A stretch of DNA of 39,477 nucleotides from Chryseobacterium gleum (GTDB lineage: Bacteria; Bacteroidota; Bacteroidia; Flavobacteriales_D; UBA2798). The position numbers were made by a program, and so were the translations under genes. Positions 1-39,477 of this stretch are shown piece after piece. The stretch lies in the NCBI GenBank assembly GCA_945865695.1, contig CAMBFX010000010.1, forward strand, positions 1 through 39,477. Direction: 5' to 3'. Under the pieces are notes generated by a model. That model made no database searches, was not told the DNA's origin, and was given only the letters and a program-made list of their open reading frames with translations. Numbering within the stretch: the first letter of the stretch is position 1; each line of letters begins with the position of its first letter.

Positions 1-1577
1 GCAGTAAACAACGGATGAGGGTTAGCAACTGTGCTCTTATATTCAGGATGGAATTGAACTCCAACAAACCAAGGATGTTCGCGTAATTCCATAATTTCAA
101 CTAAACCGCCAATAGGGTTGATTCCACTAGCTACCATTCCGGCTTGTTCGAATTGCTCGAGATATTCATTATTGAATTCGTATCTATGGCGATGACGTTC
201 TGAAATTTCTTCTTTCTTATAAACGTTAATTACTTTACTGTCCTTTGATAATACGCAAGGATATGCACCTAGACGCATAGATCCACCTTTATCAGTAATA
301 CTCTTTTGGGTTTGCATTAAGTGAATCACTGGATATTTTGTATCCATATCAATTTCGGTAGTATTTGAACCTTTCATTCCTAATACATTTCTGGCGAATT
401 CAATCACGGCACATTGCATTCCTAAACAAATTCCGAAGAAAGGAATATTATGTTCTCGAGCATATTTGATTGCGGTAATTTTCCCTTCAATTCCTCTTGA
501 GCCAAATCCTGGAGCAACCAAAACACCACGCAGACCGTGCATTTTTTCGCCTACATTTTCTTCTGTAATATTTTCACTGTGTAGCCAAACAATTTCTACT
601 TTGCATTCATTAGCAACGCCTGAATGGATGAACGATTCTACGATGGATTTATAGGAATCTTTTAACTCGATATATTTTCCAATTAAACCAATACGAACAC
701 GTTTGATCGGATTTTTTAAGGTAAATAAAAACTGTTTCCAATTAATTAGTTCTGGTTCGTTTTTGAGAGGAAGACTTAATTTTTGTAAAACCACTTTATC
801 TAATTCTTCGGCTAACATTAACATAGGCACATCATAAATACTTGCCGCGTCAATGGATTCGATTACCGCTTTTGGATTTACATTACAAAACTTAGCCACT
901 TTTTCTTTGATTTCTTTATTCAAGTGATGTTCTGTGCGACAAACTAAAATATCTGGTTGAATTCCTAATTCTAATAATTGTTTAACGGAATGTTGAGTAG
1001 GTTTTGTTTTTAATTCTCCAGATGCAGATAAGAAAGGAATTAAAGTTAAATGGATGACTAAACAATCGTTGGGGCTTTCCCATTTCATTTGACGAACCGC
1101 TTCTACAAATGGAAGTGATTCAATGTCACCAACTGTTCCACCTATTTCGGTAATCACAAATTCAAATATTCCTTTATTTCCTAAAATTTGGATTCTGTTT
1201 TTTATCTCATCGGTAATATGTGGGATAATTTGAACAGTTTTCCCTAAATATTCACCTTTTCGTTCTTTATCAATAACGCTTTGGTAAATTTTTCCTGTAG
1301 TAACGTTATTGGCTTGTGAAGTAGGAACATTTAAAAATCGCTCATAATGCCCAAGGTCAAGATCGGTTTCTGCACCGTCTTCGGTAACGAAACATTCACC
1401 ATGTTCATAGGGATTTAAAGTTCCTGGATCAATGTTAATATAAGGATCTAGCTTTTGAATAGTAACAGTATACCCTCTGGCTTGTAATAATTTAGCTAAA
1501 GATGCGGAGATAATTCCTTTACCCAAAGATGATGTAACGCCCCCGGTTACAAAAATGTATTTTGCTGAAACTGCCAT
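1..1577 (-). CDS. pyrG: CTP synthase (glutamine-hydrolysing), 3' end cut by window edge
   Basis: Makes CTP from UTP, ATP and glutamine in the cytoplasm, the last step of pyrimidine nucleotide synthesis. The frame is open from ATG at 1577 to base 1 (525 codons, no stop reached); the family is usually around 535-550 residues, so only a short C-terminal piece is missing. The amidoligase domain opens with the P-loop-like [12 protein letters not shown] (residues 10-21). The class I glutamine amidotransferase domain has its nucleophile Cys384 in FGICLGMQ and the catalytic His510 and Glu512 in FHPEY. Frame and active sites are intact, so the gene looks functional. No TAnnTTTG box is obvious upstream; a heptamer inverted repeat lies about 100 bp before the start. 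Identification is very secure; only the end is unseen. Confidence 0.97.
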
Positions 1578-1673
1578 AAGTGAAATGAATTGTAACTACG
1601 GGGCATAAAGTTACAGGATGAAAAGCAAGTATGCTAATTTAATTTTCAAAGAAATGAACAGGGAAAAAGAATA

Positions 1674-1743
1674 GTTCAAGGTTTAAAGTTCAAGGTTCAA
1701 GGTAGAGGTACAGCTTTAAACTTTGAACCTTAAACTTTTAAAC
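1674..1743. repeat. Heptamer inverted repeat (GTTYAAR family), copy 1
   Basis: Left arm 1674-1701 is four heptamers (GTTCAAG, GTTTAAA, GTTCAAG, GTTCAAG). Right arm 1715-1743 carries the complementary units TTTAAAC, TTTGAAC, CTTAAAC and TTTTAAAC. The two could form a long imperfect hairpin. It starts about 100 bp upstream of pyrG and ends 7 bp from the stop of the TonB receptor gene, so it may also end that transcript. Same family as 10185-10282 and 39270-39354. Confidence 0.8.
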
Positions 1744-1750
1744 TATATTC

Positions 1751-4126
1751 TCAAAACGCCCAGCTAAACCCAACTGCAGGAATGATAGGTAATTGATATA
1801 CCTTTTCGTTCGAAATCCGGTCTACATAAAAGATATTTTCTCGGTTGTAGGTATTAGTTACGCTCAAAATAATTTCCATAGTAGATTTAATGATTTCCTT
1901 ATCCTTTTTGTTGGGGTCATCGCTTTTAATAATCTTCTTGAATTCAATGGTTTTCTTAGCCGATAAATCCAAACGGTGATAATCACTCATACGTCCGTTG
2001 TTTAATGCTCCGTATAAAACAGCAATATCTTGAGGGTTTTGATTGGCATAATTTCCATTGATAGAAGACAACGTATTGTTTGCATAGAAACCAGCAGTTT
2101 GGGTGAAAGGAAGAGCAGAGCCATAATTCCATCTTACACTAATTTCCCATGACCCTTCTTTTCCAAGTTTACGCATGGCAACAACGTTTATATTATGACG
2201 TCTATCCCATATAGGTGCATACTCTTGAAAGCCATCCCAACGTTTAACTTTTCCTAATGAGTAAGTAAACCAGAAATAATTTTTTTCAGAGGTATATTTT
2301 AAAACCATATCAACACCTTTTGCATCACCGGTTTCAATAACATAATCCTTTTTCAACTCATCTGGTTTGTCTACGAAATCGATATTGTCGTCATAAATTT
2401 TATTTCTATTTACATTGGTTAATTGAGAAAATATTTTCAAATATCCTTCTACATTAATAGATAAATTATCAGTAATGCTGTATTCTGTACCGAAAATGAA
2501 ATGAGTTGCTTTTTGCAAATAATGTTTTATTTTCACTTCATCACCGTTTTGAGCTGTGTAAGAATCGGGAAGGTTTGACGATCCCGAAAGGAAACCATAA
2601 AATAAATTGACTACATCACGATCTGAATTGGAACTAATTAAGTTTTGAGAAAAAATTCCTGTTGCCATTTTAAAACGTAGTTTTTCATTGGCATTAAACA
2701 ACATGTCTAATCTTGGCTCAGGCGAGAAGTTTTTTAAAGTGGCATAATAATGTAATCTAAGTCCTGGTTCAATTAATAATCTTCCTCGTGTCATTTTATA
2801 ACTAAAATAACCAGCTAATTCAGTGGTATTTTCTTCTTGTTGAATTTTTCGTTGAACGGAATTGGTGGTTTGAAAATCTGTTTTATATCCTACCACTTCT
2901 ATACCATATCTAACTTCATCTTTTGAGAGGTAATATTTAAAATCAAATCCGAAATTAAACCCACCTACTTCACTAAATCGTGTTGGACTGGTATTGTCTT
3001 TTAATTCGATTAAATAATTAGAAATTGAAAATTTTCCAGTCATAATTACCGGTGATCCTTGAGGAACCATTACAAAATTTCCACCAACACCCCATGAGCT
3101 CCATTTCAAATTATTTATGGCTTGATATTTTACAGAATCCACAAAATTAAATCCGAAAAGACTGAACTTACTTCCGCTTTCTCCGTCAAAAGTTATTTTA
3201 CCAAATAAGTCGGTGAAATTAAAAGGAAGACCTGCAGTATCTACATAGGTATATAATACTTTAGATGTTTGAGCGAGATAAGATGTTTTACCAGAGAAAA
3301 GATAAGAAATCGAGCCACCCTTTCCATTAGCTGGAACCTTTTTTAATGGTCCTTCTAATAATAATTTAGCGCCAAATGGAGTAGCAGAAATTTTACCTTC
3401 AAATTCTTTTTTATTTCCATCACGAGTGGTGATATCCATTACGGATGAAATTCTTCCTCCGTAATCTGAAGGGTAACCTCCTGTGTAAATTTTTGTATTA
3501 CGAATGATATCGGTGTCAAATACAGAGAAAAAACCTATCGAGTGAAATGGATTATAAATAGTCATTCCATCCAATAAAACACGATTTTGAATGGGTGCAC
3601 CACCACGAACATATAATTGTCCACCTTGATCACCGGTTGAAACTACACCTGGAACCGTTTGAAAGAAGGAAACAATATCAGATCCACCACCTGTGGTAGG
3701 GACTATATCAATTTCTTTTTTACCAACAATAATTAAAGACGGGATTGGATTATTTTTATCATTCATTCCACCAATTCCTCCATCAACAATAGCAGGACCT
3801 AACTCGGTAGATTGTTCAGCTAATTTGATATTGGGAGCAGCAATTTCACCGGCTACAGATAAGGTTACCGATTCTTTGAATGATTCATAACCAACATAAC
3901 TAAAAATCATAGTGTAGGTTCCAAGAGGAACTTTTGACAGAACGAATATACCATTCATATCAGCTGAAGCTCCTATGGTAGTTCCTTCTAATAAAACATT
4001 GCAAAAACTAACCGGATCTCCTGTGCCAGCATCTCGAACAACTCCACGAATGGTGGCCGTTTTTTGAGAAAACACATTTAAACTTAAAACGAGCGCGGTG
4101 AAAAGTAATAGAGAATGACGAATCAT
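1751..4126 (-). CDS. TonB-dependent outer-membrane receptor with carboxypeptidase-like regulatory domain
   Basis: A 791-residue outer-membrane beta-barrel protein that would import a ligand using TonB energy. A signal peptide (about residues 1-20, ending VFSQ) is followed by a carboxypeptidase-D regulatory-like beta-sandwich (about 24-105, with IRGVVRDAGTGDPVSF and YVGYE). A plug domain follows (about 120-230, with VPGVVSTGDQGGQLYVRGG and LLDGMTIYNPFH), then the barrel, ending in an aromatic residue (GFSWAF) as outer-membrane barrels do. No SusD-like partner, iron-uptake gene or sensor is adjacent, so the substrate cannot be inferred; the length is below typical SusC proteins. The gene is alone in its transcription direction, 112 bp after the deiminase gene, with a TACTTTTG box 20 bp before the ATG. 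Confidence 0.92.
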   Translation of the reverse strand: MIRHSLLLFTALVLSLNVFSQKTATIRGVVRDAGTGDPVSFCNVLLEGTTIGASADMNGIFVLSKVPLGTYTMIFSYVGYESFKESVTLSVAGEIAAPNIKLAEQSTELGPAIVDGGIGGMNDKNNPIPSLIIVGKKEIDIVPTTGGGSDIVSFFQTVPGVVSTGDQGGQLYVRGGAPIQNRVLLDGMTIYNPFHSIGFFSVFDTDIIRNTKIYTGGYPSDYGGRISSVMDITTRDGNKKEFEGKISATPFGAKLLLEGPLKKVPANGKGGSISYLFSGKTSYLAQTSKVLYTYVDTAGLPFNFTDLFGKITFDGESGSKFSLFGFNFVDSVKYQAINNLKWSSWGVGGNFVMVPQGSPVIMTGKFSISNYLIELKDNTSPTRFSEVGGFNFGFDFKYYLSKDEVRYGIEVVGYKTDFQTTNSVQRKIQQEENTTELAGYFSYKMTRGRLLIEPGLRLHYYATLKNFSPEPRLDMLFNANEKLRFKMATGIFSQNLISSNSDRDVVNLFYGFLSGSSNLPDSYTAQNGDEVKIKHYLQKATHFIFGTEYSITDNLSINVEGYLKIFSQLTNVNRNKIYDDNIDFVDKPDELKKDYVIETGDAKGVDMVLKYTSEKNYFWFTYSLGKVKRWDGFQEYAPIWDRRHNINVVAMRKLGKEGSWEISVRWNYGSALPFTQTAGFYANNTLSSINGNYANQNPQDIAVLYGALNNGRMSDYHRLDLSAKKTIEFKKIIKSDDPNKKDKEIIKSTMEIILSVTNTYNRENIFYVDRISNEKVYQLPIIPAVGFSWAF

Positions 4127-4146
4127 GTAGATTATTTTTATGGTTG

Positions 4147-4154
4147 CAAAAGTA
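4147..4154 (-). promoter_or_regulatory. Candidate -7 box for the TonB receptor gene
   Basis: On the minus strand the octamer is TACTTTTG, matching the Bacteroidota -7 consensus TAnnTTTG, 20 bp upstream of the ATG at 4126. No clear -33 TTG was found at 19-21 bp, so this rests on one element. Confidence 0.45.
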
Positions 4155-4238
4155 GAAAATCATTCCGAATGTTTCAGAATAAAATAGTAGAACTACATTA
4201 AAGGTTTAACCACTATAGCTAACGGCAGAATTTATGGA

Positions 4239-6044
4239 TTATTTCACCATCAATTTCGTTGTTTTGCGAATAGAATCTGTTGTTAAAACGATTTGATAAA
4301 TCCCTTGTGATAAAGTGGATACATCTAGAAAAATGTCGTTTTTACCTATTCCAAAAGTTCCTTCTGAGAGTGTTGAAATAAGACGTCCAGTCATATCAAT
4401 TAATTCCACCTTACCGTTAAACTCAACATCGCTTAAGATGGGAATCCAAACAATCAAATCTGCAGGGTTCGGGAAAACCTCTCCGAATCCAAATGAAGAT
4501 TCATTGTTTTCTACAGTAAGTCCTTGGTCTAACACTTGGAAAGTAAAATTTCCTGTTGGAGCTGGCATTGGACGAACTTGTTGTTTTCCATTATTTGATT
4601 CGGCATGGATATAATAATAAATTCTTGTTCCAGCCACTTGTGCAGGAATGTTGGCTTCCCAATGATTGGTTGGAGAGGCAGGAGTCATTGCAATAGCAGA
4701 GTAACCGCTTCCTTCTGTTAAGGACCAATACAAAGTGGCATTGTTTATTCCTGATTTATTGGTGATGTAAGCGTCCACTAAATATGGATTTACGTCATCA
4801 TAAGTATCTACCAATTGTTGATGTGAAATTAATAATGGATTATCAGCACCGATGAGGTTGGAAATGCAATGTATTGCTCCGCTTTGTGCAATTAATGCTG
4901 AACCAGAATTGTCAACATCAATTCCTACAATTGTGTATCCGGGATATACACCTTCTAAAATTCTCTTTGCAATGGTATCATATTCTGTTCTGTAAAACGG
5001 AACCAAAACCGTTTTATTTATAATTACGTTATTAGTGTACGTTCGGTAATAACCTCCATTATCTGGGTGCGCGCCACCAGTACTAGGTGGTTGTGGTATT
5101 CTTACCCATTTGTATGGTGTTCCAAAAACAGAATTAAAGTTGTTGGCCACTAAATTCATGTTTGATTCAATTTGTGGACCATCAGCTATACCAATTGGAT
5201 ATTCTCCCATTAGAATAGTTTCTTCATCTGTTAATTTCATGTGCATATCGATATGATGAATTCCATCATAGGGAAGAGTGGGCATTTTTATATAACGCGT
5301 GATTCCCATAAAATCACTCATGATTGCATCAATGGCCGATTCATTATGATTTGGATAAACTAAACTACCATAATCACCAGCACCATCATTTTCATCTAAA
5401 ATTAATTCGGAGGCAAATGCAGTTCCGAAACCATCTACCATCCAATTTCCACCTGTATTCATTAGTTTAGTTGGATTACCCGTTGTTGCATGCAATCCTA
5501 CATTTCTATGTGCGGCGTAAATATCAGGCAGCACATCATCATCTGGACGTGGGCGATTATAAATCCAATCCACTAACAATAATGAGTCTACTTCATTTTT
5601 GTAAATAGTATGTGCGCCATAATCACGAATCCAAATGGAATTATAATTAGCTTCAATAAAATCAAGATTCATCAATGGAACTCCTGCATTTGTTAAGGTA
5701 GATTTTACGGTATTCGAATCAGTACAAATAATAATAACATCGCCTTCTTCTTGAGCAGCATCTACCATTTGTGTTTGGATGCTAGGAAATCCTGTCCATG
5801 TAATTACTAAAGCTTGAACTTCCTCCCACTGTGCCATAGTTCTAACAGGAAATGCTGGGGGAGTGGAAATACCTCTAGAGTTTCCAGTGTTCATGAAATC
5901 ATAACCGCCAGACTGGAGAAGTTGAATTTCTTCAGGAGAAAATCCTTTCGGTAAAATCGTTTCATTTTCGTGCTGAGCGAAAATAGAAGTTGAAATTAAA
6001 GTTGTAGTAGCAAGTAAAATTCCTGGTAAAATATTCATGTTCAT
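4239..6044 (-). CDS. Secreted peptidylarginine/agmatine deiminase family protein with T9SS type A sorting domain
   Basis: A 601-residue exported guanidino-group-modifying enzyme (PAD_porph family: agmatine deiminases and the Porphyromonas gingivalis peptidylarginine deiminase, PPAD). A signal peptide ends near SIFAQ (about residue 24). The catalytic domain holds Asp141 (WIRDYG), His264 and Asp266 (HHIDMH), Asn339 (YTNNVIIN) and nucleophile Cys393 (GAIHCIS). Asn339 and Cys393 have the same spacing as PPAD Asn297 and Cys351, from memory. The NRPRP segment (Arg164, Arg166) resembles the PPAD arginine pair that holds the substrate carboxylate. An immunoglobulin-like stretch (about 410-505) precedes a type A T9SS tail (about 520-601: EVFPNPA, GIYQIVL, KLMVK). 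By inference it deiminates peptides or free guanidino compounds outside the cell rather than cytoplasmic agmatine. Confidence 0.87.
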   Translation of the reverse strand: MNMNILPGILLATTTLISTSIFAQHENETILPKGFSPEEIQLLQSGGYDFMNTGNSRGISTPPAFPVRTMAQWEEVQALVITWTGFPSIQTQMVDAAQEEGDVIIICTDSNTVKSTLTNAGVPLMNLDFIEANYNSIWIRDYGAHTIYKNEVDSLLLVDWIYNRPRPDDDVLPDIYAAHRNVGLHATTGNPTKLMNTGGNWMVDGFGTAFASELILDENDGAGDYGSLVYPNHNESAIDAIMSDFMGITRYIKMPTLPYDGIHHIDMHMKLTDEETILMGEYPIGIADGPQIESNMNLVANNFNSVFGTPYKWVRIPQPPSTGGAHPDNGGYYRTYTNNVIINKTVLVPFYRTEYDTIAKRILEGVYPGYTIVGIDVDNSGSALIAQSGAIHCISNLIGADNPLLISHQQLVDTYDDVNPYLVDAYITNKSGINNATLYWSLTEGSGYSAIAMTPASPTNHWEANIPAQVAGTRIYYYIHAESNNGKQQVRPMPAPTGNFTFQVLDQGLTVENNESSFGFGEVFPNPADLIVWIPILSDVEFNGKVELIDMTGRLISTLSEGTFGIGKNDIFLDVSTLSQGIYQIVLTTDSIRKTTKLMVK

Positions 6045-6431
6045 AATTTTTTCATTTAATGGTTACATAGAATATTCATCAATTTAATTTTAGAAATTAA
6101 TGAATGATGAATAATTCATAGTAGCTTTATTTGATCGAAATATAAGAATTTATCTGAAAGTGGAAAATTCAAAATGAGGCAAAGGCAGATTAAAATGTTA
6201 AAATTAAAACTGAATTATTCGGTATGTTTAAAGCGACCAGTGTGCAAGCTTGTATGTGATTCGCAATTTCTTCAAAAAAAACTAAATGGAGATTTTAAAG
6301 AGAAGGTGAGAAAGTTGAGGGAGATAACGAGTGTTTTGGATTAATTAGATAATGTGTAAATGTGTCAATTTGCAAATAATTGAGAAAAATTCTCCAAGCT
6401 AATTTGCAAATTTGCACATTAGCAAATTGAA
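6045..6431. other. Gene-free gap between mnmD and the deiminase
   Basis: This 387-bp gap holds no recognisable gene. A 49-codon open frame (6195-6344, plus) has no recognisable similarity, signal or promoter and is not called. The end near mnmD carries an AT-rich inverted repeat (about 6350-6426) built around TTTGCAAAT and TAATGTG/CACATTA, which lies just past the mnmD stop and could act as its terminator. A minus-strand TATATTTC (6137-6144) is a weak -7 candidate for the deiminase gene. Confidence 0.5.
6350..6426. repeat. AT-rich inverted repeat downstream of mnmD
   Basis: The left arm reads AATGTGTAAATGTGTCAATT and the right arm contains AATTTGCAAATTTGCACATT, imperfectly complementary, with TTGCAAAT-type words repeated throughout. 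It lies directly after the mnmD stop codon. Confidence 0.5.
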
Positions 6432-7079
6432 TTATTTTTTCGCTCTTGTCATCTCACGTTTTCCGGGAGGCCCAGGCAAGCCTTCAATTTCAAATCCTAC
6501 TTCTTTCATGAATCGTTTTACTTCTCCTTTGGCACAATAGGTAACTAAAATTCCTCCTGGGTTTAGCATGGAATACATTTTAGAAAAAATATCTTTCGTC
6601 CACATTTCTGGTTGCGCTACCGGACTAAAAGCATCGAAATAAATTAAATCATATTTTGATTCAGGTTGAAAAGAAATTAAATCACCTTTTATTTTTTTAA
6701 GTTTAAAATTATTACTCAATTCTTTTTCTTCGTTCCAAGAAATGGCATGAATTAATTCGAATTGATTTTTATCCGAAGGATTTTCGGCATAATTTAATTT
6801 CTCAATGATAGAATCAGGAAGAGGTTTTAATTCGATAGCATGATAAACGATAGGAGCAGTAGAAAGTATTTTAGTGAGCAAACAATTTAAGCCCGTTCCA
6901 AATCCGACTTCAAAAACGGATAAAGGTTGCATGGGTGGAAAGAAATTTAAGCCATTTATTATAAACACATGCATGGATTCTTGCATGGCACCATTAAGGG
7001 AATGATAGTTTTCGTTCAGATGAGCTACATGGAGGGTTACCGTTCCATCAGCAGTGACTACCGTTGTTACATCTTCCAT
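6432..7079 (-). CDS. mnmD: tRNA 5-methylaminomethyl-2-thiouridine methyltransferase, MnmD type
   Basis: SAM-dependent enzyme that completes the mnm5 group on wobble uridine 34 of tRNAs, the step done by the N-terminal half of E. coli MnmC. At 215 residues it is the stand-alone methyltransferase without the FAD-oxidase half, as usual in Bacteroidota. Visible features are VFEVGFGTGLNC (SAM motif I, about residues 55-66), YDLIYFDAFSPVAQPEMW (catalytic loop with the family's DAFSP), PGGILVTYCAKG and the C-terminal GPPGKREMTRA. A good promoter precedes it. It is divergent from the small plus-strand unit beyond 7080. Family membership is firm; whether the substrate is aminomethyl or carboxymethylaminomethyl tRNA follows from the family. 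Confidence 0.9.
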   Translation of the reverse strand: MEDVTTVVTADGTVTLHVAHLNENYHSLNGAMQESMHVFIINGLNFFPPMQPLSVFEVGFGTGLNCLLTKILSTAPIVYHAIELKPLPDSIIEKLNYAENPSDKNQFELIHAISWNEEKELSNNFKLKKIKGDLISFQPESKYDLIYFDAFSPVAQPEMWTKDIFSKMYSMLNPGGILVTYCAKGEVKRFMKEVGFEIEGLPGPPGKREMTRAKK

Positions 7080-7098
7080 TTATTTTCAGATTTTAAAC

Positions 7099-7129
7099 CA
7101 AAGGTAATAAATTACCAGCAGATGGTCAA
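7099..7129 (-). promoter_or_regulatory. Bacteroidota-type promoter of mnmD
   Basis: On the minus strand there is TTG (7129-7127), a 20-bp spacer and TACCTTTG (7106-7099), matching TTG-N19/20-TAnnTTTG. The ATG of mnmD lies 20 bp further on, giving a short leader. Confidence 0.75.
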
Positions 7130-7265
7130 ATTGGATGGACGAACGTATGTTTTAATGGGGCGAGATAGTATGCATGAATACTATTTCAAGGCAACTTTAT
7201 CAATGGAAGTCCGTTATAATATCAGGAAACAGTTCTTTGAGTAATAACAAATAAATATACAAGTT

Positions 7266-7340
7266 ATGTTAGACAGAAGCACACTTTATGCAGCGATGGT
7301 ATTGGGGATCTTTCTCATCGTTGCGCTGATTGTTACTTGA
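7266..7340 (+). CDS. Possible 24-residue single-span membrane microprotein
   Basis: A 24-codon frame ATG to TGA coding MLDRSTLYAAMVLGIFLIVA followed by LIVT. A short charged N-terminus (Asp3, Arg4) is followed by an unbroken hydrophobic stretch from about residue 7 to the end, long enough for one membrane helix. It stands in its own small unit: mnmD runs away on the minus strand, and two good terminators follow (7367-7409 and 7518-7551). No Shine-Dalgarno is visible, which is normal here. A partial -7 match GTTCTTTG lies at 7232-7239. I do not recognise a family. It could be a chance frame, but the sensible transmembrane composition and the terminator right after it argue for a real peptide. 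Confidence 0.4.
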   Translation: MLDRSTLYAAMVLGIFLIVALIVT

Positions 7341-7366
7341 CAATTTGCTTTTTTTGGTTAAAAAGT

Positions 7367-7409
7367 AAGCCTCGGTTTTTATCCCGATTTCTATCGGGAC
7401 GGGGCTTTT
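7367..7409 (+). terminator. Nested-hairpin terminator after the microprotein frame
   Basis: An outer stem AAGCCTCG/CGGGGCTT (7367-7374 with 7400-7407, one G-T pair) encloses a perfect inner hairpin TCCCGAT-TTCT-ATCGGGA (7382-7399), followed by a short T run. The CCCGAT/ATCGGG core resembles dispersed intergenic palindromes of Bacteroidota, so it may be both repeat and terminator. Confidence 0.65.
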
Positions 7410-7517
7410 AATGAACCTAAATGCAATGAATGTGTATTAATTGATATTGATTTTGAATTAATGATTTTATAAAAATATTCCGGCTGGGCTTTACAAACGT
7501 AATTCACCACCAAAACT

Positions 7518-7551
7518 AATCCCGAATGCAGCACGCTTCGGGATTTTTTTT
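7518..7551 (+). terminator. Strong intrinsic terminator upstream of the sorting-domain lipoprotein
   Basis: Perfect 9-bp stem AATCCCGAA (7518-7526) with TTCGGGATT (7537-7545), a 10-nt loop and a T run to 7551. Apart from the microprotein, no gene upstream on this strand needs it, so either it backs up the first terminator or an unannotated RNA ends here. Confidence 0.75.
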
Positions 7552-7597
7552 GTCCAATTGTAACTTTTGTTAGGTTTAGATTGTTGTATATTGCAGT

Positions 7598-7993
7598 ATG
7601 AATAGATTTTTACTTTCCATTTCTCTTTTAAGTTTGATTTTTAGTTCTTGTGATAAGAACAAAGAATTATCGACCTATTCTGAATATTATCACATACAAG
7701 ATGGTAATATTATTTCCTATATTTTTGTTCCGAATACATTTACTCCTAATGCAGATGGGAGTAATGATTATTTTTTTCCAATTGCAAGTAATTTTGTCAA
7801 CCAAGATTTTGAATGGAAAGTTTATAATTCGAATGAAGAAATAATTTTTGTTGCCCAAGATCAAGATGGAAAATGGGATGGAACTTATAAAGGTTTATTT
7901 GTAGAGGAAGGCACGTATATCTATAAAGTAATCGCCAAAGATATTACTGGTTATGAATTTGAAATTACAGGTAATTTAAACTTGATGCGTTAA
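7598..7993 (+). CDS. Small lipoprotein consisting mainly of a T9SS type B (CHU_C-like) sorting domain
   Basis: A 131-residue predicted lipoprotein: signal peptide with lipobox IFSSC (Cys18), about 24 residues of linker, then a single domain (about 42-131) matching the gliding-motility-associated C-terminal (type B T9SS sorting) domain. Diagnostic pieces are FVPNTFTPNADGSNDYF (43-59), WDGTYKG (93-99), GTYIYKV (105-111) and the final GNLNLMR. Such domains normally sit at the end of very large adhesins; here there is no passenger. The stop overlaps the stop of the minus-strand PorP/SprF gene by 4 bp, the usual partner type for type B substrates. It may be a surface lipoprotein, a decoy or adaptor for the secretion machinery, or the remnant of a larger adhesin. 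A weak TATATTGC box lies only 3 nt before the ATG. Confidence 0.82.
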   Translation: MNRFLLSISLLSLIFSSCDKNKELSTYSEYYHIQDGNIISYIFVPNTFTPNADGSNDYFFPIASNFVNQDFEWKVYNSNEEIIFVAQDQDGKWDGTYKGLFVEEGTYIYKVIAKDITGYEFEITGNLNLMR

Positions 7994-8964
7994 TAGAACA
8001 TGGAGGAATGCTCCATATGTTTTTTATGTGCATCTTTTTTCCAAAATTTAAAAGCCGATGTAAATTCATGCGTTCCACCTGTATTTTGATTTTCTAAAGT
8101 TGAATCAGTAATCTCATAACAATAACTAATTCGAGCATTGAATTTCGAATAGCCAATTAAAAATGCGTAGGAATCGCTCGCGCGGAGATTGAATCCTAAT
8201 AAAATGTTTTTGAATTCTGTATTTAATCCATAATTAAGGTTTTTAAAATTTCCTTGTGAAATGGCAGTAAAATAAGGTTGTATTTTTAATTCAGATTCTT
8301 TAATTCGGAATTTTAGGATGTGACCTAAATGAAAACCTAATTTCATTGGAAGCGGTGAATTTCCTGTCAGTAGCGATTCATTGGGTTGTGTAATATGATG
8401 AATTGAAATTGCCATTCTAGTGTTGTAGAAATTAGCAAGTAATCCAGCATTGAAATCCACGTTGGTAATTTTGCCTCCCCGAGGAATATCATTTGTTGAA
8501 TATCTGAATCCTGATCGTGGATCAATCTGGTCGCCAAAACTAAGTTGATTCCAATCTACAACTTTATTGAAATAACAGAATTCCATGGAAGGTCGTAATA
8601 ACAGTTTTTTGATTTTAATGTTTTGAGAATAGTTGAAAGTCATTCTTTGAGTAGTGAAGGCTCCTGCCTTATCATACATATAATGAAAACCGGCATAAGA
8701 ATTCATTTTTCCAATATACTGCTGCCAACCAAAAACTGTAGTTTGATAAGTTCCCGATAATTTTGGCCATTGATTGCGATGCGTAAGGAAAACTGTTCCC
8801 ATGGTATTACTACCTGCAAATGCCGGATTGTTATAAGTCATCGCCCCGAATGATTGGGTGAATTGAGGATCTTGGGCGGAACAATTAATTAATAATGAAT
8901 AATTACAAATTAATAATGAAAGACATTTTTGCAAGGAAGAATTATATTTTAAATACTGATTCAT
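7990..8964 (-). CDS. PorP/SprF family type IX secretion membrane protein
   Basis: A 324-residue outer-membrane beta-barrel of the PorP/SprF family, whose members help type B-tailed T9SS substrates cross or anchor at the outer membrane (SprF serves the adhesin SprB). After a signal peptide ending CSAQ (about residue 31), the mature start DPQFTQSFGAMTYNNPAFAG is the family signature, followed by HRNQWPKLSGTYQTT and many alternating barrel strands. The hydrophobic core of the signal peptide is a 7-residue duplication (SLLICNY then SLLINC) from a 21-bp DNA direct repeat. It converges with, and overlaps by 4 bp, the sorting-domain lipoprotein. The family call is firm; the partnership is inference from neighbourhood. 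Confidence 0.9.
   Translation of the reverse strand: MNQYLKYNSSLQKCLSLLICNYSLLINCSAQDPQFTQSFGAMTYNNPAFAGSNTMGTVFLTHRNQWPKLSGTYQTTVFGWQQYIGKMNSYAGFHYMYDKAGAFTTQRMTFNYSQNIKIKKLLLRPSMEFCYFNKVVDWNQLSFGDQIDPRSGFRYSTNDIPRGGKITNVDFNAGLLANFYNTRMAISIHHITQPNESLLTGNSPLPMKLGFHLGHILKFRIKESELKIQPYFTAISQGNFKNLNYGLNTEFKNILLGFNLRASDSYAFLIGYSKFNARISYCYEITDSTLENQNTGGTHEFTSAFKFWKKDAHKKHMEHSSMFY
8887..8920. repeat. 21-bp-period direct repeat inside the PorP/SprF signal peptide
   Basis: AATTAATAATGAA occurs at 8887-8899 and again at 8908-8920, a period of exactly 21 bp (seven codons), so the reading frame is kept. The words resemble AT-rich dispersed intergenic repeats of Bacteroidota. Confidence 0.7.
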
Positions 8965-9017
8965 GATAGTAGAACAATTTGATAGGTGTGAAAGTTACAA
9001 TTAATAAATAATATTCA

Positions 9018-9197
9018 GGACCCCTCCGTCTCGAAGACGAGCCACCTCCCCTTATCAAGGGGAGGAGTAAAGACAGGCGTGCTTAAAGTCTGTATTTAAT
9101 TAGAAAAGTTTTGTAAATATTGTAAAATATTAGTTTCGGAGATATCCAACTCTTCCCCTTGATAAGGGGAAGTACCGCGAATGCGGGGAAGGGGTCC
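9018..9197. repeat. 180-bp inverted repeat with CCCCTTATCAAGGGG cores
   Basis: The left arm 9018-9067 and right arm 9150-9197 are inverted copies beginning GGACCCCT and ending CCCCTTATCAAGGGG plus A/G. About 82 bp separate them. Each arm carries its own short palindrome, so both local hairpins and a long cruciform are possible. It is markedly more GC-rich than its surroundings. Words of this kind recur between genes in many Bacteroidota genomes, from general recollection. Confidence 0.8.
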
Positions 9198-9280
9198 GTT
9201 TGAGATTTTGTTTTTGAAATTCTACTGGATATATAAGACAAGCTTTTTGTCTCGACTCTGGCTCACAAAAAAATATTTTT

Positions 9281-9343
9281 AAAAAAGAAAACCTGAAAAG
9301 AGACCTTGGGGGTGGTGGTGTGGAGGTGGGCTCTTCTCAGGTT
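9281..9343 (-). terminator. Terminator-like hairpin with C-rich loop, downstream of the response regulator
   Basis: On the minus strand the stem AACCTGAGAAGAG (9343-9331) pairs with CTCTTTTCAGGTT (9302-9290), 12 of 13 positions, followed by TTCTTTTTT, as an intrinsic terminator for the response regulator or a read-through RNA. The loop (9303-9330) is long and almost all C and A with CCACC repeats, unlike a normal terminator. On the plus strand it reads as closely spaced GG/GGG tracts. Confidence 0.6.
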
Positions 9344-9370
9344 AAACCTGCAAGGAAAAATATAAAACCA

Positions 9371-9404
9371 TTGAACCAGGGGGTAGCAAAGAAGCCTGAT
9401 TCAA
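9371..9404 (-). other. Second hairpin in the response-regulator 3' region
   Basis: TTGAACCAGG (9371-9380) pairs with CCTGATTCAA (9395-9404) at 9 of 10 positions around a 14-nt loop. It lies between the response-regulator stop and the larger hairpin, in what would be its 3' untranslated RNA. Function unknown. Confidence 0.4.
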
Positions 9405-9506
9405 TATAAAGACGCAAGTGGACCTGATTAGTTGCTTCAGAAATGTAAAAAAGGTTAAAATTAAGTCATCGGTGGATGAAGATGAGGAATCGTGTTAGGA
9501 ATGTGC

Positions 9507-10190
9507 TTAAGAAGTGAATTTATAACCCACCCCGCGCACTGAATGAAAATATCTTGGTTCACGAGGGTTCTTTTCAAAATACTTTCGGAAAATTAAAATA
9601 TAGTTGTCGATGGTTCTGGAAGTGGGAAAAGTATCTTCTCCCCAAATTAAATCCAAAATTTCTTCTCGCGAAACCACTTGATTTTCTTTGTCAATCAATA
9701 ATTTAAGTAATTGAATTTCGCGATTCCCTAATTCAGCTATTTTTTTATCTTTTTCAAAAATTTCGTAGGTTTTGAAATTGATTTTAAATTCTCCAAATGA
9801 ATAGTCTTCAGCTACAATTTGTGTTTTTTTATTGCGACCCATGAGAATCTTAACACGAAGTAATAATTCTTCTAAATTAAATGGTTTCACTAAATAATCA
9901 TCTGCACCAATTTTCAAACCGGTAACCCGATCTTCGCCTGAACCACGTGCGGTCAAAAATAAAACGGGTGTTTCTGTATTACTTTTTCTAAATTCCTTAC
10001 AAACATCAAAACCATTTATACCCGGCATCATCACATCTAAAATCAAAAGATCAAATCCATTTTTTTTAGCTTCCAAAAGTGCATCCTTTCCATTAGCAAC
10101 AGTAGTCAATGAATAACCTTCCATTTCCAGGTTCAATTTAATGACATGTAAGAGGTTTTCTTCGTCTTCAGCAAGGAGGATTTTGTTCAA
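9507..10190 (-). CDS. OmpR/PhoB-family response regulator, TTG start, no adjacent kinase
   Basis: A 227-residue DNA-binding response regulator. The receiver domain (about 1-118) has the acidic pair Glu8/Asp9, phospho-acceptor Asp52 (LILDVMMPG), Thr80 and Lys102 (LVKPF). The C-terminal winged helix (about 130-227) has LGNREIQLLKLL, WGEDTFPTSRTIDNYI and the wing motif SVRGVGYKF. The start is TTG (10190-10188): an in-frame TAA lies two codons upstream, no ATG is available, and MNKILLAEDE is the expected N-terminus of the family. The TTG and next codon fall inside the first unit of a 14-copy heptamer array filling the leader. No histidine kinase gene is in the window, so the signal and partner are unknown. 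Confidence 0.93.
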   Translation of the reverse strand: MNKILLAEDEENLLHVIKLNLEMEGYSLTTVANGKDALLEAKKNGFDLLILDVMMPGINGFDVCKEFRKSNTETPVLFLTARGSGEDRVTGLKIGADDYLVKPFNLEELLLRVKILMGRNKKTQIVAEDYSFGEFKINFKTYEIFEKDKKIAELGNREIQLLKLLIDKENQVVSREEILDLIWGEDTFPTSRTIDNYILIFRKYFEKNPREPRYFHSVRGVGYKFTS

Positions 10191-10282
10191 GGTTTAATGT
10201 TTAAAGTTTAATGTTCAAGGTTCAAAGTTTAAAGTTCAAGGTTCAAAGTTCAAGGTTTAAAGTTCAAGGTTCAAGGTTCAAG
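10185..10282. repeat. Fourteen tandem heptamers GTTYAAD at the response-regulator start, family copy 2
   Basis: Fourteen consecutive 7-bp units without interruption: GTTCAAG, GTTTAAT, GTTTAAA, GTTTAAT, GTTCAAG, GTTCAAA, GTTTAAA, GTTCAAG, GTTCAAA, GTTCAAG, GTTTAAA, then GTTCAAG three times. It is followed by GTTGCTTT, the same boundary as at 39291. On the minus strand the units read CTTGAAC, TTTGAAC or TTTAAAC; the first unit supplies the TTG start and second codon of the response regulator. Confidence 0.92.
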
Positions 10283-10344
10283 GTTGCTTTAACTAAACTA
10301 GTCAAACTAACTAAACTAACCAAACAATTTTTAATTTTTAATTC

Positions 10345-11469
10345 TTAATTTTTTATAAAGGAATCCAACCCTTCTCCTTTTCTAAATTGACTACACCATA
10401 CTTTCACTCTCAAAGGATTGATATTAATTATTTTTTCATTGTATAATTGCTGTAAAACCCTTTGGTCTTTCCTAGAAATACTTCCATCAATAAACATTCC
10501 CATCATAATTAGCTTTGAATAGGCTTTTTTGATATTTTCGGGTGAATGGCTAATATTTTTTAAAAAGGCAGTTGGGTTATGTTCGGAATCTTTAAAATTA
10601 GTCAAATCAAAAACTTCAATCAATTTTGTAATTAATAAGTAATGATTATGATGAAAGCTTCGTTTTATAGTAACTACATATTGCATAGCATCAAAAATAT
10701 TTTGTTTGAAATCGATATCATCTTTTAGATTTTCTACTTCTTTGACTAATTGATGTATCACACCGGGTGCCATAATATAAACTTTAGCGCTTTCAATAAT
10801 TCTCCAAGAAGCAACTGCATTCCAGATTGCAAAAACAGGTATTCCGATTAAATCTGAATAAGCTCGCACTTCTGCTCGTGCGAAAATCTTCACCACAATC
10901 ATTTTAACGAAAAAGTTGGTTAAGGTTGCTTTCAATAAATTCCAAACAGTGAAAAGCATAATGTAAAAGTTCGGTACTCCGTCATACGGATCTATTCCGA
11001 ATTTTAAAGTTTCTTTATTCTTGGTTTCTACACCAACACTAAATAATTGCTCTAAATGTAAATCGTGATTTGGATCTCTTTTATCTGGAAAACCACAAGC
11101 GTTAGCGGTTTCGGCAACAGCTCGAATATTAATTCGCGTAAGAATGAAAATTTCCAGAAAAATAAGAATCAAACTGAAAGAAATGGTCACCAAATTTATT
11201 TCAATTGAAAAGCCAAATAAAGAAATTAACTGGTTAAATTGTTTGAAAAAATCAGGAAAAATATAAAGTGGAACATAGTAAATAGCTACAGCAAATGCTC
11301 CGGTCATTCCAGCTGAAATCATCGCAATTTGTTTTACCTTATTTATGGCAGCACGCTCTTTTTCGTTGATAATATGAAAATCGTCTTCAGGAGCTTGTTT
11401 CTTTTCACTCAATCGCTGAAAATACTTAAATGCAGTTTTTTCTTTAGTTGTTTTTTTTGCCTTTTTCAT
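10345..11469 (-). CDS. Conserved multi-spanning membrane protein with TerB-like C-terminal stretch
   Basis: A 374-residue protein of unknown function. A basic N-terminus is followed by two clear membrane spans (about residues 47-72 and 85-112), further hydrophobic segments around 165-215 (including FYIMLFTVWNLLKATLTNFF), then a soluble C-terminal part. Near the end, KLIMMGMFIDGSISRKDQRV resembles the acidic helix-turn of TerB-like domains. The overall look matches a conserved family in Bacteroidota and Leptospira that I recall as 'LBF_2804 family', with no known role; that recollection is not certain. It is the last gene of the minus operon, its start overlapping the stop of the glycosyltransferase by 1 bp, which suggests co-translation with surface glycan genes. 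Confidence 0.7.
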   Translation of the reverse strand: MKKAKKTTKEKTAFKYFQRLSEKKQAPEDDFHIINEKERAAINKVKQIAMISAGMTGAFAVAIYYVPLYIFPDFFKQFNQLISLFGFSIEINLVTISFSLILIFLEIFILTRINIRAVAETANACGFPDKRDPNHDLHLEQLFSVGVETKNKETLKFGIDPYDGVPNFYIMLFTVWNLLKATLTNFFVKMIVVKIFARAEVRAYSDLIGIPVFAIWNAVASWRIIESAKVYIMAPGVIHQLVKEVENLKDDIDFKQNIFDAMQYVVTIKRSFHHNHYLLITKLIEVFDLTNFKDSEHNPTAFLKNISHSPENIKKAYSKLIMMGMFIDGSISRKDQRVLQQLYNEKIININPLRVKVWCSQFRKGEGLDSFIKN

Positions 11470-12587
11470 TATAGTTCCTTCGAGAAATCAATAATTTTTT
11501 CGGTAAATCTCTTCCAAGAAAGTTCATCTTTCATCTTTCGAATATTTTCTTTGAAAAAATTGATGTCATATTTCGTAAAATAATTAATCAATTGTTCTTT
11601 TACTAAATCTGCCTCGGCACGTTCAGCCACCAATCCTGTTTTTTCATGTTCTACCATTTCTTTCAATCCTCCCACATTGGTAACTACCAAGGGTAATTCA
11701 TAATGTAAAGCAATAGAAGTTACTCCACTTTGAGTTGCACTTTTATAGGATAAAACACAGACATCCGCAGCGGAAAAAAGTAAGCTTACTTCGTGATCTG
11801 GAATGTATCTATTAAGTAAAGTGATTTTATCTTTTACATTGAATTTTGCAATCAAATCTAAATAAGGAGTGAAATCTCCATAACTTTCTCCGGCTAGAAT
11901 TAAATGATAATCTTCAGGTAATTTAGAAATGGTTTCAATCAAAATATCCAATCCTTTATAATCGCGGATATATCCGAAATAGAGAAGTAACTTTTTATTT
12001 TCTGGGAGATTTAATTCTTTCCTTGCTATATTTTTCTCTGTTGCTGCACCAAAATGATCATACAAAGGATGTGGAAATACTTTATATTTTGCATTGGGAA
12101 TGAATCCTAATAAATCATCTCTCACTTTATCACTCATGGTAATAAAACCATCATTCTGATTCAAAAAATATTTCGTAAAAGTATGATCAAAAATTCTGGT
12201 TTCATGCGGTAGGACATTATCTAAAATAGTTATCACTTTAGTATTTTTTCTCATCAATTTCGCTACAGTTCCCAATGAAGGTCCGAAAAATGGTAGCCAA
12301 TATTTCATGATTAAAATATCGGGATTGTATTGGTTGATTTGATGTGCTGCAGTAATATAACTGAATGGACCAACCGTATCCAACACGGGAAGGCTTGGAA
12401 CAATTTCTACTTTATCCCCCTTTTTTACATATTGACTTTCTCCTGGATAAAGTAATGAAGGATATTGACGAATGAAAGTGAACGCTTTTACTTCGTGTTG
12501 TTCGGAAAAAGCATGATACATATTCGCATTGAATTGCGCAATTCCTCCTCTGAATGGATAAATAGTAGAAAGAATCGCAATTTTCAT
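11469..12587 (-). CDS. Family 4 glycosyltransferase
   Basis: A 372-residue GT-B fold enzyme that transfers a sugar from an activated donor, probably to a lipid-linked or surface glycan on the inner face of the inner membrane. The N-terminal domain has the family's GG loop (IYPFRGGIAQF). The C-terminal donor-binding domain shows LLLYFGYIRDYKGLDILIE, YHLILAGESYG, LSYKSATQSGVTSIALHYEL and PLVVTNVGGLKEMVE. The usual acidic pair of the EX7E motif is replaced by the SATQSG variant seen in some GT4 members. Start and stop overlap both neighbours by 1 bp, so it is strongly coupled in the operon. Sugar and acceptor cannot be told from sequence. Confidence 0.88.
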   Translation of the reverse strand: MKIAILSTIYPFRGGIAQFNANMYHAFSEQHEVKAFTFIRQYPSLLYPGESQYVKKGDKVEIVPSLPVLDTVGPFSYITAAHQINQYNPDILIMKYWLPFFGPSLGTVAKLMRKNTKVITILDNVLPHETRIFDHTFTKYFLNQNDGFITMSDKVRDDLLGFIPNAKYKVFPHPLYDHFGAATEKNIARKELNLPENKKLLLYFGYIRDYKGLDILIETISKLPEDYHLILAGESYGDFTPYLDLIAKFNVKDKITLLNRYIPDHEVSLLFSAADVCVLSYKSATQSGVTSIALHYELPLVVTNVGGLKEMVEHEKTGLVAERAEADLVKEQLINYFTKYDINFFKENIRKMKDELSWKRFTEKIIDFSKEL

Positions 12588-13681
12588 TATTTAACGTGTT
12601 CTTTGATTTTATCAAGAACTAAATTTTCATCGATATCGTTCATGCAACTTTTCTCTCTCGAACAAGTATTTCCATAATAACAATCGCATCCGCTACTAGG
12701 TTGTACAATGCAACCGCGACCATACATATAAAATTCATGTGGATTAAAAATATTATTGAAAAGAATCATTGGTTTTTGTAATGCCACAGCGATATGCATC
12801 ATCATCGAAACCTGAGTAACAATTCCATCACAATTGGATGTTAAAGCAATAAATTCTTCTAATGAAAAATGACCAGGATAATAAGCTCCGGTTTTTTCAC
12901 TGTATATTTTATTCAAGGCATCTTCATCTTTTCCTCCTAATACCAATGGAAAGAATCCGTTTTCTTGCAATAATTTAATCAATGCAATCCATTTTTCTTG
13001 TGGCCATAATCGTGTTTGCCATCTCGCACCGCATCCTGTATTTAATCCAATTATTTTTTTACCGTTAGCATTTTGTTTGATGGACGACCATTTTGCGGCA
13101 AGTGTTTTATTGAAATTAATTAGGTATGGTTCGTCTTCAAATTTTAAATGACAAATTTCAAAAATCTCATCTAAATAATGTTTGGTATTTTCTTTAGATA
13201 TGTTGTCAAAAAATCCAGTAATTAATTTATGCTCGGCTGCAGAAGTAGCAGGAGCAACATGTTGATCTTTCCAAGTATATCCGTATTTTTCTTTTGCATT
13301 TACCTCTGCTAATAAAGCGCAAGCTTCTGTTTCTTTATCCAGATTGATTACAATATCATATTGAAATTGTTTGGCTGAATAAATAGAAGTGAAATCCCAT
13401 TTGAGAATCTCATCAATATTTTCTTTTGGTAAAATATCTGGTGATTGAGTAATCCAAGTAATATGACAATCGGGATACATTTTTTTGTAGCGAACCACCA
13501 AGGGTGTTGTTCTAATCACATCTCCGATGGCCCCCAGTTTAATAATTAAAATTCGTTTAGATATTGGTTTGTATTCATCACAACTTGTACAAACTTTGCC
13601 TTTTAATTTGTTAGGTTTACAAGGAATTCCTCCTCTGAAATGTTTGCAATCGTATTTTACGTCCGTTATTTTCATAGTCAA
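12587..13681 (-). CDS. Family 9 (heptosyltransferase-like) glycosyltransferase with cysteine clusters
   Basis: A 364-residue GT9 enzyme, the family of LPS heptosyltransferases. The Rossmann core starts at RILIIKLGAIGDVIRTTPL (about 43-61), the classic GDV motif. The second half has IIGLNTGCGARWQTRLWPQ and VTQVSMMMHIAVALQKPMI, where the family usually has the D-S/T-G-x-x-H donor-site motif; here it is varied. Before the core is a cysteine cluster Cys12, Cys21, Cys31, Cys34, and near the end a second group (SGCDCYYGNTC then SCM), both suggesting bound metal. Such an N-terminal cluster is found in a subset of GT9 proteins, from memory. It is in operon with a GT4 enzyme. Likely role: core-sugar addition to a surface glycolipid; the sugar is unknown. 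Confidence 0.87.
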   Translation of the reverse strand: MTMKITDVKYDCKHFRGGIPCKPNKLKGKVCTSCDEYKPISKRILIIKLGAIGDVIRTTPLVVRYKKMYPDCHITWITQSPDILPKENIDEILKWDFTSIYSAKQFQYDIVINLDKETEACALLAEVNAKEKYGYTWKDQHVAPATSAAEHKLITGFFDNISKENTKHYLDEIFEICHLKFEDEPYLINFNKTLAAKWSSIKQNANGKKIIGLNTGCGARWQTRLWPQEKWIALIKLLQENGFFPLVLGGKDEDALNKIYSEKTGAYYPGHFSLEEFIALTSNCDGIVTQVSMMMHIAVALQKPMILFNNIFNPHEFYMYGRGCIVQPSSGCDCYYGNTCSREKSCMNDIDENLVLDKIKEHVK

Positions 13682-13740
13682 AAGTTCCGATTGAATTCGG
13701 ATATGTAAAGTAAATTAAAATTCAGTGTGGTTCAGCGGTC

Positions 13741-15078
13741 CTAACCTTCGATTTTGAAGCGTTTTTTCAACTTAGGATAGTTATTAAGAAGATTTTTCCA
13801 GTTTCCAATGAGCACAAAGGCCGTTACCAAGGTCATCAAAGCAGGAACTTTATAGCGAACCATCGCTCCCATCACAGGAGTTACTAAACCCACTAAAACA
13901 TACATCGTAATACTAAAGAAAAGAAGGAAATACAAAAGGTTTTTTTGAGAGTTGTTCAATTTATCTCGGTATATTATTACTGAAAATAGTAAAAGAAAAA
14001 GGAAAAGATTCTCTAGTCCAGAAATGATCATTAGAGGATTAGTAGACTCAAAGATAAAGGGTCGAAAAAAAGTAATGAAAAGAGATTCTGGAGCATGTAA
14101 AATGAAAGAAGTAAGATTAGGCTCAACGGGATCTATCTTTACCACACTTCCAGAACCCAAAACTTCGGCATGTTTGATGAAATCGTGTTGTTTAAAGGTG
14201 ATAATTTCCAGAATATTATAATCTTTTTTTACCAAATGAAAATTAATTGCAAAAAGGGTGGCTAAAGTAAAACTGGAAAAATAGACCAGCGCAATGAATT
14301 TATACTTCAATTTTTGTATTAACCAATAGGAGAACAAACATGGAATGAGCAACATTAAGGCATAGATTTTAAGAAAAAGAAGCAAGAATAAAACGATTGC
14401 TATCATTGGGAAATAATACCATTTAAAATTTCCTTTGAAAAATTCGAAACAACAATAAATTAAAACGCCAATTCCGAAAATGAGTAAACCTTCTTTCAAT
14501 ACGCCAGAGCTCCAAAATAGGAGTGAAGGAACCAAAAAAACAATGAAAGCAAGTATTCTTTCTTTGTTTTTGAATTCTGAAAATACCGCTTTATAGAAAG
14601 CAACTAATCCGATTAAAGAAAGGAAACACATAATTACCGTATGAACATGATAAACTCCAAATGAAAAGAAACGAAGTAAGGCATTGAACCGAATAATGGT
14701 ATGGCTATCATTGTAAATATTACTTTCATATACCCGAAACCAGTTGTTCATTTTACTATAATATTCTGTAGTGAAATATTCAGTATCATTTCCATAACCA
14801 ATCATCATTTTGAAAAAATCTTTGGGCTCGCTCCAAAAAGCATCGTGTAAATATTTGCTATCATCAAAATATTTGAAAATATCAGCCTCGTTGCGATTAG
14901 GATAATATTTAGTATAAATGAAAGCCAACGTGATTCCAGCGACTACTTTCAGCGTAAAAATAGAAATAAGAAAATTCTTTGGTAATGCTTTAATTTTGAA
15001 AAAAGGCATGCGTTGTATAATGACTACAATCACTAGAAAGTAAAAAAATACCAATGCTATTTCGGGTCCGAATTTCAA
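13741..15078 (-). CDS. Polytopic membrane protein, possible glycan polymerase or GT-C glycosyltransferase
   Basis: A 445-residue integral membrane protein with about ten hydrophobic spans. A large first outer loop contains NEADIFKYFDDSKYLHDAF (about residues 62-80), the acid-rich D-x-x-x-YF-x-D-S pattern that recurs in Bacteroidota membrane proteins of polysaccharide loci. Basic residues at the C-terminus (KLKKRFK) suggest a cytoplasmic end. It overlaps the upstream MutS-like gene by 4 bp and lies 59 bp before two glycosyltransferases, so a role in polymerising or decorating a lipid-linked glycan is the best guess. I cannot assign it to a named family with certainty; a transporter is possible but less supported by context. 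Confidence 0.65.
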   Translation of the reverse strand: MKFGPEIALVFFYFLVIVVIIQRMPFFKIKALPKNFLISIFTLKVVAGITLAFIYTKYYPNRNEADIFKYFDDSKYLHDAFWSEPKDFFKMMIGYGNDTEYFTTEYYSKMNNWFRVYESNIYNDSHTIIRFNALLRFFSFGVYHVHTVIMCFLSLIGLVAFYKAVFSEFKNKERILAFIVFLVPSLLFWSSGVLKEGLLIFGIGVLIYCCFEFFKGNFKWYYFPMIAIVLFLLLFLKIYALMLLIPCLFSYWLIQKLKYKFIALVYFSSFTLATLFAINFHLVKKDYNILEIITFKQHDFIKHAEVLGSGSVVKIDPVEPNLTSFILHAPESLFITFFRPFIFESTNPLMIISGLENLFLFLLLFSVIIYRDKLNNSQKNLLYFLLFFSITMYVLVGLVTPVMGAMVRYKVPALMTLVTAFVLIGNWKNLLNNYPKLKKRFKIEG

Positions 15079-16871
15079 TTCACTATTTTATCGTGGATGA
15101 TTTCCATTTTCTTCAATAAGAAAGTGGCATTTTTATTTCGGGCAATTCCTGATTTTAATTTATAATCAAATATCAATTCATTGCCGGTGATAACAGATTC
15201 AAAACAAGCATTACGTAATTTTCCCGGATATTTTTCTTCCAATTTGCCTAGTTCCAAATCATGAGAGGCAATCAATCCAAAAATATTTTCTTCGAGTAAC
15301 TCTTCAATTAGTTGACGTGACCCATAAAGTTTATCTTCCGAATTAGTTCCGCGTAACATTTCATCCAATAATACCAAGGTCAATTCTCCTTTTTTCAAAT
15401 GTTCACGAATACTTTTCAATCGCAATAATTCAGCATGAAACAACGAAACATTTTCGTGTAAATTATCTGATTGTTTCAATGATGTTTGAATATGCATCGG
15501 GGAAAAATCCATTCGTTTTGCGTTCACGGGTAATCCTGCTTGGGCTAAAACTAAATTTACACCAACAGTTCTTAAAAAAGTACTTTTTCCCGACATGTTT
15601 GAACCGGTAATCAAAATAATTTTTTCGGGATGAGCAATCAAAATATCATTATGAATATTTTTATCAGTAGGAATTAAAGGATGCGCCAATTCTTCTGCAG
15701 AAATTTTTGATTCGGAATTTATTGTAGGAAAATTGAATTCAGGATGATTATAAGCAAATGTTCCTAAAGATTGAAAGGATTCGATTTCAGCAATGGCAGA
15801 AAACCAATTATCGCATTTTTCTTTGTATTTTACTTTCCATTTTTCTAAGCGGATGGCGCAACGCAAATCATATAAAGTATAGCCGTTGAATGTAACGCCC
15901 ACAACAATATTCGCTCTTCTATCAAACCATTCACTGATATTGGCTAATTCTGAAAACGCTTTTTTTGCTTCTGTGATTTCGGATGATTTGGTTTTCAATA
16001 ATTGGGATTTCCATTCTTCCGAAAGGTAACATTCAATCATTCTACTATACGAAGTCATAATTTTTTGCAAACCGTCTACCGATTTCATTCGTTGATTAAC
16101 TTTTTTAAGGAATAAACCCGCAATCATTGTATTTCCAATAAAGGAAAACATCATTGGTTGCCAAATATCCGTTGCATAATACAATATGGTGGTGGAAAGC
16201 ATTAATAATGGAGCTATAATGATTAGGAATTTTACTACTCCAGAATCAATGAATTCATTCTTAAAATTCAGATTTTCATTCAATTTTTTGCTTAAATCAT
16301 TTTTTGAAGGAAGTAATTGAGCGTAGCCTTGCCATTGTAAACGGAAATTAGATTTCTCTTTAATTTCTTTAACGGCTTCTTGTCTTTTTAAAATAATTTC
16401 TTTCTCAGTTGAAGGGTTGATTAAGGATTTAGCCAAATGTTGCTGCCCGGTAACGGTTGCCGCTCGATTAATAAAATGAAAGAGTGAATATGCACCGAAA
16501 ATATCCAAATCATAAGAATAAGAAGCCGCATGATGAAATTTTTCTCCATTATCCCAAAGTTGAGGTTCATAATTTAAAGTAGAAATTTCGTTTTCTACGA
16601 TTTTTATTTTCACTTCACCCAACTCACGTTCGAATTGTTTTTGAAGATGTAGTTTAACTAAAAATAGAAATCCGATAAGCGAAAAAACTGAACCGATAAA
16701 TAGAAAATTAGAAATTGAAAATCCTGTCCAAATGAATGCCACAATTAATAGAAAAACAAAAAGTCGCAACCATCCGATTTTAGCGGCATCTAAGCGTAGT
16801 TTTTTTTGCTCACCGTTGAGACGTTCTAAATTAGAAAAATAATATTTTGACATTTCTTCCTTGGTTTTCAT
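15075..16871 (-). CDS. Membrane-anchored MutS-like ATPase
   Basis: A 598-residue protein with a MutS ATPase domain but no mismatch-recognition (Phe-X-Glu) domain. Walker A is GSNMSGKST (residues 423-431), Walker B LVLLDEMLRGTNSED (about 493-507) and the switch histidine ASHDLEL. MutS core/lever helices precede it (from about 130: LFHFINRAATVTGQQHLAKS). Two hydrophobic pairs, about residues 33-72 and 212-255, predict membrane insertion, unlike repair MutS. Its partner or substrate is unknown, and a mismatch-repair role is unlikely. It heads the glycosyltransferase operon with a 4-bp overlap. The start may be Met1 or Met7. A minus-strand TAACTTCG close before the ATG is a weak promoter candidate. 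Family of the ATPase domain firm; function open. Confidence 0.85.
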   Translation of the reverse strand: MKTKEEMSKYYFSNLERLNGEQKKLRLDAAKIGWLRLFVFLLIVAFIWTGFSISNFLFIGSVFSLIGFLFLVKLHLQKQFERELGEVKIKIVENEISTLNYEPQLWDNGEKFHHAASYSYDLDIFGAYSLFHFINRAATVTGQQHLAKSLINPSTEKEIILKRQEAVKEIKEKSNFRLQWQGYAQLLPSKNDLSKKLNENLNFKNEFIDSGVVKFLIIIAPLLMLSTTILYYATDIWQPMMFSFIGNTMIAGLFLKKVNQRMKSVDGLQKIMTSYSRMIECYLSEEWKSQLLKTKSSEITEAKKAFSELANISEWFDRRANIVVGVTFNGYTLYDLRCAIRLEKWKVKYKEKCDNWFSAIAEIESFQSLGTFAYNHPEFNFPTINSESKISAEELAHPLIPTDKNIHNDILIAHPEKIILITGSNMSGKSTFLRTVGVNLVLAQAGLPVNAKRMDFSPMHIQTSLKQSDNLHENVSLFHAELLRLKSIREHLKKGELTLVLLDEMLRGTNSEDKLYGSRQLIEELLEENIFGLIASHDLELGKLEEKYPGKLRNACFESVITGNELIFDYKLKSGIARNKNATFLLKKMEIIHDKIVN

Positions 16872-17020
16872 TTGGTGCGAAGTTAATAATCCTATTTAGA
16901 TTCTAACATTCTCTTTCTTTAAACAATGCTGATTTTCAATCTTAAAAATATATAAACAATTCCTGCTTTTTTGTTTATAACTAAAAGCACTATTTTCTAT
17001 AAATTTCCTCAATGAAAAAT

Positions 17021-17028
17021 TACCTTTG
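17021..17028 (+). promoter_or_regulatory. -7 box of purL, which decides its start codon
   Basis: TACCTTTG matches TAnnTTTG exactly, 24 bp before the ATG at 17053. An in-frame TTG at 17026 lies inside this box and would be upstream of or at the transcription start, so ATG 17053 is the better start. No convincing -33 TTG is at the usual distance. Confidence 0.6.
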
Positions 17029-17052
17029 CCGAACGTTAAAAACACAACCAAA

Positions 17053-19317
17053 ATGGCAATGATACCAGTAGGCGAACCCGCCACTCTCGAACAAGCACAA
17101 CAACTCGGGCTTTTACCCGAAGAATTTGATAAAATAAAAGAAGTTTTGGGTCGTACACCCAATTTCACCGAAATATCTGTTTACTCAGTGATGTGGAGTG
17201 AACATTGTTCTTATAAAAATTCCATTACTTGGCTAAAAACTTTACCCAAAGACGGTCCTCAAATGTTGGCTAAAGCAGGTGAAGAAAATGCCGGTTTGGT
17301 AGATATAGGCAATGGATTGGCTTGTGCATTTAAAATAGAATCTCATAATCATCCTTCCGCAATAGAGCCCTATCAAGGTGCTGCAACAGGTGTTGGAGGA
17401 ATTAATCGCGATATTTTTACCATGGGCGCTCGTCCTGTGGCGCAGTTGAATTCACTTCGTTTTGGAAATTTAGACGAAGCACGTACGAAATGGTTGGTGA
17501 AAGGTGTTTCAAAAGGAATTGGAGATTATGGAAATGCTTTCGGTATTCCAATAGTTGGCGGTGAAGTTTATTTTGACGAAAGTTATAATACGAATCCATT
17601 GGTAAATGCATTTTCTGCAGGCATCATGAAAGTGGGTGAAATGATTTCTGCTACTGCTGAAGGAGTAGGAAATCCTGTTTTCATCGTGGGATCTTCTACT
17701 GGAAAAGATGGAATTCATGGGGCTGCATTTGCCTCTAAAGATATTACGGAAGAATCAGCCAAAGATTTACCTTCTGTACAAGTGGGCGATCCGTTTATGG
17801 AAAAATTATTATTGGAAGCCACGATGGAACTTTCTAAAACGAAATGTATCGTTGGAATGCAAGATATGGGTGCAGCAGGAATTGCTTGTTCTACTTCTGA
17901 AATGTCGGCCAAAGGTAAATCAGGAATGAAAGTTTGGTTGGATAAGGCACCGGCACGTCAAGAAGGAATGAAACCATTCGAATTTCTTTTATCCGAATCA
18001 CAAGAGAGAATGTTGATTGTGGTAAAAAAAGGAATGGAAAAAGAAGTTTTCGAAATTTTTGATAAATGGGATTTAAATTGTGCTGAAATCGGTGTCGTAA
18101 CAGATACCGGAATGTTGGAATATTATTTCAATGATGAATTGGTGGGATATATTCCTGCCGAATCATTGGTTTTGGGAGGAGGAGCACCGGTTTATAAAAG
18201 AGAATTCAAAGAACCTGCTTATTTTGCAGAAAGTAAAAAATTCGATATTAAATCTATACCAGATTTAGAAGTAAAAAAATTAGTTCCCATTGCACATAAA
18301 TTATTAGCAAAGCCCAATATTGCTAGTAAAAAATGGATTTATAACCAATACGATTCGATGGTAGGTACCATTAATATTGGAACCAATCATCCATCAGATG
18401 CAGGAGTGGTAAATTTAAAAGGAACGGATGCAGCTTTAGTCATGACAGTAGATTGTAATGCGCGTTATGTTTATGCAGATCCAGAAAAAGGAACGGCCAT
18501 TGCCGTTTCGGAAGCGGCAAGAAATATTGTTTGCACGGGAGGAGAACCATCTGCGATTACGAATTGTTTGAATTTTGGAAATCCATATCATCCCGAAGTA
18601 TATTGGCAATTTGTGGGGGCGATCAAAGGAATGAGTGCTGCTTGTTTGAAATTTAAAACTCCGGTTACAGGCGGAAATGTGAGTTTTTATAACCAAGCTT
18701 CTACAGTAGGAAAAACAGGGGGAAATGTTTCTAATGCCGTTTTTCCAACACCAACTATTGGAATGATTGGAGTAGTGAAGGATAAGAAAAATTTAATGTC
18801 ATTAGATTTCAAACAAAAAGGAGATTTGATTTATCTCATTGGAGAATCGAAGGATGATATCAATTCTTCAGAGTATTTATATAACATTTTGAATGTAAAG
18901 TTATCTCCATCACCTTATTTTGATTTGGATAAGGAATATGCCATGCAGAATTGCATAAAAGAATTGAATTACGGTAAACATATTAATGCAGCACATGATT
19001 GCAGTGATGGTGGAGTTTGGGTTACGTTGGTAGAAATGGGAATGCCACGTGGTTTAGGATTTCATATCGAAACCGATTCAGATACTCGTCCAGATGCATT
19101 TTTATTCGGAGAAGCACAAAGTCGTGTAATTATCACCGTTTCTGAAGAGCAGGAAGAAGATTTTATTGAATATATGGCAACGCAAGAGGTCCCATTCACT
19201 TTATTAGGCCATGTAACCAAAGGAAAAATTGTGATTGATGAAGAACCATTCGGCTTTATCAATGAGATGAAAGAGATTTACGATAATGCTATTGGTAAAA
19301 AGATGGCGATGAATTAG
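17053..19317 (+). CDS. purL: Phosphoribosylformylglycinamidine synthase, small PurL type
   Basis: Converts FGAR to FGAM in purine synthesis, using ATP and ammonia delivered by PurQ with PurS; neither partner is in this window. At 754 residues it is the small, subunit-type PurL rather than the fused enzyme of about 1300 residues. Conserved blocks are SEHCSYKNS (about 47-55), ESHNHPSAIEPYQGAATGVG (substrate and ATP binding), GMQDMGAAGIACSTSEMSAK, GEPSAITNCLNFGNPYHPEV and AHDCSDGG near the C-terminus. Start chosen as ATG 17053 (MAMIPVGEPA) because a TACCTTTG box covers the alternative TTG at 17026. A strong terminator follows. Transcribed alone, divergently from the MutS-like gene operon. Confidence 0.96.
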   Translation: MAMIPVGEPATLEQAQQLGLLPEEFDKIKEVLGRTPNFTEISVYSVMWSEHCSYKNSITWLKTLPKDGPQMLAKAGEENAGLVDIGNGLACAFKIESHNHPSAIEPYQGAATGVGGINRDIFTMGARPVAQLNSLRFGNLDEARTKWLVKGVSKGIGDYGNAFGIPIVGGEVYFDESYNTNPLVNAFSAGIMKVGEMISATAEGVGNPVFIVGSSTGKDGIHGAAFASKDITEESAKDLPSVQVGDPFMEKLLLEATMELSKTKCIVGMQDMGAAGIACSTSEMSAKGKSGMKVWLDKAPARQEGMKPFEFLLSESQERMLIVVKKGMEKEVFEIFDKWDLNCAEIGVVTDTGMLEYYFNDELVGYIPAESLVLGGGAPVYKREFKEPAYFAESKKFDIKSIPDLEVKKLVPIAHKLLAKPNIASKKWIYNQYDSMVGTINIGTNHPSDAGVVNLKGTDAALVMTVDCNARYVYADPEKGTAIAVSEAARNIVCTGGEPSAITNCLNFGNPYHPEVYWQFVGAIKGMSAACLKFKTPVTGGNVSFYNQASTVGKTGGNVSNAVFPTPTIGMIGVVKDKKNLMSLDFKQKGDLIYLIGESKDDINSSEYLYNILNVKLSPSPYFDLDKEYAMQNCIKELNYGKHINAAHDCSDGGVWVTLVEMGMPRGLGFHIETDSDTRPDAFLFGEAQSRVIITVSEEQEEDFIEYMATQEVPFTLLGHVTKGKIVIDEEPFGFINEMKEIYDNAIGKKMAMN

Positions 19318-19342
19318 GATTACTCGGATGAGAATATTTAAG

Positions 19343-19367
19343 AGCCATCGAAAACGATGGCTTTTTT
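19343..19367 (+). terminator. Intrinsic terminator of purL
   Basis: Perfect stem AGCCATCG/CGATGGCT around an AAAA loop, followed directly by a T run, 26 bp after the purL stop. Confidence 0.9.
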
Positions 19368-19370
19368 GTG

Positions 19371-19588
19371 CCACAGATTTTCACAGATTTTCACTGATTT
19401 CACAGATAAGAATTTGGATGTTTTAATGAAATAATAAGAAATTTGTTTATTTATGGATTCACATTTATTTTAGAATTGTTTAATCGGATTAATTTACACT
19501 GATTTTTTTTGATAGTGGATTTTTTTGATCTGTGTTTTTCCTTTTTACGAAGTAAAAAAATCTGTGAAATCTGTGCAATCTGTGGCTA
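19371..19588. repeat. Inverted repeat of CACAGATT words
   Basis: Left part 19371-19407 has CACAGATTTT, CACAGATTTT, CACTGATTT and CACAGAT in tandem (about 9-10 bp period). The right part (19559-19587) is the inverted copy, ATCTGTGAAATCTGTGCAAT then CTGTGG, with another GATCTGTG near 19527. It resembles a dispersed intergenic repeat. Confidence 0.7.
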
Positions 19589-19756
19589 GTGTTCTTTCTT
19601 TTCAAAATAATCTAATGCATATTCATCCTCCAATTTCCCATCCTAAAAATTTCACCATTTTCAACCCAATTTCCAACACTCATCGAATGTTAATTGGTTG
19701 TTGAAAACTATCTCATTCCACCCCATAATAAATCCCTCATTTTCCCTCTGAAATAT

Positions 19757-19764
19757 TATCTTTG
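19757..19764 (+). promoter_or_regulatory. -7 box of gyrB
   Basis: TATCTTTG matches TAnnTTTG, 37 bp before the gyrB ATG. A -33 TTG at 19-21 bp is not seen. Confidence 0.55.
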
Positions 19765-19783
19765 TTAGCCTTTAAAAAAATAA

Positions 19784-21760
<1,977 letters not shown>

Positions 21761-21801
21761 TTTTAATTAAATGCATTGATAAATAACAATTAATTATTTT
21801 T

Positions 21802-21825
21802 AAAAACCACCGAAAGGTGGTTTTT
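21802..21825 (+). terminator. Intrinsic terminator of gyrB
   Basis: Perfect 10-bp stem AAAAACCACC/GGTGGTTTTT with a GAAA tetraloop, about 40 bp after the gyrB stop. The A/T tracts make it usable on both strands. Confidence 0.9.
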
Positions 21826-21847
21826 AATTTGAATAAAAAAGTTTAAA

Positions 21848-22123
21848 ATGAAATATTCTATTTTCTATCTTTTATTTTTTAGCGGTGTAATATTATCATC
21901 CTGCAGTAAGCATTGTGACTCTTCTACTGCAGAAGGAGCTGCTAATTGTACCTGTAAATTAATGAAAGAATTTGATAATGCGAAAGGAGATAATGATAAA
22001 ACAGAAGAGGTTTCGGCCAAATATGATGAGTTCATTCGTGAGTTTGAAAAAAATATATCCGAAGGGCTTTATACCGAAGAAGAAGTAAATGAAATTATTA
22101 ATAAATCAGAAAATTGCAAATAA
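21848..22123 (+). CDS. Small cysteine-containing lipoprotein, function unknown
   Basis: A 91-residue predicted lipoprotein with lipobox ILSSC (Cys19). The mature part is acidic and helical, with further cysteines at 23, 34, 36 and 90. CTCKLMKEFDNAKGDNDKTE then suggests a small helical hairpin possibly held by disulfides. I recognise no family. It lies between the gyrB terminator and its own hairpin terminator, so it is a single-gene unit. Codon and base use match its neighbours. Likely sits on the periplasmic or outer-membrane side; nothing shows its task. Confidence 0.75.
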   Translation: MKYSIFYLLFFSGVILSSCSKHCDSSTAEGAANCTCKLMKEFDNAKGDNDKTEEVSAKYDEFIREFEKNISEGLYTEEEVNEIINKSENCK

Positions 22124-22142
22124 TTTTTGATTTTATTTTTCA

Positions 22143-22175
22143 AAAAAATCCCTCGAATTTTAGAGGTGTTTTTTA
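22143..22175 (+). terminator. Probable terminator between two lipoprotein genes
   Basis: An A-rich arm plus CCTC (22151-22154) pairs with GAGG (22163-22166) and the following T run, with one mismatch inside the stem. It sits between a plus gene ending at 22123 and a minus gene ending at 22192, so it may serve both. Confidence 0.5.
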
Positions 22176-22191
22176 TGAATTAATATTTATT

Positions 22192-22716
22192 TTAAAGGAT
22201 ATTAAATACATCTAAAATATTCGGCAAAGCAAATCGTCCAGACCCAGAACTTGGCGAAGCTGTAAAAGTTATTTCTTTCTCTTCTGATTTCTTCTTAGCT
22301 GAAATTGATTTCTCTTCTAGTTTTTTGATTTCAACATCTCCAACTTTATACGCACCGTTATTTAATTTTTCAATCGCGATTACCATTTGCTGGTCATTTA
22401 TTACATGGTTATCATACTTTATCATGGCATGATTTATATTATTTTGAGCATTGAAATTTAATTCTATTTCAGTCACTCCGACCATGGCCGAAAGTAATTT
22501 TTTGATTGAACTAACACATTTCACCTCATTAACAATTCCACTAATACTAATATAAGCTAAGCTATTTGCATTGATTTCAGAATTTGTCGATGATTTTTTT
22601 TGAGAAGTTTCCTCCTTTTTATCATCACCTTTTTTGTCTTCTACTTTTTTTTCTTCACCACAAGAATAAAGAAGTAACGTTGTAAGTAGAATCAAACTTA
22701 AATTTGGCTTGAACAT
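22192..22716 (-). CDS. Lipoprotein with a degenerate heavy-metal-associated (HMA-like) domain
   Basis: A 174-residue predicted lipoprotein (lipobox LLYSC, Cys19). After the lipobox comes a Lys/Glu/Asp-rich linker (20-50), then a ferredoxin-like domain (about 52-125) with ISGIVNEVKCVSSIKKLLSA and VGVTEIELNF, matching HMA-like domains of Bacteroidota lipoproteins. There the usual pattern is G-M-x-C-x-x-x-C. Here the first cysteine is Asn63 and only Cys67 remains, so tight soft-metal binding is doubtful. The C-terminal tail is charged, then ends in a small-residue segment (SPSSGSGRFALPNILDVFNI). No metal transporter or sensor is adjacent. Convergent with the small lipoprotein gene. HMA-like fold likely, function unknown. 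Confidence 0.72.
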   Translation of the reverse strand: MFKPNLSLILLTTLLLYSCGEEKKVEDKKGDDKKEETSQKKSSTNSEINANSLAYISISGIVNEVKCVSSIKKLLSAMVGVTEIELNFNAQNNINHAMIKYDNHVINDQQMVIAIEKLNNGAYKVGDVEIKKLEEKSISAKKKSEEKEITFTASPSSGSGRFALPNILDVFNIL

Positions 22717-22804
22717 AGTGATGAATTTTATGTAGCAAATTTAATTCTTGCAACTGGCTTTTCCTAAAAAGCAATTGTTTAACTTCGCCACTTTCTGTTA
22801 AAAA

Positions 22805-23713
22805 ATGCAAAACCAAAAGGCAAGTCTTCAAGCTTATTTACTCCTTATTTTCCTTTCTGTTGTATGGGGAAGTTCCTTTTTGTTAATGAAAAAAGGAATG
22901 GTGGCCGAAGATGGATCTAACATTTTTAGTCCTTATCAAGTGGCTGCATTAAGAATGGGAATTGCGGGTTTAGCGCTTTTGCCTTTTATGTTAATTCACC
23001 GAAAAGAAATTAATAAAACGAATTTAATTCCAGCTGTTTTAGTGGGTTTATGCGGAAATGGAATTCCTGCTTTTTTATTTACCTATGCCGAAACTGGAAT
23101 CAATACTTCATTGGCTGGAATGTTAAATGCAACTACGCCTGTTTTTACAGTCTTAATTGCCGTGGTTATTTTTAAAAATAAGTTTTTAGCATTAAATTAT
23201 CTAGGTGTTTTTTTAGGATTTATTGGAGCATTAATGCTGGTTTATTTTGGTGGAGGATCTGCAGGAATGGGGCAAAGTCAAATATTTTCGGCATCTTTAG
23301 TTTTGATTGCATGCTTCTTATATGGTACGAGTGTAAATATTATGCGTAACTATCTCTTTTCAGTAAAACCAATTGCTGTAACGGCATTCTCGCTGTTATC
23401 CGTTGGAATTCCCTGTTTGATTTTTCTTTTGACCACAGATTATTTTACGGTTCTTGCTCAACATCCCGGAGCCTGGAAAGCGATGGGTTTTATTACCATT
23501 CTTTCACTCATCGGAACAGCCTTGTCGGTAGTCATTTTTTATTACCTAATTCGGATGACTTCGGCAGTATTTGCATCCTCGGTAACTTACTTGATTCCGG
23601 TCACTGCCATGTTTTTAGGGGTAATCGAATACGGTGAAGTTATTAATATTGAACAGTTTGCAGCTATTGGAGTGATATTTTGTGGGGTTTGGCTAATTAA
23701 TAAAAAGGGTTAA
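22805..23713 (+). CDS. EamA/DMT-superfamily inner-membrane transporter
   Basis: A 302-residue polytopic protein with the ten-helix, two-repeat layout of drug/metabolite transporters (EamA domains about 10-147 and 160-300). Typical family pieces are LLIFLSVVWGSSFLLMKKG at the start, LAGMLNATTPVFTVLIAVVI (end of repeat 1) and VFASSVTYLIPVTAMFLGVI (end of repeat 2). It should export or exchange a small metabolite or amino acid; the substrate is not predictable from sequence. Upstream is a near-match TAACTTCG box (22780-22787). It is followed by the rplU-rpmA operon with its own promoter, so it appears to be a single gene. Confidence 0.9.
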   Translation: MQNQKASLQAYLLLIFLSVVWGSSFLLMKKGMVAEDGSNIFSPYQVAALRMGIAGLALLPFMLIHRKEINKTNLIPAVLVGLCGNGIPAFLFTYAETGINTSLAGMLNATTPVFTVLIAVVIFKNKFLALNYLGVFLGFIGALMLVYFGGGSAGMGQSQIFSASLVLIACFLYGTSVNIMRNYLFSVKPIAVTAFSLLSVGIPCLIFLLTTDYFTVLAQHPGAWKAMGFITILSLIGTALSVVIFYYLIRMTSAVFASSVTYLIPVTAMFLGVIEYGEVINIEQFAAIGVIFCGVWLINKKG

Positions 23714-23721
23714 AATTTTAC

Positions 23722-23751
23722 TTGTATTTTACCCAAAAAGCCTTACATTTG
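23722..23751 (+). promoter_or_regulatory. Bacteroidota-type promoter of rplU-rpmA
   Basis: TTG (23722-23724), a 19-bp spacer and TACATTTG (23744-23751) match the consensus exactly. The leader to the rplU ATG at 23791 is about 35 nt. This is among the best promoters in the window. Confidence 0.85.
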
Positions 23752-23790
23752 CAACCCCCAAAAGGGATAATTAACTAAAAACACAGCAAA

Positions 23791-24102
23791 ATGTACGCAA
23801 TTGTGGACATAGCAGGGCAGCAGTTTAAAGTGCAAAAAGACCAGCGAGTTTACGTTCATCGTTTAGAAGGCGAAGAAGGCTCTTCAGTAGAGTTCGGACA
23901 AGTTCTTTTAATAGACAACGAAGGTAAAATCAATGTTGGCGCCCCAGCTATTAGTGGTGCATCAGTTAAGGCTACGATCCTTAAGCACCTTAAAGGCGAT
24001 AAAGTTATCGTCTTTAAAAAGAAAAGAAGAAAAGGTTATAAGGTGAAGCGCGGACACCGACAGTTCTTGACGCAGGTTCAGATCGATTCGATCAAAGGCT
24101 AA
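23791..24102 (+). CDS. rplU: 50S ribosomal protein L21
   Basis: The 103-residue large-subunit protein L21, of the family's usual length, which binds 23S rRNA. It starts with the signature MYAIVDIAGQQFKVQKDQRV and ends with the basic tail RRKGYKVKRGHRQFLTQVQI. First gene of the conserved rplU-rpmA pair, 28 bp before rpmA, driven by the strong promoter at 23722-23751. Confidence 0.98.
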   Translation: MYAIVDIAGQQFKVQKDQRVYVHRLEGEEGSSVEFGQVLLIDNEGKINVGAPAISGASVKATILKHLKGDKVIVFKKKRRKGYKVKRGHRQFLTQVQIDSIKG

Positions 24103-24130
24103 TCCCCGAACCAATTAAAAACTAATTATC

Positions 24131-24391
24131 ATGGCACATAAAAAAGGTGTAGGTAGTTCCAAAAACGGTCGTGAGTCACACTCAAAAAGACTAGGTGTTA
24201 AAATCTTCGGTGGCCAAGCAGCTATCGCTGGAAATATTATTGTTCGTCAGCGTGGTACTTTACATAATCCAGGTAAAAATGTAGGTCTTGGAAGAGATCA
24301 TACCTTGTTTGCTTTGGTTGATGGTACTGTGAAATTCGAAAAGAAAATGAATCATAAATCGTTCGTTTCTATCGTTCCTACTGAAGCATAA
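24131..24391 (+). CDS. rpmA: 50S ribosomal protein L27
   Basis: The 86-residue protein L27, whose N-terminal tail reaches towards the peptidyl-transferase centre. [20 protein letters not shown] and [20 protein letters not shown] are diagnostic. The N-terminus begins directly with MAHKKG, so there is no Firmicute-style cleaved extension. Cotranscribed with rplU and ended by the hairpin at 24412-24445. Confidence 0.98.
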
Positions 24392-24411
24392 CAAAAATTC
24401 AATCTATAAAT

Positions 24412-24445
24412 AAACCCTGCTTCGAAAGAGGTGGGGTTTGTTGTT
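24412..24445 (+). terminator. Intrinsic terminator of rplU-rpmA
   Basis: Stem AAACCCTGCTTC/GAGGTGGGGTTT with a GAAA loop, using several G-T pairs, followed by TGTTGTTTT, about 20 bp after the rpmA stop. Confidence 0.75.
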
Positions 24446-24515
24446 TTATATCATTCCATAAATAATATTCTCAAATGAATAATTTGGGTTAATTTTATCC
24501 CAGTAAAAATACAAC

Positions 24516-25787
24516 ATGCTCGAATTACAAAACATCCGCGAAAAAAAGGAAGAAGTATTAAAACGTCTTCAAAAACGCAACCAAGATTTTGCTCCCACCA
24601 TTGAAAAAATTCTGGAATTAGATGCTCAACGCAGAAAAACACAGAATGAAATGGATGCACAGCTGGCAGAGATGAATAAAATCTCGAAAGAAGTGGGTGC
24701 TTTAATGCAACAAAAGAAAATGGAAGAAGCAAATGCTGCCAAAGAAAAAACAGGCGCATTAAAATTATCTGCTCAAGAATTAAAAGAGAAATTAGCTGAA
24801 TTAGAAAAAGAGCAAAATCAGTTGTTATACACTATTCCTAATACACCAAATGAAATTGTTCCTAACGGAAAAACACCAGAAGAAAATTTAGAAGTATTTA
24901 AACAAGGAGAGATTCCTGCATTAAGTGAAAATGCAAAACCTCATTGGGAATTAACTACTCAATATGATTTAATAGATTTTGAATTAGGAGTGAAAATTAC
25001 AGGTGCTGGATTCCCTGTTTATAAAGGAAAAGGAGCTAAATTACAAAGAGCATTGATTAATTTTTTCTTAGATGAAGCAGATAAAGCAGGTTATAAAGAA
25101 ATAATGCCACCATTGATGGTAAATGCTGATTCAGGTTTTGGAACGGGACAATTACCGGATAAAGAAGGTCAGATGTATCATTCCACCATCGATGATTTAT
25201 ATTTGATTCCAACAGCAGAAGTTCCGTTGACGAATATTTATCGTGATGTGATTGTTTCAGAAAAAGAATTTCCAATTAAAATTACCGGTTATACTCCTTG
25301 TTTTAGACGAGAAGCGGGAAGTTATGGAAAAGATGTGCGAGGATTGAATCGTTTGCACCAATTTGATAAGGTAGAAATAGTTCAAATCGAACATCCCGAC
25401 CGATCTTATCAAACATTAGATACCATGGTGGAACATGTAAAAAATCTATTGATAAAATTAGAATTGCCTTTCCGAATTTTGCGTTTATGTGGTGGCGACA
25501 TGGGATTCACTTCTGCATTGACTTATGATTTTGAAGTTTATTCGGCGGCACAAAAACGATGGTTAGAGGTTAGTTCAACTTCTAATTTCGAAACATTTCA
25601 AGCCAACCGATTAAAACTGCGCTTTAAGGATGAAACCGGAAAAACAAGATTTGCTCATACACTAAATGGCAGTGCTTTGGCGTTACCTAGAATAGTAGCT
25701 TCTTTATTAGAAAATAACCAAACCAATGAAGGAATTAGAATTCCTAAAGCATTGGTTCCTTATACTGGATTCGAATGGATAAAATAG
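24516..25787 (+). CDS. serS: Serine--tRNA ligase
   Basis: The 423-residue class II enzyme that charges tRNA-Ser. The N-terminal domain (about 1-105) is the long antiparallel coiled coil that grips the tRNA arm (Lys/Glu-rich, for example LQKRNQDFAPTIEKILELDA). The catalytic domain has motif 2 FRREAGSYGKDVRGLNRLHQ (from about 262) and motif 3 NGSALALPRIVASLLENNQT (from about 383). TAEVPLTN and the serine-site residues are in place. The stop lies inside the next gene: the lipoprotein ATG at 25775 precedes the serS stop by 13 bp, so these genes are probably translated together. Confidence 0.97.
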   Translation: MLELQNIREKKEEVLKRLQKRNQDFAPTIEKILELDAQRRKTQNEMDAQLAEMNKISKEVGALMQQKKMEEANAAKEKTGALKLSAQELKEKLAELEKEQNQLLYTIPNTPNEIVPNGKTPEENLEVFKQGEIPALSENAKPHWELTTQYDLIDFELGVKITGAGFPVYKGKGAKLQRALINFFLDEADKAGYKEIMPPLMVNADSGFGTGQLPDKEGQMYHSTIDDLYLIPTAEVPLTNIYRDVIVSEKEFPIKITGYTPCFRREAGSYGKDVRGLNRLHQFDKVEIVQIEHPDRSYQTLDTMVEHVKNLLIKLELPFRILRLCGGDMGFTSALTYDFEVYSAAQKRWLEVSSTSNFETFQANRLKLRFKDETGKTRFAHTLNGSALALPRIVASLLENNQTNEGIRIPKALVPYTGFEWIK

Positions 25788-26344
25788 TATACCTACTAAT
25801 TTTTAGTTTTTTGGTGATTACGTCATGTAATACAAAACCAGATTTCAGTGCTGAAATTAAAACGATTGATAGTTTAGAAACAGCGGTGAATCAAAGTTTA
25901 TCAGAATATAAAACGTTCGATACTTCATGGATAAATCCGGTGACTCAGAAGTCAAATTATAATGTGAAGTTGATTAAGCAATTTTATAATCCAGATTCAA
26001 TCATTGCTGAAGATGTTAAATTAATTTCCTATTATAAAGGATTTAGAAAAGTAGGACCTAATTTAAATAAACAACGTAAGAAGCTTTTGGATGGTTTTCA
26101 AAAGTCACTTACGCAATTGAAAGATTTGAAAACTGACGCAGAAAATGGAGCGTTGAAAAAAGAAGACCTTGATAAATACATACTTGAGGAAAAGGCTGTA
26201 ACCACAGAGCTCATTTATAAGTTTAACGATTTAAAATATACTGTTCAAGAAGTTTTGAAGAATTACGATTCTTTGAACCCAATGATCGAAAAGATAATTG
26301 AAGTGTATAAACTAAAGAATGACGAATCAGAAAAAAAGAAATAA
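25775..26344 (+). CDS. Lipoprotein with long helical, coiled-coil-like body
   Basis: A 189-residue predicted lipoprotein with lipobox VITSC (Cys18). The mature part is almost entirely polar helix rich in Lys, Glu and Leu (for example KLLDGFQKSLTQLKDLKTDA), suggesting a coiled coil. No named family recognised. Its first 13 bp overlap the end of serS and its last 26 bp overlap the start of the TPR protein, a chain that implies translational coupling. The pairing with an exported TPR protein suggests a joint envelope role; the link to serS may only be transcriptional. Confidence 0.78.
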   Translation: MDKIVYLLIFSFLVITSCNTKPDFSAEIKTIDSLETAVNQSLSEYKTFDTSWINPVTQKSNYNVKLIKQFYNPDSIIAEDVKLISYYKGFRKVGPNLNKQRKKLLDGFQKSLTQLKDLKTDAENGALKKEDLDKYILEEKAVTTELIYKFNDLKYTVQEVLKNYDSLNPMIEKIIEVYKLKNDESEKKK

Positions 26345-28190
26345 GCCAAAATTGTTCATACGTTTAATAAATATATTAATTTTTCTATTCTTAACTTTTC
26401 CTGTTTTCTCACAGGCTTCGAGTGACCAACAATTAGCTGCACAATATTTTCAATCGGGTGAGTTTGATAAGGCAGTATTGTATTACGAAAAACTATACAG
26501 TAAAAAACCAACTACTTTTTATTATAATTATTTATTAAAGTGTCAGATTGAATTGAAAGATTACAAATCTGCCAATAAGCTCATCAAGAAACACATGAAA
26601 AATGAGCCAGGAAATCCAATATTTTATATTGATTTAGGTTCCTTGAATAAATTAGAAAGCGATGTAGATGAGTCTTTAAAAAATTATGATAAAGTTTTAA
26701 AAGAAATGTCGGGAAATGTAAATCAAGCGCAAGCACTCGGTGCCGCTTTTAAGGCTAAAGAAGAGTTTGGTTACGCATTGAAAGTATATGAAAAGGCAGA
26801 TAAACTTTTAAATGGAACTACACCTTTCAATATTTTTATTGCTGATATTTATTTAATACAAGGTGAATTTAATAAAGCAATTGATCAATATATTTTATTG
26901 GCGGAAAAAGGAGAGACTTATGTTAGTCAGGCGCAAAATGTCCTAGCTATTAACGTGAATTTTGAACATGATAATAATTCAAAAGTAGATTATCTTAAAT
27001 CTGAATTATTAAAGAAAGTTCAGAAAGATCCAGGAAATGATATTTACAATGAAATGCTTATTTGGTTTTACAAACAAAAAAATGATTATGCCACCGCTTT
27101 TATTCAAGTAAAAGCATTAGATAAAAGAAAAAATCAAATAGATCGCGTTTTTCAATTTGCACAAGAATGTAAGAATAATGACAAATTAGATATTGCTCAA
27201 AATGCATTTACCTACATCATTGATAAAGGAAATAATGGAAATAGTTATTATGTGGAAAGCAGAATGGAATTAGTAGATGTGCTTTTCAAAAAGGTGGTGT
27301 CGAGAGGAATTTATGAAGAAACAGATTTATTAGCATTAGAACAGAATTATGTTGATGTTTTAAACGAATTAGGTCGAAATGCTCAAACAGTTAATTTGGT
27401 AAAAGGGTTAGCAAAAATTGAAGCATTTTATGTGCAGCGTCCCGATTCAGCAATTGTTTTATTGGAAGAAGCATTAGCTTTTCCTGGTTTATTATTAAAA
27501 ACTCAAGCCGAGATTAAATTAGATTTAGCCGATGTGTTATTGTTGAATGGAGATGTTTGGGAATCTTCATTGTATTATTCTCAGGTTGAAAAATCATTTA
27601 AGAATGATGTTATTGGTCATGAAGCGAAATTTAGAAATGCAAAAATTTCTTATTTCACTGGAGATTTTAATTGGGCGCGAGCGCAATTGGATGTTCTGAA
27701 AAAGTCTACCTCTAAATTAATTGCCAATGATGCCATGCAATTAAGTCTTTTGATTTCGGATAATTTAACGGTAGATTCTTTATTCGAACCTTTACAAATG
27801 TATTCTCGTGCAGATTTAAAATTATTTAGAAACGATACCAAAGGAGCCGAAAAAACATTAGATACACTTTCAATGCTCTACTCATGGCATTCATTGGCTG
27901 ATGAAATACATTATATGAGATTTCGTATAGCTAAACAGGAAAAGAATTTTGATAAAGCGGTGAAGGAATTAACAGTTGTTTCGGATCAGTTTTCATTTGA
28001 TATTTTAGCTGATGATGCCTTATTTAACTTGGCGGAAATTTTTCATTACTATTATAAAGACGAGGAAAAAGCGGCTGAATATTACAAACGAATATTATTT
28101 GATCATCCCGGGAGTTTATATGTGATTGAAGCTAGAAAACGATTTAGAACCATTCGTGGTGAAGGTTCGGAAGAAAATTCAGGTGAATGA
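26319..28190 (+). CDS. Exported TPR-repeat protein
   Basis: A 623-residue protein with a basic N-terminus, one hydrophobic signal segment ending PVFSQA (about residue 32) and tetratricopeptide repeats through most of its length. The first clear repeat is QQLAAQYFQSGEFDKAVLYY (about 37-56). The last, AAEYYKRILFDHPGSLYVIE (about 590-610), resembles the TPRs of outer-membrane assembly and cell-division proteins such as CpoB/YbgF and BamD. It is probably periplasmic, a scaffold for protein-protein contacts. It overlaps the coiled-coil lipoprotein gene by 26 bp, and a broken exported gene follows with an ATGA overlap. A gliding or T9SS connection is possible but not shown. Confidence 0.85.
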   Translation: MTNQKKRNKPKLFIRLINILIFLFLTFPVFSQASSDQQLAAQYFQSGEFDKAVLYYEKLYSKKPTTFYYNYLLKCQIELKDYKSANKLIKKHMKNEPGNPIFYIDLGSLNKLESDVDESLKNYDKVLKEMSGNVNQAQALGAAFKAKEEFGYALKVYEKADKLLNGTTPFNIFIADIYLIQGEFNKAIDQYILLAEKGETYVSQAQNVLAINVNFEHDNNSKVDYLKSELLKKVQKDPGNDIYNEMLIWFYKQKNDYATAFIQVKALDKRKNQIDRVFQFAQECKNNDKLDIAQNAFTYIIDKGNNGNSYYVESRMELVDVLFKKVVSRGIYEETDLLALEQNYVDVLNELGRNAQTVNLVKGLAKIEAFYVQRPDSAIVLLEEALAFPGLLLKTQAEIKLDLADVLLLNGDVWESSLYYSQVEKSFKNDVIGHEAKFRNAKISYFTGDFNWARAQLDVLKKSTSKLIANDAMQLSLLISDNLTVDSLFEPLQMYSRADLKLFRNDTKGAEKTLDTLSMLYSWHSLADEIHYMRFRIAKQEKNFDKAVKELTVVSDQFSFDILADDALFNLAEIFHYYYKDEEKAAEYYKRILFDHPGSLYVIEARKRFRTIRGEGSEENSGE

Positions 28191-28264
28191 AAAAATCAAT
28201 TTCTATACTAATATTCTGTATTTTATTTTCAATTTCATATTCCCAAAATATTTCGATAGATTGA
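28187..28264 (+). pseudogene. Orphan signal peptide, probable remnant of an exported-protein gene
   Basis: A 25-codon frame starting in the ATGA overlap with the TPR gene stop. It codes a textbook signal peptide (MKKSISILIFCILFSISYSQ, cleavage expected after SYSQ or just before it) and then stops after NISID. The next 170 bp have stops in the continuing frame (first at 28262, more near 28304 and 28328) and no gene, with a short inverted repeat CGAGAAAT/ATTTCTCG bracketing part of it (about 28269 and 28380). Best read as a decayed fourth gene of the serS operon. A tiny secreted peptide is possible but less likely. Confidence 0.5.
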
Positions 28265-28404
28265 GTTAAACGAGAAATTATTTATGAAGGAATCAGAAGT
28301 GATGTATGACTAGCTAGGAGGGAAAAATAGAATGAAGTAGTTGGCAGTTTACAGATGGCAAAGGTAGAAAATTTTGAACTATTTCTCGTTCGAATGAAGT
28401 GATT

Positions 28405-28432
28405 TTAAATTTTGAATATTAAATTTTGAATA
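28405..28432. repeat. Two perfect tandem 14-mers just before the DUF4286 gene
   Basis: TTAAATTTTGAATA occurs at 28405-28418 and again at 28419-28432, ending 4 bp before the ATG at 28437. It belongs with the other short repeat arrays that touch gene starts in this window. Confidence 0.75.
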
Positions 28433-28436
28433 AAGA

Positions 28437-28757
28437 ATGATAATCTATAACGTAACAATAAGCATTGATGTGGACGTTCACGAAGAATGGGTGCAATGGA
28501 TGAAAGACAAGCATATTCCAGATGTATTGGAAACAGGAATGTTCATTGAAAGTCGTTTTACAAGAGTGATGGGTGAAGAAGAAAATGGAAAAACATATTC
28601 TATTCAATATTTATGTTCGAGCATGGAGATTTATGAAAAATATCAATCCGAACATGCTCCACGTTTACAAAAAGAAGTGGCAGCAAAATATCCGGGTAAA
28701 TTTTCTGCTTTTAGAACGATATTGAATGTGGTGGATATTAAGGAAGCCAATAAGTGA
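28437..28757 (+). CDS. DUF4286 family protein
   Basis: A 106-residue cytoplasmic protein matching a small Bacteroidota family (DUF4286): MIIYNVTISIDVDVHEEWVQ, then KHIPDVLETGMF, and a dimeric alpha/beta-barrel-like pattern with SIQYLCSSMEIYEKYQSEHA. The length is as expected. Function unknown. It precedes rsmA by about 65 bp, a neighbourhood that I recall as recurring in Flavobacteriia, which may hint at a translation-related role. Its leader is the tandem 14-mer repeat. Confidence 0.82.
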   Translation: MIIYNVTISIDVDVHEEWVQWMKDKHIPDVLETGMFIESRFTRVMGEEENGKTYSIQYLCSSMEIYEKYQSEHAPRLQKEVAAKYPGKFSAFRTILNVVDIKEANK

Positions 28758-28791
28758 ATGAGCCAATTAGCAAATAAGCCGATAATTAACT

Positions 28792-28823
28792 CACCAAATC
28801 ACCAAATCAACAAATCAACAAAT
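28792..28823. repeat. Four tandem octamers CAMCAAAT ending on the rsmA start codon
   Basis: CACCAAAT, CACCAAAT, CAACAAAT, CAACAAAT. The last two bases of unit 4 are the A and T of the rsmA ATG (28822-28824). Same family and same phase as 31645-31676. Confidence 0.85.
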
Positions 28824-29598
28824 GAATTACGTTAAGCCCAAAAAACATCTCGGTCAGCATTTTTTGCACGATAAAGATATTTGTCAGCAAATAGCAAATT
28901 CATTAACGTTTCATGGCGATTATAAAGATTTAATTGAGATTGGTCCTGGCACGGGTGCATTGACAGAATTCTTGGTTCATCATAAAAATATTCATCTTCA
29001 TTTGATGGATATCGATCCTGAATCGATTACTTATTTGAATGAAAATTTTAAAGACAAGGTAAAAACGATCGTTCATGATGATTTTTTGCATTATCAATTA
29101 GAAAGATTGATTCCTGAAGGAAAAATCGGAATCGTTGGTAATTTTCCCTATCATATTTCTACCCAAATTTTATTTCGAGTGCTTGAATACAAAGATAGAA
29201 TTCCAGAAGTGGTAGGAATGTTTCAAAAGGAAGTTGCCGTTAGAATTGCAGAGGGCCCAGGAAGCAAAGATTATGGAATCATTTCTGTTTTATTGCAAGC
29301 GTATTACGATATCGAATATTTATTTACGGTGGATGAACATGTTTTTACGCCTCCTCCCAAAGTAAAATCAGGAGTGATTCGATTAACGAGAAATAAAGTT
29401 CAGAAATTAGATTGTGATGAGGTTCTTTTCAAACAAGTGGTAAAAACATGTTTCAATCAACGAAGAAAAATGATTCGTAATTCTATTCGAACATTAAATC
29501 CAAATGCGGCAGATCATAAATATTTCACTAGACGCCCAGAACAATTAAGTGTTGCAGAATTTGTGGAGTTGACCAATTGGGTGAAGGAGAATTCTTAG
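28822..29598 (+). CDS. rsmA: 16S rRNA dimethyladenosine transferase RsmA/KsgA
   Basis: Dimethylates the two adjacent adenosines in the 3'-terminal hairpin of 16S rRNA during 30S maturation, with SAM as donor. At 258 residues it has the family length. N-terminal KKHLGQHFLHD (7-17), SAM motif I IEIGPGTGALT (38-48), the acidic motif LMDIDPE and catalytic NFPY (107-110, usually NLPY or NIPY). The C-terminal domain has VFTPPPKVKSGVIRL and CFNQRRKMIRNSI. The start is fixed by the MNYVKPKKHLGQHF N-terminus; no Shine-Dalgarno is present, and the leader is an octamer repeat. The hairpin at 29599 directly follows the stop. Confidence 0.96.
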   Translation: MNYVKPKKHLGQHFLHDKDICQQIANSLTFHGDYKDLIEIGPGTGALTEFLVHHKNIHLHLMDIDPESITYLNENFKDKVKTIVHDDFLHYQLERLIPEGKIGIVGNFPYHISTQILFRVLEYKDRIPEVVGMFQKEVAVRIAEGPGSKDYGIISVLLQAYYDIEYLFTVDEHVFTPPPKVKSGVIRLTRNKVQKLDCDEVLFKQVVKTCFNQRRKMIRNSIRTLNPNAADHKYFTRRPEQLSVAEFVELTNWVKENS

Positions 29599-29689
29599 CA
29601 GTTGGCTTCAGCCAACTGATTAAAAAATTTTACAAATTTTTAGGCTTTAGCCGAACAAAAACATTTGCATTTATTTTGGCTTAAGCCTG
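29599..29689. repeat. GGCT/AGCC palindrome cluster after rsmA, also a likely terminator
   Basis: A perfect 9-bp hairpin CAGTTGGCT-TC-AGCCAACTG (29599-29618) begins right after the rsmA stop and is followed by A/T tracts. Further palindromes GGCTTTAGCC (29643-29652) and GGCTTAAGCC (29680-29689) follow. It looks like a dispersed GGCTnnAGCC repeat that can also end rsmA transcription. Confidence 0.65.
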
Positions 29690-29792
29690 ATTGGATTCAT
29701 TGGTAGATAAATTTACTATTAAAATCATTTTAGAAAGGCTTATTTGGCCTAAGAAATCCTATTGCAGCAACTAATTTCCCCAAACCTTTTCC

Positions 29793-29800
29793 TACCTTTG
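29793..29800 (+). promoter_or_regulatory. -7 box of mgtE, 4 nt before the start codon
   Basis: TACCTTTG matches TAnnTTTG; the mgtE ATG starts 4 nt after it. If this is the promoter, transcription starts at or very near the ATG, giving a leaderless mRNA. No -33 TTG at the usual spacing. Confidence 0.5.
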
Positions 29801-29804
29801 TTAC

Positions 29805-31160
29805 ATGCAATTTGAACTCACGCAAGAATACATCGATAATCTCAAAGAAGCCGTTGAAAAAGGCAACGATGGTTTCATTGTATCTTGTTTAAATGATTTG
29901 CATCCTGCCGATATTGCCGAAATTCTGAATTTACTCAATGAAGATGATGCTCAATATATTTTCAAACTTGTTGATGCAGATAAGGCCGGTGATACCCTTC
30001 TTGAATTGGATGATGATGCGCGTGAGCATTTATTAGAATCTTTAACTACAAAAGAAATTGCCGCCCACCTTGAAGAAATGGATTCGGATGATGCGGCCGA
30101 TGTAGTGGGTGAATTATCTGAAGATAAACAGCGGGAAGTAATTTCTCAGATTGAAGATAAGGGGCAGGTTAGTGATATCGAACATCTCCTCGAGTATGAC
30201 GAAGAATCTGCCGGGGCTTTAATGGCGCGTGAGTTGATTCGTGCCAATATGAATTGGACAGCCGATCAATGCATTGTAGAAATGAGAAAGCAAGCAGAAG
30301 AAGTGGAAACCATTTACACCGTTTATGTAGTAGATAATGACGATAAATTGGTTGGATTACTTTCATTGAAATCATTATTATTTGCTGGACCAAAAACAGA
30401 AATTAGTAGTTTATACAATAGGGATATAAAATTTGTTGAGGCTCATACTCCAAAAGAAGACGTTGCGAATATGATGGAGAAATACGACTTAGTAGTGATG
30501 CCTGTTGTAGATGAAAATAATCGTTTGTTGGGTAGAATTACCATTGATGATGTGGTGGATGTGATCAAGGAAGAAGCTGAAGAAGATTATTTAATGATGT
30601 CAGGTATTTCTCAAGATATTGAATCTACCGATAGATGGCTGGTGATTTCACGTGCACGTTTGCCTTGGTTAATTGTGGGAATGTTTGGAGGAATTTTTGC
30701 TTCGCTTTTAATTGGTGTGTATGAGCCAGATTTAATGTTGCATCCCGAAATGGCGTTTTTCATTCCGTTAATTGCAGCCATGGGTGGAAATGTGGGTGTA
30801 CAATCTTCTGCCTTGGTGGTTCAGGGTTTGGCGAATAATTCATTGAGTAAGGATGGTATTTTTCCAAAGTTGATGAAAGAATTGGGAATAGGATTTTTAA
30901 ATGGAATAATCTGTTCGATATTAATTTTTGGATATAATTTTTTTGTGAGTGATTCTTATGGATTAAGTTTTACTGTTAGTATTGCTTTGTTTTCAGTTAT
31001 TTGTTTTGCTGCTGTTTTTGGCACTTTCGTTCCGTTGATATTGAATAAGTATAAAATAGATCCTGCATTAGCAACGGGTCCATTTATCACCACTATGAAT
31101 GATATTGTTGGATTAGTAATTTATTTTCTCATAGGTAAAATGCTATATATTTATTTCTGA
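29805..31160 (+). CDS. mgtE: Magnesium transporter MgtE
   Basis: A 451-residue magnesium channel of the inner membrane. The N-terminal Mg2+-sensing superhelical domain (about 1-130) contains LHPADIAEILNLL and MDSDDAADVVGEL. It is followed by two CBS domains (about 135-260, first repeat VYVVDNDDKLVGLLSLKSLL, second VMPVVDENNRLLGRITIDDV) and five transmembrane helices (about 280-451) with the pore-lining PLIAAMGGNVGVQSS and GPFITTMNDIVGLVIYF. Acidic residues in the cytoplasmic domains allow gating by intracellular magnesium, as known for the family. The start MQFELTQEY is typical, and a TACCTTTG box lies 4 nt before it. The stop overlaps the next start by 1 bp. Confidence 0.95.
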   Translation: MQFELTQEYIDNLKEAVEKGNDGFIVSCLNDLHPADIAEILNLLNEDDAQYIFKLVDADKAGDTLLELDDDAREHLLESLTTKEIAAHLEEMDSDDAADVVGELSEDKQREVISQIEDKGQVSDIEHLLEYDEESAGALMARELIRANMNWTADQCIVEMRKQAEEVETIYTVYVVDNDDKLVGLLSLKSLLFAGPKTEISSLYNRDIKFVEAHTPKEDVANMMEKYDLVVMPVVDENNRLLGRITIDDVVDVIKEEAEEDYLMMSGISQDIESTDRWLVISRARLPWLIVGMFGGIFASLLIGVYEPDLMLHPEMAFFIPLIAAMGGNVGVQSSALVVQGLANNSLSKDGIFPKLMKELGIGFLNGIICSILIFGYNFFVSDSYGLSFTVSIALFSVICFAAVFGTFVPLILNKYKIDPALATGPFITTMNDIVGLVIYFLIGKMLYIYF

Positions 31161-31441
31161 TGGAAAAACCTTCAAAAGCAACTCAAGATGGCATTCGTAT
31201 TCTAGTAGTTTCGATTGCTTGTTTAGGCGGATATTTTTTTTCGCAAGTGGTGATTTTCGGTCGCCCGTTCAATTCCCAAACATTAATAGTGGGAGTGATT
31301 TGTTCTTTCTCTGTGTCATTAGGCCTGCATTTTTTTCAACGAAAAAAAGAGAAAAAGAAACAAGAAGAAATTTCAAGAGAAAAAGAAAAGAAATTCGAAG
31401 AAGAAGCTGAAAAATCTAATAACGATAATATCATTGATTGA
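31160..31441 (+). CDS. Small two-span membrane protein coupled to mgtE
   Basis: A 93-residue protein with two predicted membrane helices (about residues 12-32 and 41-60: GIRILVVSIACLGGYFFSQV, then TLIVGVICSFSVSLGLHFF) and a highly charged Lys/Glu C-terminal tail (from about 61). No family recognised. Its ATG overlaps the mgtE TGA by 1 bp, so it is translationally coupled and could be an accessory or stabilising subunit of the transporter; that is inference from position only. The tail composition suggests a cytoplasmic location. Confidence 0.75.
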   Translation: MEKPSKATQDGIRILVVSIACLGGYFFSQVVIFGRPFNSQTLIVGVICSFSVSLGLHFFQRKKEKKKQEEISREKEKKFEEEAEKSNNDNIID

Positions 31442-31536
31442 TAAAAATATTTTAATTATTTATTCGCTAAGCTCATGATAAAGTTATTGATGTAAGATTT
31501 ATGAAGTAAAGAAAAAGGTAATAAATTAATCACCAT

Positions 31537-31644
31537 CCTTCGATGTGAAGCTTTAAGAATCGCTTCTACTCAGGATGACAAAAACTAAAATAAGTAAGTG
31601 GTCACCCTGAGTAGTTTTGTTTCTTAACAAAACGTATCGAAGGG
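31537..31644. repeat. Inverted repeat with CCTTCGAT ends and CTCAGG/TGAC core
   Basis: The left arm 31537-31580 (CCTTCGAT, then AAGAA, then CTACTCAGGATGAC) and right arm 31600-31644 (inverted: CCTTCGAT, TTAAGAA, CTACTCAGGGTGAC) are imperfect mirror copies around a 19-bp A-rich spacer. It resembles a non-coding dispersed or MITE-like element of Bacteroidota; no transposase is near. Confidence 0.75.
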
Positions 31645-31676
31645 CTCCAAATCATCAAATCAATAAATCACCAAAT
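31645..31676. repeat. Four tandem octamers ending on the hydroxyacid dehydrogenase start codon
   Basis: CTCCAAAT, CATCAAAT, CAATAAAT, CACCAAAT. As at rsmA, the last AT of unit 4 is the AT of the ATG at 31675. Confidence 0.8.
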
Positions 31677-32619
31677 GAAAGTCGCATTCATCGATAGCGT
31701 TCACCCGGCATTAGAATCCGAATTAAAAAATAACGGTTATCAATGTGCAGATTTTTTTCATTCGTCAAAAGAAGAAATGAAAACGATCATTAGTGGCTAT
31801 GATGGAATCGTGATTCGTTCACGTTTTCGAATGGACGAAGATTTTTTAAAACATGCTGTCAATTTAAAATTCATTGCACGCTCGGGTGCTGGCATGGAAA
31901 ACATAGATCTAGAATATTGTAAGAAAAGAAATATCACTTGTTTTAATTCTCCCGAAGGAAATGCCGATGCGGTGGGAGAGCATGCAGTAGCCATGTTGTT
32001 ATCTCTGTTTAATAATATTATTCGTGCCGATGCCGAAGTAAGAAAAGGTATTTGGGAGCGCGAAGGAAATAGAGGATATGAATTAGAAGGAAAAACAGTT
32101 GGGATTATCGGATTTGGAAATATGGGTGGCTCGTTTGCAAAAAAACTACGTGGATTTGATTGTAAAATTTTAGCTTACGATAAATACAAAGAAAATTTTG
32201 CTCCTGATTATGTAAAAGAAGTTTCATTAGAAGAACTACAGAATGAATCGGATATTGTAAGTTTACATTTGCCTATTAATTCCGAAACAAATCATTTTTT
32301 CAATGCAGATTTTATTTCTAAAATGAACAAACCATTTTTTTTAATCAATACGGCTCGAGGAAAAAACGTAAATACAAATGATTTGATAGATGGAATGAAA
32401 ACTGAGAAAATAAAAGGAGCTTGTCTAGATGTTTTAGAATACGAATTGGCTTCATTTGAAAAACTTGATATTAAACAATTACCCGAGCCTTTTCAATATT
32501 TAGTAAAATCAGATAGAGTAGTATTATCTCCGCATATCGCTGGTTGGACATTTGAATCGTATAGAAAATTATCTTCTTATTTGGCCGAAAAGATAATTGC
32601 AAAATTTGGAAAGTTTTGA
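31675..32619 (+). CDS. D-isomer-specific 2-hydroxyacid dehydrogenase (phosphoglycerate dehydrogenase-like)
   Basis: A 314-residue NAD-dependent dehydrogenase acting on a D-2-hydroxy acid in the cytoplasm, possibly 3-phosphoglycerate in serine synthesis. The Rossmann motif is VGIIGFGNMGGSFAKKL (142-158). The catalytic triad is Arg228 (NTARG), Glu255 (DVLEYE) and His287 (SPHIAGWT). It has no C-terminal ACT domain, so it is the short type without the known serine-feedback domain. It stands alone with no serC or serB nearby, leaving the substrate open (glyoxylate and hydroxypyruvate are alternatives). The leader is an octamer repeat that runs into the ATG, preceded by an inverted repeat. Confidence 0.88.
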   Translation: MKVAFIDSVHPALESELKNNGYQCADFFHSSKEEMKTIISGYDGIVIRSRFRMDEDFLKHAVNLKFIARSGAGMENIDLEYCKKRNITCFNSPEGNADAVGEHAVAMLLSLFNNIIRADAEVRKGIWEREGNRGYELEGKTVGIIGFGNMGGSFAKKLRGFDCKILAYDKYKENFAPDYVKEVSLEELQNESDIVSLHLPINSETNHFFNADFISKMNKPFFLINTARGKNVNTNDLIDGMKTEKIKGACLDVLEYELASFEKLDIKQLPEPFQYLVKSDRVVLSPHIAGWTFESYRKLSSYLAEKIIAKFGKF

Positions 32620-32744
32620 CACCAATTTCAATAGAATTGCAGCAGTTTGTTTCTTTAAATGTTTTGCAATGGAGTGATGGAAAACAAAAACCAACTAGTA
32701 GAATAGAGAATCTAAGTATGGATTTTTAGGTTGGGTGAAATGAA

Positions 32745-33410
32745 TTATTTCATCTTATCCTTAAAAATTTTCTCAAACTTTTCCAATTTAGGAGCAATCA
32801 CCATTCTACAATAACCTTGAGATTTATTATTGTTATAATAATTTTGATGTTCAGCTTTTGCACCATAGAAAATATCGAATGCAGCAATTTCCGTCACGAC
32901 TTTATTTTCAAAAGCACCTTCGTCATTTAATTTTTTCTTGTATTCTTCGGCTAATTTTTTTTGTTCATCGGAATGATAAAAAATAGCAGAACGATATTGT
33001 GTTCCCACATCGTATCCTTGACGATTTAAGGTGGTTGGATCATGTGATGACCAAAATACTTCTAATAGTTCTTTGAACGTGATGATTTGTGGGTCATAAG
33101 TAATTTGAATTACTTCTGCATGTCCAGTTGTGCCATTACAAACGGCTTCATAGGATGGATTTTTAACGCTTCCTCCAGTGAAACCTGAAACAACTGTGTC
33201 AACTCCTTTCAATTGTTGGAAAATAGCTTCTACACACCAATAACATCCAGCGCCAAAAGTGGCGGTATCTAAATCATTTTTATTACTCATAGTGGGAATA
33301 TTTTTTTGACTTACTTTAATCGTATCGTTAGATTCAACTTTGTTATCTGTTTGTCCGCATGCCGAAAACATCATCCAACTTCCTAGAAATAATGTGAGGG
33401 ATAATTTCAT
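32745..33410 (-). CDS. msrA: Peptide-methionine (S)-S-oxide reductase, predicted lipoprotein
   Basis: Repairs oxidised methionine (S-sulfoxide) in proteins. The 221 residues include a lipoprotein signal (MFSAC, Cys18), a linker, then the MsrA domain (about 50-215). The nucleophile Cys56 is in GAGCYWCVEAIF, with GTTGHAEVIQITYDP, QYRSAIFYHS, AEHQNYY and a C-terminal resolving cysteine in SQGYCRM. Membrane anchoring implies it works on envelope proteins, unlike cytoplasmic MsrA; no fused MsrB is present. Met41 could start a cytoplasmic form but the lipobox is clear. It overlaps the acylphosphatase gene by 4 bp as the last gene of rarA-acyP-msrA. Confidence 0.95.
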   Translation of the reverse strand: MKLSLTLFLGSWMMFSACGQTDNKVESNDTIKVSQKNIPTMSNKNDLDTATFGAGCYWCVEAIFQQLKGVDTVVSGFTGGSVKNPSYEAVCNGTTGHAEVIQITYDPQIITFKELLEVFWSSHDPTTLNRQGYDVGTQYRSAIFYHSDEQKKLAEEYKKKLNDEGAFENKVVTEIAAFDIFYGAKAEHQNYYNNNKSQGYCRMVIAPKLEKFEKIFKDKMK

Positions 33411-33685
33411 TTTAATTTTTTTATTTCAAATGTTTTGAATTCTTCAAAAGTACAAATCTCCTCAAAATCTATTTTTTTTACTAACGCTGTTTCTGGACCT
33501 TTATTGCACCATCGTAACATCGCTTCAATTTTTGATTCATCGCCTTGTAAAATCATTTCTACTTCTCCAGTGGGTAAATTCATTACCCAACCCATTAAAT
33601 GATATTCTTTAGCTCTCTTTAGTGCCAGTGATCTATATCCTACCTTCTGAACTTTACCTGAAATAATTACTTTATATGTTTTCAT
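33407..33685 (-). CDS. acyP: Acylphosphatase
   Basis: A 92-residue enzyme of the acylphosphatase fold that hydrolyses acyl phosphates such as carbamoyl or acetyl phosphate. Catalytic Arg18 is in KVQKVGYRSLAL and Asn36 in GWVMNLPTGEVE, both conserved. The usual G-V-Q-G-V-x-F-R loop has Lys for the second Gly and Tyr for the aromatic, a mild variant. Middle gene of a tightly overlapping operon: 1-bp overlap with rarA upstream and 4 bp with msrA downstream. Confidence 0.93.
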   Translation of the reverse strand: MKTYKVIISGKVQKVGYRSLALKRAKEYHLMGWVMNLPTGEVEMILQGDESKIEAMLRWCNKGPETALVKKIDFEEICTFEEFKTFEIKKLK

Positions 33686-34962
33686 TAATACGGATATTTA
33701 TTTTTCCATCTAATTTTCAAAAATTCCCTCAACTCTTCTTCTCTTTTATTTTTTCCTGGATCATAAAATATTTCACCACTAATTTCATCTGGTAAATATT
33801 CTTGCAGGGCAAAATTTCCAGGGTTGTCATGGGCATAATTGTATTTTTCACCGTAACCCAATTGTTCCATTAATTTAGTTGGTGCATTTCTTAAATGAAT
33901 GGGCACTGGTAGATTTGGTTTTTTTGAAACCATTTCTTGTGCTTTTCCTATGGCTAAGTAGGAAGCATTGCTTTTTGTTGATGTAGCTAAATAAATGGCA
34001 CATTGTGAAAGAATAATTCTTGATTCAGGCCAGCCAATTACATTCACTGCTTGAAAAGTATTATTGGCAATTACTAATGCGGTTGGGTTAGCATTTCCAA
34101 TATCTTCAGAGGCTAAAATCAACATTCTTCTCGCAATAAAAGAAGGGTCTTCTCCTCCTTCAACCATTCTTGCCAACCAATAAACGGCTGCATTTGGATC
34201 ACTACCTCGGATGGATTTAATAAAAGCAGAAATAATATCGTAATGTTGTTCTCCTCCTTTATCATACATCGATAAATTTTGTTGAACCGAAGAAGTAACT
34301 AATTCATTCGTAATTTCAATTTTACTTCCGCTGGTCATATTCACTACCAACTCCAAAGTATTCAATAATTTTCTTGCATCTCCACCTGATAATGCCAATA
34401 GAGCGTCTGTTTCTTGTAATGTAATTTTTTTTTGTTTTAAATATTCATCAGTAGAAATTGCCTTATGTAATAATAGCAACAACTCTTCTTTCTCCAATGG
34501 TTTTAAAACATATACTTGACATCTGGAAAGTAAAGCAGAAATCACTTCGAAAGAAGGATTTTCAGTCGTTGCTCCAATGATGGTGATAATTCCTTTTTCA
34601 ACTGCTCCTAATAAAGAATCTTGTTGTGATTTGGAGAAACGATGAATTTCATCAATGAATAATACTGCATTTTTCCCAAACATTCCTTGCGATTTTGCCG
34701 AGTCAATTACCTCACGTAATTCTTTTACACCCGAATTAATAGCACTTAAATTAAAAAATGGGCGATCTAATAAAGATGTAATGAGGGTTGCTAGAGTAGT
34801 TTTTCCAACTCCAGGCGGTCCCCACAAAATCATCGAAGGTAAATTTCCTGATTCAATTACTTTTCTCAAAACTGCACCTTCACCCACTAAATGAGATTGC
34901 CCCGCATAATCATTAAGATTTCGAGGACGCATTCTTTCTGCCAAAGGTGAAAATTGACTCAT
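33685..34962 (-). CDS. rarA: Replication-associated recombination protein A (MgsA/RarA AAA+ ATPase)
   Basis: A 425-residue AAA+ ATPase of the clamp-loader class that acts at stalled replication forks, relative of eukaryotic WRNIP1/Mgs1. Opening MSQFSPLAERMRPRNLNDYA is typical. Walker A is GPPGVGKTT (48-56), Walker B LFIDEIHRFSKSQQDSLL (DEIH 104-107), sensor 1 IIGATTENPSFEV and the Ser/Arg finger ALLSRCQVY. The C-terminal tetramerisation domain (about 235-425) has KSIRGSDPNAAVYWLARMVE and GEDPSFIARRML. First gene of the rarA-acyP-msrA operon, divergent from the epimerase gene. Confidence 0.96.
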   Translation of the reverse strand: MSQFSPLAERMRPRNLNDYAGQSHLVGEGAVLRKVIESGNLPSMILWGPPGVGKTTLATLITSLLDRPFFNLSAINSGVKELREVIDSAKSQGMFGKNAVLFIDEIHRFSKSQQDSLLGAVEKGIITIIGATTENPSFEVISALLSRCQVYVLKPLEKEELLLLLHKAISTDEYLKQKKITLQETDALLALSGGDARKLLNTLELVVNMTSGSKIEITNELVTSSVQQNLSMYDKGGEQHYDIISAFIKSIRGSDPNAAVYWLARMVEGGEDPSFIARRMLILASEDIGNANPTALVIANNTFQAVNVIGWPESRIILSQCAIYLATSTKSNASYLAIGKAQEMVSKKPNLPVPIHLRNAPTKLMEQLGYGEKYNYAHDNPGNFALQEYLPDEISGEIFYDPGKNKREEELREFLKIRWKNKYPY

Positions 34963-35066
34963 CAGTTCAAAGATACGTAATGAATTTGTAAGAAAATCCG
35001 TTAAATTTTGAGATTAATATTTGCAGAACAGAAATTAACTTAGAAATTTGACATCAAATTACTTAC

Positions 35067-35987
35067 ATGCGCATATTAATTACAGGAGGAGCAGGATATA
35101 TCGGAACAGAATTGACTTACGAATTATCTAAAAGAAATGAAGTTTCTGAAATTATCATTTATGATAATCTTAGTCGCGGGAATTACAATTTATTTATTGG
35201 TCAAACTAAACTGAATAAAGTAAAATTTGTTCAAGGTGATTTATTAGACACTAGAAAATTAAAAAAGAATTTAAAAGATGTTGATGTTGTCATTCATCTT
35301 GCCGCAATAGTAACAACTCCTTTTTCCGATCAAAATCCTCATCTTTTCGAACAAGTGAATCATTGGGGTACAGCAGAATTGGTTTATGCGATTGAAGAAA
35401 GTAATGTGAAGAAATTTATATACACGAGTAGCGTTTCTGTTTATGGCGCTTCTAAAGAAGAAGTGGATATTGATACACCCATAAATCCCCAAACATTTTA
35501 TGGAATTTCAAAAATGAGAGGCGAGGAGCATGTGCATCGAATAATTAATAAAGTTCCAAGCTATATTTTACGATTAGGAAATGTTTATGGTTATAGTAAA
35601 AGTATGCGTTTTGATGCAGTAATCAATAGATTTATGTTTGATGCGCATTTTAAAAATCGAATAACTATAAATGGTAGTGGCGAACAATTTCGATCATTTA
35701 TTCATGTAGATAAAACGGCAAATTTATTAGCGAATATTTCAGTTTCGGATAAATTGAAAGCAGGTAGATATGATTTAGTAGAAGATAATTTGTCAGTGAA
35801 TTATATTGCTGATCGGTTAAAAGATTTATACCCTGAATTAGAAATGATTTTTGTAAATCAACACATGAACTTGCGTGATTTGAGAGTAAAACCTAATCAT
35901 TCGGTTAATGAATTATTTGATATAAAAGTTAGATCTTTATTGGAAGTTCTAGCTGAATTTAAGAAAAATTTTACTTTCAATTCTTAG
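35067..35987 (+). CDS. NAD-dependent epimerase/dehydratase (extended SDR)
   Basis: A 306-residue extended short-chain dehydrogenase acting on a nucleotide sugar. The NAD site is ILITGGAGYIGTEL (3-16). The catalytic residues are Ser121/Ser122 (YTSSVSVYG), Tyr145 and Lys149 (FYGISKMRGEE). The C-terminal substrate domain has SFIHVDKTANLL and INGSGEQFRS, as in UDP-sugar epimerases. Candidate activities are UDP-glucose 4-epimerase or a related 4- or 2-epimerase; sequence alone does not decide. Single gene ending in a strong bidirectional terminator shared with the HU gene. An AATATTTG near-match to the -7 box is at 35016-35023. Confidence 0.88.
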   Translation: MRILITGGAGYIGTELTYELSKRNEVSEIIIYDNLSRGNYNLFIGQTKLNKVKFVQGDLLDTRKLKKNLKDVDVVIHLAAIVTTPFSDQNPHLFEQVNHWGTAELVYAIEESNVKKFIYTSSVSVYGASKEEVDIDTPINPQTFYGISKMRGEEHVHRIINKVPSYILRLGNVYGYSKSMRFDAVINRFMFDAHFKNRITINGSGEQFRSFIHVDKTANLLANISVSDKLKAGRYDLVEDNLSVNYIADRLKDLYPELEMIFVNQHMNLRDLRVKPNHSVNELFDIKVRSLLEVLAEFKKNFTFNS

Positions 35988-36021
35988 AATAATAATTTCT
36001 CTAACTAATAGTCTTAAAACA

Positions 36022-36051
36022 AAAAAACCTGACTTTTAAATCAGGTTTTTT
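36022..36051. terminator. Bidirectional terminator between epimerase and HU genes
   Basis: Perfect 11-bp stem AAAAAACCTGA (36022-36032) with TCAGGTTTTTT (36041-36051) and an 8-nt loop, placed between converging genes that end at 35987 and 36069. T tracts occur on both strands. Confidence 0.92.
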
Positions 36052-36068
36052 AATAAAGAAAAAATTTA

Positions 36069-36341
36069 TTACTTAATTTTCTCAGCAAGTTCAGCACCCG
36101 CTTTGAATTTTACAACTCTCTTAGCATCTATTTTAATTTCTTTTCCAGTTTGTGGGTTACGTCCTTTACGAGCAGCGCGATCAGCAGCAATGAAAGTTCC
36201 AAATCCAACTAATGCAACTCTTTCACCTTTTTTAAGTGCGTTTGTTGTAGTTCCGATAAATCCTTCAACAGCTCTTTTTGCATCTGCTTTAGAAAGACCC
36301 GATTCAATGGCGATAGCATCAATTAATTCCGCTTTGTTCAT
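36069..36341 (-). CDS. HU-family nucleoid DNA-binding protein
   Basis: A 90-residue HU-type protein that dimerises, bends DNA and compacts the nucleoid. MNKAELIDAIAIESGLSKAD and RVALVGFGTFIAADRAARKG are family signatures. The intercalating arm has GRNPQTGKEI with the key proline at about residue 63, and the end is VVKFKAGAELAEKI. Length is exact for HU. HU and IHF share this fold; the sequence reads as HU. Strong promoter (TTG-N19-TATATTTG) as expected for an abundant protein, and a bidirectional terminator. Confidence 0.96.
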   Translation of the reverse strand: MNKAELIDAIAIESGLSKADAKRAVEGFIGTTTNALKKGERVALVGFGTFIAADRAARKGRNPQTGKEIKIDAKRVVKFKAGAELAEKIK

Positions 36342-36379
36342 GTTTTAAAATTTAATGATTAATGAATATTTTATTGTCG

Positions 36380-36409
36380 CAAATATAGACTAGGGTTTTT
36401 TGCATCCAA
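36380..36409 (-). promoter_or_regulatory. Bacteroidota-type promoter of the HU gene
   Basis: Minus strand: TTG (36409-36407), exactly 19 bp, then TATATTTG (36387-36380). The leader to the ATG at 36341 is about 35 nt. Best consensus match in the window together with rplU. Confidence 0.85.
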
Positions 36410-36510
36410 CTATTTTGGTAAGAAAAATTTTTTTCTTGTTGAAAAATCATATAAAACTGTTGATAACCCTTCGGTAAACCCTTGTCAATTGCGGGTTTTA
36501 GAGGTTTTTA

Positions 36511-36909
36511 CTAGTTTTTTAAATAAGGTACTCGATCGGTTCCATCAAATTCTGGAGCTTGTATCGAAATTACTTTCAAAGGTTTTTCACTCGTTACTTT
36601 TACTTCATGAAATGTATTGGCTGGAATAAAAATTAAATCACCCGCTTTTATTTCTTTGGTAATTGCACCTAATGTCATTATTCCTTCTCCCTCTAGAATT
36701 AGCACATTTTCTGAATGATATTGATGTTTATGAAGAGGAACATTTTCCTTTATGAAAATAACGAATGTACTTACCAATGAATCACCTGCGATTTTTTGAA
36801 CATATATATTCGTAAAATCACTTGGTGGAGTTAAACTATCTTTTGAAATTATAATTTGTGAATAAACCGACATCGGTAGAAGAAAAATCAACAATAAAAT
36901 ACATTTCAT
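36511..36909 (-). CDS. Exported cupin-domain protein
   Basis: A single-domain cupin (132 residues from the chosen start). MKCILLLIFLLPMSVYSQ is a signal peptide, so the mature protein is periplasmic or secreted. I chose Met at 36909 over the in-frame ATG at 36936 because the signal peptide begins there. The cupin motifs are PLHKHQYHSENVLILEGEG (motif 1, metal-binding His and Glu) and AGDLIFIPANTFHEVKV (motif 2 with His). The fold is common to many binding proteins and enzymes, and the ligand cannot be deduced. Single gene, divergent from mscL. Confidence 0.8.
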   Translation of the reverse strand: MKCILLLIFLLPMSVYSQIIISKDSLTPPSDFTNIYVQKIAGDSLVSTFVIFIKENVPLHKHQYHSENVLILEGEGIMTLGAITKEIKAGDLIFIPANTFHEVKVTSEKPLKVISIQAPEFDGTDRVPYLKN

Positions 36910-36978
36910 AGGACTTAATTTGTTACTAAAATACAATACTTCGTTTCAATCAGCTAATATTTATATCAGTTTAGAGTA

Positions 36979-36986
36979 TATATTTG
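36979..36986 (+). promoter_or_regulatory. -7 box of the mscL operon
   Basis: TATATTTG matches TAnnTTTG, 22 bp before the mscL ATG at 37009. No good -33 TTG found at 19-21 bp. Confidence 0.55.
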
Positions 36987-37008
36987 TGAACTAAAAATAA
37001 AAACAAAT

Positions 37009-37383
37009 ATGAATAAGACATTAAATGAATTCAAAGCTTTCGCCATGCGCGGAAATGTAATCGATTTAGCAGTGGGTATTGTAATTGGAACAGCTTTCCA
37101 TACCATTATCTCGGCATTGGTGGTAAATATTCTTATGCCATTATTAGGCATTATTACTGGAGGTAATAATCTTTCTTCTTTATCTTTTTCAGTGAATAGT
37201 GCCACCGTACAATATGGTGTTTTTCTTCAAGCTATTCTTGATTTTGTTTTAGTGGCGTTCGCTTTATTTATGGCAATTAAAGCCATTAATAAATTTAAAA
37301 AGGAAGAAGAAGCAGCTGCTCCAGCGGCTCCAACTAAGCAAGAAGTTTTATTAGGTGAGATTCGTGACCTTTTGAAAAAATAA
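37009..37383 (+). CDS. mscL: Large-conductance mechanosensitive channel
   Basis: A 124-residue inner-membrane channel that opens under high membrane tension to release solutes during osmotic downshock. N-terminal amphipathic helix and TM1 are EFKAFAMRGNVIDLAVGIVI (5-24) continuing to ISALVVNILMPLLG; TM2 is about 68-90 (GVFLQAILDFVLVAFALFMA). The C-terminal helix has an Ala/Pro linker (EEEAAAPAAPTKQEV) then the bundle-forming LLGEIRDLLKK. First gene of a three-gene unit with an M16 peptidase and an O-methyltransferase, 4 bp before the peptidase start. Confidence 0.97.
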   Translation: MNKTLNEFKAFAMRGNVIDLAVGIVIGTAFHTIISALVVNILMPLLGIITGGNNLSSLSFSVNSATVQYGVFLQAILDFVLVAFALFMAIKAINKFKKEEEAAAPAAPTKQEVLLGEIRDLLKK

Positions 37384-37387
37384 TTTC

Positions 37388-38620
37388 TTGAAAGAACAAC
37401 ATACTTTTACATTATCAAATGGACTGCGGGTGGTTTATACAGCCGTAGCACATTCTGCTATCGGACATTGTGCACTTTTAATTGCAAGTGGAACTCGTGA
37501 CGAAGAAAAAGGCAAAGAAGGAATGGCTCATTTTATTGAGCATTGCCTTTTTAAAGGAACAAAAAAACGTTCTGCTCTTCAAGTTATTTCTTCCATTGAT
37601 TCTGTAGGTGGTGAATTAAATGCGTATACTTCAAAAGAAGAAACTTGTATATATGCCAGCTTCCATAAAGATTTTACCGATCGTGCTTATGATTTGGTAA
37701 GTGATATTGTTTTTCATTCTGTTTTCCCTGCCAATGAAGTGAAAAAGGAAAAAGGTGTGGTTATTGACGAAATTCATTCTTATGAAGATTCTCCAGCCGA
37801 AATGGTTTATGATTTATTCGAAGAAAAATTATTTGCAGGAAATCCACTCGGACATAACGTATTGGGTACAGTAAAAAGTGTTACGGATTTTACGATTAAA
37901 GATTTAAAAGAATACATCGAAAAAAAATATACAATAGAAAGAATGGTGCTAAGTCTTTCAGCTGATTTACCCTTGGAAAAAATTATTATTAAAGCAGAGA
38001 AATATTTTGGGAAATATAAAAATCATCACAAAAATCCCAATAGAAAGTCTCCTGCAAAGAATAAAATATTTACGACCACTCTAGAAAAAGATACTCATCA
38101 AAATCATACAGTCATTGGTGGGCATGCTCCATCTTATCATGATAATTTAAGGTTACCTTTTGTTTTATTGAATAATATTTTAGGCGGCCATGCCATGAAT
38201 TCTCGTTTAAATTTGGCTTTAAGGGAAAAGTATGGTTATGCCTATACAGTTGAATCTGCTTATTCTCCTTTTTCTGATTGTGGAAACTTTGCAATTTACT
38301 TTGGTACCGATAAAAAGAACAATGATAAATGTATTTCTTTAGTTCAAAAAGAATTGAAGAAATTGAAGGAAGTGAAACTTTCCAAGCGTCAATTAGATTT
38401 AGCGAAAATTCAAATCAAAGGTCATTTAGCTCTATCCGATGAGAATCGTGCCAATAAAGTGATTGGTTTGGCAAAAACTTTTTCCGTATTCAATAAAGTT
38501 TATACTTATCAAGATGCTTGCAATCGTATTGATAAAATTACTGCCGATGAAATGATGGATGCTGCCAATAAATATTATGACGATAAGAATATTTCTACTT
38601 TGATTTTTAATAGCAAGTAA
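37388..38620 (+). CDS. M16 family zinc metallopeptidase, TTG start
   Basis: A 410-residue pitrilysin-type peptidase of the single-chain small M16B kind. The inverted zinc motif is HFIEH (48-52) with the distal ligand Glu128 in VVIDEIHSYEDSP. The second, non-catalytic half carries the R-Y pair region GGHAMNSRLNLALREKYGYA. No signal peptide, so cytoplasmic. The start is TTG at 37388: an in-frame TGA lies just upstream, no ATG is available, and KEQHTFTLSNGLRVVY is the expected beginning. Four bp after mscL and 2 bp before the methyltransferase. Likely degrades peptides or processes a small protein; substrate unknown. Confidence 0.92.
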   Translation: MKEQHTFTLSNGLRVVYTAVAHSAIGHCALLIASGTRDEEKGKEGMAHFIEHCLFKGTKKRSALQVISSIDSVGGELNAYTSKEETCIYASFHKDFTDRAYDLVSDIVFHSVFPANEVKKEKGVVIDEIHSYEDSPAEMVYDLFEEKLFAGNPLGHNVLGTVKSVTDFTIKDLKEYIEKKYTIERMVLSLSADLPLEKIIIKAEKYFGKYKNHHKNPNRKSPAKNKIFTTTLEKDTHQNHTVIGGHAPSYHDNLRLPFVLLNNILGGHAMNSRLNLALREKYGYAYTVESAYSPFSDCGNFAIYFGTDKKNNDKCISLVQKELKKLKEVKLSKRQLDLAKIQIKGHLALSDENRANKVIGLAKTFSVFNKVYTYQDACNRIDKITADEMMDAANKYYDDKNISTLIFNSK

Positions 38621-38622
38621 TT

Positions 38623-39267
38623 ATGGAATTTTTACCTAAGGAAATTGATAATTACGTGACGGCACATACTTCACCTGAGTCAGAATTATTGAATCAACTC
38701 AATCGCGAAACACATTTGAAAGTGTTGATGCCAAGAATGCTTTCCGGTCATATTCAAGGTAAAATCATTTCTACTTTTTCACATATGATAAAGCCAAAGC
38801 GAGTATTAGAAATCGGAACATACACCGGTTATTCTGCTTTATGCTGGGCAGAAGGATTAACAGAAGATGGTAAAATTATTACCATTGATAATAATGTTGA
38901 ATTAGAAAAAATGTGTCGAGATTATTTTTCAAAATCGCCTCATTATTCTAAAATCGATTTTCGAATTGCCAATGCAATGGAATTAATCCCAACGCTAGAT
39001 GAAAAATGGGATATCGTTTTCATTGATGCTGATAAACACAATTACCTAAATTATTTTGATATGGTGATTGGAAACATGAATAAAGGCGGATTTATCATTG
39101 CTGATAATGTTCTCTGGAGTGGCAAAATTTTAGTTGAATTGGATAAAATGGATAAAGACACTCGAGCGCTTTACGATTACAATAACAAAGTGATGAACGA
39201 CCCAAGAGTAGAACCTGTTTTGTTTCCTGTGAGAGATGGAATGATGGTTTGTAGGATGAAAAATTAA
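38623..39267 (+). CDS. Cation-dependent O-methyltransferase (caffeoyl-CoA OMT-like)
   Basis: A 214-residue SAM-dependent methyltransferase. SAM motif I is VLEIGTYTGYSALCWAE (61-77). The metal site is Asp135 (VFIDADKHNY) with Asp161 and Asn162 (IIADNVLW), conserved in the O-methyltransferase 3 family (catechol or caffeoyl-CoA type, also YrrM-like enzymes that modify tRNA uridine). Either a small catechol-type substrate or tRNA hydroxyuridine is possible. Last gene of the mscL operon. A heptamer repeat begins right after its stop. Confidence 0.9.
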   Translation: MEFLPKEIDNYVTAHTSPESELLNQLNRETHLKVLMPRMLSGHIQGKIISTFSHMIKPKRVLEIGTYTGYSALCWAEGLTEDGKIITIDNNVELEKMCRDYFSKSPHYSKIDFRIANAMELIPTLDEKWDIVFIDADKHNYLNYFDMVIGNMNKGGFIIADNVLWSGKILVELDKMDKDTRALYDYNNKVMNDPRVEPVLFPVRDGMMVCRMKN

Positions 39268-39269
39268 AT

Positions 39270-39354
39270 GTTTAAAGTTTAAGGTTTAAGGTTGCTTTCA
39301 GTGAAGTACATTTACGTTATGGTCTTCTAAAACTTTAAACCTTGAACTTTGAAC
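39270..39354. repeat. Heptamer inverted repeat (GTTYAAR family), copy 3
   Basis: Left arm GTTTAAA, GTTTAAG, GTTTAAG (39270-39290) followed by GTTGCTTT, the same flank as after the array at 10185-10282. Right arm TTTAAAC, CTTGAAC, TTTGAAC (39334-39354). The TTTG of the last unit is at the -33 position relative to the next -7 box. Confidence 0.8.
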
Positions 39355-39380
39355 AAATAAGCTACTTCTCCTTATATTTG
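39348..39380 (+). promoter_or_regulatory. Promoter of the last gene, -7 box 4 nt before the ATG
   Basis: TTTG (39348-39351, inside the heptamer repeat), a 21-bp spacer, then TATATTTG (39373-39380). The ATG at 39385 follows after 4 nt, so the transcript would be leaderless or nearly so. Confidence 0.55.
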
Positions 39381-39384
39381 TAAT

Positions 39385-39477
39385 ATGACACTTAAGTTCA
39401 CCGACCTCTCCAAATTCCGTAACGACTGGTACAATCCGGGTAATCGTTTCAAAAGATCATTTTGGTTTTTGGTGAAT
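39385..39477 (+). CDS. Probable WcaF-type acetyltransferase, 5' fragment
   Basis: Only the first 31 codons are in the window. The protein starts MTLKFTDLSKFRNDWYNPGN and continues with a basic and aromatic stretch (RFKRSFWFLVN). The W-Y-x-P-G-x-x-x-K-R-x-x-W-F pattern is the N-terminus I associate with putative colanic-acid acetyltransferases of the WcaF type, left-handed beta-helix enzymes that acetylate surface polysaccharide. The catalytic repeat region is beyond the window, so this is tentative. A promoter box lies 4 nt before the ATG. Confidence 0.5.
   Translation, partial: MTLKFTDLSKFRNDWYNPGNRFKRSFWFLVN

Follow-up and report, generated by a model that had tools for sequence, protein, structure and literature searches.

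Proteins of the PorP/SprF family bind type B C-terminal sorting domains (CTDs) of the type IX secretion system (T9SS) as cognate pairs and remain bound to them at the surface (PMC9143113, PMC12618676). The genes of ordinary type B pairs are co-directional, with the substrate gene followed by porP (PMC12618676). In the gliding machinery, SprF joins the track only after SprB has been exported and loaded onto SprF (PMC12635249). In Porphyromonas gingivalis, PG1035 is bound to PorP and is dispensable, and Gorasia et al. speculate that it serves as a cap for PorP (PMC9143113). The CTD protein PorA does not need the T9SS to reach the surface (PMC7712824). Open questions in the field include the recognition of type B signals by PorP/SprF carriers and the subsequent action of a loaded carrier.

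Here, we analysed a window of 39,477 nucleotides from Chryseobacterium gleum (contig CAMBFX010000010.1, positions 1 to 39,477), in which a small predicted lipoprotein bearing little else than a type B CTD is encoded tail-to-tail with a PorP-family protein. Both protein families and their mutual binding are already known. In the open-access literature, we did not find a description of a conserved, passenger-free type B domain with a lipobox lying tail-to-tail with its own PorP. The pair would offer a minimal, adhesin-free ligand of about 90 residues beside its probable own carrier, small enough for structural work.

A predicted lone sorting-domain lipoprotein and its PorP neighbour

The small gene (7598..7993, plus strand) encodes 131 residues within an open frame of 137 codons. 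Its product begins with MNRFLLSISLLSLIFSSC..., a signal peptide with the lipobox LIFSSC (7598..7651, plus strand) ending in FSSC at the predicted lipidated Cys18, continues with a linker of about 25 residues and ends with the CTD (residues 42-131; 7721..7990, plus strand), which was delimited by profile matches and an 11-row alignment and has GNLNLMR as its last residues. The n-region, hydrophobic core and lipobox MNRFLLSISLLSLIFSS-C18 are those of a lipoprotein (signal peptidase II). The CTD scored above the cut-offs of both CHU_C (PF13585; 42.4 bits, cut-off 27, residues 43-113) and TIGR04131 'T9SS type B sorting' (42.2 bits, cut-off 35, residues 44-131), the latter match spanning everything C-terminal to the linker. 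No passenger domain was found N-terminal to the CTD, nor any other Pfam family above its cut-off in this protein. The initial annotation, which had described a 131-residue protein made of a lipobox, a short linker and a sole CHU_C-type domain, was confirmed. Such a short frame is unusual in its own genome, where 43 places exceed the TIGR04131 cut-off, nearly all in frames of at least 259 codons, and the sole shorter type B frame (110 codons) starts at a contig end. A single-sequence AlphaFold model of the small protein was unusable (pLDDT 44), so that the assigned fold rests on the profile matches; among solved structures, just a weak match to the C-terminus of the Aureispira grappling-hook protein was found (E 0.007).

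The neighbouring gene (7990..8964, minus strand) encodes an outer-membrane barrel protein of the PorP/SprF family, 324 residues long and with a signal peptide ending in SAQ. It matches PF11751 (PorP_SprF) over its full length (residues 29-304; 3e-39, 135.7 bits, cut-off 22.3) and also TIGR03519 (1.1e-47, 163 bits, cut-off 90.55); no solved structures matching it were found. Because its last 40 residues contain no cysteine, it is not an SprF of the GldK-linked type. By their ORF coordinates, the two genes overlap tail-to-tail by 4 bp, sharing TTAA (7990..7993): in plus-strand coordinates, the TAA stop of PorP occupies 7990-7992 and that of the small gene 7991-7993, just as had been claimed for the two stops. 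A weak terminator-like hairpin, ATGGAGGAATGCTCCAT followed by a T run (8000..8016, plus strand), lies within the 3' end of PorP; the scan that returned it found two hairpins against 1.5 expected by chance, which is about chance level overall, and no obvious conservation of the hairpin was seen at the junctions of other loci.

The same genome holds further proteins with sorting domains or PorP-like regions. Two genes from the pair, a peptidyl-arginine-deiminase-family protein (4239-6044 of the window) carries a T9SS type A sorting tail (Por_Secre_tail). Elsewhere, on contig C23, a 607-residue protein (L225, 9609-11432) has a PorP-like C-terminal half and no Pfam match, and its N-terminus (MTRITPDNLDKWLFNLNEG...) resembles anti-sigma/FecR-type regulators by eye. 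Two type B CTD proteins with PKD domains (L227, 3706-5124, and L230, 2404-3567) have cytoplasmic-looking N-termini without a signal peptide at the ORF start and possibly span the membrane.

Conservation of the pair, its gene order and its site

When the small protein was used as the query against 60 relatives, the matches were mostly the ends of long adhesins. Near-full-query matches in short frames came from G001 (same family, 132 aa) and G012 (another family, 133 aa). A profile of these three sequences (A1) led to G702 and G496, both in another order; a five-sequence profile added G794, G791, G612 and G782 from the same second order, and a nine-sequence profile added G416 and G433 from two further families. 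The ten further homologues, of 132-143 aa, and the window protein make eleven members in five families of the class. The family was found in 3 of 399 genomes of the home order and in 6 of 36 genomes of the second order.

In the 11-row alignment, every member consists solely of a signal peptide, a lipobox cysteine, a stretch of 20-35 residues and a type B CTD. Cys18 is an invariant column, and the linker is short and variable. The lipobox cysteine was found in all eleven members (ten by a scripted rough rule, G416 by eye) and, by the same rule, in just one of 31 type B ORFs with internal starts from outside the family, a contrast that is partly circular since the member profiles included the signal peptide. 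A Pfam scan of nine members placed seven CTDs above the cut-off of 27, with those of G012 (25.3 bits) and G001 (22.3 bits) a little below it. With an equivalent cut-off accepted beside that of Pfam, the count above it is 9 of 11 among those scanned. Most members keep the CTD end motif G-x-(V/L)-x-L-x-(K/R); the G001 member lacks the canonical last strand, yet its pair is kept. The window protein reads C-DKNKE from the cysteine onward and does not fit the published Bacteroidota surface-export signal, which varies between species. An exact fit to the surface lipoprotein signal C-X-K-(D/E)2 is present in G416 and G433, both CKKEE, and G012 has QADD, the Q-A-(D/E)2 form of the signal.

Other short CTD ORFs, in G148, G203, G249, G360, G377 and G384, appear to be fragments from contig ends, split adhesins or short CTD proteins of the ordinary kind, and none lies beside a PorP gene. 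We also noticed type B CTD proteins of another, nearly passenger-free kind, 146-172 aa long and conserved in at least two families (L276, 5583-6023; L277, 5110-5550; L278, 5222-5665; L279, 1967-2485). These are not lipoproteins: they have an ordinary signal peptide ending in ...AQQ or ...AQN, no PorP nearby and a long gene following theirs.

The small gene adjoins a PorP-like gene in 11/11 genomes, and the order is convergent in 10/11 pairs, nine of which have gaps from -4 to 1 bp and the tenth, in G433, one of 122 bp. The G001 pair is co-directional with PorP upstream; this PorP is very divergent, scoring below the Pfam cut-off, and was assigned by an iterated profile and BLAST. In contrast, all 14 other CTD/PorP neighbours in the loci of the same genomes are co-directional and none is convergent, and the CTD gene lies upstream with PorP directly downstream in 13 of these 14 ordinary pairs but in 0 of the 11 small-gene pairs. 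The window pair does not fit the canonical substrate/shuttle operon rule of a co-directional PorP downstream. The initial annotation had asked whether the two genes are neighbours elsewhere and in convergent order; across five families they are neighbours, mostly in convergent order. Independently of these pairs, a 201-residue type B CTD protein with a lipobox lies behind a very divergent PorP-like gene in G059 (L042, 6845-8388), co-directional with it and perhaps of independent origin.

The pairing was also examined with two anchors independent of the small protein: the response-regulator orthologue in the home order and the PorP subfamily in the second order. An OmpR-type response regulator (9507..10190, minus strand; PF00072, PF00486) flanks the site of the pair as a positional neighbour. 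Among 46 home-order relatives in which the neighbourhood of its orthologue was read, G001 and G012 are the sole ones where PorP adjoins the regulator as it does in the window, and both also have the small gene. The PorP subfamily of the second order is distinct (>350 bits versus <290 for paralogues), and the small gene accompanies 6 of its 7 clear full-length orthologues. The exception is G741, where an intact PorP orthologue lies directly against AddB and the small gene is absent; thus, the pair is not obligatory. In G797, PorP is broken and there is no small gene. Scanning genome contigs with the response regulator returned only distant regulators and no new pairs.

In G001, G012, G496, G791, G612 and G782, the response-regulator orthologue is next to the pair or at most 2 kb away, so that, with the window, such closeness of a regulator is seen in 7 of 11 genomes from two orders; none was found near the pair in G416 and G433. 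In G001, G012, G496, G791 and G612, the pair sits between the response regulator and an AddB-like PD-(D/E)XK nuclease gene. In about 15 genomes without the pair, these two flanking genes are convergent neighbours, -4 to 464 bp apart, and G001 with the pair and G002 with the empty site belong to the same genus. One conserved site that is empty in about 15 relatives argues for an old module lost as a unit rather than for a truncated adhesin. In the simplest reading, the pair would be an old two-gene unit lost many times from one site, repeated gain at that site being less simple. Moreover, because the regulator and AddB stand together where the pair is missing, old gene order explains the closeness of the regulator, which is weak evidence for signalling.

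Several second-order genomes have a sigma-70-family factor beside or near the pair. In three second-order species, a GldM gene lies near the pair and a sigma-70-family factor (L222, 9445-11085; L247, 2616-4259; L248, 9280-10875), identified by a Pfam match for L222 and by the coordinates of a GldM search for L247 and L248. The stretches around these GldM genes are apparently without GldK, GldL and GldN, and the genomes hold at least one other GldM copy. In the window, an inverted repeat of 25 nt (92%) at 9044-9068 and 9149-9173, with 80 nt between its arms, surrounds ACCTCCCCTTATCAAGGGGAGG. It lies between PorP and the response regulator, within a stretch with GGACCCCT-like ends, and resembles a small non-autonomous mobile element. 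Its core motif was confined, within the loci read, to copies of the window itself.

NG86 dN/dS, estimated in four second-order comparisons, was 0.14-0.29 for the small gene and, in the same analysis, 0.09-0.15 for PorP; these values are approximate as dS exceeded 1. The small gene is constrained, but it evolves faster than its PorP partner. In trees of PorP (43 rows) and the CTD (118 rows), whose rows are short or divergent, the pair members are not recovered as one clade: the window, G012 and G001 are unplaced relative to each other, G433 branches elsewhere, and CTDs of 90 residues resolve poorly.

A type B CTD normally terminates a long protein, and the small gene could be the leftover of a large adhesin whose passenger was deleted, which had been named as the finding that would undo the initial annotation. 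We reject this idea, to which we give hardly any credence, because the purifying selection comes with a fixed architecture. The same short gene, including its signal peptide, recurs in eleven genomes of five families, with its neighbour, orientation and site conserved. Furthermore, in the window no adhesin traces were recognised in the interval from the small gene to the next gene upstream, and no long adhesin occupies the site of the pair in any locus read.

Possible roles of the small predicted lipoprotein

The initial annotation had offered three roles for the small protein, an anchor adaptor, a competitor or a plug, and among these we favour the plug or cap. Cognate binding between CTDs and PorP proteins, the proposed capping by PG1035 and the change in SprF upon loading together suggest a resident ligand. 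We tentatively propose, at somewhat less than even chances, that the small protein is a cap or 'dummy cargo' for its own PorP barrel, a dedicated and resident ligand without a passenger. It would be made as a lipoprotein, its N-terminus being retained in the outer membrane, while the sorting domain would dock on the neighbouring PorP barrel as does the CTD of a secreted adhesin. Docked without cargo, it could keep PorP in the occupied state, with the lipid tethering it to the membrane within about the length of the 25-residue linker. Lipidation, physical binding between the partners, capping and the side of the membrane are what we infer here; the architecture, the PorP pairing, the conserved convergent order, the one chromosomal site and the purifying selection are what we observed. 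The agreement of the two independent anchors on the pairing speaks for the cap. Against it, most members retain an intact C-terminal export motif, which fits ordinary secretion as well, and a periplasm-facing protein might have no access to the surface position at which CTDs are thought to dock. Moreover, the pair members are not recovered as one clade in either tree, and G741 has the PorP without the small gene.

The retained end motif and the adjoining cognate PorP would equally suit a true minimal T9SS substrate, exported by the translocon and held by PorP at the surface, whose linker of about 25 residues or lipid would act as an adaptor tethering another surface partner or PorP itself. Type B CTDs and their shuttle suffice for secretion (PMC12618676), and the surface-export signals of G416, G433 (CKKEE) and G012 (QADD) are in line with such a location. 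However, a lipidated N-terminus is unusual in T9SS substrates, judging from the single lipobox in the comparison set of 31 type B ORFs. The short linker varies between members, most of them, the window protein included, depart from the surface signal, and the G001 pair persists despite the loss of the canonical last strand. We regard this explanation as rather unlikely. The closeness of the regulator in 7 of 11 genomes from two orders and the sigma-70-family factors of the second order would be expected if the barrel and the CTD lipoprotein formed a sensor in the outer membrane and signalled to the OmpR-type response regulator beside them. PorA of P. gingivalis, a signalling CTD protein whose route to the surface bypasses the T9SS and which acts upstream of PorXY-SigP, provides a precedent. 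Such a sensor is improbable: many genomes without the pair have the regulator and the AddB-like gene as convergent neighbours, so that an old gene order explains the presence of the regulator. In addition, no regulator lies near the pair in G416 and G433, and no histidine kinase was recognised next to the window pair.

The tail-to-tail overlap might itself be functional, with convergent transcripts tuning each other by antisense RNA or interference, independently of what the proteins do. Nine of the ten convergent pairs are as tight as -4 to 1 bp, and the small gene's terminator-like hairpin falls within the reading frame of PorP. Yet no hairpin is conserved at the junctions, the G001 pair is co-directional, and the regulator and AddB can be equally tight (-4 to 1 bp) where the pair is absent, so that compact 3' ends may be typical of the site; we consider such tuning decidedly improbable.

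The recurrence of the pair in distant bacteria suggests that the label itself, without cargo, is a working part. If the cap or dummy-cargo reading holds, sorting signals could turn into resident subunits of outer-membrane complexes, and the small protein would provide a way to keep a carrier loaded without a giant adhesin. The term 'secretion-partner module', used initially for the pair, appears plausible. A more specific proposal, which we hold to be doubtful, is a conserved two-gene module in which a lipid-anchored, cargo-free signal serves as a permanent dummy substrate and keeps a dedicated PorP shuttle locked in the occupied state, the signal domain being a structural or regulatory subunit of the outer membrane instead of an export tag.

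Comparison with described CTD/PorP systems

The PorP-PorE-PG1035 complex of P. gingivalis (PMC9143113) likewise has a type B CTD protein that remains on a PorP barrel; this protein is dispensable for T9SS function, and a capping role was suggested for it. However, PG1035, at about 50 kDa, is far more than a CTD, whereas the window protein is a predicted lipoprotein of 131 aa, almost a CTD alone, with its gene convergent with porP. SprB-SprF and other cognate pairs of Flavobacterium johnsoniae (PMC12618676, PMC12635249) involve the same two families encoded by neighbouring genes. Those pairs are co-directional, with the substrate gene before porP, and have long adhesin passengers, in contrast to the convergent, passenger-free pair of the window; moreover, SprF is linked to GldK through a Cys-x-Cys in its C-terminal tail (PMC12635249), a motif that the window PorP lacks.

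Similarly, PorA (PGN_0123) of P. gingivalis is a small CTD protein with a role other than carrying an enzyme or adhesin (PMC7712824). It differs in having a FimH-like N-terminal domain and in binding PorV, and the parts of PMC7712824 available to us describe no PorP neighbour. The 201-aa protein of G059 (L042, 6845-7450) shares the lipobox and the type B CTD beside a PorP-like gene, but has a small extra N-terminal region, a co-directional arrangement and a very divergent PorP, and is probably independent of the pair described here.
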